A stretch of 64,000 nt of DNA from Robiginitalea sediminis (GTDB lineage: Bacteria > Bacteroidota > Bacteroidia > Flavobacteriales > Flavobacteriaceae), in contig NZ_NGNR01000003.1 of NCBI RefSeq assembly GCF_002198115.1, forward strand, positions 124,001 through 188,000, written 5' to 3'. Below are positions 1 through 64,000 of the stretch, piece after piece (the first letter of the stretch is position 1; every line of letters begins with the position of its first letter). A program made the position numbers and the translations under genes. Below the pieces are notes generated by a model. That model saw only the letters and a list, made by a program, of their open reading frames with translations. It was not told where the DNA came from and did not search any database.

Positions 1-217
1 ACACAACATCGTTCTGGACCTGGCACCGGAGGTAAAGGTGGAAACCACCTCCGACAAAGGGAAGAACCCGACCATCAAGCTCACCTCCCACGACAAGCAA
101 CTCGTGGGGCAGGTAGCTGCCAAGATACGCTCCTTCCGCAAGCCTGAGCCTTACAAAGGAAAAGGAATCAAGTTCAAGGGCGAGCAACTGAGAAGAAAAG
201 CAGGTAAATCAGCATAA
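1..217 (+). CDS. rplF: 50S ribosomal protein L6 (C-terminal part)
   Basis: The first 217 bases encode the last 71 residues of ribosomal protein L6; the 5' end lies outside the window and the reading frame starts at base 2. The end carries the L6 signature region (residues like [20 protein letters not shown]), which contacts 23S rRNA near the sarcin-ricin loop, and a basic tail. Stop is TAA at 215-217. It is followed 11 nt later by rplR, the usual L6-L18-S5 order, so it belongs to the same ribosomal operon. Confidence 0.96.
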
Positions 218-228
218 TCGAAAGCATC

Positions 229-582
229 ATGGGACTAACGAAGTCTGAGAGAAGAAACAGAATCAGGAGGCGCATCCGCAAGGTGTCCTTCGGCACCGCG
301 GAAAGGCCCCGCCTGTCCGTGTTCCGGAGCAACAAGGAGATTTACGCCCAGGTTATCGACGACACCAGCGGGAAAACCCTGGCGGCTGCATCCTCACGGG
401 ATAAGGGCCTCGATACCAAAGGAACGAAATCCGAAGTGGCTGCTGCCGTTGGGAAGCTCCTGGCCGAAAAGGCCCTCAAAGCAGGGGTTGAAACCGTTGC
501 TTTCGACCGTGGAGGATACCTCTACCACGGCCGTGTTAAATCGCTGGCCGATGGTGCCAGGGAAGGCGGATTAAAATTTTAA
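229..582 (+). CDS. rplR: 50S ribosomal protein L18
   Basis: 117 residues, the normal L18 length. L18 binds 5S rRNA and joins it to the 50S central protuberance. The basic N-terminus ([15 protein letters not shown]) and the conserved C-terminal segment with [23 protein letters not shown] are diagnostic. The gene sits between rplF and rpsE in the usual spc-type order, 8 nt before rpsE, and there is no Shine-Dalgarno sequence, as usual in Bacteroidota. Confidence 0.97.
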
Positions 583-590
583 TTGAAGTT

Positions 591-1115
591 ATGTACGGGA
601 ATTACAAGAATGTGGAATTCGTAAAGCCGGGAGGCCTTGAGCTCAAGGACCGCCTGGTAGGTGTTCAACGGGTAACCAAGGTAACCAAGGGTGGCCGCGC
701 TTTCGGATTCTCCGCCATTGTTGTGGTAGGAGACGAGAACGGTGTTGTTGGCCATGGTCTCGGTAAGTCCAAGGAAGTGGCTACCGCCATTGCCAAGGCA
801 GTGGAAGATGCCAAGAAAAACCTGGTTCGGATCCCCTTGAACAAGGGTACCCTCCCGCACGAACAAAAAGGAAAATACGGAGGCGCCCGGGTGTATTTGC
901 AGCCCGCTTCCCACGGTACCGGGGTGATTGCCGGGGGTGCCGTACGTGCCGTACTGGAAGCCGTAGGCGTTCAGGACGTACTTTCCAAGTCCCAGGGTTC
1001 TTCCAACCCGCACAACGTGGTTAAGGCGACATTCGACGCCCTGCTTCGCCTTCGCGATGCCAATACCGTAGCCCGTCAGCGTGGAATTTCCCTCGAAAAA
1101 GTATTCAACGGATAA
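591..1115 (+). CDS. rpsE: 30S ribosomal protein S5
   Basis: 174 residues. S5 sits at the mRNA entry side of the 30S subunit and affects decoding fidelity. The S5 N-terminal double-stranded RNA-binding signature ([21 protein letters not shown], about residues 34-55) and the C-terminal fold with [18 protein letters not shown] and [17 protein letters not shown] are clear. Encoded between rplR and rpmD; the stop is 11 nt before rpmD. Confidence 0.97.
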
Positions 1116-1126
1116 GGAGCAGACCA

Positions 1127-1306
1127 ATGGCAAAGATCAAAGTCACGCAAGTAAAAAGCAGCATCAAACGCACCGAGAAGCAGAAACGCACCCTCGAGGC
1201 ACTGGGACTGCACCGGATTGGCCAGGAAGTGGAGCACGACACCACACCGGCCATCATGGGAATGATCGATAAAGTAAAACACCTGGTTTCTACCTCAGAA
1301 GCCTAA
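1127..1306 (+). CDS. rpmD: 50S ribosomal protein L30
   Basis: 59-residue ORF, short enough to be missed by length cut-offs. It begins MAKIKVTQVKSSI and contains the L30 hallmark TLEALGLHRIGQ and an end like MIDKVKHLV. L30 is a small 50S protein. Position between rpsE (11 nt upstream) and rplO (11 nt downstream) is the universal spc-operon position for rpmD, which fixes the call. Stop is TAA at 1304-1306. Confidence 0.96.
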   Translation: MAKIKVTQVKSSIKRTEKQKRTLEALGLHRIGQEVEHDTTPAIMGMIDKVKHLVSTSEA

Positions 1307-1317
1307 AAAGAAGGAAG

Positions 1318-1770
1318 ATGGATTTAGGGAATTTAAAACCTGCTAAAGGTTCGGTTCACAGGGCTGGTAAAACAGTTGGTCGCGGACAGGGGTCCGGTAA
1401 GGGTGGTACGGCCGCCCGCGGACACAAAGGCGCCAAGTCCCGTTCCGGTTATTCCAAGAAGATCGGTTTCGAAGGGGGGCAGATGCCATTGCAACGCCGC
1501 GTTCCGAAATTCGGCTTTACCAATATCAACCGCAAGGAGTACCGGGGGATTAACCTGGACACCCTGCAGGAACTGGCCGATAAAGGCAGCATCAAAAATG
1601 AAGTAAGCCTGGAAGACCTGGTAGCCCTGCGGCTGGCCCGCAAAAGCGACCTGGTGAAAATCCTGGGCCGGGGCGAGATCAAGGCGTCCCTGAAAATTTC
1701 GGCACATAAATTTACGGCCACGGCCAAAGCGGCTATCGAAGCTGCCGGTGGCGAAGCCATAAGTTTATAA
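1318..1770 (+). CDS. rplO: 50S ribosomal protein L15
   Basis: 150 residues. The Gly/Arg/Lys-rich N-terminal extension (GRGQGSGKGGTAARGHKGAKSR), the following GGQMPLQRRVPKFGF segment and the C-terminal alpha/beta part are typical of L15, a 50S assembly protein. It lies directly upstream of secY with a 10-nt gap, the conserved L15-SecY pairing. Confidence 0.97.
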   Translation: MDLGNLKPAKGSVHRAGKTVGRGQGSGKGGTAARGHKGAKSRSGYSKKIGFEGGQMPLQRRVPKFGFTNINRKEYRGINLDTLQELADKGSIKNEVSLEDLVALRLARKSDLVKILGRGEIKASLKISAHKFTATAKAAIEAAGGEAISL

Positions 1771-1780
1771 GGTACCGGTT

Positions 1781-3121
1781 ATGAAGAAGTTTATAGAGAT
1801 CATAACAAATATCTGGAAGATTGAAGAGCTGAGGAGCCGGATTATAGTTACCCTCGGGCTGCTGCTGGTCTACCGCTTCGGGGCACAGGTTGTGCTACCG
1901 GGGGTGGATACCACCCAGCTGGCCGAGTTGGCGAACCAGACCGAGACCGGTATCCTCGGGATCCTCAACGCCTTTACCGGAGGGGCATTTGCCAACGCCT
2001 CCGTTTTTGCATTGGGGATTATGCCGTACATCTCCGCTTCCATCGTGGTGCAGCTCATGGGAATTGCCATTCCCTACCTGCAGAAACTCGATAAGGAGGG
2101 GGAAAGCGGCCGCAAGACCAAAACCCAGATTACGCGCTGGCTCACCATCCTGATCTGTATCGTGCAGGCCCCGGCCTACCTGTACAGCCTCGGGGCCCTT
2201 GGAGTGCCGGACAGCGCCTTTCTGCTGGGCAAAGGCCTGAACTTCATCGTACCTTCCGTGATTATCCTGGTAACCGGGTGTGTATTTGCCATGTGGCTGG
2301 GTGAGAAGATTACCGATAAGGGGATCGGAAACGGGATTTCCCTCCTGATTATGATCGGGATCATCGCCACCCTTCCCCAGGCGTTCATCCAGGAAGCAGC
2401 TTCCCGCCTTAACGGAAACGGAGGCCCCATGCTGATCCTGGTGGAACTGATCATCTGGTTTGTTGTGATCCTGGCCAGCGTACTGCTGGTTATGGCCACC
2501 CGCAAGATCCCCGTGCAATATGCGCGCCGGACAGCTTCGGGCGGTTACGAAAAGAACGTTATGGGCTCCCGTCAATACATCCCCCTGAAGCTCAATGCTT
2601 CCGGGGTGATGCCCATTATCTTCGCCCAGGCTATTATGTTTGCCCCGGGCCTGATAGGGAGCACCTTCAACGATACGGCCGCAGGCCAGTGGATGGAAGT
2701 GCAGTTCTCCGACATATTCGGTCTGGCCTACAACATCCTCTTCGCCGTGCTGATTATCATCTTTACGTATTTCTATACTGCCATTACGGTTCCGACCAAT
2801 AAGATGGCAGACGACTTAAAGCGCAGCGGCGGTTTTATCCCGGGTATCCGCCCTGGTAAAGAGACCGCGGATTTCCTGGACAAGGTGATGTCCCTCATTA
2901 CCCTGCCCGGCTCCGTATTCCTCGCCATCTTGGCCGTTTTCCCGGCCATTGTGGTAAAGCTTATGGATATCCAGGCCAACTGGGCCCTCTTCTATGGAGG
3001 CACTTCCCTGCTGATTATGGTAGGGGTGGCTATCGATACCGTACAGCAGGTGAATTCTTACCTCCTCAACCGCCATTACGACGGGCTGATGAAGGCGGGT
3101 AAAAACAGAAAAGTAGCATAA
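1781..3121 (+). CDS. secY: Preprotein translocase subunit SecY
   Basis: 446 residues with about ten hydrophobic helices; the central channel protein of the Sec translocon. Diagnostic stretches include PGVDTTQL near the N-terminus, the plug-region-like [24 protein letters not shown], the segment IPVQYARR before TM6-7, and [25 protein letters not shown] in the cytoplasmic loop before the last helices. Encoded between rplO and infA without map or adk in between, which fits Flavobacteria. The stop is one base before the infA start, so translation is likely coupled. Confidence 0.97.
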
Positions 3122-3122
3122 T

Positions 3123-3338
3123 ATGGCCAAGCAAGCGCCCATAGAACAGGACGGGTCCATCATCGAAGCCCTTTCCAATGCCATGTTTCGCGTGGAGTTG
3201 GAGAACGGCCATGTGGTCACCGCTCATATTTCCGGGAAGATGCGGATGCACTACATCAAGCTGCTCCCGGGCGACAAGGTAAAGCTGGAAATGAGCCCGT
3301 ACGACCTCAGTAAGGCCAGAATAACGTACAGATACTAA
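3123..3338 (+). CDS. infA: Translation initiation factor IF-1
   Basis: 71 residues, the family length. A single OB-fold S1-like domain: [33 protein letters not shown] and the end [13 protein letters not shown] are nearly canonical. IF-1 binds the 30S A site during initiation. It starts one base after the secY stop and is followed 13 nt later by rpmJ, the usual order. Confidence 0.97.
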
Positions 3339-3351
3339 GAAATCGGATACC

Positions 3352-3468
3352 ATGAAAGTAAGAGCATCCATAAAGAAGCGCAGCGCGGAATGCAAAATCG
3401 TTCGCCGCAAAGGGCGCTTGTATGTCATCAACAAGAAGAATCCTAGGTTTAAACAAAGACAAGGGTAA
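3352..3468 (+). CDS. rpmJ: 50S ribosomal protein L36
   Basis: 38-residue ORF beginning [20 protein letters not shown] and ending [12 protein letters not shown], a textbook L36. Only one cysteine (C14) remains of the CxxC...CxxxxH zinc ribbon, so this is the zinc-free C-minus form. It lies between infA and rpsM (5 nt before rpsM). Too short for most ORF-length cut-offs. Confidence 0.96.
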
Positions 3469-3473
3469 CCATT

Positions 3474-3848
3474 ATGGCTAGAATTGCAGGGGTAGACATC
3501 CCAAAACAAAAGAGAGGCGTAATTGCCCTTACCTATATCTACGGGGTTGGTAAGAGCAGGGCTCAGGAGATCCTGGAGAAGGCCCAGGTAGAAGAGGACA
3601 CCAAGGTTTCGGACTGGACCGACGACCAGATCGGCCGTATCCGGGATGCAGTGGCTTCTTATAAAATCGAAGGAGAGCTGCGTTCCGAGACCCAACTGAA
3701 CATCAAGCGACTGATGGATATCGGATGCTACCGCGGGGTACGGCACCGTGCCGGCCTGCCGCTCAGGGGACAGCGGACCAAAAACAACTCCCGCACCCGT
3801 AAAGGAAAGCGTAAAACCGTAGCCAACAAGAAAAAGGCCACCAAATAA
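3474..3848 (+). CDS. rpsM: 30S ribosomal protein S13
   Basis: 124 residues. N-terminal [15 protein letters not shown] and [14 protein letters not shown] helix-hairpin-helix, the S13 signature [33 protein letters not shown], and a basic Lys-rich tail that reaches the P site. S13 contacts tRNA and 50S bridges. A 68-nt gap to rpsK is larger than elsewhere in the cluster and contains a GC-rich hairpin (3862-3887) but no T-run. Confidence 0.97.
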
Positions 3849-3916
3849 CAGTAGGTAGTCTGGGGTAGGGCTTTTGGTCCATCCCCCGCTGCTCTGCTAA
3901 TATCTTTCATACAGTT

Positions 3917-4321
3917 ATGGCAAAAACAGGAAAAGGAAAAGTCGCCAAGACCACCAAGAAGCGCAAGGTGGCGGTTGAATCTACCGGGGAAGCGCACATC
4001 AGCGCCTCCTTCAACAATATCATCATCTCCCTGACCAACAAAAAGGGCGATGTGATTTCTTGGGCGTCTGCCGGAAAAATGGGTTTCCGCGGATCCAAGA
4101 AGAACACCCCCTACGCCGCCCAGGTAGCTGCCGAGGAGTGTGCGAAGACCGCACATGAGGCCGGCCTGCGCAAGGTGAAGGTTTACGTGAAGGGTCCGGG
4201 CAATGGCCGTGAGTCTGCCATCCGTACCATCCACAATGCCGGGATCGAGGTAACCGAGATCATCGATGTTACCCCGCTGCCGCACAACGGATGCCGCCCC
4301 CCCAAACGCAGAAGAGTTTAA
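3917..4321 (+). CDS. rpsK: 30S ribosomal protein S11
   Basis: 134 residues. The core [39 protein letters not shown] and the C-terminal [16 protein letters not shown] are characteristic. S11 lines the platform of the 30S subunit near the mRNA exit. A TATCTTTC string at 3901-3908, 8 nt before the start, weakly resembles a flavobacterial -7 box, so an internal promoter is possible but unproven. Confidence 0.97.
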
Positions 4322-4322
4322 T

Positions 4323-4398
4323 CGACACAATTAATTTTTTCACAGAAGGTGTCGTTACGGTTATCGAAGGATATGCCTTAATTCATAACCGCACCTTC
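4323..4398 (+). ncRNA. Structured 5' leader of rpsD (putative S4-responsive RNA)
   Basis: The 90-nt gap between rpsK and rpsD folds on paper into an extended stem: GAAGGTG (4345-4351) pairs with CACCTTC (4392-4398); after a 5' bulge, CGGTTAT (4358-4364) pairs with ATAACCG (4385-4391); inside, AAGG (4367-4370) pairs with CCTT (4376-4379). An alternative helix CGACAC (4323-4328) with GTGTCG (4349-4354) uses the same bases as the outer stem, so the two exclude each other. The stem ends 13 nt before the rpsD start. S4 is a known autoregulator in other bacteria, and ribosomal leaders for S4 have, to my memory, been described in Bacteroidia; that match is inferred, not tested. Confidence 0.6.
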
Positions 4399-4411
4399 CA
4401 ATCTTTAGAAA

Positions 4412-5017
4412 ATGGCTAGATACACAGGACCAAAAACCAAAATCGCCCGTAAGTTCGGCGAACCGATTTTCGGGGACGACAAGTCTTTCGAAAAGAAAAA
4501 CTACCCTCCCGGGATGCACGGAAACAACCGTCGCCGCGGGAAGAAATCCGAATACGCCATCCAGCTGCAGGAAAAGCAGAAAGCCAAGTATACCTATGGC
4601 ATCCTGGAGCGTCAGTTCCGCAACCTTTTTGCCGCTGCCAACCGCAGCAAGGGCGTTACCGGTGAGGTATTGCTCCAGCTTTGCGAATCCCGGCTCGACA
4701 ACGTTGTTTACCGGATGGGCGTTGCGCCTTCGCGCCGTGCCGCCCGCCAACTGGTGTCTCACCGCCACATTACCGTAAACGGAGAGGTGGTGAACATCCC
4801 TTCCTATTCCCTTAAAGCAGGCGATGTTGTAGGGGTTCGGGAAAAATCCAAGTCCCTCCAGGCCATTGAGGATTCCCTGGCAGCCCACTCTAACGTATAC
4901 GAGTGGATCAGCTGGAATTCCGAGAAAAAGGAGGGTACTTTCGTAACTGTTCCGGAGCGCATCCAGATTCCTGAGAATATCAAGGAGCAGTTAATTGTGG
5001 AGCTTTACTCTAAATAA
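4412..5017 (+). CDS. rpsD: 30S ribosomal protein S4
   Basis: 201 residues. N-terminal [21 protein letters not shown], then an S4-type RNA-binding domain (about residues 92-155: [35 protein letters not shown]). No zinc cysteines in the N-terminal region. S4 nucleates 30S assembly at the 5' domain of 16S rRNA and is a translational regulator in many bacteria; here a large hairpin precedes the gene. Followed 21 nt later by rpoA. Confidence 0.97.
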
Positions 5018-5038
5018 AAAACAACACAGACCCGAATT

Positions 5039-6031
5039 ATGGCATTACTTAATTTTCAGAAGCCGGACAAAGTAATCATGATAGACTCCACCGACTTCGA
5101 GGGGAAATTCGAATTCCGCCCCCTCGAGCCTGGTTACGGTCTTACGGTTGGGAATGCCCTGCGCAGGGTGTTGCTCGCTTCTTTGGAAGGCTTTGCGATC
5201 ACTTCGGTGCGCATCGATAAGGTAGAACACGAATTTTCGGTGATAGATGGTGTTGTTGAAGACGTAACCGAGATTATCCTGAACCTGAAGCAAGTCCGCT
5301 TCAAGCGCCAGATTGACGATGTAAACGAGGAAACCGTTTCCATTTCCGTCAGCGGGAAGGAGCAGCTTACCGCCGGCGACTTCCAGAAGTTTATCTCCGG
5401 ATTCCAGGTGCTGAACCCCGAGTTGGTGATCTGCAACATGGATCCCAAGGTGAGCATCAACATGGAGATCATCATCGAGAAGGGACGCGGATATGTTCCC
5501 GCCGAGGAGAATAAGAAGGCAAATGCCCCCCTGGGGACCATTGCCGTGGACAGTATCTTTACCCCCATCCGCAATGTGAAATACAGCATTGAGAACTACC
5601 GGGTAGAGCAGAAGACCGACTATGAAAAGCTGGTTTTCGAGATTGCCACCGACGGTTCCATCCGCCCGAAGGATGCCCTTACCGAGGCAGCCAAGGTGCT
5701 GATCCACCACTTTATGCTGTTCTCCGATGAGCGCATTACCCTGGAGGCCGATGAAATTGCCCAGACCGAGACGTACGATGAGGAGTCCCTGCATATGCGC
5801 CAGCTGCTGAAGACCAAGCTGGTTGATATGGATCTTTCCGTCCGCGCCCTGAATTGCCTGAAGGCAGCAGAGGTGGATACGCTGGGGGACCTGGTGTCCT
5901 TCAACAAGAACGACCTGATGAAATTCAGGAACTTCGGGAAGAAGTCCCTCACCGAACTCGAGGAACTGGTAATCAACAAGGGCCTGAATTTCGGGATGGA
6001 CCTTTCAAAGTATAAACTGGATAAGGATTAA
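5039..6031 (+). CDS. rpoA: DNA-directed RNA polymerase subunit alpha
   Basis: 330 residues, normal length. N-terminal dimerisation domain with [26 protein letters not shown], a mid-region [11 protein letters not shown], and a C-terminal DNA-binding domain (about residues 255-325) with [19 protein letters not shown] and [16 protein letters not shown], the helix-hairpin-helix that contacts UP elements and regulators. Located between rpsD and rplQ as in most bacteria. Confidence 0.97.
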
Positions 6032-6076
6032 GCTGGGGCGCCTACCGTTGCCAATTCCAGCGAAACGTTTGATAAG

Positions 6077-6607
6077 ATGAGACACGGAAAGAAAATCAAC
6101 AATCTCGGACGCAAGACAGCCCACCGCAAGGCGATGATGGCCAACATGGCTTGCTCCCTGATCGAACATAAGCGAATCAATACCACTGTGGCCAAGGCCA
6201 AGGCGCTCAAGAAGTTCATTGAGCCCCTCATTACCCGCTCCAAGGCGGAGAACAACCAGTCGGTGGAGAAGGGAACCCACAACCGCAGGATCGCCTTCAG
6301 CAGCCTGCGCGACAAGGCTGCGGTAACCGAACTCTTCGGGACCGTTTCCGAAAAGGTTGCCGACCGCCCGGGAGGGTACACCCGCATCATCAAGTTGGGG
6401 AACCGCCTCGGGGACAACGCCGAGATGGCCATGATTGAGCTGGTGGATTTCAACGAGATCTACAATGCCGGCAAACCGGCCAAAAAGACCACCCGCCGGA
6501 GCCGCCGCTCCAAAGGAAAAGGGGGTGAAGCTGCGGTAGCTGCCGCAGCCCCGGCCAAGGAAGCTGCTGCAAAAACAGAAACCAAAGCGGATGACTCAGA
6601 GGAGTAA
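6077..6607 (+). CDS. rplQ: 50S ribosomal protein L17
   Basis: 176 residues, longer than the ~120-residue core. The core [37 protein letters not shown] is canonical L17; after about residue 132 follows an Ala/Lys/Glu-rich, probably disordered tail ([19 protein letters not shown]...KADDSEE) typical of Bacteroidota L17. Last gene of the ribosomal cluster; a strong terminator follows at 6639-6670. Confidence 0.96.
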
Positions 6608-6638
6608 CCCAGAGGTTTTTAAAAGTTGTAAACAAGAA

Positions 6639-6670
6639 AAGGATAGCCTTGGAGTGGCTATCCTTTTTTT
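6639..6670 (+). terminator. Intrinsic terminator after rplQ
   Basis: Perfect 10-bp stem AAGGATAGCC (6639-6648) / GGCTATCCTT (6656-6665) with a 7-nt loop and a run of T to 6670. It closes the ribosomal operon. Because it reaches base 6670, an ATG at 6671 in frame with carA is unlikely to be the carA start. Confidence 0.92.
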
Positions 6671-6709
6671 ATGTTATTTTGTTTGAACCCAAAAAATACG
6701 GAAGCATTT

Positions 6710-7837
6710 ATGAAGTACCAGGCAAAGCGTAAAGCACTGATTTTACTGGCGGACGGAACCATTTTTTACGGGAAGTCCGTGGGGGATCAACAGGGTACTG
6801 CCTTTGGCGAGGTTTGTTTTAACACCGGGATGACCGGCTATCAGGAAATTTTCACCGACCCCTCCTATTTCGGCCAACTCATGGTCACGACCAATGCCCA
6901 TATCGGGAACTACGGGGCAAAGGAAGAGGAGGTGGAATCCGACGGGGTGAAGATTGCGGGGCTTATCTGCAAGAATTTCTCTTATGTGTACAGCCGTCCG
7001 GATGCGGACATGAGCCTGGAGGCTTTCCTGCAGAAGAGTAACCTCTTTGCCATTTCCGATGTCGATACGCGCGCCCTGGTGAGCTATATCCGCGACAACG
7101 GGGCCATGAATGCCGTTATTTCCACCCGCGTGGATGAAATCGATGCCCTGAAGAAGGAATTGGAGGAGGTACCAAGTATGGAAGGCCTGGAGCTGGCCTC
7201 CAAGGTCTCTACCCGGGAACCGTATTACGTGGGGGACGAGGGGGCCGAATTCCGGATAGCGGCCCTGGATATCGGAATCAAGAAAAACATCCTCAGGAAC
7301 CTGGCCAAAAGGGGCGCCTACATCAAGGTTTTCCCGCACGATACGGATTTCAAGACCCTGAGCGCCTGGGAACCGGACGGGTATTTTATCTCCAACGGCC
7401 CGGGAGACCCCGAGCCCCTGGAATCTGCGGTAGCCGCAGCCCGGGAGATCATCGCGTCCGGTAAACCGCTTTTCGGCATTTGCCTGGGCCACCAGGTCAT
7501 TGCCCGTGCCAATGGGGTGTCTACCTATAAGATGCACCACGGCCACCGGGGCATTAACCACCCGGTGAAAAACCTGCTGACCGGGAAAGGGGAAATCACC
7601 TCCCAGAACCACGGATTTGCCGTGAACCGGGAGGAGGCTGAAGCCCACCCGCAGCTGGAAATCACCCACCTGCACCTGAACGACAATACCGTGGCCGGGT
7701 TGCGGATGAAGGGCAAACCCGTGTTTTCCGTGCAGTACCACCCGGAGGCCAGCCCCGGGCCCCACGATGCCGAATACCTTTTTGACCAGTTCTTTGCGCA
7801 AATATGCGAGCAACAGGCAAAAGACACAGTAGTTTAA
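6710..7837 (+). CDS. carA: Carbamoyl-phosphate synthase small subunit
   Basis: 375 residues from the ATG at 6710 (MKYQAKRKALILLADGTIF). The frame is open to an ATG at 6671, but that lies on the edge of the upstream terminator and gives an atypical N-terminus. N-terminal CarA domain with GEVCFNTGMTGYQEIFTDPSY; C-terminal class I glutamine amidotransferase with nucleophile Cys about 258 in FGICLGHQV and the His-Glu pair in VQYHPEASPGP. It releases ammonia from glutamine for carbamoyl phosphate, feeding arginine and pyrimidine synthesis. carB is not in the window. Followed by eno, a common flavobacterial arrangement. Confidence 0.95.
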   Translation: MKYQAKRKALILLADGTIFYGKSVGDQQGTAFGEVCFNTGMTGYQEIFTDPSYFGQLMVTTNAHIGNYGAKEEEVESDGVKIAGLICKNFSYVYSRPDADMSLEAFLQKSNLFAISDVDTRALVSYIRDNGAMNAVISTRVDEIDALKKELEEVPSMEGLELASKVSTREPYYVGDEGAEFRIAALDIGIKKNILRNLAKRGAYIKVFPHDTDFKTLSAWEPDGYFISNGPGDPEPLESAVAAAREIIASGKPLFGICLGHQVIARANGVSTYKMHHGHRGINHPVKNLLTGKGEITSQNHGFAVNREEAEAHPQLEITHLHLNDNTVAGLRMKGKPVFSVQYHPEASPGPHDAEYLFDQFFAQICEQQAKDTVV

Positions 7838-7870
7838 GATATTGTTACAAAGCACCCGCCTGCTGGCTGA

Positions 7871-9229
<1,359 letters not shown>

Positions 9230-9242
9230 CGGGAGAAATAAC

Positions 9243-9273
9243 AAAGGCCTTGCAGATGCAGGGCCTTTTTTTT
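9243..9273 (+). terminator. Intrinsic terminator after eno
   Basis: AAAGGCCTTGCA (9243-9254) pairs with TGCAGGGCCTTT (9258-9269) with one G-T wobble, and a T-run continues to 9273, 14 nt after the eno stop. Confidence 0.88.
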
Positions 9274-9309
9274 AACATGCCGGGCAACCGGACTGCATAG
9301 CATAAGACC

Positions 9310-10857
9310 ATGAACCGATTCCTGTTTGTTTCTGCAGAGAATGACGCCATTGCCGGGTGTAAGGCCGGGGGCATGGGGGACGTGGTGCGGGATGTCCCCA
9401 GGCAGATAGCCGAAAGGGGAGATGCCGTGGCCGTCGTGGTGCCCTCTTACGGGCGTCTGCACCCGAAGGGCACCTACCAGGGCAGCCTTGTGGTGGGCCT
9501 CCGGAACCAGGAGTACGAGCTGGAACTCTACCAGGTGCCTCCCAAAAAGGAGCTGAAGGGGATTACCCACTATGTCCTGCACCATCCGGAAATTGAGGCG
9601 GGGGATATCGCCCACATCTACCACAACGACCCGGAGGAGCCTTTCTACACGGACTTTATCAAGTTTACCATCTTCTGCACCGGGGTAGCCCAGGCCGTGG
9701 TTCAGGGGGCTTTTGGCAAGCTGCAGGTAATCCACCTCCACGACTGGCACACCAGCCTGCTCTTGTTGCTGCGGCAGTACCATCCGGCCTTTGCGGCCCT
9801 GCAATCGATTCGGATGGTCTACAGCATCCACAACCTGGCTATACAAGGGATCCGCCCGCTGGCGGAGAACTACGCGTCCCTGGAGAACTGGTTTCCTACC
9901 CTCAACTACCCGGCGGAAGCCGTTCGGGATTACCGCTATACGGATTGCATCAACCTGATGGCTGTCGGAATCCGTTTGGCCGATGCCGTACACACGGTCT
10001 CCCCTTCGTATATGGCCGATATCATGAAGCCCAGCAACCCGCCCGAGTTTATCGGAGGGGAGGGCCTGGAAGCCGATCTGCAGGCTGCTCACCGGGAAGG
10101 CAGGCTCTTCGGGATACTCAATGGCTGCAACTACGGCAATATCCGGGAGGCACAGGCAGGCAAGCTCTACGCCAATACCATCCGGGCGATCTTCAGGTGG
10201 CTGCAGGAGGAATCCAAAAAATATAAGGCCGATTTTCTGGCCCATACCGGGGAGAAGGTTATCGGGCTCATGGAGGCGCCTCCGGCCTTTGTGTGTTCGA
10301 GTGTGGCGCGCCTCACCGAGCAGAAATTCTATTTCTTCAAAAACAGCCCGGAAGTCTTTCGGGGGCTTTTGGCCCGCCTGGAAGAGGTAAACGGCATCTT
10401 TATGCTCCTGGGGACAGGTGCTCCGGAATACGAGCAACTCTTCCGGCAGATGAGTTTCGACCACCCCAATTTTATTTTTACCAACGGGCAGTCCGAGGAC
10501 CTGATCGATTCTATCTACCTGGAAACGGACCTTTATCTGATGCCCAGCCTGTTTGAGCCTTGCGGGATCAGCCAGATGCTCTCCATGCGCAATGGCAACC
10601 CGGTGCTGGCCCATGCTACAGGCGGCCTGAAGGACACCATCCGGCACATGGAAACGGGCTTCCTCTTCGGGGGGGATACTTACCCGGCCAAACTGAAGGA
10701 TTTCCAGGTGGTTTTTGACCATGCCCTGGACGTGTTTTTCAACCAGCCCGACCAGTGGGCGGCCATTCGGGAAAACGCCAGGGGCATGCGTTTTACCTGG
10801 GCAGAATCCGTAGATGGCTACTACCGAGACCTCTACGCCCTCCAACCCGAAGGATAA
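9310..10857 (+). CDS. GT5-family glycogen/starch synthase-like glycosyltransferase
   Basis: 515 residues. The ADP-glucose-binding KxGG motif of GT5 enzymes is at residues 18-21 (KAGG, followed by MGDVVRDVP), and the C-terminal GT-B domain has MPSLFEPCGISQMLSMRNGNPVLAHATGGLKDTI, the equivalent of the catalytic E-x7-E region. HLHDWHTSL (middle of domain 1) also matches the family. Two motif regions are off-consensus: the usual NGID..WNP is replaced by NGCNYGNIREAQ and the post-linker KxG by EQKFYFF. A role in alpha-glucan synthesis is likely, but the exact acceptor and donor are uncertain, so no glgA symbol is given. It stands alone between eno and gltA. Confidence 0.8.
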   Translation: MNRFLFVSAENDAIAGCKAGGMGDVVRDVPRQIAERGDAVAVVVPSYGRLHPKGTYQGSLVVGLRNQEYELELYQVPPKKELKGITHYVLHHPEIEAGDIAHIYHNDPEEPFYTDFIKFTIFCTGVAQAVVQGAFGKLQVIHLHDWHTSLLLLLRQYHPAFAALQSIRMVYSIHNLAIQGIRPLAENYASLENWFPTLNYPAEAVRDYRYTDCINLMAVGIRLADAVHTVSPSYMADIMKPSNPPEFIGGEGLEADLQAAHREGRLFGILNGCNYGNIREAQAGKLYANTIRAIFRWLQEESKKYKADFLAHTGEKVIGLMEAPPAFVCSSVARLTEQKFYFFKNSPEVFRGLLARLEEVNGIFMLLGTGAPEYEQLFRQMSFDHPNFIFTNGQSEDLIDSIYLETDLYLMPSLFEPCGISQMLSMRNGNPVLAHATGGLKDTIRHMETGFLFGGDTYPAKLKDFQVVFDHALDVFFNQPDQWAAIRENARGMRFTWAESVDGYYRDLYALQPEG

Positions 10858-10903
10858 GGGGCTTCGAAGGCTATTTTGGCGGTCCAGAAATGCAGGTTTC
10901 GAA

Positions 10904-10934
10904 TTGTTAAGACCCGTTGTTTTTCGTATTTTTA
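10904..10934 (+). promoter_or_regulatory. Putative gltA promoter
   Basis: TTG at 10904-10906 and TATTTTTA at 10927-10934 are 20 nt apart, fitting the flavobacterial TTG ... TAnnTTTG pattern except for the last base. The box ends 36 nt before the gltA start. Confidence 0.5.
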
Positions 10935-10970
10935 CAGGACACCGAATGCTAACAAATAAGTACCGAATTC

Positions 10971-12254
10971 ATGTCTGATACTGCGCAGTTAACCTATAAG
11001 GGGAAAACCATGGAATTCCCCGTTGTGGAAGGGACCGAAAATGAACTGGCCATCGATATCAAAGCCCTGCGGGCCTCCAGCGGGATGATAACCCTGGACC
11101 CCGGATACAAGAACACGGGGTCGTGCGAAAGCGCCATCACGTTTCTCAATGGGGAGAAGGGAATCCTCAGGTACCGGGGCTATTCCATTGAGGAACTCGC
11201 AGAGCATGCAGACTTCCTGGAAGTGGCCTACCTCCTGATTTTCGGGGAACTGCCTACCAAGGAGCAGCTGGCAAAATTCGACCACGATATCAAGGCCGAA
11301 TCCCATGTGGATGAGGAAATGAAGAAGATCCTGGATGGCTTCCCGAAATCGGCCCACCCCATGGGGGTCATTGCCTCCCTTACCAGCGCCCTGATCGCCT
11401 TTAACCCCTCCTCGGTGAATGTGTCCTCCGAAAAGGATATGTACCACGCCATTGTACGCCTGCTGGCTAAATTCCCGGTACTGGTATCCTGGACCCACCG
11501 CAAGCGGATGGGCCTCCCCCTGGATTACGGGGACGACAGCCTGGGCTATGTGGAGAACATCCACAAGATGATGTTTAAGCGGCCCAACAAGGAATACCAG
11601 AAAAACCCGCTGGTCATAGAGGCCCTGGACAAGCTCCTGATCCTCCACGCCGACCATGAGCAGAACTGCTCCACCTCCACGGTGCGGATTGTGGGCTCTT
11701 CCCACGCAGGGCTCTTTGCATCCATCTCGGCAGGGATATCGGCCCTATGGGGCCCGCTGCACGGCGGGGCCAACCAGGCTGTGCTGGAAATGCTCCAGGC
11801 TATCGCAGACGACGATGGGGACACCAAGAAATATATGGCCAAGGCCAAGGACAAGGAAGATCCTTTCCGCCTGATGGGCTTCGGCCACCGGGTCTACAAG
11901 AATTTCGACCCCCGGGCCAAGATCATCAAGCGCTCCGCAGATAATGTCCTGGGCAGCCTGCACATGGAGGACCCATTGCTGGAGATTGCCAAAGGCCTGG
12001 AAAAAGAAGCCCTGGAAGACCCCTATTTCGTAAAGCGGAAGCTCTACCCGAATGTGGACTTTTATTCCGGTATTATCTACCGCGCCCTGGGCATCCCGGT
12101 AGAGATGTTTACCGTGATGTTCGCCCTGGGAAGGCTGCCCGGCTGGATTGCTCAGTGGCGCGAAATGCGCCTCCGCGGGGAGCCCATAGGAAGGCCCCGT
12201 CAGGTCTATATCGGGGAGACCCTGAGGCCTTTCAAAAAGCTGGAAGACCGGTAG
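10971..12254 (+). CDS. gltA: Citrate synthase
   Basis: 427 residues, type II hexameric-size citrate synthase. Oxaloacetate and CoA-binding segments GILRYRGYSIEELAE, LHADHEQNCSTSTVRIVGSSHAG, WGPLHGGANQAVLEML and the catalytic region MGFGHRVYKNFDPRA are intact, including the active His and Asp. Entry enzyme of the TCA cycle. A hairpin with a short T-run follows the gene (12278-12308). Confidence 0.97.
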   Translation: MSDTAQLTYKGKTMEFPVVEGTENELAIDIKALRASSGMITLDPGYKNTGSCESAITFLNGEKGILRYRGYSIEELAEHADFLEVAYLLIFGELPTKEQLAKFDHDIKAESHVDEEMKKILDGFPKSAHPMGVIASLTSALIAFNPSSVNVSSEKDMYHAIVRLLAKFPVLVSWTHRKRMGLPLDYGDDSLGYVENIHKMMFKRPNKEYQKNPLVIEALDKLLILHADHEQNCSTSTVRIVGSSHAGLFASISAGISALWGPLHGGANQAVLEMLQAIADDDGDTKKYMAKAKDKEDPFRLMGFGHRVYKNFDPRAKIIKRSADNVLGSLHMEDPLLEIAKGLEKEALEDPYFVKRKLYPNVDFYSGIIYRALGIPVEMFTVMFALGRLPGWIAQWREMRLRGEPIGRPRQVYIGETLRPFKKLEDR

Positions 12255-12277
12255 GGCACAACCCTTTTGCATACACA

Positions 12278-12308
12278 GGGGACTCCCCCAGGGGAGCCCC
12301 CTTCTTTA
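12278..12308 (+). terminator. Hairpin terminator after gltA
   Basis: GGGGACTCCCC (12278-12288) and GGGGAGCCCCC (12291-12301) form a GC-rich stem with one mismatch, followed by TTCTTTAT. The T-run is interrupted, so efficiency is uncertain; it lies 23 nt after the gltA stop. Confidence 0.7.
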
Positions 12309-12324
12309 TACCCTGTACGGAACT

Positions 12325-13242
12325 ATGGTAGACTTGCATATCACCGACGAGACCTCACGGCTGAAGGCTGTGGTTTTGGGAACCGCCGAAAGCAGCGGCC
12401 CGGTTCCCCTGCCCGAGGAGGCATATGACCCCAAATCCCTGGAGCATATCCTGGCGGGTACGTATCCGGCCGAGGCGGATATGGTCCGGCAGATGGATGG
12501 CTTCGCCTCTGTTTTGCGCAAGCATGGCGTCACCGTGTTCCGTCCCGAAGTCATCCGGGACTGCAACCAGATTTTCTCCAGGGACATTGCCTTTGTTATA
12601 GACGACAAGCTGGTGGAGGCCAATATCCTCCCGGAACGGGAGCGGGAGTTCCAGGCGATTGTGCATGTACTGGAACACCTGGATGAGGACCAGATCCTTG
12701 TCCCCCCGGAGGAAGTGCATGTGGAAGGGGGAGATGTCATGCCCTGGAAGGACTATCTTTTTGTGGGGACCTATACCGCCCCGGATTATGCCGACTTTAT
12801 CACGGCGCGGACCAACCGGGCGGCCGTGGAATACCTGCAGGCGCATTTTCCCAACCGCAAAGTAAAGGCGTTTGAGTTGCGCAAGTCCAACACCGACCCC
12901 CGGCGCAATGCCCTCCACCTGGATTGTTGTTTCCAGCCGGTGGGGACGGGCCTTGCCATCCTGCATAGGGATAGCTTCCTGAACCCGGCCGATTTCCAGT
13001 GGCTGCTGGACCATTTTGGCCCCGAGAACGTCTTTGAGATAGACGATGAGGAGATGTACCGCATGTTTCCCAATGTCTTCTCCATCTCACCCGAGGTGGT
13101 GGTATCCGAACGCGGGTTTACCCGCCTGAACCACTGGCTGCGCAGCCGCGGCCTTACCGTGGAGGAGATCCCTTACGCAGAAGTGGGGAAACAGGGAGGC
13201 CTGCTGCGCTGCAGTACGCTGCCGCTTTGCCGGGAGAAATAA
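12325..13242 (+). CDS. Arginine deiminase-related / amidinotransferase-fold hydrolase
   Basis: 305 residues of the guanidino-group modifying superfamily (arginine deiminase, DDAH, amidinotransferases). The Cys-His-Glu/Asp catalytic set is visible: EGGD at 134-137, His about 198 in NALHLDCCF, and nucleophile Cys about 296 in GLLRCSTLPL near the C-terminus. FSRDIAFVIDD matches the family substrate loop. The enzyme probably hydrolyses or transfers the guanidino/ureido group of an arginine-type substrate; specificity cannot be read from sequence. It is followed by a second superfamily member (ctlX) and, further on, argS. Confidence 0.8.
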   Translation: MVDLHITDETSRLKAVVLGTAESSGPVPLPEEAYDPKSLEHILAGTYPAEADMVRQMDGFASVLRKHGVTVFRPEVIRDCNQIFSRDIAFVIDDKLVEANILPEREREFQAIVHVLEHLDEDQILVPPEEVHVEGGDVMPWKDYLFVGTYTAPDYADFITARTNRAAVEYLQAHFPNRKVKAFELRKSNTDPRRNALHLDCCFQPVGTGLAILHRDSFLNPADFQWLLDHFGPENVFEIDDEEMYRMFPNVFSISPEVVVSERGFTRLNHWLRSRGLTVEEIPYAEVGKQGGLLRCSTLPLCREK

Positions 13243-13431
13243 GAAGCCTATGGCCTTTGGGACAAGGCTGCCCTGTTTGAAACCGGGAAGTGGCGCCTTG
13301 GGGTTATGGCGTTTCACACCCTTTAATTCCGCACGGTTAAATGGCAACTTTTCCAGGTGGTTTTTAGCCGTAATCCTGCGATGTTTTCATGGGGGAAATC
13401 CATACTTTTACGGCAATTTACCTCCCTTCAG

Positions 13432-14361
13432 ATGCAGATTACCAATACCATCCTGATGATCCGGCCGGTGCACTTCCGGATGAACGAGCAAACCGCCGTC
13501 AACAACTATTTCCAGGAAGACCTGGACATCCGAAACAGCGAGATCAATACCCGTGCCCAGGAGGAGTTCGACGGCTTTGTGGCCCGCCTCCGGGAGGCAG
13601 GGGTACACGTGATCACCATAGACGACCGGGTGGAGACCGATACTCCGGATTCTATCTTCCCCAATAACTGGGTGTCCTTCCACGAAAATGCTTCGGTAGT
13701 GGTATATCCCATGTTCGCTGAAAACCGCCGGCGCGAGCGGCGGGAGGATGTATTCGATTTGCTGGAGGCCGAAGGGTTCCGGATTGACCAGATCGTGGAT
13801 TACACCGCCGCAGAGGCGGAAGGGTACTTCCTGGAGGGGACCGGCAGCATCATCATGGACCGGGTCCACCAGAAAGCCTATTGCGCCTTGTCGGACCGGG
13901 CCGATGAAGACCTGTTTATCGAATTCTGTGAGGACTTTGAGGTCTTCCCGGTCATTTTTACCGCCTACCAGTCCGTGGACGGGGAGCGGAAACCCATTTA
14001 CCACACCAACGTGATGATGTGCCTGGGCGAAGCTTTTGCCGTGATCTGCCTGGACGCCATAGACGACCGGAAAGAGCGCAAGAATGTAATGGACCACCTG
14101 AAGGCAGACGGGAAGGAAGTGGTGGCTATTACCGAGGCCCAGATGCACGCTTTTGCCGGGAATATGCTGCAGGTCCTGGGCAGGGATGGGGAACGCCTGC
14201 TGGCCATGAGTAGTTCGGCCTATCATTCCCTTACTCCGGAACAGGTCGCAACCCTGGAAAAGCACGCCCGCATTGTCCACAGCCCACTGGATACCATCGA
14301 GGCCTGCGGGGGCGGCAGCGCGAGGTGCATGATGGCGGAGGTGTTTTTGCCCGAATCCTGA
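13432..14361 (+). CDS. ctlX: Citrulline utilization hydrolase-type amidinotransferase (CtlX)
   Basis: 309 residues from the ATG at 13432 (MQITNTILMIRPVHFRMNEQ); the open frame extends upstream to 13357 but family members start at this Met. MIRPVHFRMNEQTAVNNYFQ, DSIFPNNWVSFHENASVVVYPM, HTNVMMCLGEAFAVICLDAI and the C-terminal EACGGGSARCMMAE with nucleophile Cys about 299 match the CtlX family. CtlX was defined in Francisella as needed for citrulline use. Its tandem position with another amidinohydrolase suggests a small arginine/citrulline module. A TACTTTTA string (13403-13410) is a possible -7 box. Confidence 0.85.
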   Translation: MQITNTILMIRPVHFRMNEQTAVNNYFQEDLDIRNSEINTRAQEEFDGFVARLREAGVHVITIDDRVETDTPDSIFPNNWVSFHENASVVVYPMFAENRRRERREDVFDLLEAEGFRIDQIVDYTAAEAEGYFLEGTGSIIMDRVHQKAYCALSDRADEDLFIEFCEDFEVFPVIFTAYQSVDGERKPIYHTNVMMCLGEAFAVICLDAIDDRKERKNVMDHLKADGKEVVAITEAQMHAFAGNMLQVLGRDGERLLAMSSSAYHSLTPEQVATLEKHARIVHSPLDTIEACGGGSARCMMAEVFLPES

Positions 14362-14370
14362 TGCGTTACC

Positions 14371-15798
14371 TTAGCTCACCCGGGCCAGGTTGCGGATCAT
14401 CCCCCCGAAAATAAAATAGTGGAAGGGCAGCACGCTGTACCAGTACAGCCTGCCTTTAAGCCCCCTCGGCCGGAAGGTGGCCTCCTGGTGAAGGATATGG
14501 TCGGGCCCCACGCGGAATTCCAGCCAGGCCTCCCCGGGCAGGCGCATCTCCGCGAAGAGCAACAGGCGGCCCTCGTCCCGGTCGGCCAGCAAAACCCGCC
14601 AGAAATCCAGTGCATCGCCGGCAAAGATGCGGTCCGGGTGGGTGCGTCCCCGCCTGAGGCCTACCCCCCCGGCCATTTTATCGAGCAGCCCCCGGATCTT
14701 CCACAGGCCGTCCATATAGTACCAACCTGTTTCGCCCCCTATACTCCAGACCCGTTCCAGGATGGCTTCCCGGTCGGTTACGCGAAGCTGTTTATGGTCG
14801 GTAAAGACTCCGTACCGGGGTACCTGGATATACTTGTGCAGGCTGCGGTCGAAGCGGCCGCTTACCATGCTGTCCTTCCAGCTGCTCACCACCAGGTTCT
14901 GCTCAATTTTTTTGAAGGCCATATCGATGGCCTCCTCATAGCTGTGGGTTTCGATCCCCAGTATTTCTGCCAGCCGGTTATCGCGGGCCACCACCTCCAT
15001 CTTCATGCTGTCTACCAGGTTTACCGCCAGCTTGTAGGACGTTGAGGTTACAAAGTAGAGCCAGTAAGAGGAGAGTTTCGGGGTCATGACCGGAACGGTA
15101 AGGATCCAGTTGCGGAATCCCCGCACCCGGGCGTACCCTTTGAGCATATCCTTGTAGGTCAGCACATCGCTGCCCCCAATGTCGAAAGATTGGCCGAAGG
15201 TGTCTTCCCGGCCCAGGACGCCGGAGAGGAAGCGGATAACATCCCGGATGGCTATGGGCTGGGTGCGGGTAAGGACCCATTTCGGGGTGATCATTACCGG
15301 GAGCTTTTCGCAGAGGTCCCGGATAATCTCGAAGGAGGAACTCCCGGACCCCACAATGATTCCCGCGCGCAACACGGTGAGGTTAAACGACCCCTCGTAA
15401 AGGATATCCTCCACCTGTTTGCGGGAGCGGAGGTGCTTGGAGAGTTTTTCCTCATTGACGATGCCGCTGAGGTAAATGACCTGCTGCGGCCTGGTCGCTT
15501 CCATATAGGCGTTGAAATTCCTGGCCGAAAGGGCTTCCCGCTCATCGAAATCCGTGGTGGAGGAGCTCATCGAATGAATCAGGTAGTAGGCGGCATCGAG
15601 GTCCTGGGGAAAGAGGTCCGGCTGGGGCGATGCCAGGAAATCCACTTCGATGATTTCCAGCTGCTGCCGGGTTTCCTCGTCTACCGAGAGGCGGGTGGCA
15701 TCCCTTACGGCACACACCACCTGGTGGCCTTCCCCCAGGAGTTGGGGCAACAGCCGCATCCCGATATACCCGTTGGCCCCTGTGAGCAGGATTTTCAT
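14371..15798 (-). CDS. SDR-family NAD(P)-binding protein with DUF2867 domain
   Basis: 475 residues. N-terminal Rossmann fold with the atypical-SDR nucleotide motif TGANGYIG (residues 7-14), then YLSGIVNEE and LRAGIIVGSGSSSFEIIRDL as in NAD-dependent epimerase-like proteins. The C-terminal third (from about residue 330) resembles the DUF2867 domain found fused to such proteins (GWYYMDGLWKIRGLLDKMAGGVGLRRGR...LPGEAWLEFRV...GLKGRLYWYSVLPFHYFIF). Substrate unknown. Converges with ctlX (9-nt gap) and lies 33 nt after the minus-strand gene's stop at 15832, likely co-transcribed with it. Confidence 0.82.
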   Translation of the reverse strand: MKILLTGANGYIGMRLLPQLLGEGHQVVCAVRDATRLSVDEETRQQLEIIEVDFLASPQPDLFPQDLDAAYYLIHSMSSSTTDFDEREALSARNFNAYMEATRPQQVIYLSGIVNEEKLSKHLRSRKQVEDILYEGSFNLTVLRAGIIVGSGSSSFEIIRDLCEKLPVMITPKWVLTRTQPIAIRDVIRFLSGVLGREDTFGQSFDIGGSDVLTYKDMLKGYARVRGFRNWILTVPVMTPKLSSYWLYFVTSTSYKLAVNLVDSMKMEVVARDNRLAEILGIETHSYEEAIDMAFKKIEQNLVVSSWKDSMVSGRFDRSLHKYIQVPRYGVFTDHKQLRVTDREAILERVWSIGGETGWYYMDGLWKIRGLLDKMAGGVGLRRGRTHPDRIFAGDALDFWRVLLADRDEGRLLLFAEMRLPGEAWLEFRVGPDHILHQEATFRPRGLKGRLYWYSVLPFHYFIFGGMIRNLARVS

Positions 15799-15831
15799 AG
15801 GGCCGGGGTTTTGGGTTTACTGCTGCACATT

Positions 15832-16263
15832 TTAGTACATGCCTTTTTGGGGACCTTCAGGCTGGTTGTCCGCTTTTTCCCCCAGGAGCTTCACAAAAAA
15901 CTTCTGCACGGCCCGGGTGTCTGCCTCTACCTTCACAAAATGATGCTCTGCATGGACGCTGTACACCCCCAGGTCGCCCTTGTAAAGGGTAAGGCGGTAG
16001 TAAGGGATAACCAGGCCGTAGGTTTCCAGCAAAGACCGGAAACGGAGGATAATCCCGCCCGGGCGCAGTTCGATGTTACAGGTATTGCGGTTGTTGTCCA
16101 GCAGCAGCAGGTTGTGGATTTCCGGGCTGGCCTGGCGGATGATAAGTTTGGGAGAGCCGATGCCCCCCATGGCCCACCGCTGTTTCAGGGTAAAGGGTTT
16201 GCCCACAAGGGCGTCAATTTTCCGGGTCAGGGCCGGGTTGTTATAGGATACGTTGGCAAGCAT
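15832..16263 (-). CDS. Conserved hypothetical protein
   Basis: 143 residues from the ATG at 16263 (MLANVSYNNPALTRKID); the frame remains open to 16326, but the upstream extension overlaps the likely promoter TATCTTTA (minus strand, 16287-16294) and looks non-coding. No signal peptide or membrane segment. I do not recognise a domain; the protein has alternating beta-strand-like stretches (CNIELRPGGIILRFRSLL, GLVIPYYRLTLYKGDLGVYSV) and a charged C-terminus. It is divergent from argS. Confidence 0.7.
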   Translation of the reverse strand: MLANVSYNNPALTRKIDALVGKPFTLKQRWAMGGIGSPKLIIRQASPEIHNLLLLDNNRNTCNIELRPGGIILRFRSLLETYGLVIPYYRLTLYKGDLGVYSVHAEHHFVKVEADTRAVQKFFVKLLGEKADNQPEGPQKGMY

Positions 16264-16353
16264 TGCTTTCTTTTCATAGCGAAGACTAAAGATAACCAAA
16301 TACGGGCAGACGTTTATGCGGCCCATGGCCCATGAAAAACCTCAGGAATTCCG

Positions 16354-16361
16354 TAGTTTTG
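16354..16361 (+). promoter_or_regulatory. -7 box of argS promoter
   Basis: TAGTTTTG at 16354-16361 is an exact TAnnTTTG match, 20 nt before the argS ATG. No TTG is seen at the usual -33 distance. Confidence 0.45.
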
Positions 16362-16381
16362 CCCCTTGAAATCCTACCAGT

Positions 16382-18166
16382 ATGTCATTGGAACAACGCC
16401 TTACGGAAAAGGTCATTGCGGCTGTTGCGGCCAACCATGGGGTCACCCTGGATAATGTGGAGTTACAACCCACGCGCAAGGAATTCACCGGCGATATCAC
16501 GGTGGTGGTTTTCCCCATGCTCCGGCTTGTCAAGGGCAACCCCGTGGCCATTGGGGAAGGGATTGGCCGTTATTTGGTAGAACATTGCGAAGAGGTCAGC
16601 GATTTCAATGTGATCAAAGGATTCCTGAACCTGGTGGTAAGCGATGCGTACTACCTCTCCTTTTTTGAAGGGATCCGGAAGGCCCGGGACTATGGCCTGG
16701 AAAAGGCAGGTTCCAAAGGGGCCGTCATGGTAGAATATTCCTCCCCCAACACCAACAAACCCCTCCACCTGGGGCATATCCGCAATAACCTGCTGGGGTA
16801 TTCAGTTGCCGAAATTTTGAAGGCGGCAGGGCACAAGGTGTATAAAACCCAGATCATCAACGACCGGGGCATCCACATTTGCAAGAGTATGCTGGCCTGG
16901 CAGAAATTCGGAAAGGGGGAGACCCCGGAAAGCACCGGCGTTAAAGGGGATAAGCTGGTAGGGAATTACTATGTGGCCTTCGACAAGGCCTACAAGGAGG
17001 AGGTCCGCCAGTTGGAAGCTTCAGGGATGGACGCCAAAGAAGCCGAACGGGAAGCCCCAATGCTCAAGGAGGCCCAGGACCTGCTCAGGCGCTGGGAAGC
17101 GGGAGACCCGGAAGTAGTGTCCCTGTGGGAGACCATGAACGGGTGGGTTTACGAGGGGTTCGAGCAGACTTACCGGGAAATGGGGGTCGACTTCGACACC
17201 CTCTATTACGAAAGCGATACCTACCTCCTGGGCAAGGACGTGGTGGCCGAGGGCCTGGAGAAAGGCGTCTTTTTCCGCAAGGATGATGGCAGTGTCTGGA
17301 TTGACCTCACCGGGGATGGCCTGGATGAAAAGATTGTCCTCCGCGCAGACGGTACGGCCGTCTATATGACCCAGGATATCGGTACGGCCATCCAGCGGGT
17401 TAAAGACTACCCGGATATCGAAGGGATGGTCTACACAGTGGGCAACGAGCAGGATTACCATTTCAAGGTCCTGTTCCTGATCCTCAAGAAGCTGGGCTAT
17501 ACCTGGGCCGAGCGACTCTTCCACCTGAGTTATGGGATGGTGGACCTGCCCAGCGGAAAGATGAAAAGCCGGGAGGGGACAGTGGTAGATGCAGACGATT
17601 TAATGCAGGAAATGGCCGCCACTGCCGAGGGCATTTCCGGGGAACTCGGGAAACTGGAAGGCTTTGGCGAATCAGAAAAACAACGGCTCTACCACCAGAT
17701 CGGGATGGGGGCCCTGAAATATTTCATTCTCCGTGTGGACCCGCGCAAGCGCATGCTTTTTGACCCGGAGGAGTCCGTGGATTTCCAGGGCAACACCGGG
17801 CCGTTTATCCAATACACCTATGCGCGGATCCAGTCCATCCTCCGCAAGGCGGGCTTCGACGACGACCGTCCGGCGACGGGGCTTATCCTGGAAACCCTGC
17901 ACGATAAGGAAAAACAACTGCTCAAGGACCTGGAGCAGTTCCCTGCCGTGGTGCGCCAGGCAGCGGAACAGTACAGCCCGGCCCTGGTGGCCAATTATAC
18001 CTACGACCTGGTGAAGGATTTTAATTCATTCTATCAGCAGGTGACCATCCTGGGGGAGGAGAACCCCGACCACAGGACCTTTCGCGTACAGCTGGCCCGG
18101 AAGGTAGGGGAGGTGGCCCGCACGGGCTGCGCCCTGCTTGGGATCGAGACGCCGGAGCGGATGTAG
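16382..18166 (+). CDS. argS: Arginyl-tRNA synthetase
   Basis: 594 residues. Class I synthetase: the HIGH-type motif is HLGH at about residues 129-132 (within NTNKPLHLGHIRNN), and the KMSKS-equivalent is GKMKSREGTVVDADDL. N-terminal Arg-specific additional domain precedes it and the C-terminal DALR anticodon-binding domain follows (FIQYTYARIQSILRKAG ... LARKVGEVARTGCALLGIETPERM). Charges tRNA-Arg. Its end meets the convergent DUF6090 gene with a 1-nt gap. Confidence 0.97.
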   Translation: MSLEQRLTEKVIAAVAANHGVTLDNVELQPTRKEFTGDITVVVFPMLRLVKGNPVAIGEGIGRYLVEHCEEVSDFNVIKGFLNLVVSDAYYLSFFEGIRKARDYGLEKAGSKGAVMVEYSSPNTNKPLHLGHIRNNLLGYSVAEILKAAGHKVYKTQIINDRGIHICKSMLAWQKFGKGETPESTGVKGDKLVGNYYVAFDKAYKEEVRQLEASGMDAKEAEREAPMLKEAQDLLRRWEAGDPEVVSLWETMNGWVYEGFEQTYREMGVDFDTLYYESDTYLLGKDVVAEGLEKGVFFRKDDGSVWIDLTGDGLDEKIVLRADGTAVYMTQDIGTAIQRVKDYPDIEGMVYTVGNEQDYHFKVLFLILKKLGYTWAERLFHLSYGMVDLPSGKMKSREGTVVDADDLMQEMAATAEGISGELGKLEGFGESEKQRLYHQIGMGALKYFILRVDPRKRMLFDPEESVDFQGNTGPFIQYTYARIQSILRKAGFDDDRPATGLILETLHDKEKQLLKDLEQFPAVVRQAAEQYSPALVANYTYDLVKDFNSFYQQVTILGEENPDHRTFRVQLARKVGEVARTGCALLGIETPERM

Positions 18167-18167
18167 G

Positions 18168-18947
18168 CTACCGGCTGGCGGAGCCCAGACTGGCATCAAT
18201 ACGTTCCAGGATGGTCAGGATCCCTTTGCGCAGGGGCAGGTAGAAGTTACTTTCCGTACCCTCCGCGGTTATCAGGAATACCACAAGTTTGTTTTCGAAT
18301 TCCTGCGATTTCAGCACGGGTAGGTTCGTATGCTCCCGTTTGGGGATTCCTTCCCCAACATATATGGAAGCAACCCCGGCGTCCTGCAGGATGGACAGGA
18401 TGCTGCCCTCTGGCCCGAGGAATACATCCATGACCTGCTCCCGTATGTTCCGCAGGTTGCTCTCCTGCCGGTTGGCACTTTCCAGGGAGGGTTCCCAGGA
18501 TGTTAGGCGTTGCCTCAGATCGGCGTCGGAGAGGATTTGCAGCCTGCCCGAGTTGATCATTTCCCGCAAAAGGGAATTGTTCGGGTTGTATTGGATTTCA
18601 TAGGAAAGCGCTTCGATAAGCAGCCCTGAAAGTGCTGCCTCCTCATCGCGTGTTTCCACTTCTGGCAGGCGCGAAAGGAGCTCTTTGGTGTTGTTGTATG
18701 TCCTTTTATTTACGGCAATTAGCGTATCGAGTTTGGCCAGGCTTAACTGGAATTCGTGTTTAAGTCCCTCCAGGTAGAAGGCTTCCCTTTTGGCTTCCTG
18801 CCGGTCCTGGTTCCACCCGTCGATCCACAGGGCCGCCAGGATCCCGACGATTATCAGCAGGATTTCCCCCGTGGCGTAAACCAGGTAGGTCCCGAATTTG
18901 CGTTCTTTCAATAAACCGTGGCGAAATTTGCGAAACAGGCTGAGCAT
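18168..18947 (-). CDS. DUF6090-like membrane protein
   Basis: 259 residues from the ATG at 18947 (MLSLFRKFRHGLLKERKF); the longer frame to 19037 would run into the proteorhodopsin terminator. A basic N-terminus is followed by one transmembrane helix (YATGEILLIIVGILAALWIDGWNQ, about residues 24-46) and a long, probably helical soluble part. This N-terminal pattern (YAIGEIxLxxxGILIAxxIxxWN) is what is annotated as DUF6090 in Flavobacteria; function unknown. A second member is at 28499-29248. Confidence 0.75.
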   Translation of the reverse strand: MLSLFRKFRHGLLKERKFGTYLVYATGEILLIIVGILAALWIDGWNQDRQEAKREAFYLEGLKHEFQLSLAKLDTLIAVNKRTYNNTKELLSRLPEVETRDEEAALSGLLIEALSYEIQYNPNNSLLREMINSGRLQILSDADLRQRLTSWEPSLESANRQESNLRNIREQVMDVFLGPEGSILSILQDAGVASIYVGEGIPKREHTNLPVLKSQEFENKLVVFLITAEGTESNFYLPLRKGILTILERIDASLGSASR

Positions 18948-18996
18948 AAGAAGACAGTCATCTGAAGGTGAATTTAAGACAATTCCGCTGCCCGGC

Positions 18997-19030
18997 CCAA
19001 AAAGAAAGCCCCCGGGACTACCGGGGGCTT
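18997..19030 (-). terminator. Terminator of proteorhodopsin transcript
   Basis: On the minus strand, AAGCCCCCGG (19030-19021) pairs perfectly with CCGGGGGCTT (19015-19006), 5-nt loop, followed by TCTTTTT. It begins 24 nt after the proteorhodopsin stop and insulates it from the DUF6090 gene. Confidence 0.88.
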
Positions 19031-19053
19031 CCATCATTCAACCAAACAAACGG

Positions 19054-19794
19054 TCAGGCAGTGACCTCCTTATTGGCATGGGACAGGGTCGCCAGGTTAT
19101 AGATGACCAGTCCGAATCCAATTTTGTTGATGGCATCGCCAACGTTGTAGATAACATCCATATTCAGGCCGCTGAACCACCCTTCATACCAGCCGGGGGT
19201 GCCAGCCATATACCCCAGGGGGTAGATGGCCCAGCCCACCAGTACAAACCAGCAGAGGGTTTTGTGGGCGCTCAGGACCGCCCCTCCGGCAGCTTCTGCC
19301 AGTTTTTTGGCTTCTCCCATCCAGATCATGTACACGATCGCGAAGTAGGCGATTCCGGAAATCAGACCCCATAGCCAGGCCTGATCCCGGTAAACCGCCT
19401 CCCCGAAGTAGCCGGTAACCAGCATGACCACGGAAAGGCCGATGAGTTTCCACATCAGCGATTTCTTCGCGCCTGCCACTTTAAGGATCAGGAAGAATTC
19501 CACGCACATGAGCGGAACAGTCAGGACCCAGTCGACATAGCGGAAGAAGGTGGGGGACTCCATATTGGTTGCCCAGTAATCGCGCATGTACCAGTAATGC
19601 ACAGCTGCGATAAACGTAATTAATCCGGATACCAGAATCGAAGTCCGCCACTTGCGGTCGAACTGGTTCATGGAGAGAAAGAAGAAGGCCGAAGCGGCCA
19701 TCATTGCCATGCACCCTACAAAGAAGGTGAAGCCTACATAATCGTCGGGAGCCATCTTGGCTACCAGCGAAAGGTTAGTAATTAAATGTCCCAT
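19054..19794 (-). CDS. Proteorhodopsin (green-type light-driven proton pump)
   Basis: 246 residues, seven hydrophobic helices. Retinal Schiff-base Lys is K224 in DAINKIGFGL, with counter-ion Asp D220. Helix C reads RYVDWVLTVPLMCVEF: proton acceptor D88, T92 and proton donor E99 form the DTE set of proton-pumping proteorhodopsins, and H66 matches PR His75. The spectral tuning residue (PR position 105) is M96, the flavobacterial green-tuned state. It pumps protons outward across the inner membrane in light. Divergent from blh, which makes its retinal; 95-nt AT-rich intergenic region between them; terminator follows. Confidence 0.97.
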   Translation of the reverse strand: MGHLITNLSLVAKMAPDDYVGFTFFVGCMAMMAASAFFFLSMNQFDRKWRTSILVSGLITFIAAVHYWYMRDYWATNMESPTFFRYVDWVLTVPLMCVEFFLILKVAGAKKSLMWKLIGLSVVMLVTGYFGEAVYRDQAWLWGLISGIAYFAIVYMIWMGEAKKLAEAAGGAVLSAHKTLCWFVLVGWAIYPLGYMAGTPGWYEGWFSGLNMDVIYNVGDAINKIGFGLVIYNLATLSHANKEVTA

Positions 19795-19889
19795 TGTTCA
19801 ATTATTTAAAAATGTTTAAGTAAATTTAAAAATAATTAAACAATAATGTTTAAAAAATTAATAAAAATTTTAAACAAAAATTATTTCTG
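19795..19889. promoter_or_regulatory. Divergent, mirror-symmetric control region of proteorhodopsin and blh
   Basis: Very AT-rich 95 nt between the two start codons. It holds TGTTTAA at 19813-19819 and 19847-19853, and the inverse TTAAACA at 19836-19842 and 19870-19876. Each half is TGTTTAA-N16-TTAAACA, and the halves meet in the perfect palindrome TTAAACAATAATGTTTAA (19836-19853). The array is centred at 19844.5. A fifth, imperfect copy TGTTCAA (19795-19801) abuts the proteorhodopsin start. This looks like a set of binding sites for a dimeric or multimeric regulator; which regulator is unknown. Confidence 0.65.
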
Positions 19890-20777
19890 ATGGGGCCACG
19901 GTTCGATATTCGGAATTTTCTGGTGCCTGCAACCTTCTTTTGCCTATGGTTAACGGGCACTTTTGAAGAACGTGTGGAACAGGTTTTCGCCCTGATCCTG
20001 ATCTTCACCTTTGGCATCCTGCATGGTGCAAATGATATTTTTATCCTGGAACACCTCGGTAAACGCAACAGAGGAATAAGTGGAACGGGGCTCCTCTTTC
20101 TCTATATAGGCTTTGTTGCCGGAGCAGCCCTGCTCTTTTATGTTCTTCCAACCCTGGCCCTCTTCGCATTTATCCTGTTTAGTGCCTACCATTTCGGGGA
20201 ACAGCACTGGGCAGGACGAATGGAAGGGCGTGGCCTGGAAAAGGATCTGTTCCTCGGGGCATACGGGATGGCCATTCTGGCCCTGTTGTTTATGTTCCAT
20301 GCCGATGCGGTGGCTGGTGTGGTCCTGCAAATTTGTGGTTGGAGCCCGGATGCAATACTGTTTCAGGGGCTGTTTGGGGGGTCTTCCCTTCTTTTTCTGG
20401 TCCTCTTTTTCAGGGTGGTCCAACCCAGGGGCCGGTTTTCCGTTTTGCTATACGAACTCTTCCTGCTGGGGGTTTTTGCGCTCGTGTTTAAGGTATCGAG
20501 CCTGCTTTGGGCCTTTGCTATTTACTTTATCCTATGGCATGCCATCCCGTCCCTTATGGACCAGCTGCGCCTGCTTTACGGACGGGCGAACCGCCGCAGC
20601 GGCCGGCTGTACCTGAAATCCTCCGGCTTGTACTGGGGTGCGGCACTTGTTTCCCTGGCGGTGGCCTATGTGTTTTTCCGGGATCCTTCCTATGGATTTC
20701 TCCCCTTATTTTTCTCTTTCCTGGCGGCTATTACCTTTCCGCATGTTCTGGTCATGAGTGGGCTCCTGCGCCGCTAA
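19890..20777 (+). CDS. blh: Brp/Blh-type beta-carotene 15,15'-dioxygenase
   Basis: 295 residues, integral membrane with about eight hydrophobic segments. The family's iron-ligand histidines are present: H45 in FGILHGANDI, H101 and H106 in YHFGEQH, H217 in LWHAIPSLMDQ, and H285 in FPHVLVMSG. It cleaves beta-carotene to two retinals, the chromophore of the divergent proteorhodopsin. No other carotenoid genes are in the window. Its stop overlaps the stop of the convergent TonB receptor gene by 4 nt. Confidence 0.93.
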   Translation: MGPRFDIRNFLVPATFFCLWLTGTFEERVEQVFALILIFTFGILHGANDIFILEHLGKRNRGISGTGLLFLYIGFVAGAALLFYVLPTLALFAFILFSAYHFGEQHWAGRMEGRGLEKDLFLGAYGMAILALLFMFHADAVAGVVLQICGWSPDAILFQGLFGGSSLLFLVLFFRVVQPRGRFSVLLYELFLLGVFALVFKVSSLLWAFAIYFILWHAIPSLMDQLRLLYGRANRRSGRLYLKSSGLYWGAALVSLAVAYVFFRDPSYGFLPLFFSFLAAITFPHVLVMSGLLRR

Positions 20778-23332
20778 AACCGCACCCGGAAGCTCAGGTT
20801 GGGGGTGAGGCCGAGGGAGAGGCTTTCAATGCGCTCAATCTCGTTCTGGGCATTGAGGCGGTAGTAGGTATTCAGGATGTTCCGTCGGTTGGTGAGGTTG
20901 AGTAGGGAAGCACCCGCCGAAGCCTTTACGGTTTCGGATAAGGAAAAGGAATACACCGCAGAGAAGTCTGCCCGCATATAGTCGGGCAGCCGGCTGCTGT
21001 TGGGCGTTTGAAAATTGATGCGGTTGGGGAAGAACGAGGTGTCTATGGCATTGGGCGCCTCCTGTGGCTCGGTAAAGGGCCTGCCGCTTCTGTAATTGAG
21101 CCCTATCCCCAATTTCAGGTTCCCGTAGGTGTAATTGGTACCCAGGCTCACCGTATGCCTCACGTCCAGGTTGTTCGGAAATTCCGATGTGTCCAGGTCG
21201 GGGAAGGTGTAGGTGTTCTGGTTGAGGGTGTAGCTCAGCCAGCTGCTCCAGGCCTCGCTTTTGTAATTGAGCAGGGATTCCAGCCCCATAACGGTATAGC
21301 TCCCAATTTCCCCATCAAACTGGTATTCATTCTGGAAGCCCTGGGTATCTGTAGTAATCCCATCCACTTCTTTGTAAAAGCCCTCCAGCCCAGCCAACCA
21401 GTTTCCGCGGTCGTAATGCAGCCCTATGGAGGCCTGTTTGCTGGTAACCACCGGGAGCGATTCTTCATCGGCCAGGATCCAGCGTCGTTTTTCAATGCCC
21501 AGGAAGTTCTGTTCCAGGTCTATCTTCTGCAGGCTGGTTTGGTTCTTGAATTCCCCCAATACCTCCAGGTTCAGGTGGGGGTTTAGCTTGTAGTGCAGGC
21601 TCAGGCGCGGCTCCAGCAGGAAACGGTCGAAGTCCTCCGGGTTACTCAGGTAATTGGCACGGACCCCTGCCATCCCCATAAGCCTTCCATCCGGGCTGGT
21701 GTAGTGCCATTGGGCAAAGGCGGCATGGGCGTAGACCACATCTTTGATCCGGCTTTCCAAGGGGGGTTGGTTCACTTCGGAGATATTGGTGATTCCGGTC
21801 GCCAGGAACTGGTACCCCCAGCTTCCCGTCAGGGCATCGGAAAACCGGTAATCGGCCCGGGTCTTTAAGGCGGTTTCCTTGACCTGGTTGAGCTGGAAGA
21901 GTTGTTGGCCGCTGGCTTCGGTCAGGTAGTAGGAATCCAGGTCGTATTGGGTGAGGTAGCCGGCAACCTCCGTGCGCAGGCGTGGGTTCCACTGGCTGGT
22001 AAAACGGCCGCCCAGGCTCAGGTTACTCTGGTCCAGGTCCGAGCGGTTCTGGCTGTTGTCCACTGCAAGGGTTTCCCCGTAAAACAGGTTGTTCCGGATG
22101 TATAGGAAATTCATTCGGAGGCTGTGGCGGTCGTCGATATCATAGAGGACTTTCCCGCTGAAATCGTAGAAATAAAAGGATTCATCCTGGCTGGCAATCC
22201 GGTCGGAATTGGCCCCGCCCAGGTTGCTGATCTGGGTATTCTGGAAGGCCCGGTCCGTAAAGAGGTTATAGGTGGGGGTATTCAGGATGTCCGTGACCGA
22301 ACGCCGGGCCGAAACCTGCAGGGCCACCCGGTCGGAAAGGGGGAGGTGCGCATAGGCATCCCCGCTGATCAGGTTAAAGCCCGCTCCCCCGAAATAGGTG
22401 CGCTCCACGCGGTCGAAGGTTTCCATACTGATGATGCCGCTCACCCCGTCTCCGTAAAAGGGGCTCGCCCCGTTTTTGATGATGCGTACGTTTTCTGTCA
22501 GGTATGGGTTAAAGGCCGAGATAAGGCCGAAAAAGTGCCCGGACTGGTACATTTTAATGCCGTCCCACAACAGGAGGTTCTGGTCGTTGGTCCCCCCGCG
22601 GATATTGATCTCAGAAACGGTTTCGTCTATGCTTTTGATGCCAGGCAGGGCCTGGATGGTTTGCAGGACGTCGGGTTCGGTAAGCCCGGGTAGCACGCCA
22701 AAATCCGAAGTGCTCATGCGAATGCTCCCGTCGGTTTCCCGCGCCAGGCCGGTGGTCAGGAATTTGTAGACGACTACCTCGTCGAGTTGCTGGTACACCA
22801 CGGGCAGGGCTACCACCGGGCATGGGTTGCTACTTAAGAGCTCTGCTGCCCGTACAAAGCGCGTGCGGAACCCCAGGTACCGGATGCTTAGGGTGGCTTC
22901 CCGGGGGACCCCTTCCAGGCGGAACGCCCCGTAGGCATCCGTAGTGGTGGCCAGGGAGGTGCCCAGCACCGTTACAGTGGCCCCTGAAAGGGACTCCGAT
23001 TCAAAATTATCTGTAACCCGTCCGCAAAGGACAATCGTAGGGGGTTTGGAGAGGGCGAAGTAGCGGGAATCCAGGCGGCGGATTTCCAGTTGGGTCTGTT
23101 GGCGGATGGCTTCCAGGGAGGCTTCAAGGCCAAGCCCGGGAGGAAGGGTTACGGTAAGTGGCTCCAGATCCTGGTCCAGGAAGGAGAACCGTACCTCATG
23201 GGCTTGTTGCAATTCCCCAAGCACGGCAATCAGGCTGCGCCGGGCATCGGGTGCGTCCTGGGCGAATGCCGGCAGGGCCATAAGGCCCATCCAAAGCAAA
23301 AGGCAAAGGAATTTAAGGGGTTTCCCTGGCAT
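20774..23332 (-). CDS. TonB-dependent receptor with STN signalling domain (FecA-type)
   Basis: 852 residues from MPGKPLKFLCLL (23332), which gives a clean signal peptide ending near FAQ; an upstream Met at 23353 is possible. Order: signal peptide, STN domain (about 25-95), CarboxypepD-reg beta-sandwich (about 100-180, GRVTDNFESESLSGATVTVLGTS), plug domain (QTIQALPGIKS, EINIRGGTNDQNLLLWDGIKMYQ), then a 22-strand barrel ending in RVRF. The STN domain marks a transducing receptor that signals to FecR. The start overlaps the end of fecR by 20 nt, so they are one operon. No SusD partner, so glycan import is not implied; the ligand is unknown. Confidence 0.88.
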   Translation of the reverse strand: MPGKPLKFLCLLLWMGLMALPAFAQDAPDARRSLIAVLGELQQAHEVRFSFLDQDLEPLTVTLPPGLGLEASLEAIRQQTQLEIRRLDSRYFALSKPPTIVLCGRVTDNFESESLSGATVTVLGTSLATTTDAYGAFRLEGVPREATLSIRYLGFRTRFVRAAELLSSNPCPVVALPVVYQQLDEVVVYKFLTTGLARETDGSIRMSTSDFGVLPGLTEPDVLQTIQALPGIKSIDETVSEINIRGGTNDQNLLLWDGIKMYQSGHFFGLISAFNPYLTENVRIIKNGASPFYGDGVSGIISMETFDRVERTYFGGAGFNLISGDAYAHLPLSDRVALQVSARRSVTDILNTPTYNLFTDRAFQNTQISNLGGANSDRIASQDESFYFYDFSGKVLYDIDDRHSLRMNFLYIRNNLFYGETLAVDNSQNRSDLDQSNLSLGGRFTSQWNPRLRTEVAGYLTQYDLDSYYLTEASGQQLFQLNQVKETALKTRADYRFSDALTGSWGYQFLATGITNISEVNQPPLESRIKDVVYAHAAFAQWHYTSPDGRLMGMAGVRANYLSNPEDFDRFLLEPRLSLHYKLNPHLNLEVLGEFKNQTSLQKIDLEQNFLGIEKRRWILADEESLPVVTSKQASIGLHYDRGNWLAGLEGFYKEVDGITTDTQGFQNEYQFDGEIGSYTVMGLESLLNYKSEAWSSWLSYTLNQNTYTFPDLDTSEFPNNLDVRHTVSLGTNYTYGNLKLGIGLNYRSGRPFTEPQEAPNAIDTSFFPNRINFQTPNSSRLPDYMRADFSAVYSFSLSETVKASAGASLLNLTNRRNILNTYYRLNAQNEIERIESLSLGLTPNLSFRVRF

Positions 23333-24230
23333 ATAGAAGTACTTGGTTCCCATTAACTTCGGTAGCTAGTTGCAGTGGGGTACTTATACTTTCTAACGCC
23401 AATTTCATATTTGTGTTGCTGAAGGAGCCTGTAAATCGTTGAGTGAGGTCTACACCTTGTGTGGTGACCTGAACATCGAACTGCCGGCCGAATTCTTCCA
23501 GTACCGCAGACAGGGGCAGGGAGTGGAATTCAGACTCGTTCCGCGTCCAGGCCGGGGCAGAGGTCCCATCTGCCGGCCCTGCTGCCTCCACAATACCGTC
23601 TACCATCCGGAATGCGGCTCCCGCAGGCAATTCTGTGGTGTGGCTTCCGGAGATCACCCGTACGCGGCCTTCGTAGCAACGCACGATAAAGATGCCAGCC
23701 CGCTGCAACACATTAAACTGGGTACCCAGAACGGTTACATCCCCGGCTTCGGTGGCCACGGTGAAGGTCTTCCCTTTGGCTACCCGGAAAAAGGCCTCCC
23801 CTTCCAGGTTTACCCGCCTTTCGGTTTCCCATCCTTTCGCACTGTAGGAAAGCAGGGATCCGGCATTCAGCGTAATTTCAGAGGCATCCGGGAGGACAAC
23901 TTCAGACTGCTGGGCAATGCCGGTGCGGAAGGTGGCCGGACGGGTACTGATATAGAAGTAGGCCGCGCCGAATAGCAGGACTACGGCGGCCGCTACACCC
24001 ATCCAACGGGTAATCGGGCGCATGCGGACCACCTTGCCGCCAGCGGCGGGGGTACGCGCCTGCCGGACCCGGTTCAGGGCTGCCTCCACGTCGAAATCGG
24101 GGCCGCTGAGGTTCTCAGAGGCCCGCATGATCCGCTCGTATGTGCGGTATTCAGGGCGCTTCTGGAATTCCTCCAGTTCGGCCGGCGATAGTTCGCCGTT
24201 CATCCATTTTGCCAGTAAATCTGTTTTCAT
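23313..24230 (-). CDS. FecR-family anti-sigma factor
   Basis: 305 residues. Cytoplasmic N-terminal part (1-70), one transmembrane helix (about 74-94, WMGVAAAVVLLFGAAYFYI), periplasmic FecR domain (GIAQQSEVVLPDASEITLNAGSLLSYSAKGWETERRVNLEGEAFFRVAKG) and a C-terminal DUF4974 secretin-like domain (SEFHSLPLSAVLEEFGRQFDVQV...). It relays the receptor signal to an ECF sigma factor. No sigma gene is adjacent; the nearest is at 29263-29760 on the same strand. Its upstream element matches one in front of the acidic lipoprotein gene at 29888. Confidence 0.9.
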   Translation of the reverse strand: MKTDLLAKWMNGELSPAELEEFQKRPEYRTYERIMRASENLSGPDFDVEAALNRVRQARTPAAGGKVVRMRPITRWMGVAAAVVLLFGAAYFYISTRPATFRTGIAQQSEVVLPDASEITLNAGSLLSYSAKGWETERRVNLEGEAFFRVAKGKTFTVATEAGDVTVLGTQFNVLQRAGIFIVRCYEGRVRVISGSHTTELPAGAAFRMVDGIVEAAGPADGTSAPAWTRNESEFHSLPLSAVLEEFGRQFDVQVTTQGVDLTQRFTGSFSNTNMKLALESISTPLQLATEVNGNQVLLYARETP

Positions 24231-24243
24231 GGCGATGCCTTTT

Positions 24244-24281
24244 CGACCTATATAACAATCCTACAGGGCTTTACCCTACCC
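24244..24281 (-). promoter_or_regulatory. Putative ECF-type promoter element upstream of fecR
   Basis: On the minus strand GGGTAGGGT (24281-24273) is followed after 11 nt by GGATTGTTATATAGG (ending at 24247), 16 nt before the fecR ATG. The same element, GGGTAGGGT-N11-GGGTTGTTTCATAGG, precedes the lipoprotein gene at 29888 with identical spacing: 9/9 and 12/15 matches. I infer a -35/-10 pair for a shared alternative sigma factor. Confidence 0.6.
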
Positions 24282-24365
24282 GATATCGGAAAAAAATTAC
24301 GGCCTTTTGGCTAAAGATATTAAATAGGTGTGGAATAACCCTTTGTAAAACACCGCCAGGGGGCC

Positions 24366-24845
24366 CTATGCCTCCGGGGTCAGGCCCATTTCATGGAGGA
24401 CTCCTGTGAGCTCTGTGCGCATGTGCCTTTCCAGGTGGAGGTAAAAGAGGTAATATAGGGGCATGCCCAGGAAGAAGATAACCAGCGGGCTCTCGCTACC
24501 CCTGAACCTGCCCACGGCATGGTAAAAATCGGAGTGGTTGAAGAAGGAGAGGAGCAGTAAACCCAAAAAGCCCAGGAAGCCCACTAAGGTCATGGACGCC
24601 GAGAACCCGTTGGGTTCGGAGAGGAAGCTCGCCAGGAGCATGGCGAGGAAGCCCAGGTAGACCCAAAACGCCCACCGGGTGGTCCGGCGGAACCCCTGCA
24701 GGCTATCTACAGCCCGCTTAAGCTGGGATTTGTTAGGCCACAGGTGCATACCCCCGGCCGGATCCCCCGACTCGTCCATGCGGTCGATGATCTTCAGCAG
24801 CTGGGTGGTTTCCAGCGGTTTTTCTAATGTTTCCGGCGTTCTCAT
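24366..24845 (-). CDS. Small integral membrane protein of unknown function
   Basis: 159 residues from the ATG at 24845 (MRTPETLEKPLETTQLLK); the frame is open to 24989 but the extension covers a palindrome-rich non-coding-looking stretch. Three hydrophobic segments: WAFWVYLGFLAMLLASFL, ASMTLVGFLGFLGLLLLSFF and PLVIFFLGMPLYYLFYLHLE. The soluble N-terminus (about 60 residues) is charged. I do not recognise the family. It lies between fecR and the MBL gene on the same strand, 135 nt before fecR. Confidence 0.65.
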   Translation of the reverse strand: MRTPETLEKPLETTQLLKIIDRMDESGDPAGGMHLWPNKSQLKRAVDSLQGFRRTTRWAFWVYLGFLAMLLASFLSEPNGFSASMTLVGFLGFLGLLLLSFFNHSDFYHAVGRFRGSESPLVIFFLGMPLYYLFYLHLERHMRTELTGVLHEMGLTPEA

Positions 24846-25136
24846 GGTTTTTCTGACCCGCAGCACGCTACGCGTAACGCGCACTTTGGGAGCCCTAAAG
24901 TAGTCAATTTTATCCCCTTCCCGGAGCAGGAGTGCTGTTGGTCGAGTGCTTTTCGGCCAATGGTACGGATTAATCGGGGAATGGTTCAAAAGTACCCGGA
25001 ACCGACCGGGGAGTCGGTGATTCTGAGGGGGTTAAACCGGGAATGGGAAAGTGGGAGGATTAATGGTGATTTTTTGATGGGATTGATGGGAGGGTGCAGG
25101 GGCAGGGGTTATTTTGGACTTTGGGTGGGGGTGGGG
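24846..25136. other. 291-nt intergenic region with palindrome and G-rich tracts
   Basis: No convincing gene. It contains an imperfect 20-bp palindrome (24863-24882, core TACGCGTA 24869-24876) just upstream of the membrane-protein start, and plus-strand G-tracts at 25079-25081, 25088-25090, 25092-25094, 25099-25102 and 25105-25108, then 25123-25125, 25127-25131 and 25133-25136, which could form G-quadruplexes. Confidence 0.6.
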
Positions 25137-26702
25137 TTATCGTTTCTTTATGGTATTGGCACGTACGCGGTGCAGGCTGTCTACGGTATAGCTGTAGGCT
25201 TCGTTCAATCCTGCTTTTCCGGAATGGGTGAAGGCCAGCAACCGGGTCCCATCGGTCCGCAGATGGATGATTCCAAAATTCGTACGTTCAAAGCCGTGAA
25301 ACATACCCGCGGGGTCTTCTTTTCTGGGCTTTCCGGTGAACATCTGCTTCAACTCCTCCTTGGTATAGTTGTCCTTTGGGGCATTCTTGAAAAAGTCCGC
25401 CAAAGCGTCTCTCGTAAAGCATTCCTTCCGGTAGGTAAAAAAGGCCGCCAGTTCAGTACTGAACAAGATCCCCATATCGTTGCGGCTGGAGTTTCCTAAG
25501 GCAGACATCAGGGTTGCCCGCGGGTGGATGTATTCGTGAAAGGCGTCCTGGTCTCCAGAGGATACAATCGATATCACCGGCGCCGCTGTCTTCAGAGCCT
25601 TAACGGCAAAATCGTGGGAACCGTGGTGCGGAGCCTTTAAAATCTCGCACTTCAGCTTAGAAGGATCCCCAACCCGCTCCAGCATGCGATCCAGTGCCTC
25701 CTTGTTCAAATCGCCGGTAAAGAGCATACGGATATTTCCGAACTGTAACCGAAAAGCAAGCGAATGCCCGTTTATGGTGTGCGAAGCCGATTCACTACCA
25801 TGGGCTCCTTCTTCCTCAAGATGTAACATGGGGGTATCGGCATGGGCGTGTAAAAATGGAAGGCCTTCATATTCCTTTCCCCTGAAGGTAACCTGGTCGG
25901 TAAAGGGGCCGAGAAGGTCTACATGGATGTCTTCCTCCGCCAGGAAGTCGAAAAAATCGGTGGTATCCATCCCATGTGCGATACGTGCGATCCGCATGGG
26001 TTCCTGTGCACGGGCTTCCCAATGATCCAGGGAGGCGTGCCATTTCTCAAAGCTGGAATTGGTTTGGTCGGGACTGGCTTCCCGGGTATCGTCGAACAGG
26101 TCTATGATATACCGGGTCCCATCCTGTATTTTGGTAGTTCCCAGACGTTTGCTGTCCGGTATGGTCTTTCCGTTTTTCCTCTGGGGAGACTTCACCAGTC
26201 CGTTATGGTATATGCGCTTGGGTTGTATGGCAATGCGCTTTCGTTTCGTGCGGTGTGTTTCGGCATTCACCAATTCGTTGAGCCCCTCAAAATGGTCGGC
26301 ATCCCCATGGGTAATTATAATAGCATCCACCTCCATGGGAGAATCCGGGGTGGATTCCTTGTACTGGTATCTTGCGGCAGCATGGCGTGCGAAGAGTTTG
26401 TTATCTCCCCCATCCACAAAAACGATTTTACCCTCTGGTGTTTCCACGATAAGACCGTCTCCCTGTTGCACATCTACCATGGAGATTTTAAGGCACCCTT
26501 TCTGGCTCAGGCTCAAAGTTCCTTTAACATAGCGGATCCCGCTGTCATAGCTGTCCAGGCAGCGCAACTTGGTCCAACCATCCGAGGATTCCAGGATTTC
26601 AACCTTGTCGCCGAAAACGAGGCTCAGACGTTTATCAGATCCGGATTGGGGACTGGAGTAGGTGGTAACGAAGTCTTCTTTTATATAGCCTGTTCTTCCC
26701 AT
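25137..26702 (-). CDS. ComEC-like metallo-beta-lactamase-fold hydrolase with N-terminal SH3-like domain
   Basis: 521 residues, no signal peptide. Residues 1-60 look like a bacterial SH3 domain (FGDKVEILESSDGWTKLRC). From residue 70 follows an MBL fold of the ComEC/Rec2 type: MVDVQQGDGLIVETPEGKIVFVDGG, metal motif THGDADHFEG (H132, D134, D136, H137), TGDLN and KAPHHGSHDF. Standalone soluble ComEC-like MBL proteins act on nucleic acids or phosphoesters in the cases known, but the substrate here is unknown. It has a 120-nt upstream gap containing a hairpin (26732-26747). The gene sits between fhs and the unknown membrane gene and looks accessory. Confidence 0.78.
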   Translation of the reverse strand: MGRTGYIKEDFVTTYSSPQSGSDKRLSLVFGDKVEILESSDGWTKLRCLDSYDSGIRYVKGTLSLSQKGCLKISMVDVQQGDGLIVETPEGKIVFVDGGDNKLFARHAAARYQYKESTPDSPMEVDAIIITHGDADHFEGLNELVNAETHRTKRKRIAIQPKRIYHNGLVKSPQRKNGKTIPDSKRLGTTKIQDGTRYIIDLFDDTREASPDQTNSSFEKWHASLDHWEARAQEPMRIARIAHGMDTTDFFDFLAEEDIHVDLLGPFTDQVTFRGKEYEGLPFLHAHADTPMLHLEEEGAHGSESASHTINGHSLAFRLQFGNIRMLFTGDLNKEALDRMLERVGDPSKLKCEILKAPHHGSHDFAVKALKTAAPVISIVSSGDQDAFHEYIHPRATLMSALGNSSRNDMGILFSTELAAFFTYRKECFTRDALADFFKNAPKDNYTKEELKQMFTGKPRKEDPAGMFHGFERTNFGIIHLRTDGTRLLAFTHSGKAGLNEAYSYTVDSLHRVRANTIKKR

Positions 26703-26822
26703 ATGGTGCGTCTTTAGGTAAGTGGATCTGCGCAGGGTTATCCCTGCACAACAACAATGGGAGAACTCCTACAAGATATAACCTTTGGCGGCCCCAGGCA
26801 AGCCCTGAAGATGATGAAAGGG

Positions 26823-28493
26823 TTAAAACAACCCGCTGATCTGCCCCTCCCCGTCAATATCGATATGTTCAGAGGCTGGCCTGCCCGGTAACCCGGGCAT
26901 CCTGAGGATGTTCCCTGCAATGGGTATCACAAAACCGGCCCCGGCAGCTATTTCAAATTCCCGGATGTGGATGTCGAAATTCTCGGGCCGCCCCAGCATT
27001 TTTTCGTCGTCGCTCAGGCTTTTCTGCGTTTTGGCCATACAGATCGGCAAATTGGAGAAGCCCAGGGCTTCAAAGCGTTTAAGCTGACTGCTGGCCTTAT
27101 TGGTGAGCAGCACATGTTTGGCCCCATAAATGGTCCTGCATATTTTTTCCATTTTCTCCCGGATGGGATCATCCAGGCCGTAAGTAGGGTGGAAGCGGCC
27201 CTGGCACTGCGATGCAGCCTTTACCACCGCCTCGGCCAGCGCAAGGCAGCCTTCGCCCCCTTTGGCCCACCCCTCGCTGAGGGCCACCGGGATCCCCATC
27301 TTCTTGCAATGGTCCATCAACACCTTATTTTCCTCCTCCGAGTCGCTGGCGAAGCTGTTGAGGGATACCACTATGGGCAACCCAAAACTCTTAAGGCTGG
27401 TAATATGGCGTTCCAGGTTGGGCAACCCGGCTTTAAGGGCAGCAGTATCAGGCTCTTTCAGCTGGTCCAATGCTTTGCCCCCATGATATTTCAAGGCCCG
27501 GATGGTGGCTACCAAAACGATAGCTTTGGGAGATAACCCAGCCTTGCGGCATTTGATATTCAGGAACTTCTCCGCTCCGAGGTCGGCCCCGAACCCGGCT
27601 TCGGTAACCACATAATCGGCCAGGCTCATTCCCATCTTGGTGGCTATGACCGAATTGGTGCCCTGGGCAATATTGGCAAAAGGCCCCCCATGGATCAGGG
27701 CCGGGTTACCTTCCAGGGTCTGCACCAGATTGGGTTTGATGGCGTCTTTGAGCAGGACGGCCATAGCGCCTTCCGCCTTGAGGTCCCGTGCAAAGACGGG
27801 CTTTCCTTCCCAGGTATCCCCAATATAGATATTGCCGAGTTTCCCTTTGAGGTCTTCAAAGTCCTCGCTCAGGCAAAGAATAGCCATTATTTCGGAGGCA
27901 GCGGTAATATTGAACCCTGTTTCCCTTGGGATACCCCCTGCCTTGCCGCCAAGCCCGGATACGATGTTTCTGAGGCCGCGGTCGTTCATGTCCATACACC
28001 GCTTCCAAAGGACGGTCCTGGGGTCTATCCCCAGGTTACCGGTTTTACTGTGCAGGTTGTTGTCGATCAGGGCCGCCAGTAGGTTGTTGGCTTTTTCAAT
28101 GGCGTTGAAGTCCCCGGTAAAGTGGAGGTTGATGTCCGCCATGGGGATTACCTGGCTCCATCCGCCTCCGGCAGCTCCCCCTTTGATCCCGAAGACAGGC
28201 CCCAGGCTGGGCTCCCGGATTACCGTAATAGCCTTTTTACCCAGACGGTTCAGTCCATCGCCCAACCCAATGGATGTGGTGGTTTTACCTTCCCCGGCCG
28301 GGGTAGGGGTTATGGCGGTGACCAAGATCAGGTTGGCATTCCCCATGCGGCCTTTGTCTATTAAACTCAGGGGTAATTTAGCTTTGTCCGGGCCGTAGTA
28401 GTGCAGGTGGCTTTCCGCAATATCCAGGCCGGATGCGATTTCTTTGATGTGTTTTGGGCTAACGCTTTGGGAAATTTCCAGGTCTGATTTCAT
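26823..28493 (-). CDS. fhs: Formate--tetrahydrofolate ligase
   Basis: 556 residues, family length. ATP-dependent synthesis of 10-formyl-THF from formate. The P-loop-like TPTPAGEGKTTTSIGLGDGL (about 60-79), IREPSLGPVFGIKGGAAGGG, and HFTGDFNAIEKANNLLAALIDN are signature regions. It starts 5 nt after the upstream DUF6090 gene, which itself follows the ECF sigma gene by 14 nt, so the three form one tight operon. folD, the next enzyme of the C1 pathway, lies at 35239. Confidence 0.96.
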   Translation of the reverse strand: MKSDLEISQSVSPKHIKEIASGLDIAESHLHYYGPDKAKLPLSLIDKGRMGNANLILVTAITPTPAGEGKTTTSIGLGDGLNRLGKKAITVIREPSLGPVFGIKGGAAGGGWSQVIPMADINLHFTGDFNAIEKANNLLAALIDNNLHSKTGNLGIDPRTVLWKRCMDMNDRGLRNIVSGLGGKAGGIPRETGFNITAASEIMAILCLSEDFEDLKGKLGNIYIGDTWEGKPVFARDLKAEGAMAVLLKDAIKPNLVQTLEGNPALIHGGPFANIAQGTNSVIATKMGMSLADYVVTEAGFGADLGAEKFLNIKCRKAGLSPKAIVLVATIRALKYHGGKALDQLKEPDTAALKAGLPNLERHITSLKSFGLPIVVSLNSFASDSEEENKVLMDHCKKMGIPVALSEGWAKGGEGCLALAEAVVKAASQCQGRFHPTYGLDDPIREKMEKICRTIYGAKHVLLTNKASSQLKRFEALGFSNLPICMAKTQKSLSDDEKMLGRPENFDIHIREFEIAAGAGFVIPIAGNILRMPGLPGRPASEHIDIDGEGQISGLF

Positions 28494-28498
28494 AGTGG

Positions 28499-29248
28499 CT
28501 AGGTTTTGCCTTTCAGCACTTCGAGCGCTTTGCGAACGAGGGAATCGAGGACTTTGGTGTCTGTTATTAGGCGGGTATTAAAGGCGCGTCGGTTATTCCA
28601 GGCCAGCGCAATGCGGGACAGGGAATTGCCGAAGGTTTTGTCGGTCGCCATTTGTTCGAATTGGTAGGTTGGAGGCTGCTGTAGTGCAATATCCGGTTGT
28701 ATGCGGAAATATCTGTCCATCTGCGGTCCTGTTGCTATGATGGACTCCCCAAAAATGCGGTATACTTCTGCTACGGCATCCAGCAAGGTGGAATAATAGG
28801 CGAGTTGGGTCCTCAGCTGTTCATCCTGAAGAAGGTGGAGCCGTCCGGAGCCTTTCAGTTCGTCGTAGGCATGGAGGCGCAGGGTCATGGGGTTGTATTT
28901 ATAATAGGAATCCAGCGCATAGTCCAGAGAGGGCTTTTGCCCGGGCGTCAGGACTCCGGCATCCAGGGCTTCTATGGAAGTGAGTAACGAACTATAAATA
29001 CTGTCGGAGAGGATTTGGTTGTCCTCCAGCAAGGTGTGAACCAGGTTCAGATCTTCCAGGATGCGTTCGTGATAGCGAATGGAGGCCTGCAACTCTTTGC
29101 GGGCATCGTTCCAGTCGTAGATCAGCAGGGCAATGAGGATTCCGGCAATGACCAGGATAAGTTCTCCCAGGGCATATGGAAGAAACTTTCGAACCGATAC
29201 CATAGATGTCCTTTCTTTTCTCAGAAATCTAAAAATTACGGACCTCAT
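28499..29248 (-). CDS. DUF6090-like membrane protein
   Basis: 249 residues. Basic N-terminus, one transmembrane helix (YALGELILVIAGILIALLIYDWND, about residues 25-48), then a mostly helical soluble region. The start at 29248 (MRSVIFRFLRKERTSM) aligns with the usual short basic leader of this family; an internal Met at 29203 is the alternative. Same family as the protein at 18168-18947; function unknown. Tightly spaced between the ECF sigma gene (14 nt) and fhs (5 nt). Confidence 0.78.
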   Translation of the reverse strand: MRSVIFRFLRKERTSMVSVRKFLPYALGELILVIAGILIALLIYDWNDARKELQASIRYHERILEDLNLVHTLLEDNQILSDSIYSSLLTSIEALDAGVLTPGQKPSLDYALDSYYKYNPMTLRLHAYDELKGSGRLHLLQDEQLRTQLAYYSTLLDAVAEVYRIFGESIIATGPQMDRYFRIQPDIALQQPPTYQFEQMATDKTFGNSLSRIALAWNNRRAFNTRLITDTKVLDSLVRKALEVLKGKT

Positions 29249-29262
29249 TTGCTCCTGCGGCT

Positions 29263-29760
29263 TTAAATCCCATCGATGATTTCCCGAAGCGCTTTCAGGG
29301 CCAGGCCCATCCGCTTTTCGATGGCCTTTACACTTACCCCTTCCATCTCGGCGATTTCATGGTACTTCTTGCCATCGATGCGGTTCAGTAAAAAGGTTGT
29401 GCGCTGGTTTTCAGGCAGGCTGTCCAGGGCTGCCTCCAATTTGGCCTGGAATTGCGCTTCCTCCATCAGGTATTCCGGGTCCTGCCGGGTAATGTTTCCT
29501 TCTGCAGGACGGTGTTTCAGGCGTACTTTTTCGGCCTTGATTACATTCAGGTAAAGGTTATTGGCTACGGTGTATACAAAGGCTTTCGCTTTTTCCGGGG
29601 CCACCTTGGCACAGTTCTCCCAAAGTTTAACAAAGGCTTCCTGAACGGCGTCCTGGGCCTTTTCTTCATTCCCGAATTTATAATAGATGTAGTTGAAAAC
29701 CGTTTTAGAATGGGTGCGGAACAGTTCGCTATACACCTGATCGTCGCAAACGTTATCCAT
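29263..29760 (-). CDS. ECF-type RNA polymerase sigma factor
   Basis: 165 residues from the ATG at 29760 (MDNVCDDQVYSELF); the upstream frame to 29913 lacks family homology and crosses the divergent promoter region. Sigma region 2: FRTHSKTVFNYIYYKFGNEEKAQDAVQEAFVKLWENC and AFVYTVANNLYLNVIK; region 4: ALDSLPENQRTTFLLNRIDGKKYHEIAEMEGVSVKAIEKRMGLALKALRE. Length and sequence fit the FecI-like group of Bacteroidota that work with FecR. It is divergent from an acidic lipoprotein gene and leads an operon with DUF6090 and fhs. Confidence 0.92.
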   Translation of the reverse strand: MDNVCDDQVYSELFRTHSKTVFNYIYYKFGNEEKAQDAVQEAFVKLWENCAKVAPEKAKAFVYTVANNLYLNVIKAEKVRLKHRPAEGNITRQDPEYLMEEAQFQAKLEAALDSLPENQRTTFLLNRIDGKKYHEIAEMEGVSVKAIEKRMGLALKALREIIDGI

Positions 29761-29794
29761 GCGGAAGAAGGATTCTCGGGTTGGCGGGTTTTCC

Positions 29795-29802
29795 CAAAGA
29801 TA
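29795..29802 (-). promoter_or_regulatory. -7 box upstream of the ECF sigma gene
   Basis: TATCTTTG on the minus strand (29802-29795), a perfect TAnnTTTG, 34 nt before the sigma start at 29760. It suggests that the sigma gene itself is read by the housekeeping sigma factor. No TTG at the -33 distance. Confidence 0.45.
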
Positions 29803-29823
29803 TTTTAAAAAAATGTAAAAATG

Positions 29824-29860
29824 GGGTAGGGTTATCCCAATGTGGGTTGTTTCATAGGCG
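29824..29860 (+). promoter_or_regulatory. Putative ECF-type promoter element upstream of lipoprotein gene
   Basis: GGGTAGGGT (29824-29832), 11 nt, then GGGTTGTTTCATAGG (29844-29858), ending 29 nt before the ATG at 29888. It matches the element in front of fecR in sequence and spacing and points toward this gene. Confidence 0.6.
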
Positions 29861-29887
29861 TACATCAACAAAAATTTCCAAATCGTT

Positions 29888-31651
29888 ATGAAAAAGTTTC
29901 TGAATCTTGCCACCTACACACTGTTGCTCTTCGGGGCGCTCACCTTTACCTCCTGCCAGGAGGAATTCGAAGAAGTGAACACCTCCAGCACCGAAGGAGC
30001 CTCCTTTAAAGCTGATTCCGAGACGGCTTTGCTGATCGAAAAGACCTCTTCCCTGGACGGTTCTTTCGACAACATTGTGGATGGAAGCAGCTGTTTTGCC
30101 CTGAATTTCCCGTACACGGTAAACGTAAACGGTATAGACATCACCATCGACTCGCGTCAGGACCTGCACCTGATCGAGGAGATCTTCGACGAGTTCGACG
30201 AGGACATCGACATCCTTGAAATCCTTTTCCCCATTACCATTACCCTTGCCGACCATTCCGAGATTGTGATTGAGAACAAGCAGGCCCTGGCCGAACTGGC
30301 CCGGGAATGTATCGAAGGCGGGGACGACGACGATATCGAGTGTATCGATTTTGTGTACCCCATTACCTTTTACACCTTCGATGTAAACAACACCCAAACC
30401 GGGACGGTTACCGTGGAGAGCGACATGCAAATGCGCCGCTTTTTCCACGAACTGGAGGACGGCGATGTAGTGAGTATCGATTTCCCGGTTACCCTTATCA
30501 AGTTCGACGGGACCGAGATTCAGGTCAACAGCAATGCCGAACTGGCCGCTGCCCTGCGCATGGCCAAGGACGCTTGTGACGAAGACGACGATGATGACTA
30601 CAACGACGACGATTTCAGCGTGGAGCGCCTGGCCAATTACCTGACCGAATGCCCCTGGACCGTGGTTACCGTAGAGCGGGATGCCAACGACCAGACCCCC
30701 CAGTATGAGGCCTACCGCATGTTCTTCTCCGAAGACGGAAGCGTAGAGGTGAAAGACCGGGAAGGGAATACCCTTATGGGCGAATGGGCCCTGCGTATGT
30801 CCGACCGCGGCGTGATGCTGACCCTGGCCTTTGAAACCCTTGTGGACTTCAACCTGGAGTGGAAGGTTTACGAGATAGGAGAAGGTAAGATCAAGCTTTA
30901 CGAAGAAGGCGGTAACCGCATCATCATGCACACCAACTGTGGCGAACCCGGAGGCATCTTGCCCGGTGCCCTGGTGGAAATCCTCAGGGAGTGCAGCTGG
31001 GTGATCCAGAAGGTAAAAAACCAGGGTATGGAAATCGACCGCCTCATAGGATACGAGTTTGAATTCCAGGGCGAAGGAGTTGTAACCCTCAGCAACGGTG
31101 TGAACACCAGCCAGGGTACCTGGGAGGTGGCCACTGGTGCCAATGGGACCCTTGTACTGGCCATTACCATGGGAGACGAACCTGGTGTGAGCTTTGAATG
31201 GCCCCTGCGCGAACTGCTAGACAGGCGCCTGAAGTTTGAGGTAGCCGAAATCGACTACGAACTGATCCTGCAACGGGTATGTCCCTCCAATGCCACCGAT
31301 GGCGATGTGGCCGAGATCCGCAACATTATGATGGGGGGAGACTGGGTAGTAGCCAGCTATGTGGAAGGCGATATGGATATGACGGCCAACTTTGCCGGAT
31401 ACGATTTCAGCTTCGCCATGGAGCACCTGTTAACGGTTAGCACCAATATGGACCCCCTGAAAGATGGCCTGTGGCGTGTCATCCGCAACCACGACGGGAA
31501 GTTAAAAGTCTTCCTGAACCTGGGAGACGACGACGATGTCTTTGCAGACCTTACCGAAGACTGGGATTTCGTTTCCATTACCCCCAACCGCCTCGAAGTG
31601 AAGGACGTTAGCGGGGATGGGACCATCACCGTCCTGGTATTCGAGAAATAA
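29888..31651 (+). CDS. Large acidic lipoprotein with repeated beta-motifs
   Basis: 587 residues. Lipoprotein signal with lipobox TFTSC (Cys23). Residues about 65-210 hold four related repeats of the type (L/I/V)xFP(Y/I/V)T(x)n(D/N)G...: NFPYTVNVNGIDITI, LFPITITLADHSEIVI, VYPITFYTFDVNN and DFPVTLIKFDGTEIQV, separated by Asp-rich linkers (GGDDDDIEC, CDEDDDDDYNDDDF). From about residue 240 come three lipocalin-like repeats of roughly 110-120 residues (each with a Trp start, GxW and a closing Cys). Function unknown; Asp clusters could bind cations. Divergent from the ECF sigma gene and preceded by the element shared with fecR, so probably a target of that system. Confidence 0.75.
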   Translation: MKKFLNLATYTLLLFGALTFTSCQEEFEEVNTSSTEGASFKADSETALLIEKTSSLDGSFDNIVDGSSCFALNFPYTVNVNGIDITIDSRQDLHLIEEIFDEFDEDIDILEILFPITITLADHSEIVIENKQALAELARECIEGGDDDDIECIDFVYPITFYTFDVNNTQTGTVTVESDMQMRRFFHELEDGDVVSIDFPVTLIKFDGTEIQVNSNAELAAALRMAKDACDEDDDDDYNDDDFSVERLANYLTECPWTVVTVERDANDQTPQYEAYRMFFSEDGSVEVKDREGNTLMGEWALRMSDRGVMLTLAFETLVDFNLEWKVYEIGEGKIKLYEEGGNRIIMHTNCGEPGGILPGALVEILRECSWVIQKVKNQGMEIDRLIGYEFEFQGEGVVTLSNGVNTSQGTWEVATGANGTLVLAITMGDEPGVSFEWPLRELLDRRLKFEVAEIDYELILQRVCPSNATDGDVAEIRNIMMGGDWVVASYVEGDMDMTANFAGYDFSFAMEHLLTVSTNMDPLKDGLWRVIRNHDGKLKVFLNLGDDDDVFADLTEDWDFVSITPNRLEVKDVSGDGTITVLVFEK

Positions 31652-31708
31652 CAATACCGTGAATTTAGCCTGACACGCTTAATTCCTTTTTTGCCCCAAG
31701 TGTCCGGG

Positions 31709-31740
31709 AAGGGCGGTTCTGATTGGAATCGCCCTTTCTC
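31709..31740 (+). terminator. Weak terminator after lipoprotein gene
   Basis: AAGGGCG (31709-31715) pairs with CGCCCTT (31730-31736), followed by TCTCATTTC; the T-run is poor. It lies 57 nt after the lipoprotein stop. Confidence 0.5.
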
Positions 31741-31774
31741 ATTTCATCTGATTCTAAGAACTGGCGTAAGGGGC

Positions 31775-31798
31775 CCCACCCACCCACCCACCCACCCA
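31775..31798. repeat. Tetranucleotide repeat (CCCA)6
   Basis: Six perfect CCCA units between two convergent genes. On the minus strand this reads GGGT repeats, a sequence well able to form a G-quadruplex, positioned 72-95 nt past the stop of the minus-strand MFS gene. Confidence 0.9.
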
Positions 31799-31869
31799 CA
31801 ACCAAAATACCTCCCCCGCCTGCAACCCCATTGCAAACGGGCAGTAAATCCCGACTTTCCTTTCGCGGC

Positions 31870-33051
31870 TTATTTAACAGAACGCCATAAGGCAAAGACC
31901 CCGAGTACGGGCCCGAGGACCAGGAGCGAAAAGCCTGCAGGCCCTTCCCAAAGGGTTCTGAGGGCAGAAAGGCTTTCCAGGCTCAGGATGGTGATGGCAA
32001 AGCCCACCGAGGTCACGACGGTGAGAGCTGTTCCCTTGCTGTCGGGTGGCGCGTTGCGGGCCACAAGGGTGGAGAAAAGCGGGGAGTCGGCAATAACCAC
32101 AGCCCCCCAGAAAAGGAGGAAAGCGAGAAAATAGGGCAGGTCCCACGCCAGGGCAAAGGGGACCAACAGGCAGCAAACCCCCGAAGCAATCAGCGCCAGG
32201 CGCGCCACGTTTTTCTCGCCCCGGACGCGGGCGAGGTAGCCGGCCAGCACACAGGCCGGCCCGCCAATGGCAAGGATCAGGAAGGACCAGAGTGAAATAA
32301 ACCCCTGGGAACCCGCCTCTGGGTGCATGGCCAGCAGTACCGGGACAAAGGCCCAGAGGGTGTAGAGTTCCCACATATGGCCGAAGTAGCCAAAGGCTGC
32401 AGCCTGGAATTCCCGGTTTTGGAATACCCGCATCATGGTTTTGGTATCAAGGACGGGCATGGGTTTGTGGTAAGGACCGTCCGGGAGGAAGGCGATACAC
32501 ATCCCCCCAACTGCGGCAAGGCCGGATGTGATGCCCACGACGGTTTCCCAGGCCGGGCTGAATTGCCCCCACCGCAGTAGGTGGGGCAGGGCCGTCCCCA
32601 GGACCAGGGCCCCCACCAGGTACCCCAGGGAGGTGCCCAGGCCTTCCCGGTAGTAGTCAGAAGCGATTTTCATGCCCACAGGATAGATGCCGGCCAGGAA
32701 AAACCCCGTGGCCAGCCGCAGCAGGAGCAGGGACGGGAGGGTTTGACCCGGCAGCACCATCCCGGCATTACAAAGGGCTCCCAGCAGGGCGCATACCAGG
32801 AAGAGGCGGGAAGGGGAGAACCGGTCGGCCAGGGTTAGCAGGGCAAACACCAGGGTGCCGCCAATAAACCCGAGCTGGACGGCGGCCGTGAGGTGGCCCA
32901 GGGCCTGTTCAGACAACCCGTAGGCCGCAATAAGCGGCTCCATCACCCCATTGGGGGCAAACCAGAGGGAGGTGCCGCAAAACTGCGCCAGGACAATAAC
33001 GGGCAGTACATAAATCGGAGGGCGATAGGCGGACTGGGCAGTGGGTTCCAT
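31870..33051 (-). CDS. MFS transporter
   Basis: 393 residues with about twelve hydrophobic helices. The MFS loop 2-3 motif appears as LADRFSPSRLFLVCALLGA, and the N-terminal half has LRLATGFFLAGIYPVGMKIASDY, similar to the nitrate/sugar-type and CynX-like carriers. Substrate not predictable. Begins 82 nt from the divergent flavin-reductase gene start; their 5' regions share a short intergenic space. Confidence 0.85.
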   Translation of the reverse strand: MEPTAQSAYRPPIYVLPVIVLAQFCGTSLWFAPNGVMEPLIAAYGLSEQALGHLTAAVQLGFIGGTLVFALLTLADRFSPSRLFLVCALLGALCNAGMVLPGQTLPSLLLLRLATGFFLAGIYPVGMKIASDYYREGLGTSLGYLVGALVLGTALPHLLRWGQFSPAWETVVGITSGLAAVGGMCIAFLPDGPYHKPMPVLDTKTMMRVFQNREFQAAAFGYFGHMWELYTLWAFVPVLLAMHPEAGSQGFISLWSFLILAIGGPACVLAGYLARVRGEKNVARLALIASGVCCLLVPFALAWDLPYFLAFLLFWGAVVIADSPLFSTLVARNAPPDSKGTALTVVTSVGFAITILSLESLSALRTLWEGPAGFSLLVLGPVLGVFALWRSVK

Positions 33052-33114
33052 ATTCGGGTTTGCACGCGATGCAGCCCCATATTACGTATTTTTCCCGGAT
33101 TCCGGGATGGGGAG

Positions 33115-33122
33115 TATCTTTG
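33115..33122 (+). promoter_or_regulatory. -7 box upstream of flavin reductase gene
   Basis: TATCTTTG, perfect TAnnTTTG, 11 nt before the ATG at 33134. It supports the later start and implies a very short 5' UTR. Confidence 0.5.
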
Positions 33123-33133
33123 TGGAAAAACCT

Positions 33134-33769
33134 ATGGAACACCATTGGGATGCCAAGCGGCTTACCGAACTCCCCGGCCGGTACCGGGCCACCCTCATCA
33201 ACAAGGTGGCCGGATACAAAACCGCGCACCTTCTCGGGACCAAGGCTGCGGATGGCAGCGAGAACCTGGCGCTTTTTAATTCTGTGGTACACATCGGGGC
33301 CAACCCGCCCTATCTGGGCTTTATCCTGAGGCCCACCACCGTAGCGCGGCACACCTACGACAATATCATGGCAACCGGTGTTTATACCCTCAATGCCGTT
33401 TCTGCCCCCTACCATAAAAATGCCCATTGTACTTCCGGGAAGTTTCCGAAAGGGGTATCGGAATTCGGGGCCTGCGGGTTTTCCCCGGTTTACCGGGAGG
33501 GGTTTGCGGCGCCCTTTGTTGCGGAGTCCCGCGTGCAGTTCGGGCTTACCTTTGTGGAAGAACACCTGCTGTGCAACGACACCCGGCTGGTCGTGGGGCG
33601 GGTGGAACACCTTTTTGTGCCCGAAGCCGCACTTGGGCCGGACGGGGATGTAGACCTGGAGGTACTGGAATCGGTAGCCATCGGGGGGCTGGATTCCTAC
33701 TATACCGGCACCAAACTGGGGCGCTACGGGTATTACCGCCCCGGGGAGGCTCTGGAGGAACTACCCTGA
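33134..33769 (+). CDS. Flavin reductase-like FMN-binding protein
   Basis: 211 residues from the ATG at 33134 (MEHHWDAKRLTELPGRYRATLIN). The frame is open to 33041 but a -7 box lies inside the extension. FNSVVHIGANPPYLGFILRPTTVARHTYDNIMATGVYTLN is the FMN-binding split-barrel core of the flavoredoxin/flavin reductase family; GLDSYYTGTKLGRYGYYRPG near the C-terminus also fits this subgroup. Likely NAD(P)H- or protein-dependent FMN reduction; partner unknown. Confidence 0.82.
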   Translation: MEHHWDAKRLTELPGRYRATLINKVAGYKTAHLLGTKAADGSENLALFNSVVHIGANPPYLGFILRPTTVARHTYDNIMATGVYTLNAVSAPYHKNAHCTSGKFPKGVSEFGACGFSPVYREGFAAPFVAESRVQFGLTFVEEHLLCNDTRLVVGRVEHLFVPEAALGPDGDVDLEVLESVAIGGLDSYYTGTKLGRYGYYRPGEALEELP

Positions 33770-33827
33770 TGCCAGAAAGGCTTGCCTGAAGGCGGGAATA
33801 AGGCTTCCCTAATCCCCTGTCAATCCC

Positions 33828-33835
33828 TATCTTTG
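33828..33835 (+). promoter_or_regulatory. -7 box of ffh promoter
   Basis: TATCTTTG at 33828-33835, perfect TAnnTTTG, 26 nt before the ffh ATG; no TTG at the -33 distance. Confidence 0.5.
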
Positions 33836-33861
33836 CACGACCTGAAACTACTATTGCCGAG

Positions 33862-35193
33862 ATGTTCGACAACTTAAGCGAAAAACTGGACAAGGCCCTC
33901 CACATCCTTAAAGGACATGGGCAGATTACCGAGATCAACGTTGCGGAAACCACCAAGGAAATCCGCAGGGCCCTGCTGGATGCCGACGTAAACTACCGCA
34001 TTGCAAAGGAATTCACCAACCGGGTGAAGGAGAAGGCCATCGGGCAGAACGTACTCAGTACGCTCAAGCCCGGCCAGCTCATGGTCAAGATTGTCAAGGA
34101 CGAGCTTACCGAACTCATGGGTGGCGATGCCGAGGGGATCAACCTCTCGGGCAACCCCACGGTAATCCTGATGTCCGGGCTCCAGGGTTCCGGTAAGACC
34201 ACCTTCTCCGGGAAACTGGCCCAGTTCCTCAAGACGAAAAAAAGTAAGAACCCCTTGTTGGTGGCCTGTGACGTATACCGTCCGGCGGCCATCGACCAGC
34301 TCCACGTGGTAGGCGAGCAGATTGGGGTCCCTGTCTATTCGGACAAGGAGAATTCAGATCCGGTGGCCCTCGCACAGGCCGGTGTGGCCCATGCCCGCGC
34401 CAACGGGAACAACGTGGTTATTATAGATACCGCGGGCCGCCTGGCGGTAGACCAGCAGATGATGGACGAGATTTCCCGCATCCGCGATGCTGTTTCCCCC
34501 CAGGAAGTGCTTTTCGTGGTCGATTCCATGACAGGGCAGGATGCGGTAAATACCGCCAAGGCCTTTAACGACGTGCTGGATTTCGACGGGGTGGTCCTCA
34601 CCAAACTGGACGGGGATACCCGGGGCGGGGCGGCCATTTCCATTAAAAGTGTGGTCGACAAGCCCATCAAGTTTATCGGTACGGGCGAGAAGATGGATGC
34701 CATGGATGTCTTCCACCCGGCGCGGATGGCAGACCGGATCCTGGGGATGGGGGATGTCATTTCCCTGGTGGAACGCGCCCAGGAACAGTTCGATGAGGAG
34801 CAGGCCCGGAAAATCCAGAAGAAAATCGCGAAGAACCAATTCGGTTTCGACGATTTCCTGAGCCAGATCCACCAGATCAAGAAAATGGGGAGCATGAAGG
34901 ACCTGGTGGGGATGATCCCCGGGGCCGGAAAGGCCCTCAAAGGCCTCGATATTGACGACGATGCCTTTAAGCATATTGAGGCCATCATCTATTCGATGAC
35001 CCCCCAGGAGCGGTCCACCCCTGACCTGCTGGATGCCCGCCGCAAAAAGCGTATTGCCAAGGGCAGCGGCACCAGCGTGCAGGAGGTGAACCAGTTGCTT
35101 AAGCAGTTCAAGCAAATGAGCAAGATGATGAAGATGATGCAGGGCGGTGGCGGCAAGAAGATGATGCAGATGATGCAACAGATGAAACCCTGA
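33862..35193 (+). CDS. ffh: Signal recognition particle protein Ffh (SRP54)
   Basis: 443 residues. N domain with EVRRALLDADVNYRIAKEF-like segment, GTPase G domain with P-loop GLQGSGKTTFSGKLA, DTAGRL (G3) and TKLDGDTRGGAA (G4 region), then a Met-rich M domain (QFKQMSKMMKMMQGGGGKKMMQMMQQM) that binds signal peptides and 4.5S RNA. Cytosolic GTPase delivering inner-membrane proteins to FtsY/SecYEG. Followed 45 nt later by folD. Confidence 0.97.
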   Translation: MFDNLSEKLDKALHILKGHGQITEINVAETTKEIRRALLDADVNYRIAKEFTNRVKEKAIGQNVLSTLKPGQLMVKIVKDELTELMGGDAEGINLSGNPTVILMSGLQGSGKTTFSGKLAQFLKTKKSKNPLLVACDVYRPAAIDQLHVVGEQIGVPVYSDKENSDPVALAQAGVAHARANGNNVVIIDTAGRLAVDQQMMDEISRIRDAVSPQEVLFVVDSMTGQDAVNTAKAFNDVLDFDGVVLTKLDGDTRGGAAISIKSVVDKPIKFIGTGEKMDAMDVFHPARMADRILGMGDVISLVERAQEQFDEEQARKIQKKIAKNQFGFDDFLSQIHQIKKMGSMKDLVGMIPGAGKALKGLDIDDDAFKHIEAIIYSMTPQERSTPDLLDARRKKRIAKGSGTSVQEVNQLLKQFKQMSKMMKMMQGGGGKKMMQMMQQMKP

Positions 35194-35238
35194 TCAGCAA
35201 TTCCACCCCGATAGCCATCGGGACCAAAATCCAGGCCC

Positions 35239-36123
35239 ATGACACTTCTCGACGGAAAAAAGGTATCCAACGACATCAAGGATGAAATCGCTGCGGAGGT
35301 GCAGCAAATGAAAGCCCGGGGCGAAAAAGTGCCCCACCTGGCGGCAGTCATTGTCGGGAACGACGGGGCCAGCCTGACCTATGTGGGCAGTAAGGTGAGG
35401 GCCTGCAAACGCGTGGGTTTCGAATCTACCCTGAAGCAGCTCCCGGAAACCACCACCGAGGAAGAACTGCTGGAGTTGGTCAATACCCTCAACCAGGACC
35501 CGGACATCGACGGCTACATCGTACAGCTTCCCCTGCCGAGGCACATCGACGAGGAGAAGGTGCTTATGGCCGTTCACCCGGATAAGGATGTGGACGGGTT
35601 CCACCCAACCAACTTCGGGAAAATGGCACTGGAACTGGAGACCTTTATCTCGGCCACGCCTTTTGGTATTATTGAACTCTTACAGCGCTACGGGGTAGAG
35701 ACTTCCGGGAAGCACGCCGTTGTTATCGGGCGGAGCCACATTGTGGGGCGGCCCATTAGCATCCTGCTGAGCCAGAAGGGCCCTGCCGGGAATGCCACGG
35801 TAACCCTGACCCACAGCCGTACCCAGAACCTGCCGGAAATCTGCAGGCAGGCCGATATTATCGTTTCGGCCCTTGGGGTGCCCGGGTTCCTCAAGGCGGA
35901 TATGGTTAAGGAGGGTGCCGTTATTATAGATGTGGGAATAACCCGCGTCCCGGATGAAACCCGTGAACGGGGGTACTATATCAGCGGCGATGTGGATTTT
36001 GAGGCGGTAAGCCAGAAAGCCTCTTTCATTACCCCGGTACCCGGAGGGGTAGGCCCCATGACTATTGCAATGCTTCTGAAAAACACCCTTTTGGCCCGGC
36101 AGCGCAACAGGGACAACGGCTAA
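35239..36123 (+). CDS. folD: Bifunctional methylene-THF dehydrogenase/cyclohydrolase
   Basis: 294 residues. Conserved [16 protein letters not shown] (with catalytic Lys), [36 protein letters not shown] and [29 protein letters not shown]. Interconverts 5,10-methylene-THF and 10-formyl-THF with NAD(P). Functionally linked with fhs at 26823-28493. Its stop is directly adjacent to the stop of a tiny convergent lipoprotein gene. Confidence 0.97.
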
Positions 36124-36261
36124 TCAGGCGTCTTGTGTAGCAGCCTGCTGCTCTTCTTCCGGGGTGAGGATCTCAAATTCCGGTTCCCCTTCGTCGTTGG
36201 TACAACCGGTTATCCCCGCGCATAACAGGGCAGTTAGCAGTAACAGACCGATCTTTTTCAT
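36124..36261 (-). CDS. Small lipoprotein (45 aa)
   Basis: Short minus-strand ORF, ATG at 36261, TGA at 36124-36126. MKKIGLLLLTALLCAGITGC is a textbook lipoprotein signal with lipobox ITGC (Cys20), leaving a 26-residue acidic mature peptide (TNDEGEPEFEILTPEEEQ...). No folded domain is likely; function unknown. Such tiny acidic lipoproteins are common in Flavobacteria but often unannotated. It ends base-to-base with folD. Confidence 0.72.
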   Translation of the reverse strand: MKKIGLLLLTALLCAGITGCTNDEGEPEFEILTPEEEQQAATQDA

Positions 36262-36374
36262 GGCTTGGGTTTATCCCTAAAACGCCGGTTGCTTTTGCTT
36301 TGGTATACATTTTTCGACCAACGGCGCCGCCGGCAAAGGCCAAAAAACCCTATCTTTTTGGGAAATTACCAACC

Positions 36375-38099
36375 ATGTACAAGCTGTTTTCCGGCCTGTT
36401 GGCCTTCCTGGTACTGGGGTGTACCACCCAACAGACCCCCCAGGTTACTATCGCCGTCCGCTTTACGGAAGGCGTTTCGCAGGCCCCCCTGGACGGGCGC
36501 CTGCTGCTCATGCTCTCAGACGACCCAAGTGCCGAGCCCCGGTTCCAGATTGGTGCAGGCCTGAATACCCAGATGATTTTCGGGATGAATGTGGAGGGGA
36601 TGGGCCCCGGGGAATCCCGGGCATTTACCGCCGAGCACCCCGGGTTTCCCTACGCGAGCCTGGCTGAGGTTCCCCCCGGGGAATATCGGGCTCAGGCCCT
36701 GTTACACGTCTACGAGACCTTTAACCTTTCCACCGGGCATACGGTAAAGCTACCTATGGACAACGGGGAAGGGCAACAGTGGAACCGGTCCCCGGGCAAC
36801 CTGTACAGCCAACCTGTGACCATCCGTGTCACGGAGAATGGCATAGAAGGCCTGGAACCGGTGATGGACCAGGTCATCCCACCCATCGAGGAACCGGAGG
36901 ATACGCCCTGGATCAAGCACATCAAAATCCGGTCGGAACGCCTCTCCGAATTCTGGGGCCGGGATATGTACCTGGGGGCCCATGTCCTTTTGCCCAAAGG
37001 GTTTGAGGAGCACCCGGAGGCCCGTTACCCCCTCATGATTTTCCACGGGCATTTTCCATCCGATTTCGGCGGTTTCCGAACCACCCCGCCCGATGAGGAC
37101 CTGGAGCCGGTGTATTCTGAGCGTTTCGGGGTAGAGGGGTATAACATCATCCAGCAGCAGGAGGCCTATGACTTTTACCAGCGGTGGACCTCCCCGGAAT
37201 TCCCGCGGTTCCTGATCGTGGAAATCCAGCACCCAACCCCGTATTACGACGATTCCTATGCCGTGAATTCTGCCAGCCAGGGCCCTTATGGCGATGCCAT
37301 CACCTATGAGCTCATCCCCCATATCGAAGAACAGTTCCGGGGGCTGGGTACCGGGTGGTCGCGCTTCCTCTACGGGGGCTCTACCGGTGGCTGGGAAGCC
37401 CTGGCCGTTCAGGTCAAGTACCCGGAGGAGTACAACGGGTGCTTTGCCGCTTGCCCGGACCCCATCGATTTCCGGGCCTACTGCCTGACCAACATTTACG
37501 AGGACACCAATGCCTATTATTACCCCAGTGCCCATAAACCCATTGAGGTGCCGGCCCACCGGGATTATCTCGGGAACGTACACACCACGGTACGGGAGTA
37601 CAACCAGCTGGAATGGGTCTTGGGAGACAAAAGCCGCTCCGGGCAGCAGTGGGATATCTGGGAAGCGACCTATTCCCCCCAAGGGCCGGACGGCTACCCC
37701 CAGCGGATCTGGGACAAACAAACCGGAGCTATCGACCCCGTTGTGGCCGAGTACTGGAAGGAAAACTACGACCTGCGCCATATCCTGGAGCGGGACTGGG
37801 AAAGCCTCGGGCCAAAGCTGCGCGGCAAGATTCATATCTATTGCGGGGATATGGACAACTACTACCTGAACAATGCGGTTTACCTTATGGAGGATTTTCT
37901 GGAGAGTACCACAGACCCCTATTACGACGGGGAGGTCCTGTACGGCGACCGGGCGGAACACTGCTGGAACGGGGATCCCGAACAGCCCAACCACATCAGC
38001 CGGTTGCGCTATAACAGCATGTATGTGCCCAAAATCATGGACCGGATCCTGAACACAGCACCGGCGGGGGCGGACCTTAGCAGCTGGAGGTACCGGTAA
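36375..38099 (+). CDS. Secreted lipoprotein with alpha/beta-hydrolase (putative esterase) fold
   Basis: 574 residues from the ATG at 36375 (MYKLFSGLLAFLVLGC), a lipoprotein signal with Cys16; the frame is open to 36300 but without signal-peptide sense. N-terminal beta-rich region (20-170), then an esterase-D-like domain: YPLMIFHGHFPSDF, nucleophile Ser about 336 in YGGSTGGWEAL, and YCGDMDNYYLNNAVY plus AEHCWNG carrying probable Asp and His. Likely anchored in the outer membrane or exported, hydrolysing an ester of unknown nature. TATCTTTT at 36351-36358 is a possible -7 box. Confidence 0.78.
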   Translation: MYKLFSGLLAFLVLGCTTQQTPQVTIAVRFTEGVSQAPLDGRLLLMLSDDPSAEPRFQIGAGLNTQMIFGMNVEGMGPGESRAFTAEHPGFPYASLAEVPPGEYRAQALLHVYETFNLSTGHTVKLPMDNGEGQQWNRSPGNLYSQPVTIRVTENGIEGLEPVMDQVIPPIEEPEDTPWIKHIKIRSERLSEFWGRDMYLGAHVLLPKGFEEHPEARYPLMIFHGHFPSDFGGFRTTPPDEDLEPVYSERFGVEGYNIIQQQEAYDFYQRWTSPEFPRFLIVEIQHPTPYYDDSYAVNSASQGPYGDAITYELIPHIEEQFRGLGTGWSRFLYGGSTGGWEALAVQVKYPEEYNGCFAACPDPIDFRAYCLTNIYEDTNAYYYPSAHKPIEVPAHRDYLGNVHTTVREYNQLEWVLGDKSRSGQQWDIWEATYSPQGPDGYPQRIWDKQTGAIDPVVAEYWKENYDLRHILERDWESLGPKLRGKIHIYCGDMDNYYLNNAVYLMEDFLESTTDPYYDGEVLYGDRAEHCWNGDPEQPNHISRLRYNSMYVPKIMDRILNTAPAGADLSSWRYR

Positions 38100-38110
38100 T
38101 TGGTAAGGCT

Positions 38111-38740
38111 ATGGGTTGGAGAAACACATCAAACAAGGTAGCCTGGGTAGCCTTCGGGATGCTTGCCATTGCTATTGGCCTGTACCCGCTGGCATACCTG
38201 GTTATGGACCCTGATATGGGCCTGCTGGCTTCCAAAAGCGACGCCCTTCTGGCAGATACGGCCTGGAACGTGGCCTTCTACGGACATATCTCCTTTGGCG
38301 GTGTGGCCCTGCTTACCGGGTGGACCCAATTCAGCAAGGCGCTTCGCCGCAAGTACCTGCTATGGCACCGCAGGCTTGGGAAGGTCTACCTTGCAGCCGT
38401 CCTGGTAAGCGGGGCCTGCGGGGTTTACCTGTCTTTTTTTGCTACTGGTGGCTGGCAGGCAGGGCTGGGGTTTTTCCTGCTCGGGGTCTTCTGGATCGGG
38501 TTTACGCTCCTGGCTTACGGGGCTGTCATCCGCAGGGATTTTCGCCAGCATGGGCGCTGGATGGTCTACAGCTACGCCGCGTGTTTTGCGGCCGTGGCCC
38601 TGCGGATCTGGATGCCCATCCTGATCCTGGTCTTCGGGGAATTCCTCTTGGCGTACCGGGTGGTGGCCTGGCTCTGCTGGGTACCCAACCTCATATTTGC
38701 CTACTTTTGGGTGAAACGAAGGGGGCTCTCCCTGGGTTAA
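38111..38740 (+). CDS. DUF2306-type membrane protein
   Basis: 209 residues with about six transmembrane helices. Conserved features: NVAFYGHISFGGVALLTGWTQF with a His in helix 2, LLWHRRLGKVYLAAVLVSG with HR pair, and FRQHGRWMVYSYAACFAAVALRIWMP. This His pattern in helices is typical of DUF2306 proteins, possibly heme-binding or electron-transfer membrane proteins; no proven function. 11 nt after the esterase gene and directly abutting the GNAT gene. Confidence 0.75.
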   Translation: MGWRNTSNKVAWVAFGMLAIAIGLYPLAYLVMDPDMGLLASKSDALLADTAWNVAFYGHISFGGVALLTGWTQFSKALRRKYLLWHRRLGKVYLAAVLVSGACGVYLSFFATGGWQAGLGFFLLGVFWIGFTLLAYGAVIRRDFRQHGRWMVYSYAACFAAVALRIWMPILILVFGEFLLAYRVVAWLCWVPNLIFAYFWVKRRGLSLG

Positions 38741-39214
38741 ATGATTCTCGATATGGACCTTCTGCGGACCGATTCCACCCACGCGGATTTCCGGGCCCTG
38801 GTGGCACAACTCGATGCCGACCTCGCCCAGCGGGACGGGGAGGAGCATGCCTTTTACCACCAGTTTAACCGCCTTGAAGGGCTGGACCGGGCTGTGGTCC
38901 TGTATGAAGGGACTGTGCCGGTAGGGTGCGGGGCACTAAAGGTATTCTCCGGCGACGCCCTCGAAATCAAACGAATGTACACCCACCCCGATTTCCGGGG
39001 CCGGGGTGTGGCTGGCAGGGTCCTGCGGGAGCTGGAACAATGGGGCGCCCAGGACGGATTTGGGCGCCTGGTCCTGGAAACAGGAAAGCGAAACCCGGAG
39101 GCCGTTGCCCTCTATCAGAAATACGGGTATACCCGGATCCCGAATTTTGGCCCGTATGAGGGAGTGGAAAACAGCCTGTGTTTTACTAAAAAAGTGAGCA
39201 ATACCAACCTGTAA
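38741..39214 (+). CDS. GNAT-family N-acetyltransferase
   Basis: 157 residues. Core of the GNAT fold: GCGALKVFSGDALEIKRMYTHPDFRGRGVAGRVLRELEQWG, where RGRGVAG is the acetyl-CoA pyrophosphate-binding R/Q-x-x-G-x-G/A loop, and LVLETGKRNPEAVALYQKYGYTRIPNFGPY. Acetylates a small molecule or protein N-terminus; substrate unknown. Starts at the base after the previous stop, so translationally coupled; a Met at +5 (38753) is an alternative start. Confidence 0.86.
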   Translation: MILDMDLLRTDSTHADFRALVAQLDADLAQRDGEEHAFYHQFNRLEGLDRAVVLYEGTVPVGCGALKVFSGDALEIKRMYTHPDFRGRGVAGRVLRELEQWGAQDGFGRLVLETGKRNPEAVALYQKYGYTRIPNFGPYEGVENSLCFTKKVSNTNL

Positions 39215-39270
39215 GGGTCGGGCCTTTAAATGGGCGGGGATAAACGCACCCCTTGCCGAAACTGCTAAAA

Positions 39271-39459
39271 ATGAACTACAAACGCATTGTAATCCAAGCC
39301 GCCACGGCTGCCCTTTTGTTTTTTGGGATCAAACTGATCCTGGAAAAGAGCACCTCCCAGGAGACATTGGTCCGCGAAGGGCTAACCGCCCTGGTATTCG
39401 GACTCGCCTATGGGGTTTACCTGGTCGTGCGCAGCCGTTGGGGCCGCAAAAAGGAATAA
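39271..39459 (+). CDS. Small two-helix membrane protein
   Basis: 62 residues from ATG 39271 (MNYKRIVIQAATAALLFFG). Two hydrophobic segments (about 7-22 and 40-53) and a basic C-terminal RSRWGRKKE. A TTG six codons upstream is in frame but less likely. Function unknown. Confidence 0.6.
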   Translation: MNYKRIVIQAATAALLFFGIKLILEKSTSQETLVREGLTALVFGLAYGVYLVVRSRWGRKKE

Positions 39460-39465
39460 CGGGCC

Positions 39466-39888
39466 CTACTTGGCAAAGAGTTGGTCCATGTTTCGGAAGG
39501 CCTTGAACTCCAAGGCGTTTCCGGCCGGATCGTAAAAGAACATAGTAGCCTGTTCCCCCACCAACCCCTTAAACCGGATGTAGGGCTCAATCACGAAGGA
39601 AACCCCCTTGCTCTTAAGCGTATCCGCCAGTGCCTGGAAATCGTCCCAGAGGAGTACTACCCCGTAATGGGGCACGGGTACGTCCTTCCCGTCTACCGGA
39701 TTGGTATGGAGGGTTTCCTCCGATTTCGGTTTGTAATGGATCACCAGTTGGTGCCCGAAGAAATTGAAATCCACCCAATGGTCGCTGCTGCGGCCTTCTT
39801 CGCATTCGAGTACTTCCCGGTAGAATTCCCGGCATTCGGACAGGTTGTGGACGGGGATGGCCACATGAAAGGGGGTAAGGGTTCCCAT
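39466..39888 (-). CDS. VOC-family (glyoxalase/dioxygenase-like) protein
   Basis: 140 residues from the ATG at 39888 ([29 protein letters not shown]); the frame is open upstream to 40041 through the end of the neighbouring gene. Paired beta-alpha-beta-beta-beta units of the vicinal oxygen chelate fold; metal-ligand candidates His in FHVAIPV, His in HYGVVL and Glu in NALEFKAF. Ends in the pattern [13 protein letters not shown] typical of the family. Substrate unknown. 53 nt downstream of the alpha/beta-hydrolase stop, likely co-transcribed. Confidence 0.85.
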
Positions 39889-39941
39889 AGTCAATCGGTT
39901 TACGGATTGGTAGGGTAAAAGTACAAATTGGAACCCGGATT

Positions 39942-40793
39942 TCAACAGCCTTTCAGGAAGGCCACGATCTTTTGGTTTACCCCGTCCTGGTGCATGGAGT
40001 GCCCCAGGCCTTCCGTGGGGATCAGGACGCTGTCCTTCCAAGCCTGGTGTACCTTCTGGGAGGCGTGAAACGGGGCAATGGCATCCTTCCGGTCGTGTAG
40101 CAACAATCCTTTTTTGGGGTTGCCTTCCGCAAAGCGGGAGGTGGAGAATTCGTGGACATGGAACCCGAACTCCTCATAGACAAAACGGTCCAGGGCCCGC
40201 ATCACGCGATCGTTGAAGCCGAGGATGCGCTGGTACTCCTCCATAATTTCGTAGAATTCAGAAGGGGAGCCGATAGTAACAATGGTTCCCACCAAATCGT
40301 TCGGGTGCCGGTGGGCGTGGTACAGGGCGGTCATCCCCCCCACGGAATGCCCGATGATATGCCGGGGCTGGTACTGGTGCACCATGGCTTCCACGCACTC
40401 CGTATACAGGGGTACATGGAGGAAACTTCCCGAGGAATATCCATGGGCCGGGGCATCGAAGGCAATGATTTCAAAACCCGCCTCGCTGAGGTGGCGGATC
40501 AGGTTGCGCCAGCGGAAGGTGTTGCTTTCCCATCCATGGATAAGCAGGACCTTTTCCCCTTCCCCGGGCCATCGGTAGGTTTGTACCTGGTGCCCGGCTA
40601 CATCCAGGGTGTTGTGGCGGGCCGCTTGCAGGTAGGCCTCCTGCACAGGTTTCACTCGGCCCTTTCGGACCTTGCAGAAGGTGAAAAATGCCTGGCGGGC
40701 TACTTGTTTCGGGGCAACCAGGGCCAACAGGTTAAAATACAGTCCGTAAGCGCGGGCAATCAGGCGCCGCAGGCGTGCCTGCAGTTGAGACAT
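39942..40793 (-). CDS. Alpha/beta hydrolase
   Basis: 283 residues. Oxyanion-hole region [24 protein letters not shown], nucleophile elbow [10 protein letters not shown] with Ser, acid in [10 protein letters not shown] and catalytic His in [10 protein letters not shown]. Cytoplasmic, no signal peptide. Resembles carboxylesterase/lysophospholipase-type hydrolases; substrate unknown. A hairpin (40810-40826) separates it from the upstream TolB-like gene. Confidence 0.85.
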
Positions 40794-40803
40794 GGGAAAT
40801 GGG

Positions 40804-40827
40804 TTTTAAGGGGCGCGCTGCGCCCCT
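40804..40827 (-). terminator. Hairpin between TolB-like and hydrolase genes
   Basis: Perfect 7-bp stem GGGGCGC (40810-40816) / GCGCCCC (40820-40826), 3-nt loop, followed on the minus strand by TTAAAA. Probable terminator of the gene ending at 40867; T-run short. Confidence 0.55.
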
Positions 40828-40866
40828 CCAAAAATAGGGTTTTCGGGCCGGGGAAGTACCGGGAAT

Positions 40867-42384
40867 CTAATCCGAATTCGTCACAAAGGCAATATACCGG
40901 CCATCAGGGGACCAGCTGGGTACATTGATGGTGCCCTGCCCCCCATATACATAGGCCACAGTTTTAGGTGTCCCCCCCTCCGATGGCATCACCCGGAGCA
41001 TGCAATGCTTGTAAAACGGGTGGTCACCTGAAGGTACCTCGGGGGGGTAGCTGATCATGACCATCTGGCTCCCGTCCGGGCTCAGGTGCGGAAACCAGTC
41101 GTTGTACACATCGGAGGTGAGCTGGGATTGCTCCCGCCCGTCCGGGCGCATCCGCCAGATCTGCATGGTGCCGGTCCGGTTGGAGTTAAAGTAAATCCAC
41201 TTCCCGTCCGGGCTGTATTCCGACCCGTCGTCCAGGGTAGCCTGGTTGGTCAGGCGGGTTTCCTCTCCCGTGGCTACATCAACGGCGATGATATCGTACT
41301 GGCCGTTTCGGTCTCCGGTAAAGAGCATCGTCTTTCCGTCTGCCGACCAGCCATGGAGGTAGGAGGCGCCCACACCGTCCCGTGTTACCTTAACGGGGGT
41401 GTCGCTGCCCGTAATGGGCAGGTAGTAAATGGAGGAGGCCCCGCCATCTGAATCATTGTGGTGGCTGATCGCAATTTGGGTCCCATCGGCCGATAGGATG
41501 TGGTCGTTGTTGTTGCGGTTCGCAAAGCCGGTATTCAGCAGGGAAACCTGCCCGGATGCCAGGTCGTAGGTATACAGGTAGCCGTTGGAATTGTAGATGA
41601 GCGTTTTGCCGTCCGGGGTCCAGTTGGGTGCCTGGATGCTGTGGGAGGAGGTCATCAGAACCCTGCGCAGCCCGGTTTCCAGGTCCAGCACTTCCAGGCG
41701 ACTGCCCAGATAATCCCGGTACGGGGTGTCCTGCGGCCCCTCCGGTTTGATGATCCGCACATTCCAAAACCGGGCGGACTCCACCACTTCAGGGTTGTGG
41801 GAACACACATACAGGCCTGCCAAAAGCTCCGAATCCAGTTCCAGTTCCTTCTCCACAGAAACCCAGGGTTCCCCGTCCCTGGCCACTGAAAGGGTGAACC
41901 GGTTTCCCCTGCGCTCCAGCTGTACCACGTCCGGGGCCTCCATGCCGGAGGGCACTTCCTCCGTATCGGCGCCGGTTGCAGGGCGGTATTGCAGGGTGGT
42001 AAGCCCGTCTCCGTGCACACAGGCATTGACATGGGCGGCATCCGGCCTGAGGCTCTCCCGGACCACCCACCCCAGCTTGCGGTGCGGGTCGGCACCCTCC
42101 CCTTCAAAGGCCACGCGGGCACGCAGGATAAAATCTCCCTGTACGCTTTTCCAGAGGTAGTGGAATTCATCCTGCCTGAACCACATATTGGTGCCTGAGC
42201 CACTCAGGCGGTAGGTGCCGGTCTCCGGGTCGAAGGATACCCCTCCCGGGTGTTTTACTTCTCCAATATCGACCTGGTTTTCAAAGACCCCCAGGGGACC
42301 GGATTGAGCTTGGGCGTGCAGGCTGAACCCCATGGTCAGCACCAGGATTACCGGGCAGCGGAAGCGAAGGCGCAATGGTTTCAT
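40867..42384 (-). CDS. Secreted TolB-like beta-propeller protein with DUF1349-type N-terminal domain
   Basis: 505 residues from the ATG at 42384 (MKPLRLRFRCPVILVL), giving a signal peptide cut near AQAQ; the longer frame to 42507 overlaps the pyruvate kinase-like gene. Residues about 25-230 resemble a concanavalin-like DUF1349 domain (WFRQDEFHYLWKSVQGDFILRARV...FWNVRII). The rest carries WD40-like PD40 repeats: APNWTPDGKTLIYNS, ILSADGTQIAISHH, YLHGWSADGKTMLFTG, EYSPDGKWIYFNS, HLSPDGSQMVMIS, SWSPDGRYIAFVT. Periplasmic or surface; probably binds carbohydrate or protein. Confidence 0.82.
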   Translation of the reverse strand: MKPLRLRFRCPVILVLTMGFSLHAQAQSGPLGVFENQVDIGEVKHPGGVSFDPETGTYRLSGSGTNMWFRQDEFHYLWKSVQGDFILRARVAFEGEGADPHRKLGWVVRESLRPDAAHVNACVHGDGLTTLQYRPATGADTEEVPSGMEAPDVVQLERRGNRFTLSVARDGEPWVSVEKELELDSELLAGLYVCSHNPEVVESARFWNVRIIKPEGPQDTPYRDYLGSRLEVLDLETGLRRVLMTSSHSIQAPNWTPDGKTLIYNSNGYLYTYDLASGQVSLLNTGFANRNNNDHILSADGTQIAISHHNDSDGGASSIYYLPITGSDTPVKVTRDGVGASYLHGWSADGKTMLFTGDRNGQYDIIAVDVATGEETRLTNQATLDDGSEYSPDGKWIYFNSNRTGTMQIWRMRPDGREQSQLTSDVYNDWFPHLSPDGSQMVMISYPPEVPSGDHPFYKHCMLRVMPSEGGTPKTVAYVYGGQGTINVPSWSPDGRYIAFVTNSD

Positions 42385-42466
42385 AAGATTGGAGGTTAGG
42401 TTGGACGCCTGCCAGGGAAGGCGCCATTTGGAAAGATAGGAAAAATCGGGAAACGCCTGTGCAGGC

Positions 42467-43972
42467 CTAATCCTCCAGAAGGCTCTGGACGCTGCGGTAC
42501 GCCACATCCAGTTTGCGGGCCGTATCTTTCTTCTTGCTCACATGAGCCTGCATCCGCTGGGTAATGGTCCTCAGGATGCGGATGGCTTCCAGGATGTGTG
42601 AGCCCTTGTTCAGCATAATACACTCGGTTCGGGTCCCCAGGGTTACATCGCTTATTTCCGCCCGGGTGGCCATGCCTTTTTTGGCCAATTGGTCCAGGAC
42701 CTGGGTAGCCCAGATAACCGGTACATGCGCTGCCTCGCAAAACCACAGGATTTCGTGCTGGACCTCGGAAACCCGTTCGAAGCCCACCTCTACGGCCAGG
42801 TCGCCCCTGGCGATCATAACCCCTATCCGGGGGCGTTTCATCCCTTCCAGGAGAATGGCGGGCAGGTTGTTGAAGGCCCTTGCCGTTTCTATTTTCAGGA
42901 CAACGCCCAGGTCCTTTGCCCCGAGGGCGTCCAGGCGGGTGTAGAGCTGCCGGACGTCTTCTGCGCGGTTCACAAAGGAATATCCTACAATATCGGCCTC
43001 GCGGGCCACGAATTCCAGGTTGTTTTCATCGGCCGGGGTAAGGGAGGGGAGGCCCAGGTCTTTCCCGGGAACATTCATTCCTTTCTGGGCTTTTAGCTGA
43101 GGCAGGTGGGCGCTGCGTAGCTCCAACAGAACCTCCCCCGGGGTATGAGCTGCCACCTCTGCTGTTATCTTGCCATCGTCAAAAGAAACCCGGTCTCCTG
43201 CTTGCAGTTGTTCCAGGATATGGCCCAGGGAAAGGTTGAGGGGGATGGGCTTTTCGGGATAGCGCTCCAGGGCCTCTTCGAATTCGGTTAAGGAGACAGG
43301 CTCCCGCCTCAAGGCTATGCGGTCTGCCTCTGCTACCGGAATATGGGTCTGGGTAGCTTCCCGGGGGAAAAGCATCCGGATTTTGGGCCCTGCCAAATCC
43401 ATGTAGATACGGACTTCCCTTCCGGCTTCTGCGGCTGCTTGCCGGATTCCTGAAAGCATTTTTTCCCAGGTAGGGCGGTCGTCCCGGGCCAGGTTGATGC
43501 GCGCCACGCTCATCCCTTCCCGAACCATCCGGGTTAATTTTTCGGGGTTGTCTGCCAGGGAACGCGAGAGGGTTACCATGATCTCCGGGCCTTCCCCTTC
43601 TTCTGCCCGCCCGAAGAGCGTTTGGGTATGGTCCTGCTGTAACACCCTGCTTCCGCGGAACCCCACCGCGTTTTCAGGCAATTCCTGGTCCCAGGGCTGG
43701 TCCTGCATGCGCTTGAGGTGCCCCAGGACATTATGGAGGTTGCTCAGGACGTAGCCTTCCCCGCTGCGGAGGGAGGAAACGCCAAGTTCCGAAAGGGGGT
43801 CGTGAAGAGGCCTCAGGTCGTGACTGCGCAACACCAGGTACCGCGCCAGGTTGAGGGCACTTCGCTGGTACCGGGGGTGTACCTCAGCGGCAAGGGCGGC
43901 CATTCTGGGTTCCCGCTCCAGGATTTCCCCGTAGAGCGATTCGAGGGTTTGGGTGAGGGTATGGATCTCCAT
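42467..43972 (-). CDS. Pyruvate kinase-like protein, atypical
   Basis: 501 residues from the ATG at 43972 (MEIHTLTQTLESLY). Residues 1-125 are a helical domain not found in ordinary pyruvate kinase. Then a PK barrel: MVTLSRSLADNPEKLTRMVREGMSVARINLARDD, MDLAGPKIRM, GDRVSFDDGKI, GKDLGLPSLTPADE, catalytic-type VVLKIETARAFNNL, MIARGDLAVEVGFERV and IWATQVLDQLAKKGMATRAEISDVTLG. The allosteric C-terminal domain is missing, and the usual RxNFSHG is changed to RINLARD, so activity as a glycolytic enzyme is open. A normal pyk elsewhere is likely. Confidence 0.8.
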   Translation of the reverse strand: MEIHTLTQTLESLYGEILEREPRMAALAAEVHPRYQRSALNLARYLVLRSHDLRPLHDPLSELGVSSLRSGEGYVLSNLHNVLGHLKRMQDQPWDQELPENAVGFRGSRVLQQDHTQTLFGRAEEGEGPEIMVTLSRSLADNPEKLTRMVREGMSVARINLARDDRPTWEKMLSGIRQAAAEAGREVRIYMDLAGPKIRMLFPREATQTHIPVAEADRIALRREPVSLTEFEEALERYPEKPIPLNLSLGHILEQLQAGDRVSFDDGKITAEVAAHTPGEVLLELRSAHLPQLKAQKGMNVPGKDLGLPSLTPADENNLEFVAREADIVGYSFVNRAEDVRQLYTRLDALGAKDLGVVLKIETARAFNNLPAILLEGMKRPRIGVMIARGDLAVEVGFERVSEVQHEILWFCEAAHVPVIWATQVLDQLAKKGMATRAEISDVTLGTRTECIMLNKGSHILEAIRILRTITQRMQAHVSKKKDTARKLDVAYRSVQSLLED

Positions 43973-44060
43973 ACTAAAGCGCTTTATGCAGGCTCGGAGT
44001 CCGCCCTGTAAAGATACGCCCAAGAACCCGAACCCGGGTTAGGGAAGCGTTAAAAAAGCG

Positions 44061-44606
44061 TTAGTCCCAGCCTACCATCAGGTACTTGATCCGGGCCTTG
44101 TCCGGGATCTGAACCGCTTCCACCTGATCTGAGGTATAGCGCAGGCTGGCAGGGAGTTCTTCCCTGGAAATCGTGAAATAAGCGTCGCTGCCTTTGGGCA
44201 GTACCAGGATGTTGTTCAGGGAGGTGATGACCTTCCGCACTTCGTATTGCGCCTTGACCTCCCCAAAGGTGCTGTTAAGGCTGATGCCCTTATCTGTGAT
44301 ATAGCGCGCATCCCGGATGTGGATGTTCCCGATACGGCCCAGGGAATCCCCGGCAGGGGAGAGGGTAAGCAGGTGTTTCCCGCCTTTTTCATAGACCTCC
44401 ACCTTGCCGTCCAGGCCCAGTTTAAGCCGGGTCGTGTCCCGGACCAGGGAATCGGTGGCATAAATACTGTCCAGTTGCGAAAAAGTATGCTCCCGCAGGA
44501 GCTTGCCTACCCGGCCCTGGGAGATATCAAAGGGGCCTGGGGCTTCAGGTTGGCAGGCGGTCAGGATCAGGCCTGCGCCCAGTAACGAAAGCAGGTAACG
44601 CTTCAT
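44061..44606 (-). CDS. Lipoprotein of unknown function
   Basis: 181 residues. Signal with lipobox LTAC (Cys18). The mature part contains LDGKVEVYEKGGKHLLTLSP, IGNIHIRDARYITDKGISLNSTFGEVKAQYEV and YFTISREELP. The phrase 'start of a jelly-like DUF1131 fold' is not certain; I recognise only that similar lipoproteins are conserved in Flavobacteria. Follows the HerA-like ATPase gene by 17 nt, likely in one transcript. Confidence 0.7.
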   Translation of the reverse strand: MKRYLLSLLGAGLILTACQPEAPGPFDISQGRVGKLLREHTFSQLDSIYATDSLVRDTTRLKLGLDGKVEVYEKGGKHLLTLSPAGDSLGRIGNIHIRDARYITDKGISLNSTFGEVKAQYEVRKVITSLNNILVLPKGSDAYFTISREELPASLRYTSDQVEAVQIPDKARIKYLMVGWD

Positions 44607-44623
44607 ACAGAAATGGGAATGGG

Positions 44624-46141
44624 TTAGCGGATTACTTTTTTTAATACGCCCAGAACGCCACGGATAAAGGTGGCGCTGGTCAGGACTTTGACCACCGGGT
44701 TCTGACGTTGGTAGGAGCGCCTGCCGGAGCTTCGGCGGGGGCTGGCCTTTGCCTCCTGCTCTTTTTCCTTTTCCGCTTCCTCCCGGGCCTTCTCAATCTT
44801 CTCGTTGAGGATCTCGTAAGCGCTTTCCCGGTCGATGGTTTCATTGTATTTCGGAACCAAAGCGGATGCGCCGATCAGTTGCCGCAATTCGGCATCGGTA
44901 AGGACATCCATCCGGCTCATGGGCGCGCGCATTAAGGTCGCTGCCAGGGGGGTGGGCCGCCCTTTTTCGTCCAGGGCGGACACCAGGGCTTCCCCAATCC
45001 CCAGGGCGGTAAGCACCTCGTCCGTATCGTAATAGTCGGACTCCGGGTAGTTCTCGGCCGTCAGTTTGATGGCCTTGCGGTCGCGGGCGGTAAATGCCCG
45101 CAAAGCATGTTGCACCTTAAGCCCCAGCTGGGCGAGCACCTCGTTGGGGATGTCCGTGGGGTTCTGGGTTACAAAAAACAACCCGATCCCCTTGGAGCGG
45201 ATCAGTTTTACAATGCTTTCAATCTGGTCCAGCAACGCTCGGGAGGCCTCCTTGAAGATCAGGTGGGCCTCGTCTATGAAGAGGACCAGTTCAGGGCGGT
45301 CGCTGTCCCCCTGCTCCGGGAAGGTGGCGTATACCTCTGCCAAAAGGCTCAGCATAAAGGTGGAAAACAGCTTGGGGCGGTCCTGGATATCGGTCAGGCG
45401 GATGATATTGATATACCCGCGCCCGTTTTCGTCTATGCGGGTCAGGTCGTTCACATCGAAGGACTTTTCGCCGAAGAACAGATCGGCCCCCTGCTGTTCG
45501 AGTTCAATGATTTTGCGCAGGATGGTCCCCGTGCTGCTGGTACTGATCCGGCCGTAGGCTTCCTGGAATTCCTGCTTGCCTTCGCCTGTTGCGTATTGGA
45601 GGACTTTCTTGAAATCCTTCAGGTCAAGCAGGGGCAGTTTGTGGTCGTCGCAGTATTTGAATACCACGGCCACAATACCCTCCTGGGTTTCGGAAAGGTC
45701 CAGGATTCGCGAAAGCAAAACCGGTCCGAATTCCGAGACGGTTGCCCGGAGTTTGACCCCGTCCTGTTCGGAGAGGGAAAGGATTTCCACCGGAAAGGCC
45801 TGGGGGTGGAACTCCAGCCCGATCTGCGCCATCCGCTCATCGATCTTGGGGTGGCCCGGGCTGAGCTGGGCCAGGCCGCTCAGATCCCCTTTCAGGTCCA
45901 TCAGGAGTACGGGCACCCCTTTTTCAGATAGGTTTTCTGCCAGCACCTGCAGGCTTTTGGTTTTTCCCGTTCCCGTGGCACCCGCAATGAGCCCGTGGCG
46001 GTTCAGCGTCTTAAGGGGTACCTTCACGTGTGCCCCGGTTATAGCCTTACCTTCTAGCATGGCAGCCCCAACGGGGATAAAGTCCCCTTTGCACTGGTAT
46101 CCGGTTTCGATGTGTTCGCGGAAGGATTCGCCCTGGCTCAT
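44624..46141 (-). CDS. HerA-like (DUF853) ATPase
   Basis: 505 residues. Walker A GATGTGKT at about residues 54-61, Walker B LVLFIDEAH, sensor region FFVTQNPTDIPNEVLAQLGLKVQHALRAFT. This is the DUF853/COG0433-like group of HerA-FtsK superfamily ATPases often called 'helicase HerA-like'. The C-terminus (440-505) is a Glu/Lys-rich coiled region followed by a short hydrophobic end. DNA translocation is the family expectation; specific role unknown. 97 nt from the divergent queE. Confidence 0.88.
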   Translation of the reverse strand: MSQGESFREHIETGYQCKGDFIPVGAAMLEGKAITGAHVKVPLKTLNRHGLIAGATGTGKTKSLQVLAENLSEKGVPVLLMDLKGDLSGLAQLSPGHPKIDERMAQIGLEFHPQAFPVEILSLSEQDGVKLRATVSEFGPVLLSRILDLSETQEGIVAVVFKYCDDHKLPLLDLKDFKKVLQYATGEGKQEFQEAYGRISTSSTGTILRKIIELEQQGADLFFGEKSFDVNDLTRIDENGRGYINIIRLTDIQDRPKLFSTFMLSLLAEVYATFPEQGDSDRPELVLFIDEAHLIFKEASRALLDQIESIVKLIRSKGIGLFFVTQNPTDIPNEVLAQLGLKVQHALRAFTARDRKAIKLTAENYPESDYYDTDEVLTALGIGEALVSALDEKGRPTPLAATLMRAPMSRMDVLTDAELRQLIGASALVPKYNETIDRESAYEILNEKIEKAREEAEKEKEQEAKASPRRSSGRRSYQRQNPVVKVLTSATFIRGVLGVLKKVIR

Positions 46142-46225
46142 ATGCGCTTGTTTGGGGTAAAAATAGGAGAATTCGCCCGATTAGGAAAGGCCCGCATTTC
46201 GGGCTGCTCCCAGTTTGCGAATTCC

Positions 46226-46233
46226 TATCTTTG
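46226..46233 (+). promoter_or_regulatory. -7 box of queE, 5 nt before start codon
   Basis: TATCTTTG (46226-46233) is a perfect TAnnTTTG. The next ATG (46239) is only 5 nt later, so the mRNA is probably leaderless if this promoter is used. Confidence 0.55.
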
Positions 46234-46238
46234 CCCCC

Positions 46239-46871
46239 ATGGAGAAACAGGAAATGATGGGCCTGGTAGACCAGGGGTTGATGTTACCCCTTATGGAGGC
46301 CTTTTACACCATACAGGGGGAAGGGTACCACAAGGGTACGGCTGCCTATTTTATCCGTGTGGGGGGCTGCGATGTTGGGTGTCACTGGTGCGATGTCAAG
46401 GAGAGCTGGGATGCCGAAAAGCACCCGCCCACAGCCATAGACCACATTATTTCCGAAGCCACCCGGTATTCGGACACCATTGTGATTACCGGAGGGGAGC
46501 CACTGACCTGGGATATGGCCCCCCTGACCGAGGGTCTCAGGGGCAGTGGACTCAAGACCCATATTGAGACCTCCGGGGCCTTCCCGCTTACCGGGACCTG
46601 GGACTGGATTTGCCTTTCCCCCAAAAAGGCCAAACCCCCGGTGGGGGATATCCACCAGCGGGCCCACGAGCTCAAGGTTATTGTCTATAACCGCCACGAC
46701 CTGGTCTTTGCCGAGGAGCATGCCTCCAAGGTGGGTCCGGACTGTATCCTGTATCTGCAACCCGAATGGAGCGTGCGCGAAAAAGTCACCCCCCTCATTG
46801 TGGACTACGTTATGGCGCACCCCAAATGGCGGGTGTCCCTCCAAACCCATAAGTATCTGAATATCCCGTAA
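46239..46871 (+). CDS. queE: 7-carboxy-7-deazaguanine synthase
   Basis: 210 residues from ATG 46239 (MEKQEMMGLVDQGLMLPLME). The frame is open to 46215, which lies upstream of the -7 box, and Mets at 46254 and 46257 are alternatives. Radical-SAM enzyme: [4Fe-4S] ligands C44, C48 and C51 in GGCDVGCHWCD, substrate/SAM region TGGEPLTWDM. FYTIQGEGYHKGTAAYFIRVGGC is typical QueE. Makes the 7-deazaguanine base in queuosine synthesis. Other que genes are not in the window. Confidence 0.93.
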   Translation: MEKQEMMGLVDQGLMLPLMEAFYTIQGEGYHKGTAAYFIRVGGCDVGCHWCDVKESWDAEKHPPTAIDHIISEATRYSDTIVITGGEPLTWDMAPLTEGLRGSGLKTHIETSGAFPLTGTWDWICLSPKKAKPPVGDIHQRAHELKVIVYNRHDLVFAEEHASKVGPDCILYLQPEWSVREKVTPLIVDYVMAHPKWRVSLQTHKYLNIP

Positions 46872-46874
46872 GGC

Positions 46875-47681
46875 CTACCTGCCACCTATGGCTTGCAGGT
46901 CGCGGATGCACTCCGCATCGAGCACGGGCACGGCGGCTTCGCCTTTGGATGCCCGGCTTTCCAGCACCGCTTTGGCCGAGCCGCCAAATTCCAGTTTGGC
47001 CTGCATCAGGCACCCCTCAATGTCGCAGTGGTTTGCCGCCTCGGGATCCTCGTGGGGGTTTACTTCCGGGGTGCTGAGGTCTACCAGTCCGAACAAGTGG
47101 CCAAATTCGTGGTTCAGGGTGGCGGTTTCCACATCGGCCGTCGAAATCAGCAGGGAGCGGGCCGAGATACTGCGCAGGGTCCGCTCGTGGATCACCATGG
47201 AGGTGTTCCGGTAGACGGCCCCAAGGGTAAAGGTGCCCCCGTCCAGGTCGTCCCCGTCTGCGGGGGCATCTGCAAAGTAGATGTAAACGGCCAGGGTGCG
47301 GCCTTCGTTGTAGAGGGTCCTGTTTTCATTTTCCAGGACCGCAATTTCCTGCAGGGTCAGGGACTCCTCATCCGGGGAGGGAAGCGCCAGGAATTCGAAG
47401 GTGATGTTTTCCTTAAAGGTCCGTTGCAGCAGGAAGTTCCTCAGGTTGGCCAGGGCTTCGTCGGTAGGCCGGAACCCATTCACATAGGCAATCTGTATGC
47501 GGAGGTTGTCGAAATCGGTATTGGTGAGCAGGTCTTCTGCGCTATCCCCGGTGGCCAGCAGGTTGGCCGAGCGGTCTATGCCGGGCTGGGGTTCCGGGTC
47601 CGGGGATTCGTCCTTGGAACAGGCCACCCCAACGAGTAAGAGGAGGAACAAACCTGCGAAATGTGCAAAATACTTTTTCAT
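46875..47681 (-). CDS. Lipoprotein zinc metalloprotease (archaemetzincin-like)
   Basis: 268 residues. Lipobox VGVAC (Cys21). Zinc motif HEFGHLFG at 191-198, then NHCDIEGCLM at 217-226, which is the HCx4CxM segment of archaemetzincins (third ligand H218 and Met-turn M226), but here separated from HExxHxxG by about 19 extra residues. Flavobacterial relatives are annotated 'membrane metalloprotease'. Probably outer-membrane-anchored; substrate unknown. Confidence 0.83.
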   Translation of the reverse strand: MKKYFAHFAGLFLLLLVGVACSKDESPDPEPQPGIDRSANLLATGDSAEDLLTNTDFDNLRIQIAYVNGFRPTDEALANLRNFLLQRTFKENITFEFLALPSPDEESLTLQEIAVLENENRTLYNEGRTLAVYIYFADAPADGDDLDGGTFTLGAVYRNTSMVIHERTLRSISARSLLISTADVETATLNHEFGHLFGLVDLSTPEVNPHEDPEAANHCDIEGCLMQAKLEFGGSAKAVLESRASKGEAAVPVLDAECIRDLQAIGGR

Positions 47682-47700
47682 AGTTATAATAACGTCTGGG

Positions 47701-48420
47701 TCAATGGCTTTGGTATGAGGCCGGCACCAACCTGGCCAAATAGTCGTAATGGGGCCCTTCAGCTAACAACTCGGCTTCCAGACCCACTGAAACCGCTGCT
47801 TCCGACAGGCTCTGGAAATCAGCAAAGAGCCAGGGGAACTCGGAACCTTTGTGCCCCTGGTATTCCCACCGGTAGCGCACCTCCCCGTAATAGTCCAGGT
47901 CTCCTGGGATCCAGACCCCGCCGTCTGAATCTTCCTCGTACATATAGATGATGTCCGAGGAATCCAGCAGGATCTGCCCTTCCGGGGCCAGCAGCCCGGT
48001 AAGGTGGGCCAAAAGCGCGGGCAGGGCCTTGAGTCTCCCGGCCAGTCCTATCCCGTTCATTAACAACAACAGGGTATCGAATTTCCCTACCTCAAAATTC
48101 TGGATAGGACCAAGATGGAGGTTTTTTACGCCTCGCTTACGTGCGACCTCAAGGGCTCCGGAGGAAATATCCAGGCCGGTACAGGGCAATCCCTTTTCCT
48201 GCAGCCAGAGGCAGTGGCTACCTGCCCCGCAACCAATGTCCAGCACCCTGCCTTTGGCTAGGCGCAGGGCCTTCTGTTCCAGGACAGGCATTTGGTCAAA
48301 CCCCCGGAAAAAATAAGCGGCCGGTACGGCATCGGTGTCGCCAAAGCTGGAATGCGACAGCAGGGTGGCATCCTGCCGCCCGTCCAAATAATCGGTCAGG
48401 GCCTTTCCCAATAGATCCAA
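47701..48420 (-). CDS. Class I SAM-dependent methyltransferase
   Basis: 239 residues. SAM-binding motif I RVLDIGCGAGSHCLWLQEKG (about residues 72-91), motif II-type TGLDISSGALEVARKRGVKNLHL, and FDTLLLLMNGIGLAGRL. Substrate not predictable. Divergent from the cysteine-cluster gene by 36 nt. Confidence 0.87.
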   Translation of the reverse strand: MDLLGKALTDYLDGRQDATLLSHSSFGDTDAVPAAYFFRGFDQMPVLEQKALRLAKGRVLDIGCGAGSHCLWLQEKGLPCTGLDISSGALEVARKRGVKNLHLGPIQNFEVGKFDTLLLLMNGIGLAGRLKALPALLAHLTGLLAPEGQILLDSSDIIYMYEEDSDGGVWIPGDLDYYGEVRYRWEYQGHKGSEFPWLFADFQSLSEAAVSVGLEAELLAEGPHYDYLARLVPASYQSH

Positions 48421-48426
48421 GGGCGG

Positions 48427-48434
48427 TATTTTTG
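48427..48434 (+). promoter_or_regulatory. -7 box upstream of cysteine-cluster gene
   Basis: TATTTTTG at 48427-48434, perfect TAnnTTTG, 22 nt before the ATG at 48457; it overlaps the start region of the divergent methyltransferase gene. Confidence 0.45.
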
Positions 48435-48456
48435 GGGTGCACGAAGCACACTGTAA

Positions 48457-48978
48457 ATGTCACAAATGTACGAAGATCTGGGGCCGGATTTGGACAACCT
48501 CAAGGCAAGGGCCGCAGAAAAGAAGTCCGAGAACCGCCGGTTCTTCAAAAAGCTCCGGCAAAAGCCCCCAAAAGACCTGGACCAGGTAGCACGGCAAGCG
48601 CATGAGGCTGTTTTTGCGCAGACCGATTGCCTGGACTGCGCCAACTGCTGTAAAACCACGGGCCCGCTTTTTACCCAGACCGATATTGCCCGCATAGCTG
48701 CTTCCCTCCGCATGAAGCCCGGGGCCTTTATCTCGACTTACCTGCGCCTGGACGAGGAAGGGGATTATGTCCTGCAGTCTGTACCCTGCCCCTTCCTGGG
48801 CCCGGACCATTACTGCAGTATCTACCCGGACCGCCCCAAAGCCTGCCGGGAATACCCGCATACTGACAGGCGGAAAATCCACCAGATCGGGGAACTGACG
48901 GTTCGCAATACCGCGATATGCCCGGCGGCATTCCGGATTGTGGAGGCCATGAAAGCCCGCCTGCCGCAATACCGCTAA
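48457..48978 (+). CDS. YkgJ-family cysteine cluster protein
   Basis: 173 residues. Eight conserved Cys: CLDCANCC (about 58-65), CPFL and C in HYCSIYPDRPKACREYP, and CPAA. This CxxCxxCC...C...YPxRPxxCR pattern is the YkgJ/UPF0153 Fe-S or zinc cluster family (PF03692). Helical charged N-terminus. Function unknown; metal cluster expected. Confidence 0.9.
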   Translation: MSQMYEDLGPDLDNLKARAAEKKSENRRFFKKLRQKPPKDLDQVARQAHEAVFAQTDCLDCANCCKTTGPLFTQTDIARIAASLRMKPGAFISTYLRLDEEGDYVLQSVPCPFLGPDHYCSIYPDRPKACREYPHTDRRKIHQIGELTVRNTAICPAAFRIVEAMKARLPQYR

Positions 48979-49005
48979 CCCGTAACCCGAAAGCGGGAAA
49001 AATGG

Positions 49006-49013
49006 TATTTTTG
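49006..49013 (+). promoter_or_regulatory. -7 box 5 nt before start of hydroxylase gene
   Basis: TATTTTTG (49006-49013), perfect TAnnTTTG, with ATG at 49019, the same 5-nt spacing as at queE and the cysteine synthase gene. Predicts a leaderless mRNA. Confidence 0.55.
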
Positions 49014-49018
49014 GGATT

Positions 49019-49861
49019 ATGGAATCTGTTTTAAACTACTTTGAAACGATCCCCTCCCTGCATCGGAGTATCTTGCTGGTGAGTGGGATTACCTTGTTCT
49101 GGCTGCTTGAGGGTGCCGTTCCCCTGTTCCGGTTCCGTTACCGCAAGTGGCGGCATGCCCTGCCGAATTTCTTTTTTACCCTGACTACCATAATCGTGAA
49201 TTTCGCCCTGGCCTTCCTGTTGCTCCAAAGCAGCGACTGGGTCCGCGATAACGGGTTTGGGGTCCTGAACTGGTTGCCGGAGATGCCCTTGTGGCTGTAC
49301 GTCTTGTTGGGCCTCTTGTTGCTGGACCTGATCGGGGCCTATCTGGCACACCTGGTGGAACACAAAGTCAGGCCGCTGTGGATGATCCACCTGGTCCACC
49401 ACACGGACCACGAGGTGGACACCACCACCGCCAACCGCCACCACCCCCTGGAGAGTATGATCCGGTTTGTCTTTACTTTATGTGGGGTTTTTATAGCCGG
49501 GACCCCCATCGGCATTGTGATGCTGTACCAGTCCCTTTCCCTGGTGGCCACCCAGTTTTCCCATGCCAATATCCGCCTGCCCCGCAAGGTGGACAAGCTG
49601 ATCAGCTATGTGCTGGTGTCCCCGGACATGCATAAGGTACACCACCACTATGTGCTCCCGTATACGGATTCCAATTACGGGAACATCTTTTCCATCTGGG
49701 ACCGGCTCTTCGGGACCTATATGGAGCTGGACCGGGATGCCCTGGTCTACGGGGTGGATACCTTTCCGGACCGGCGGGAAAACAGCAGTGTTTTGGGGCT
49801 GCTCAAACAACCCTTCCACAAATACAGAAAACCCACTACCGGCGGGAACCCGACAGTGTAG
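49019..49861 (+). CDS. Sterol desaturase / fatty acid hydroxylase family protein
   Basis: 280 residues, about four transmembrane helices. Di-iron His clusters: HLVEH, HLVHHTDHE, NRHHP, and HKVHHHYV. This pattern is that of the fatty-acid hydroxylase superfamily (PF04116). It modifies a membrane lipid or carotenoid-type substrate; in Flavobacteria the substrate is usually unknown. Converges with namZ (no gap). Confidence 0.88.
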   Translation: MESVLNYFETIPSLHRSILLVSGITLFWLLEGAVPLFRFRYRKWRHALPNFFFTLTTIIVNFALAFLLLQSSDWVRDNGFGVLNWLPEMPLWLYVLLGLLLLDLIGAYLAHLVEHKVRPLWMIHLVHHTDHEVDTTTANRHHPLESMIRFVFTLCGVFIAGTPIGIVMLYQSLSLVATQFSHANIRLPRKVDKLISYVLVSPDMHKVHHHYVLPYTDSNYGNIFSIWDRLFGTYMELDRDALVYGVDTFPDRRENSSVLGLLKQPFHKYRKPTTGGNPTV

Positions 49862-51085
49862 TTAGGGATAAATCAGATACCTGGCCCGGATGGTTCGGAA
49901 GGCCTCCAGGGCAGGTTGCCAGCTTCCCCGGATCTGTACCGGGTCCAGCCCCGCCTCTATTTGCTGCTGCAAAACTTCCGTACCGGCATGCCTGGTAAAC
50001 CCGGAGGTGTTGAAAAAGTCGGTTCCCGGTTCCCGGTACCGATAGGCCTCTATTAACCACCGGAGATCCACGGCCTTTGGTGGTGTTACCTCGCTTAAGT
50101 CCCTCCCGTTACAGCGGGTTCCATTGTGTTTCGGATTTTTGGCCCCGGCGTTCGGCTGGGGCATGTAGGTAAAATCGAAATGCCCGGGGTCCAGGAAGGG
50201 CGCGCCGAAGCGCTGGAACTGGTATGGGGTCCCCCGGCCGGCATTCACCGTAGTACCCTCAAACAGCCCCAGGCTGGGATAGAGGCCAACAGCCTGGGCA
50301 TTGGGCAGGTTGGGAGAGGGCGGGATGGGCAGTTCATAATCCTGACCCCGGCGGAAATGCTCCAGCTCCACCACGGTCAGGTCCGCCCGGAGCCCGTTTT
50401 CGAGCCATCCTTCCGCATTGATCATGCGGGCGTATTCCCCAATGGTCATCCCATAAACCAGGGGGATGGGCGTCATCCCGAGGAAGCTCTTATGGGCCTC
50501 TTCCATAACAGGCCCGTCTGTCCAGCCGGTGTGCGGGTTGGGCCGGTCCAGGACCACGACGGGGATCCCTTCGGCCGCGCAGGCCTCCATGACCAGTTGC
50601 AGGGTGGCGATATAGGTGTAAAAGCGGACCCCTACATCCTGGATGTCGAAAACCACCACCTCCAGGCCTTCCAGGTCTTCCGGTCCCGGCTTGCGCTTGG
50701 AACCGTAGAGGGAGGTAACCGGCAACCCGGTTTGCACATCCACCCCGTCCTGCACTTTTTCCCCCGCATCGGCCTGGCCGCGGAACCCGTGTTCGGGGGC
50801 AAAGACCTTTACAAGCGTTATACCCGATGCCAGCAAGGTGTCTGCCAGGTGGACGGGCGGGCCATCGGGCCGGAAAACCACAGAGGTCTGGTTGGCCACC
50901 AGGGCCACCTTCTTTCCCTGGAGCAGGGGCAGGTACACCCCGGTGCGCTGGGCGGCAATGACCAGGGTATCTGCAGGTTCTGCCAGGGTTTCCTGCTGAT
51001 CCGCCTGCCCCGGGGATGGCCTGCAGGAGGCCAGGGAGAGGAATAGGACAAATAGCGTATTTTTGAAAGCGGCTAACACGTGCAT
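49862..51085 (-). CDS. namZ: Exo-beta-N-acetylmuramidase NamZ-type (DUF1343) lipoprotein
   Basis: 407 residues. Lipobox SLASC (Cys21). DUF1343/GH171 features: VALVANQTSVVFR, VKVFAPEHGFRGQADAGE (with acidic residues), SLYGSKRKP, VFDIQDVGVRFYTYIATLQLVMEA, VLDRPNPHTG and GLYPSLGLFEGTTVNAGRGT. NamZ removes N-acetylmuramic acid from peptidoglycan ends in related bacteria. Start codon region overlaps that of the divergent permease gene. Confidence 0.87.
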   Translation of the reverse strand: MHVLAAFKNTLFVLFLSLASCRPSPGQADQQETLAEPADTLVIAAQRTGVYLPLLQGKKVALVANQTSVVFRPDGPPVHLADTLLASGITLVKVFAPEHGFRGQADAGEKVQDGVDVQTGLPVTSLYGSKRKPGPEDLEGLEVVVFDIQDVGVRFYTYIATLQLVMEACAAEGIPVVVLDRPNPHTGWTDGPVMEEAHKSFLGMTPIPLVYGMTIGEYARMINAEGWLENGLRADLTVVELEHFRRGQDYELPIPPSPNLPNAQAVGLYPSLGLFEGTTVNAGRGTPYQFQRFGAPFLDPGHFDFTYMPQPNAGAKNPKHNGTRCNGRDLSEVTPPKAVDLRWLIEAYRYREPGTDFFNTSGFTRHAGTEVLQQQIEAGLDPVQIRGSWQPALEAFRTIRARYLIYP

Positions 51086-52330
51086 AGGTTGAATTTAGAG
51101 TGGTACATCGCCAGGCGGCTCATAGGGGGTAAGCAACATAAAAGTAGCATTATCTCCCCAATCATTAAAATTGCCATCGCCGCGGTTGCCATCGGGGTGC
51201 TCATGATGCTGGTGGCCCTGGCTACCGGCGTGGGCCTCAAGTACAAAATTCGCGAAAAGGTCTCGGCTTTTAACGGCCATATCCAGATTTACAATTACGA
51301 TAACAACCGCTCCCAGGTTTCCGTGGTCCCGGTTACCCTCAACCAGACGTTTTACCCGGATTTCAACCTCACCAGCGGGGTACGCCATATCCAGGCCGTG
51401 GCTACCAAGGCCGGAATTATCCGGACCGAGGATACCTTTGAGGGGATTATTGCCAAGGGGGTAGGCCCGGACTACGACTGGTCCGCCTTCGGGGAGTTCC
51501 TGGTGGCGGGCGCCCTGCCCGATTTCAGCGGTCCGCTGGGGGAACAGGTGCTGGTCTCCAGCCTGCTGGCCAACCGCCTGGGCCTGGAGGTCGGAAGCCG
51601 CTTCAACAGCTTCTTCCTCAAGGAGGAGGATCCTTCCCGCGTTCCCAACCGCCGCCGGTTTGAGGTGGCGGGGATCTACGACAGCGGGTTCGAGGAATTC
51701 GATGCCACTTATGTGTTGACGGACATCCGCCATATCCAGCGCATGAATGGCTGGCAACCCGACCAGGTGGGCAACTTCGAGATCTTCCTGGAGGATTTCG
51801 CGCAAATCGATACCAAAAGCCGGGAGATCTACAGCAAGACCCTCTCCAACCTCGATACCCAGACCATAGAAGGCAAGTACTACCAGATTTTTGAATGGAT
51901 CGGGCTGTTCGACTTCAACATTGCCCTGATTATCGGGATTATGATTTTGGTGGGAGGGATTAACATGATTACGGCCCTGTTGGTGCTCATCCTGGAACGC
52001 ACTCCCATGATCGGGATCCTGAAATCCCTGGGGGCTGCGGACTGGAGCATCCGCAAGGTCTTCCTTTACAAGGCGGCCTACCTGATCGGAGTGGGCTTGC
52101 TGTGGGGGAACCTGCTGGGGCTGCTGCTGATCTGGGTGCAGGACCGCTACAAGGTCTTTACCTTCCCGAACCCCGAGGAATACTACATCGACTATATCCC
52201 GGTCTTCATAGACCTGCCAACCGTCCTTGTGCTTAACGCGGGGGTGCTGCTGCTCTGCGTGCTCATGCTCCTGCTGCCTTCCCATATCATTACGCGCATC
52301 AGCCCGGTAAAGGCCATCAAATTCGAATAG
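51080..52330 (+). CDS. ABC transporter permease of LolE/FtsX type
   Basis: 416 residues if read from GTG 51080 (MHRLNLEWYIA). A TTG at 51089 would give MNLEWYIARRL, the usual flavobacterial N-terminus, and I consider it equally or more likely. One N-terminal TM helix (IIKIAIAAVAIGVLMMLVALATGVG), a periplasmic MacB-like domain, and three C-terminal TM helices, the FtsX arrangement. Probably the membrane subunit of lipoprotein release (LolCE-like); the ATPase is not adjacent. Neither start is ATG, and the 5' end overlaps namZ. Confidence 0.86.
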   Translation: MHRLNLEWYIARRLIGGKQHKSSIISPIIKIAIAAVAIGVLMMLVALATGVGLKYKIREKVSAFNGHIQIYNYDNNRSQVSVVPVTLNQTFYPDFNLTSGVRHIQAVATKAGIIRTEDTFEGIIAKGVGPDYDWSAFGEFLVAGALPDFSGPLGEQVLVSSLLANRLGLEVGSRFNSFFLKEEDPSRVPNRRRFEVAGIYDSGFEEFDATYVLTDIRHIQRMNGWQPDQVGNFEIFLEDFAQIDTKSREIYSKTLSNLDTQTIEGKYYQIFEWIGLFDFNIALIIGIMILVGGINMITALLVLILERTPMIGILKSLGAADWSIRKVFLYKAAYLIGVGLLWGNLLGLLLIWVQDRYKVFTFPNPEEYYIDYIPVFIDLPTVLVLNAGVLLLCVLMLLLPSHIITRISPVKAIKFE

Positions 52331-52356
52331 GGGAAAGGGGGAAACCCAGGAGGTTG

Positions 52357-52364
52357 TATCTTTG
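52357..52364 (+). promoter_or_regulatory. -7 box 5 nt before start of cysteine synthase-type gene
   Basis: TATCTTTG (52357-52364), perfect TAnnTTTG, ATG at 52370. Same geometry as queE and the hydroxylase gene. Confidence 0.55.
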
Positions 52365-52369
52365 TGGGA

Positions 52370-53347
52370 ATGGACTACGCCAAGGATATCCTGGGGACCA
52401 TAGGCCACACGCCCATGGTCCGGATCAACAAGCTTACCGCCGGCCTGCCCTGCCTTGTGCTGGCCAAATACGAGACCTTTAACCCCGGAAACTCTGTGAA
52501 GGACCGTATGGCCCTGACCATGGTAGAGGATGCCGAGGCCCGCGGCCTGCTGAAACCCGGGGGGACCATTGTGGAAGGGACCTCGGGCAATACGGGGATG
52601 GGCCTTGCTCTGGCTGCCATTGTGAAGGGGTACCGGATGATCTGTGTGATCAACGACAAACAATCCAGGGAAAAAATCGATATCCTCCGGGCCGTTGGGT
52701 GCCAGGTGCATGTCTGCCCCACGGACGTGGCGCCGGAAGACCCACGCAGCTATTATTCCACAGCAAAGCGCCTGAGCGAGGAAATCCCGGGGGCCTGGTA
52801 TGTGAACCAGTACGACAACCCCGCCAATACCCGAGCGCATTTTGAGAGTACCGGTCCCGAAATCTGGGAGCAGACCGACGGACGGGTGACCCATTTTGTG
52901 GTGGGTGTGGGAACCGGGGGCACTATTTCCGGGGTGGGCCGCTACCTGAAATCCCAAAACCCGGACGTCAAAATCTGGGGGGTGGACACCTACGGGTCGG
53001 TCTTTAAGAAATACCACGAAACCGGCATCTTCGACCCTGAGGAAATTTATCCCTATATCACGGAAGGGATCGGGGAGGACATCCTGCCGCAGAACGTAGA
53101 TTTTGAAATCATAGACGGGTTCACCAAGGTCACGGACCGGGATGCCGCCGTCTATACCCGCCGCCTGGCTCTGGAAGAGGGAATGTTCCTGGGAAATTCC
53201 GCCGGGGCTGCCATTAAAGGAGTGCTGCAGCTGCAGGAGCACTTCGGCCCGGACGATGTGGTGGTGGTGCTGTTCCACGACCATGGCAGCCGCTATGTAA
53301 ATAAGATTTACAACGACGACTGGATGTGGCAGCAGGGGTTTTTGTAA
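52370..53347 (+). CDS. PLP-dependent cysteine synthase / cystathionine beta-synthase family protein
   Basis: 325 residues from ATG 52370 (MDYAKDILGTIGHTPMVRIN); a GTG two codons earlier overlaps the -7 box. Schiff-base Lys in NPGNSVKDRMA, substrate loop EGTSGNTGMGLAL, PLP phosphate loop VGTGGTISGVGRYL and a C-terminal HDHGSRYVNKIYNDDWM typical of cystathionine beta-synthase-like members. No CBS regulatory domain. Either cysteine synthase or CBS activity is possible. Confidence 0.88.
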   Translation: MDYAKDILGTIGHTPMVRINKLTAGLPCLVLAKYETFNPGNSVKDRMALTMVEDAEARGLLKPGGTIVEGTSGNTGMGLALAAIVKGYRMICVINDKQSREKIDILRAVGCQVHVCPTDVAPEDPRSYYSTAKRLSEEIPGAWYVNQYDNPANTRAHFESTGPEIWEQTDGRVTHFVVGVGTGGTISGVGRYLKSQNPDVKIWGVDTYGSVFKKYHETGIFDPEEIYPYITEGIGEDILPQNVDFEIIDGFTKVTDRDAAVYTRRLALEEGMFLGNSAGAAIKGVLQLQEHFGPDDVVVVLFHDHGSRYVNKIYNDDWMWQQGFL

Positions 53348-53378
53348 CCACTTGAAATAAACTGACAATAGTAAGGAT

Positions 53379-54779
53379 ATGGAATTCAGGAAAAGCGCAT
53401 TTTGGATCCCCTTTTTAAGCGGGCTTGCAGGGGTGTTGCTCCTGGCGGGGTGCCAGGCAGACGATGTAGCGCCACCCGGCCCGCCGGATCCTGGCCCGGG
53501 AGGGGAGGTAGTGACCGATGCCCTGCCCTTGTTCCGGATCGACACCAGGGGTGTGGCCATCGTCGACGAGCCGAAAATAGATGCGGATATGGAAATTTCA
53601 GACGATGGGGACTTGTTGTACCAGGGCCCCATTGGGGTGGAGTACAGAGGGGCAACCTCCCAGTTGCTCTTCCCCAAAAAGTCCCTAGGCTTTGAAACCC
53701 GGGACCAGGCCAATGAGGATCTCAATGTGCCCTTACTGGGCTATCCGGAGGAGGAAGACTGGATTCTTTACGGTCCGTATAGCGATAAATCCCTTATGCG
53801 GAATGTGCTGATCTACGACCTTTCCAGAGCTATTGGGAGGTATGCGAGCCGGACCCGCTTTGTGGAGCTCGAAGTCAATGGTGTGCCGTTGGGGGTTTAT
53901 GTTTTTATGGAAAAGATAAAGCGGGATAAAAACCGCGTGGACCTGAGCAAGCTGAATCCGGATGAGAATACCGGGGAAGACCTCACAGGGGGCTATATCC
54001 TTAAAATCGACAAACTGGCTGGAAACAACCTGGGGGAGGGGTACAACCCCCAGAATTCTTTTCCTTCTTCCTACGCTCCTTCCGGAGGGGTACAGGGGCA
54101 GGTTGTCCATTTTCTTTACGAGGAGCCGGATGCGGAAGATATCAGCCCCCAGCAGCGGACGTATATCAGCAATTATGTGGGCAGTTTCGAATTGGCCCTG
54201 GCATCGGAGGATTTTGCCGATCCGCTTCTGGGGTATGAGGCCTATATAGATACTGATAGTTTTATCGACTTCTTCCTGCTCAACGAACTGGCCCACAATG
54301 TGGATGCCTACCGCCTGAGCACTTTTATGCACAAAGACAAAAACGGCAAACTGGCCATGGGTCCTATCTGGGATTTCAATATTGCCTTCGGAAATGCTAA
54401 CTATTGCGGGGGCGAACGGACCGATGTCTGGGCCTATCGCTTTAACGAACGCTGCCCGGAAGATTTCTGGCTGGTGCCTTTCTGGTGGGAGCGACTCCTG
54501 GAATCACCAGAATTCACCAACAGGCTGCGCCAGCGTTGGGAAGAACTCCGGTCCTCCCATTTTTCCGGGGCCTCTATCCGGGCCAGGGTTGAGGGATACG
54601 CGGAGTTACTGGCGGATGCCGGGGCACTCGAAACGAATTTTGCGATCTGGCCTGTCCTGGGGACCTATGTCTGGCCCAACCAGTTTATAGGGCAGACCCA
54701 TGCCCAGGAAGTGGAGTATCTGCTTTCCTGGATCGACGCCCGCCTGGCCTGGATGGACCAGGCCATTACCAACCTGTAA
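53379..54779 (+). CDS. CotH kinase-family lipoprotein
   Basis: 466 residues. Signal with lipobox LLAGC, then a Pro/Gly-rich linker (APPGPPDPGPGGE). CotH fold: GVEYRGATSQLLFPKKSLGFET, DWILYGPYSDKSLMRNVLIYDLSRAIGRYASRTRFVELEVNGVPLGVYVFMEKIKRDKNRVDL, GGYILKIDK, YIDTDSFIDFFLLNELAHNVDAYRLSTFMHKDKNGKLAMGPIWDFNIAFGN with the DWDF-like metal Asp. Some CotH proteins are protein kinases; bacterial lipoprotein members are surface proteins of unclear role. 31 nt after the cysteine synthase gene and 10 nt before the M20 gene. Confidence 0.88.
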   Translation: MEFRKSAFWIPFLSGLAGVLLLAGCQADDVAPPGPPDPGPGGEVVTDALPLFRIDTRGVAIVDEPKIDADMEISDDGDLLYQGPIGVEYRGATSQLLFPKKSLGFETRDQANEDLNVPLLGYPEEEDWILYGPYSDKSLMRNVLIYDLSRAIGRYASRTRFVELEVNGVPLGVYVFMEKIKRDKNRVDLSKLNPDENTGEDLTGGYILKIDKLAGNNLGEGYNPQNSFPSSYAPSGGVQGQVVHFLYEEPDAEDISPQQRTYISNYVGSFELALASEDFADPLLGYEAYIDTDSFIDFFLLNELAHNVDAYRLSTFMHKDKNGKLAMGPIWDFNIAFGNANYCGGERTDVWAYRFNERCPEDFWLVPFWWERLLESPEFTNRLRQRWEELRSSHFSGASIRARVEGYAELLADAGALETNFAIWPVLGTYVWPNQFIGQTHAQEVEYLLSWIDARLAWMDQAITNL

Positions 54780-54789
54780 CCCTTTGAAT

Positions 54790-56100
54790 ATGGTTAAGCA
54801 TATCTCATTTTTTATGCTATTGGGAGCCTTCTTGCTGGCTTCCCCCCTGAAAGCCCAGCGCCTGGACCGCACCGAACGGCGGATTGTTGCCACCATAGAA
54901 GCCCAGGCCGGGGAGGCCGTGGGGTTCCTGGAACGCGTGGTTAATATCAACAGCGGTACCCTCAACCTGGAAGGGGTCCGGGAGGTGGGGGAGGTCTTCG
55001 GGAAAGCCTTCCGGGAAATCGGCTTTGAAACCCGGTGGATATCTATGCCGGAAGAGATGAACCGGGCCGGCCACCTCTTTGCCGAGATCGGTGGCGGCAG
55101 CGGCAAGCGCCTGCTGCTCATCGGGCACCTGGATACGGTGTTTGAGGCGGACAGCCCCTTCCAGACCTTCGAGCGGGTAAACGACAGTATAGCCCATGCC
55201 CCGGGCGGGAACGATATGAAGGGGGGCGACGTGGTGGTTCTCTATGCCCTTAAGGCCCTTTATGAGAATGGCCTGCTGGACGATGCCCAGGTCATTGTGG
55301 CCTTTACCGGGGACGAGGAAAGCACTGGGGACCCTCTGGAAATCAGCCGCCGCGACCTGATTGAGGCAGCCCGGAGATCCGATGTGGCCCTGGGTTTTGA
55401 AACCGCTACGGGCTTCGATAAGGCCACTGTGGCCCGGAGGGGCGCCTCCGGGTGGCAGGTGGATGTTACCGGCCGCAGGGCCCACTCTTCAGGGGTGTTC
55501 AGCGAACGGACCGGGGCTGGTGCCATCTTCGAGATTTCGCGCATCCTCAACGGTTTTTACGAGGAAGTAAGGGGGGAGGAATTCCTCACCTTCAATCCCG
55601 GGATACTGATGGGGGGGACCTTTGCCGAATACGACCCCAAAAGCGGGAAGGCAGAGGTCTTTGGCAAGAGCAACGTGGTGGCCCAGACGGCAAGTGTCCG
55701 CGGGGGGCTGCGTTTTATTTCGGAGGAGCAAAAGCAGGCGGCCCGGGACAAAATGCGCGCAATTGTGGGGCAGAACCTGCCCCGCACCACGGCAACCATC
55801 TCCTTTACCGATGCCTACCCGGCCATGCCTCCCACGGCGGCTAACCTGGAACTGCTGGAGATCCTGAGCCAGGTGAGCCAGGACCTGGGGCAGGGGCCGG
55901 TAAGGGCCTACGACCCTGGGCGGCGGGGTGCTGCCGATGTTTCTTTTGTGGCCCAATACGCAGCCTGCCTGGATGGGCTGGGCACCATGGGTTCCGGGGC
56001 ACATACGCCCCAGGAAACCGTGAACCTGAAAACCATGGAGGCCATTACCAAGCGGACGGCTTTATTGCTCTACCGACTGCTGCAACAGGAACGGCCATGA
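54790..56100 (+). CDS. M20-family metallopeptidase (carboxypeptidase G2-like), secreted
   Basis: 436 residues from the ATG at 54790 (MVKHISFFMLLGAFLLASPLKA), a signal peptide; the longer frame to 54700 is inside the cotH gene. Zinc-ligand regions: GHLDTVFE (His), GGNDMKGGD (bridging Asp), GDEESTGDP (Glu), a Glu in GFETATG, and the final His in GSGAHTPQET. Dimerisation domain between. Resembles glutamate carboxypeptidase (CPG2) of the periplasm; substrate unconfirmed. Stop overlaps the next start (ATGA, 56097-56100). Confidence 0.9.
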   Translation: MVKHISFFMLLGAFLLASPLKAQRLDRTERRIVATIEAQAGEAVGFLERVVNINSGTLNLEGVREVGEVFGKAFREIGFETRWISMPEEMNRAGHLFAEIGGGSGKRLLLIGHLDTVFEADSPFQTFERVNDSIAHAPGGNDMKGGDVVVLYALKALYENGLLDDAQVIVAFTGDEESTGDPLEISRRDLIEAARRSDVALGFETATGFDKATVARRGASGWQVDVTGRRAHSSGVFSERTGAGAIFEISRILNGFYEEVRGEEFLTFNPGILMGGTFAEYDPKSGKAEVFGKSNVVAQTASVRGGLRFISEEQKQAARDKMRAIVGQNLPRTTATISFTDAYPAMPPTAANLELLEILSQVSQDLGQGPVRAYDPGRRGAADVSFVAQYAACLDGLGTMGSGAHTPQETVNLKTMEAITKRTALLLYRLLQQERP

Positions 56101-56903
56101 GCAGTAGCGAAGCACCTTCCATCTGTCTGAAATCCGGCAGCCTGGCAGCAGAAATTCAGGCCGGGGAACTCATCCGGTTCTCCTGCAAAGGTCACCAGTT
56201 TATACACCGGGCCGGGGAGCCCGGGTGGGGGCATTCGGATACGGAGATGTTCCCGGTAATAGGGCCTACCGCCCAGATGGGCTACCGGGTGCAGGTACCC
56301 AAGGGCAATGCCATCCAGGACCAGCACGGGCTTCTGCGCGAACTGCCTTATACGCTGGAGTCCCGGGGACAGGCCGAGGCCAGGTTTGTGAAAACCTATA
56401 CGGCCGGAGACCTGGTGGCCAACTCCAAATACCCGGAGCGGTCCGCCATGCGCTGGTTGATCTGGCCCTACAGCTTTTCGTTTACCAAGCAGTTCCGCCT
56501 TACCGAGACCCACCTGGAGGTACGCTTCGAGGTTTCGGGGGACCGGGATATGCCCTATATGCTGGGGTATCACCCGGCCTTCCGCCTGACTAGGGAGGAT
56601 GCACACCTCCGAATTTCGGAGGAAACAACCATTGGCCTCAAGGAAATTCTCGAGGTAGGGGACCGCGCCCTACACCTTCCGGAGTGCAACCGGGTGGTAT
56701 TGCAGGATACGGCAGGGCTTGAGATAGAAACCGAAGGCTTTGGCCAGTTTATGCTCTGGAGCCCGGACCCCGCAATGGTCTGTGTGGAGCCCATAACCTT
56801 TTACCCCTATGATGCCCCTCCCGGCCAACTGCACGAGGGGTTCCGCTACCTGGAAGGGGAGCCGGTACATTTCCGTTGCCGCCTCCGCCCCCTTATGCCA
56901 TAG
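56097..56903 (+). CDS. Aldose 1-epimerase family protein
   Basis: 268 residues. Beta-rich galactose mutarotase-like fold: CKGHQFIHR, MFPVIGPTAQMGYRV, QDQHGLLRELPY (catalytic-type His), MLGYHPAFRL (second His) and CVEPITFYPYD (Glu). No signal peptide. Probably interconverts sugar anomers; specificity unknown. Four-nt overlap with the upstream M20 gene indicates translational coupling. Confidence 0.87.
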   Translation: MSSSEAPSICLKSGSLAAEIQAGELIRFSCKGHQFIHRAGEPGWGHSDTEMFPVIGPTAQMGYRVQVPKGNAIQDQHGLLRELPYTLESRGQAEARFVKTYTAGDLVANSKYPERSAMRWLIWPYSFSFTKQFRLTETHLEVRFEVSGDRDMPYMLGYHPAFRLTREDAHLRISEETTIGLKEILEVGDRALHLPECNRVVLQDTAGLEIETEGFGQFMLWSPDPAMVCVEPITFYPYDAPPGQLHEGFRYLEGEPVHFRCRLRPLMP

Positions 56904-56949
56904 AGGTCCAACTGTAACAATCGGGTGGGAAAGGGGTCTTTTTTTGAAA

Positions 56950-57870
56950 ATGATCCCCATGACTCGACTGCTGCCCTTTGTCTTTTTTGTATCCCTAACC
57001 CTCAACCTGGCAGCCCAGGGAAGCCACCTGGCTGCGCTGGAGCGCCTGCAGCTCGGCATGACGGAGGATTCGGTCCGTCTGGAATTGGAGCGCCTGGACC
57101 TGGAGCCTGAGGTATTCAGGCCTGAGACGGTGCGCTTCCCCCTGGCCCGGGATACCGAATCCCACTGGCGGGTTGCCGGATCCCCGCAGGGAAATGATAG
57201 CCCCAGTGCCCTCGTCCTGGTTCTTGCCGACGGACAGTTGGCCTTCATACAGGTCTCAGGCGGCGTTTCCGAATGGCTCGAATCCAAAGCAGACACCCCC
57301 TATAACAGCTACGCGGGTTACCGGTTTTACGCGGATCTGGGAGTGGTCGCCTTGCCAGGTGAAGCAAAACTCTGGCTACTGGGCCCCGAAGGCCTGCACC
57401 TGAACCTCTTCGCCTGGGACCACCCCCTGCTTTCCGGCCGTTCCCTTCCGGAGTACCCCTTGGAGGTTGCGGTCCCGCCCTACCTGGAGATGGGCGCTTC
57501 CCAGGAGGTGCTAAAGCCTTTATTGGAGCGTATTTCGACCAGGATCATCCCTGAAATCCTGGATGGCAGCGACCCCAATGCCCAGGAACAACTCAATTGT
57601 TTCGGGATTCCGTATGCCGGGTTTGCCCGCAAGGCCGAGGCCCGGTTTGGAGATGGGAAGCTCAATACGGTGTGGATCCTGACAGCCAAAGCCGAGGAAG
57701 ACCGGATCCGCCAGTTGCTGCAGCAACAGTACGGGCCCCCTGTTTTTACTTCGGATGCCTGGGAGGCTTACCAGGACTGGCAGGTCTTCCTCCGCAAGGA
57801 CAAACCAGAGGTCCTCTTCCTGACCGCGGAGTTGGGGCACTACTACAAAAAGGAATATTTCGGCCAGTAA
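56950..57870 (+). CDS. Secreted protein of unknown function
   Basis: 306 residues from ATG 56950 (MIPMTRLLPFVFFVSLTLNLAAQG); ATG 56959 is an alternative. Signal peptide ending near LAAQ. The mature protein has two similar-looking blocks: RLQLGMTEDSVRLELERLDL ... and LKPLLERISTRIIPEILDGSDPNAQEQLNCFGIPYAGFARKAEARFGDGKLNTVWILTAKAEEDRIRQLLQQQYGPPVF. I do not recognise a family. 59 nt before the persulfide dioxygenase gene. Confidence 0.68.
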   Translation: MIPMTRLLPFVFFVSLTLNLAAQGSHLAALERLQLGMTEDSVRLELERLDLEPEVFRPETVRFPLARDTESHWRVAGSPQGNDSPSALVLVLADGQLAFIQVSGGVSEWLESKADTPYNSYAGYRFYADLGVVALPGEAKLWLLGPEGLHLNLFAWDHPLLSGRSLPEYPLEVAVPPYLEMGASQEVLKPLLERISTRIIPEILDGSDPNAQEQLNCFGIPYAGFARKAEARFGDGKLNTVWILTAKAEEDRIRQLLQQQYGPPVFTSDAWEAYQDWQVFLRKDKPEVLFLTAELGHYYKKEYFGQ

Positions 57871-57929
57871 GGGTTGTGGCGGATACGCCTCTGTTTGTTA
57901 TCTTGTGGGGAAATCATTCTCCTACGAAG

Positions 57930-59348
57930 ATGAAAATTGAACAGATTTATACCGGTTGCCTTGCTCAGGGCGCCTATTATATTGAAAGCAAAGGCGAAGC
58001 CGCCATTATAGACCCCTTGCGGGAGGTGGACCCGTACCTGAAGCGGGCTCGTGAGGACGGGGCCGAGATCAGGTATATTTTCGAGACCCACTTCCATGCC
58101 GACTTTGTGAGCGGGCACCTGACCCTGGCAAAGGAAACGGGCGCCCCCATTGTTTACGGACCCCTTGCAAACCCATCCTTTGAAGCCCTTATTGCGGAGG
58201 ACGGGCAGGTCTTTCCACTGGGGGAAATTACCATAGAGGTACTCCATACCCCAGGGCATACCATGGAAAGTACGACGTATTTGTTGCGGGACCAGTCCGG
58301 GAAGCCCCACGCCATCTTTTCCGGGGATACCCTCTTCCTGGGCGATGTGGGCCGGCCCGACCTGGCCCAGAAGGCTGCGGATATGACCCAGGAGCAGCTG
58401 GCTTCCACCCTCTATGACAGCCTGCGCAACAAGATTATGCCCCTGCCGGACGAGGTGATTGTCTACCCCGCACACGGGGCGGGCTCTGCCTGTGGCAAGA
58501 ACATGATGAAGGAAACCGTGGACACCCTGGGCAACCAGAAGAAAATGAACTACGCCTTGCGGGCCGATATGACCCGGGAGGAATTTATAGCGGAGGTCAC
58601 TGAGGGCCTTTTACCGCCCCCGGCCTACTTTCCGCTTAACGTGAAAATGAACAAGGAGGGGTACGAGGACATCGATGAGGTCCTGGAGCGCGGGACCCGC
58701 GCCCTCAGCCCGGATGCTTTTGAGGCGGCAGCCAACGAAACCGGGGCTGTGGTCCTGGATGTCCGCCACCAGGATGAATTTGTGAAAGGCCACGTCCCTC
58801 GATCTATTTTTATCGGCCTCGATGGGGATTTCGCCCCCTGGGTAGGTGCCCTGATCGCCGATGTGGCCCAACCCATACTGCTGGTAACCCCGGAGGGCAA
58901 GGAAGAAGAGACCGTAACCCGTCTCTCCCGTGTAGGCTTCGACAATACTCTGGGCTTCCTGGAGGGCGGGTATGCTGCCTGGGAAGCCGCCGGCAAGGAA
59001 ACGGACCGGATGCGTTCCGAGACCGCCGAGGACCTGGAGGACGAGTTGGAGGAGAACCTCCAAAGGGTCTTCGATGTGCGCAAGGCCAGCGAGTACTTCT
59101 CGGAGCGTCTGGAAGGAGCTGTCAACACCCCCCTTTCGGAACTCAATGACCACCTGTCGGAGTTTCCGGCAGAAGCACCCTTCTATGTACACTGCGCCGG
59201 GGGTTACCGTTCGGTGATCGCCGCTTCCATCCTCAAGAGCCGTGGTTACCATAACCTGGTCAATATAGAAGGCGGTTTCAAAGCCATCCAGGAAACGGCC
59301 CTGCCCGTTACAGACTATGTCTGTCCGACCCAGATGGGCAAAGCCTGA
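57930..59348 (+). CDS. Persulfide dioxygenase-type MBL fused to two rhodanese domains
   Basis: 472 residues from ATG 57930 (MKIEQIYTGCLAQGAYYIES); the longer frame to 57597 runs antiparallel-free through the previous gene and is not coding. MBL domain 1-240 with ETHFHADFVSGH (H54, H56, D58, H63), HTPGH (H110), FSGDTLFLGD (D133) and YPAHGAGSACG (H182), as in ETHE1/Blh-type sulfur dioxygenases (CstB-like). Rhodanese 1 (about 261-357) lacks the active Cys (LLVTPEG at 318-324). Rhodanese 2 (about 372-462) has C422 in HCAGGYRS. Detoxifies glutathione or thiol persulfides; single-chain arrangement resembles CstB. Confidence 0.88.
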   Translation: MKIEQIYTGCLAQGAYYIESKGEAAIIDPLREVDPYLKRAREDGAEIRYIFETHFHADFVSGHLTLAKETGAPIVYGPLANPSFEALIAEDGQVFPLGEITIEVLHTPGHTMESTTYLLRDQSGKPHAIFSGDTLFLGDVGRPDLAQKAADMTQEQLASTLYDSLRNKIMPLPDEVIVYPAHGAGSACGKNMMKETVDTLGNQKKMNYALRADMTREEFIAEVTEGLLPPPAYFPLNVKMNKEGYEDIDEVLERGTRALSPDAFEAAANETGAVVLDVRHQDEFVKGHVPRSIFIGLDGDFAPWVGALIADVAQPILLVTPEGKEEETVTRLSRVGFDNTLGFLEGGYAAWEAAGKETDRMRSETAEDLEDELEENLQRVFDVRKASEYFSERLEGAVNTPLSELNDHLSEFPAEAPFYVHCAGGYRSVIAASILKSRGYHNLVNIEGGFKAIQETALPVTDYVCPTQMGKA

Positions 59349-59421
59349 CACCTCTTTGGTAAGGCCTGTGTTACTAAAGGGTTAAGTGTTAAAAAAATCT
59401 CAACAAAATCTTAATAAGCTG

Positions 59422-59436
59422 TACGGAAATTCCGTA
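59422..59436 (+). promoter_or_regulatory. Perfect palindrome overlapping a -7 box
   Basis: TACGGAA (59422-59428), A, TTCCGTA (59430-59436) is a perfect 7-bp inverted repeat. Its right end overlaps TAGCTTTA (59435-59442), a near -7 box, 14 nt before the ATG at 59457. Placed where a repressor would block the promoter of the two small membrane genes. Confidence 0.5.
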
Positions 59437-59456
59437 GCTTTAGAAAGGTAAGCGAT

Positions 59457-59639
59457 ATGTTCAAGGCATTTTTGAAACAACTGGGGTGGATGAATACCCT
59501 GCTCCTGCTGGTTGTTTTCTCCATCATTGTAGTTGCGGAAGTCCGCTATTTACAAGGGCAGACCCTGGAGGCGATTTTCATCGGGCTTTGGGCCCCTACC
59601 ATTCTGGGCTTCATGAATTATCTCAGGGTTAAGAAGTAG
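59457..59639 (+). CDS. Small membrane protein (60 aa)
   Basis: 60 residues. One long hydrophobic helix (NTLLLLVVFSIIVVAEVRYL, about 13-32) and a second amphipathic one (EAIFIGLWAPTILGFMNYL), ends in RVKK. Function unknown. Preceded by a palindromic operator-like site and followed 2 nt later by a 31-aa ORF. Confidence 0.65.
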   Translation: MFKAFLKQLGWMNTLLLLVVFSIIVVAEVRYLQGQTLEAIFIGLWAPTILGFMNYLRVKK

Positions 59640-59641
59640 CT

Positions 59642-59737
59642 ATGGACCTGGTCCTCTCGTATTCCATTTTTGTAGGCGTCATTTTCATGGCCTGGCTGCT
59701 ATATGTCATCCGGCAATACAACAAACTCGGCAAATAG
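59642..59737 (+). CDS. Single-helix small protein (31 aa)
   Basis: 31-residue ORF, ATG 59642, TAG 59735-59737: MDLVLSYSIFVGVIFMAWLL followed by YVIRQYNKLGK. One transmembrane helix and a basic end, 2 nt after the 60-aa gene, so almost certainly co-translated. No known family; resembles in shape small subunits of membrane oxidases, but this is only shape. Confidence 0.5.
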   Translation: MDLVLSYSIFVGVIFMAWLLYVIRQYNKLGK

Positions 59738-59746
59738 CCCGCCTGC

Positions 59747-61129
59747 TCAGAACTCGCTTTCAACGCCCATCCGACGGATTTTCCCCGGGTTTTTCAGCAT
59801 ATAGGATTCCAAAATGCGCCGTGTATCCGGGTTATGCCGCTGGGGGGTTATCCAGGTCTCCAGGTCTTCCGGGCGGCTGATAGGGGTGTCTTCCGAAACA
59901 AAACCATATCCCTTGTATTCCCCATCCTCAAGCCAAACCAGGGCCCGTTCCCCGGGTTCCCGGCCCTGCTCTCCGATAAGCAGGTGCTCGCCTTCCCGGT
60001 CCAGGGATTCAAGTGCCTGGAGCACCTCAGTATTATAGGCTTCCGCTTCCTGTTCTCCCCGGCAAACCCCACGGCATTCCGGTACCCGGAAATGCCCGCA
60101 GTGCGCTACTCCCTCCTGCAGGTGGCAGTATTTGGCGCAAAGCCCATAGCGGGTGCAGAACTGCTCCAGGAAGAGCCGGGCATCGGCCAGGCTGAAAAAG
60201 ACCTTGTGGGCCTGTTGGCCCTTCCCAAGCCGGTTCAGGGCCAGGTGAAGGATTCCCGCCTGGTCCCGGTAACTGAAAAGCCCATAGGCCGGTCTTACCG
60301 TCTTCTGGGCCCGGTTAAACGGGGGAAAGTATTTTTTGATGGCCGCACTCTCCATGAGCAGGGCCAGTAGGTCCGAGCCCGAGCGCTCGAAATCGATGTG
60401 GGCCGTCTCCCGGCAGAGCTGCTGTTCCCGCTCGGAACTGTCGTAAAAGTGCCCCAACACCCTTTTTTTGAGGTCAATGGCCTTGCCCACATACAGGAGT
60501 TGCCCCTGCCGATCCCTGAAATAATATACCCCGGGGGCATTCGGGATTTTCAGGAAGGATTGCCTGGGCAGGTGGGGCGGGAGGGTACTTTCGCGGGAAC
60601 GCGCATTCAGGGCGTTTCCCAGGATGGTTTTGCCTTCCGGATGATGCCAGATTTTAGAAAACAGGTAGGCCGTGGCCAGCGCATCTCCCGCTGCCCGGTG
60701 CCTGTCCTCCAGTGGAATGCCCAGGCTGTTGCAGAGCTTCCCGAGGCTGTAAGACCTCAGGCCCGGGAAAACCTTGCGGGACAGCCGGACGGTACACAGT
60801 TTTTTGCGGGTAAAATCTATACCACAGCGTTCGAATTCCCGCCGGACAATGGGGTAGTCGAAGTTGACCGAGTGGGCCACAAAGACCCGCCCGCTGGTAA
60901 ACGCGGCAATCTGCTCCGCCAGGGCCCCGAAAGGGGGTGCCCTGCGCACCATGGCGGTGGTAATCCCCGTAAGGCCGGTAATAAAGGTCGGGATGTCGCA
61001 ACCGGGGTTCACCAGGCTGCTGAAGGAGTCGGTAATCTCCCCCTCGTCGATATTGAACAGGGCAATCTCGGTAATGCGGTTCCCGGTGGCCCCGGTGCCT
61101 GTGGTCTCTATATCTACTACCGTGTACAT
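59747..61129 (-). CDS. DnaQ-like exonuclease fused to GIY-YIG (UvrC-like) nuclease
   Basis: 460 residues. N-terminal DEDDh exonuclease: D6 and E8 in VVDIETTG, FVAHSVNFDYPIVRREF, and HRAAGDALATAYLF with His and Asp. From about residue 195: GIY-YIG domain NAPGVYYFRDRQGQLLYVGKAIDLKKRVLGHF, followed by Cys-containing region CAKYCHLQEGVAHCGHFRVPECRGVC. This two-nuclease architecture is known in Bacteroidota and Actinobacteria as Cho-like; DNA repair is likely. Confidence 0.88.
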   Translation of the reverse strand: MYTVVDIETTGTGATGNRITEIALFNIDEGEITDSFSSLVNPGCDIPTFITGLTGITTAMVRRAPPFGALAEQIAAFTSGRVFVAHSVNFDYPIVRREFERCGIDFTRKKLCTVRLSRKVFPGLRSYSLGKLCNSLGIPLEDRHRAAGDALATAYLFSKIWHHPEGKTILGNALNARSRESTLPPHLPRQSFLKIPNAPGVYYFRDRQGQLLYVGKAIDLKKRVLGHFYDSSEREQQLCRETAHIDFERSGSDLLALLMESAAIKKYFPPFNRAQKTVRPAYGLFSYRDQAGILHLALNRLGKGQQAHKVFFSLADARLFLEQFCTRYGLCAKYCHLQEGVAHCGHFRVPECRGVCRGEQEAEAYNTEVLQALESLDREGEHLLIGEQGREPGERALVWLEDGEYKGYGFVSEDTPISRPEDLETWITPQRHNPDTRRILESYMLKNPGKIRRMGVESEF

Positions 61130-61156
61130 ACCAGGTGCCCCATATTTCCCATTAAG

Positions 61157-61795
61157 TTACTTTCCTCCCTTGATGCTGCTTTCCATAAGGGCTTTCCCCA
61201 GTTCCTGGGCGTATTTCTGGGTGGCCTTTTCAATCTTGACCGGGTCCTCCACCACAAAGCGGCCCACCCATTGCAAATTGTCTCCCGAGGCTTCCCTGAG
61301 GTCGTAGAGTGTGCTCTCCAGTACATGGCGGGTTCCGGTAATGAGACGGTCGGGCTCCCAGGTGGTCGCAGGATAATAACTGACATACCTGCGGAAACGC
61401 CCATAATACACGGGATAGTAGTCTGTGGTGGCACTTCCGGGGATTACTTCCTTATACTCCTCGGTGTTGACCAGGTTGGTCACGATAGCCCCATCGTAGC
61501 CGGCATCCCGGAGTTGCTGCCGGATGGTCTCGGCCTGGGCCTCGCTTACCTGCCCTTCCATGGGAATGTCGATTCCCGAATCTATGGAAGGTGTGGCGCT
61601 AATGCCCCGGGACGCGAAGAATTCTGCCAGGTCCCTTTCAAACAGCGAGCGGGCAATCCGGTTCTGGCTTCGGGCCAGTACCAGGACTTTCTGATATTCC
61701 TTTTTGGTCTTGCTGACATTGTGGGTTTGGGTCAGGTAGGTGGAACACCCGCTTAGGATCAGGGCAAATACCAGGAGAACGATTGTCTTTTTCAT
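61157..61795 (-). CDS. Lipoprotein of unknown function
   Basis: 212 residues from the ATG at 61795 (MKKTIVLLVFALILSGC), lipobox LSGC (Cys17). The mature part includes KVLVLARSQNRIARSLFERDLAEFF, YDGAIVTNLVNTEEY and YYPVYYGRFRRYVSYYP. Repeated Tyr-rich and alpha/beta segments; similar proteins are seen in Flavobacteria and Cytophagia but function is unknown. Confidence 0.75.
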   Translation of the reverse strand: MKKTIVLLVFALILSGCSTYLTQTHNVSKTKKEYQKVLVLARSQNRIARSLFERDLAEFFASRGISATPSIDSGIDIPMEGQVSEAQAETIRQQLRDAGYDGAIVTNLVNTEEYKEVIPGSATTDYYPVYYGRFRRYVSYYPATTWEPDRLITGTRHVLESTLYDLREASGDNLQWVGRFVVEDPVKIEKATQKYAQELGKALMESSIKGGK

Positions 61796-61866
61796 GAATA
61801 AGAGGTTGAGGTTTAACACCAGGCGGCAGCGTGATCTTTGCCTTAAAAAGTAAATTTTCTGAAAGG

Positions 61867-61896
61867 CAAGGCCGTTACAACTATGGAGCGGCCTTG
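61867..61896 (-). terminator. Hairpin after MetA-like porin gene
   Basis: Perfect 8-bp inverted repeat CAAGGCCG (61867-61874) / CGGCCTTG (61889-61896), 19 nt past the stop at 61916 of the minus-strand gene; short T-run (CCTTTC). Probable terminator. Confidence 0.55.
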
Positions 61897-61915
61897 TTCA
61901 GAATTACGTCAGATT

Positions 61916-62716
61916 TTATTTAGGGAATAACAGCGTGAATGCTGCCCTAAGCCCCCAGTTAGCGGCCTTGGCATTGCCAAAAAACACCCTGGGCCCCACC
62001 GCTACCTGCGTAGCCTGTTTCCCAATGGTGACCACTTTAGAGCCCACTATGGCAAAAACGCCGGAGGACGCATCGAATTCCCAGTTTTGGGTGATTTCCG
62101 CTACCGCCGTCAACGCATACCCCCCGGGAAAATTCCGGGCTACAAAAGGCTGGATAAAGGATTGGTTGACATCGGCCCGGGTGTCTGACCCGGCTACGGA
62201 CCAGATGTGATTCACCAAACCGCCATACGTAAAGGCACCAGCTTGTTGGAGAATCACCACGGTAGGTCCGACCCCGAATTTCTCAGTCCCCAGCAACTCG
62301 TCGGTGGCAATAGGTACCAGCAGTACCGGCCCGGCCCCCCAGATCAATCCGGAAGGGGTAGGTTCCTTGGGGGAGAACCATGCGCTGGCCACCATGTCGC
62401 TCAGCCCGGTTTGGCTGCTTCCCGGAGCAAAGACATCGTTCTGGGAAATCAGCGGGATCACCGTCCGCGTAATCAGGTTCCATTCCGGCCCTATGCTGAT
62501 GGGGATTACCGGTTGCATATTCATGGTCCACCTGCTCCCGTCGAACGGCCCAATCCCAAAATCAAAATTGTTTTGGAAAGGAACGCTGATAATGCTGGCG
62601 ATCGGGTTCTGGAGCTTCTTGGCCAAATCGTCGGCCGAGGAGCCCCCTTGATCGTCCTGGGCATGGATCAGGACCGGCAGTGTGAGGGCCAGGAGGCCGA
62701 ACAAAATCTTTTTCAT
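61916..62716 (-). CDS. Outer-membrane beta-barrel protein (phenol-degradation MetA-like)
   Basis: 266 residues. Signal peptide MKKILFGLLALTLPVLIHAQ. Beta-strand-rich with an end WGLRAAFTLLFPK (terminal aromatic-rich strand). SIISVPFQNNFDFGIGPFDGSRWTMNMQPVIPISIGPEWNLITRTVIPLI matches proteins annotated 'neuromedin U' or MetA-type transporter in marine bacteria; the exact substrate is unknown. Confidence 0.75.
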   Translation of the reverse strand: MKKILFGLLALTLPVLIHAQDDQGGSSADDLAKKLQNPIASIISVPFQNNFDFGIGPFDGSRWTMNMQPVIPISIGPEWNLITRTVIPLISQNDVFAPGSSQTGLSDMVASAWFSPKEPTPSGLIWGAGPVLLVPIATDELLGTEKFGVGPTVVILQQAGAFTYGGLVNHIWSVAGSDTRADVNQSFIQPFVARNFPGGYALTAVAEITQNWEFDASSGVFAIVGSKVVTIGKQATQVAVGPRVFFGNAKAANWGLRAAFTLLFPK

Positions 62717-62737
62717 TGTGGACTGTTTTTATTGAGG

Positions 62738-64000
62738 TTATTGTTTTTTATAAATCTGTTTTCCTTCTTTCAGGGTCTCCAATACCTGTATATCCTTTAT
62801 GGCATCCGGGTCAGCCTTTAGGGGGTTGGCGTCGACGATAACCAGATCGGCCAGTTTCCCGGCTTCGATGGTACCCTTCATGGATTCTTCCTGGTATTGA
62901 TGGGCTACATTTATAGTCATAGCCTGCAAGCCCTCGTAAGCGGAGATGCGTTGATCTTCTCCCACAACTTCCCCTCCGCGTGAAACCCGGTTAACCGCGG
63001 ACCATAACATAAATGGTTGGTCCAAAGGGGCAACCACAAAATCGGTATGGTTGGTAGGCCGGATACCCATTTCGATGGCATCTCGCATCGGACTGATATA
63101 TTGGGCTTGTTCCCGCCCCCTGTTGGCTATATGCGCGTCGGCAAAATAATAGGTGTGAAGGGTGTAGAAGGAAGGAGTAATTTTATACTCCAGGAATTTA
63201 GGCAGGTGGTCCTTTCGCGTAAACTGGGCATGGATCAGGGTAATATTCCGGTCCTTGCCAGGATCCTCGGCAGCAATGGCCTCATGGGTTTCAAGGAAGG
63301 TGTCGATGGCAGCGTCCCCGTTAGCATGGAGGTTCAGAGGCACCCCAAGATCGTATACTTGTTTTACAAATCCCTGGATCATATCCTTGGGAAAGGTCAA
63401 CGCTCCCTTCCAGTTCTGCTCCCCTGCCGGCCCTCCGGTCAAATACGGACTGGTGAATGCTGCCGTGCGGCCCTGGGGCGATCCGTCAATGGTAATTTTA
63501 ACCCCGCCAATTTTCAGGCGGTTATTGTACTTCTCCCATTCTTCCACCGGGAAGTGGTGCAGGGTAGTGTCCAAGTCCGTGATGAAGGGATAGGCTACTA
63601 CATCAATAAGGTGTGCGCCGGCTTCGGCCGCACGCTGCATAAGTAACAAATCCTTGATATGAGTGGCCCCTTCATGGGCTGTGGTAATGCCATTTGCCGC
63701 ATAGAGTTCATGGGCTGCCGTTGTCCAGGCCGCTTCTTCCTCGGGTGTCGGTTGGGGTAGCGAGGCAAAGATGGGCAGGTACGCGGTTTCCATGATCAGC
63801 CCCCAGGGTTCGTTTGTTCCGGGTTTGCGAACAATGACCCCGCCAGGCGGGGTTTCGGTGGATGCGCTCATGTCCCACCGCTCCATGGCTTGGGAATTAA
63901 GTACGCCTCCATGCATGGAGACATGGCCTACCAGTACCGGGTTGTCAGGTAAGGCAGCATCCAGGTCGTCCCGGTTTAGTAAGCGTCCTTCCGGCATCAC
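62738..64000 (-). CDS. YtcJ-like amidohydrolase (C-terminal part)
   Basis: At least 420 residues; the 5' end lies beyond base 64000, so the N-terminal HxH metal motif is not seen. Amidohydrolase_3 family features: NGITTAHEGA, VKITIDGSPQGRTAAFTSPYLTGG, LHANGDAAIDTFLETHEAI, LIHAQF, GIRPTNHTDFVVAPLDQPFMLWSAVNRVSRGG, IEAGKLADLVIVDANPL. Such proteins are often secreted in Bacteroidota. Substrate unknown. Confidence 0.88.
   Translation of the reverse strand: MMPEGRLLNRDDLDAALPDNPVLVGHVSMHGGVLNSQAMERWDMSASTETPPGGVIVRKPGTNEPWGLIMETAYLPIFASLPQPTPEEEAAWTTAAHELYAANGITTAHEGATHIKDLLLMQRAAEAGAHLIDVVAYPFITDLDTTLHHFPVEEWEKYNNRLKIGGVKITIDGSPQGRTAAFTSPYLTGGPAGEQNWKGALTFPKDMIQGFVKQVYDLGVPLNLHANGDAAIDTFLETHEAIAAEDPGKDRNITLIHAQFTRKDHLPKFLEYKITPSFYTLHTYYFADAHIANRGREQAQYISPMRDAIEMGIRPTNHTDFVVAPLDQPFMLWSAVNRVSRGGEVVGEDQRISAYEGLQAMTINVAHQYQEESMKGTIEAGKLADLVIVDANPLKADPDAIKDIQVLETLKEGKQIYKKQ

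Follow-up and report, generated by a model that had tools for sequence, protein, structure and literature searches.

A promoter element probably shared by fecR with its TonB-dependent receptor, a lipoprotein gene and a candidate small RNA, and its likely ECF sigma factor, in Robiginitalea sediminis

Two matching elements in a 64,000-nucleotide stretch of the Robiginitalea sediminis genome (the whole stretch analyzed, hereafter the window) are very probably -35/-10 promoters recognized by the ECF sigma factor whose gene lies at 29263-29760; this factor would drive the fecR-receptor genes, a lipoprotein gene and a small RNA encoded elsewhere, with the sigma gene itself being transcribed by the housekeeping polymerase. 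The assignment of the two sites to this sigma factor is made on comparative evidence. Specifically, the proposal of a sequence-only reading of the window that this sigma factor drives fecR-receptor and the lipoprotein together is supported by five lines of sequence evidence that are not phylogenetically independent: the core of the element is located upstream of each of the two genes in almost every one of 80 named loci; most relatives have the genes for the lipoprotein, sigma, FecR and the receptor side by side; both promoters carry the locus's own variant in 11 chosen loci; in two Robiginitalea genomes that lack a sigma orthologue, no site scores below E 2.66; and the sigma gene has a different, housekeeping-type box. 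The features are listed in Table 1.

Table 1. Genes and sequence elements of the locus (window coordinates)
Feature	Position	Strand	Basis and remarks
ECF sigma factor gene	29263..29760	minus	start codon at 29760; Pfam Sigma70_r2 and Sigma70_r4_2 above cut-off
fecR, sigma regulator by family	23313..24230	minus	Pfam FecR 62.4 bits and FecR_C 28.0 bits, both above cut-offs
TonB-dependent receptor gene	20774..23353	minus	Pfam Plug and CarboxypepD_reg domains; 41-nt overlap with fecR
Acidic lipoprotein gene, 587 aa	29888..31651	plus	orthologues; structure model
Promoter-like element upstream of fecR	24247..24281	minus (24281-24247)	profile E 2.5e-6, own genome; core GTAGGGT-N14-TTGTT at 24279-24254
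Promoter-like element upstream of lipoprotein gene	29824..29858	plus	profile E 8.6e-8, own genome; core at 29826-29851
Conserved start region of lipoprotein mRNA, CCAAATCGTTATGAAAAAG	29878..29896	plus	resembled by 5' end of small RNA
Housekeeping-type TAnnTTTG box (TATCTTTG) upstream of sigma gene	29795..29802	minus	box of this type in 76/80 named loci

The element and its conservation

The positions that the sequence-only reading gave for the two 35-nt copies are correct, as is its description of a 9-mer that is the same in both copies, a spacer of 11 nt and 15-mers that are alike at 12 of 15 positions. The plus-strand copy sits in the intergenic region common to the lipoprotein gene and the divergent ECF sigma gene. 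This pattern occurs twice in the window versus zero times in 100 dinucleotide shuffles, and no exact match besides these two copies exists in the 3.30-Mb genome, where there is one further match with 3 mismatches and where the backward-read control gives none. An ungapped alignment of 19 related sites has 12 invariant columns, GTAGGGT and TTGTT separated by 14 nt, with variation at the first two G and at the ATAGG ending. We therefore discarded the ATAGG tail, which had been taken as part of the motif, as a recognition sequence; it is also because the tail varies that the original pattern, with 3 mismatches allowed, has a match in just 9 of 40 relatives.

Conservation of the core was scored in 80 loci that came from scanning named genomes and whose sigma relatives are 74-87% identical; the relatedness of these loci inflates every count, and at least six of them come from genomes that contributed sites to the profile described below. 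When the best core match within 300 nt upstream was taken by one procedure for sigma, fecR and the lipoprotein, GTAGGGT-N14-TTGTT was present exactly upstream of the divergent lipoprotein in 78 of 79 loci and upstream of fecR in 69 of 75, with the seven non-exact sites having one mismatch each (GTGTT). The core was absent upstream of the sigma gene in all 80 loci, where the best matches have 2-6 mismatches (113 nt were scored in L232), and autoregulation of sigma through the element was discarded on this result. Both strands of the 2.91 Mb of named loci contain 149 exact cores, of which 147 are upstream of fecR or the lipoprotein, one is upstream of a second lipoprotein copy (L201) and one is at a contig end beside sigma (L232). 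The element thus has the form of an ECF-type promoter with two conserved boxes at fixed spacing upstream of target genes. It is extremely unlikely that the pair is a chance match or a functionless duplication leftover: although two copies in one genome could stem from duplication, the core is kept at both places over the 80 loci while the 14-nt spacer varies, and the chance expectation in the window is 0. A chance origin was discarded, as the shuffles, the whole-genome scan and the core positions in the 2.91 Mb all stand against it.

Within the genus, oriented upstream regions place the element before the lipoprotein in 8/8 orthologues (0-5 mismatches to the 35-mer of the sequence-only reading) and before fecR in 7/7 (0-6 mismatches). 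A profile derived from the sequences of the 19 sites was scanned over ten same-genus genomes and gave strong sites in all eight that have a sigma orthologue; the two lacking it are G001 and G006, whose best sigma matches (E 2e-41 and 9e-43) are 43-44% identical. Among 12 sigma carriers scanned the best E ranges from 2e-8 to 3e-4, and among four scanned genomes without the orthologue from 0.003 to 0.51, the value of 0.003 being that of the sigma-free control G047. The window's own genome has three sites below E 1e-4, namely those of the lipoprotein, of fecR and a third at C8:45783, followed by sites at E 0.40 and 0.53, in a scan that scored 150 of 855 first-look candidates and may miss weaker sites.

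Profile or pattern hits were also observed upstream of an acidic lipoprotein in G004, G005 and G104 (and in G009 by DNA similarity), upstream of small lipoproteins and, in G007 and G104, upstream of a membrane peptide of 55 aa; a frame in G005 is similar to it.

The sigma factor, its neighbors and its own probable promoter

FecI-type sigma factors are numerous in Bacteroidota, and the one in the window has the ECF regions 2 and 4 (Pfam) that mark this type; it scores 116.1 bits against TIGR02985, under the cut-off of 126.4, and its nearest named relatives are from Robiginitalea. The membrane helix of FecR was assessed by eye only. In the N-terminal 120 aa of the receptor, FecR_C is matched below cut-off in 8 of 10 proteins, not including the window's own receptor, and a comparison of this region with PDB sequences in search of an STN signaling domain gave no convincing match. 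The lipoprotein likewise has no convincing relatives by sequence in the PDB.

In most relatives the lipoprotein, sigma, fecR and receptor genes are neighbors. The lipoprotein and sigma genes diverge, their starts being a median of 125 nt apart in the named loci, and the lipoprotein gene lies beside sigma in 79 of 80 of them, the remaining one (L232) being cut at a contig end. Of 75 loci, 68 have fecR less than 400 nt from sigma; the other seven comprise five Robiginitalea loci (gaps of 0.8-7.9 kb), L176 (402 nt) and L242 (7.7 kb), and one record named Robiginitalea (L184) has a short gap of 184 nt. In the window sigma and fecR do not adjoin as is usual for FecI-type systems, being 5 kb apart, and given the short distance in most loci this gap therefore looks secondary. 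Most likely fecR already possessed a promoter of its own when the two genes became separated, and this would account for the separation having been tolerated.

The region upstream of the sigma gene has a box of another kind. TAnnTTTG, which is given as the housekeeping box in PMC9723704, is present within 110 nt upstream of sigma in 76 of 80 loci versus 4.4 expected from shuffles, as compared with 3 of 75 upstream of fecR (6.2 expected) and 15 of 79 upstream of the lipoprotein (7.6 expected).

The promoters also vary together with their locus. In 11 loci encoding the sigma factor or a paralogue of it (44-100% identical), a common locus-specific variant is seen in the promoters of fecR and the lipoprotein, for example GGTAGGAGT...CTGTT or TCAGGAGT...TTGTT. 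Pairing promoters within these loci gives 33 mismatches versus 65.8 (sd 6.5) when partners are shuffled (0/100,000), for rows that are related to each other and that were hand-chosen as having both promoters recognizable; loci with one unrecognizable promoter (such as G001 C271, G014 C11, G016 C6 and G017 C46) and further orthologous loci were left out. In the sigma tree the two TCAGGAGT loci form their own branch (98/94) and the remainder is weakly resolved.

The own genome has 11 matches to the sigma factor at E 0.001 or better, itself included, so the element might instead be the site of another ECF sigma factor in the genome, or of some other regulator. We consider this improbable, since the sites are missing in the two Robiginitalea genomes without the orthologue despite 8 sigma matches in each, the promoter variant goes with the locus and its own sigma, sigma and its targets remain neighbors, and ECF promoters typically consist of two boxes at fixed spacing. 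The neighboring sigma factor at 29263-29760 is thus the preferred reader of the element.

A third target, probably a small RNA

The third good site in the genome, C8:45783, is followed by an RNA-like segment at C8:45820-46014. In it, two hairpins enclose a conserved core, which reads TTCATGTGTTTAGGTTGGTTTT in the majority of copies, and are followed by a hairpin with a T-run that resembles a terminator. This segment is probably a previously undescribed small RNA of 190 nt with a 22-nt core. It was missed by the sequence-only reading, for which the full genome was not available. Judged by sequence and folding energy, the segment has both features of an ECF sigma-dependent small RNA, a sigma-type promoter and a terminator of its own. 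Nine loci compared with Rfam gave matches that, among those listed, were all under their gathering scores. A conserved peptide in the small RNA was discarded, as several copies lack the ATG of the 5' element and the frames differ (by eye).

The promoter and segment occur together in 7 of the 8 same-genus genomes that carry the sigma factor, the eighth (G008) being 74% complete. An alignment of 7 sequences contains 16 cells with changes in both partners of a pair versus 7.0 when shuffled (0/500), the structure being derived from this same alignment, and the count of additional pair types lies within the usual range (22 versus 19.7; 89/500). Across 249 genomes of the family the core (two or fewer mismatches) is present in 38 and its backward reading in 0. 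With a sigma orthologue defined by E below 1e-70, which gives 44 carriers, the core is present in 35/44 carriers versus 3/205 other genomes (Fisher p 9e-31, relatedness ignored). The three cores in sigma-free genomes (L246, L247 and L289) have 2 mismatches and no promoter within 240-260 nt. Thirty cores were fetched, and 28 of these have the promoter (24 exact, 4 GTGTT), the two without it being L246 and L247. A stricter core pattern applied to all loci gives 36 distinct copies, every one with the promoter (30 exact, 6 with one mismatch) and every one with a terminator-like hairpin by sequence and folding energy; this pattern omits L246, L247, L255, L285 and L289, two of which (L255 and L285) carry an exact promoter. 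Nine of the 44 sigma carriers have no recognizable core, and in two of these (G104 and G123) an RNA-like segment, judged by eye, follows a promoter match.

The start region of the lipoprotein mRNA, CCAAATCGTTATGAAAAAG, is strongly conserved (column frequencies rest on 64 rows with G[TC]TATG), and its strict pattern is found 47 times in the 80 named loci, in every case where the lipoprotein starts, and never in backward controls. Many copies of the small RNA start just past the promoter with CAAATTGCTATGAAAAAG, which matches this region at 16 of 18 positions, and same-genus copies show a weaker likeness, such as CAAAGTTGCTAAGAAAGAG in the genome of the window. Because the small RNA and the lipoprotein mRNA carry the similar stretch at different distances from the promoter, the likeness is presumably not a part of the promoter. 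It is possible that the 5' end of the small RNA serves as a decoy for a partner shared with the mRNA. More tentatively, and with rather less likelihood than its rivals taken together, the sigma factor would drive a new small-RNA family, spread over >30 flavobacterial genera, that forms the noncoding arm of the FecI/FecR/TonB-receptor system; the 5' end of this RNA would reproduce the translation-start region of the lipoprotein mRNA and, as a decoy, tie lipoprotein output to the signal.

Duplex calculations did not show the small-RNA core pairing with the lipoprotein start region. An antisense seed search of 16 genomes gave 57 non-self hits versus 42 control hits, and duplex energies against the lipoprotein and fecR start regions in 8 genomes had z from -2.3 to +1.5, of both signs and with no consistent site. 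A short matching element is repeated in four genomes (L315, L316, L317 and L320), where no overlap with a start codon was found.

A probable FecI/FecR/FecA variant with additional targets

Gene arrangement, conservation and co-occurrence with the sigma factor are read from the sequences themselves, and from these we infer a course of transcription, signaling and RNA function. The housekeeping polymerase would transcribe the sigma gene, and substrate on the TonB receptor would, by analogy with FecI/FecR/FecA, signal to FecR and turn the sigma factor on. Active sigma factor would then read GTAGGGT, 14 nt, TTGTT and transcribe fecR and the receptor gene, placing its own regulator within the regulon and closing a feedback loop. 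It would also drive the surface lipoprotein, whose structure model has lipocalin-like barrels that, from the fold alone, suggest a ligand-binding partner, and the small RNA, which would probably adjust envelope mRNAs after transcription. For the lipoprotein we give even weight to a different role, in which it has the promoter in common with fecR and yet is an output only, for example a ligand-binding surface protein, outside of signaling. The barrels of the model would suit such an output, and FecI-type systems are described in PMC9249621 as signaling with sigma, FecR and receptor alone; the position beside sigma in 79/80 named loci is, however, closer than an ordinary output requires.

The comparative evidence supports the view that the system is a variant of FecI/FecR/FecA in which fecR-receptor, lipoprotein and small RNA are under one promoter class and the sigma gene is outside of it. 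As in E. coli (PMC9249621), an ECF sigma factor, a FecR-family regulator and a TonB-dependent receptor are encoded together, and the sigma gene is not driven by a promoter of the type that its product reads. E. coli FecI is described there as controlling a single promoter, before fecA, with fecIR not autoregulated; in contrast, fecR here is within the regulon and sigma outside, and the lipoprotein and small RNA also carry the promoter (PMC9249621).

Sigma-dependent small RNAs with their own terminator include RybB and MicA of E. coli, which depend on sigma-E and act in the envelope-stress response and porin repression. The candidate here is also like FoxI/FoxJ of Fusobacterium in being an ECF sigma-driven small RNA with its own terminator; that system differs in serving an envelope-stress response and porin repression (PMC11005410), whereas the present sigma factor belongs to a FecR/TonB-receptor locus and the RNA sequence is another. 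The flavobacterial ECF promoter class SM6 of Flavobacterium psychrophilum, under which the Rfp11 RNA is listed, is a further parallel (PMC9723704); unlike the present element, SM6 carries CGT as its -10 box and is linked with genes of type IX secretion, and the comparison with the RNAs Rfp11 and Rfp18 covers the promoter class. Non-subscription literature on ECF sigma factors, FecR and flavobacterial small RNAs gave no description of a regulon like the present one; TGTGTTTAGGTTGG was not found in non-subscription literature text, and papers containing GGGTAGGGT looked, among the matches listed, unrelated by title.

One dedicated switch and one sigma factor thus appear to serve a receptor and its regulator together with a lipoprotein and a small RNA, a set that many related genera have kept. 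The 12-base core with an assigned sigma factor, the sigma-free controls from the same genus and the locus variants beside paralogues together make a promoter code that is testable, and the small RNA, if it is one, would be a bounded and conserved RNA of marine bacteria that is linked to the locus of a surface receptor.

A paralogous locus in the same genome

Outside the window, the R. sediminis genome contains a second fecR-sigma-lipoprotein locus that is paralogous to that in the window, and its ECF sigma factor is 47% identical to the window's. This locus has its own promoter variant, TCAGGA...GGTTGTT, which precedes fecR and the lipoprotein gene alike.

Small frames in relatives and neighboring window genes

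In four genomes of relatives (G004, G005, G007 and G009), a small open frame that resembles the last barrel of the lipoprotein lies 3' of the lipoprotein orthologue; a scripted check of the window found no such small barrel-like frame directly 3' of the lipoprotein gene. At loci L135 and L290, and also at L014, the promoter match is followed directly by a conserved 55-aa membrane peptide (MDV..II.ES.IG), the L135 copy of which had no match in a Pfam search. The two short membrane proteins of the window listed below appear similar by eye.

Positions of the features discussed
Feature	Position	Remark
Short membrane protein	window 18168-19037	Pfam DUF6090 match
Two genes	window 19054-20777	apparently a proteorhodopsin and a Blh-type carotene-cleaving enzyme, judged by sequence features only
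Short membrane protein	window 28499-29248	no Pfam match at E 0.001
Paralogous locus	G000:C8:369048-372739 (own genome, contig C8)	

An element partly complementary to the probable small RNA's core

A AACAACTAACCAACCTAAAAAC-like element is observed near position 1500 in loci L315, L316, L317 and L320, at related places in four genomes, and exhibits partial complementarity to the conserved core of the probable small RNA.
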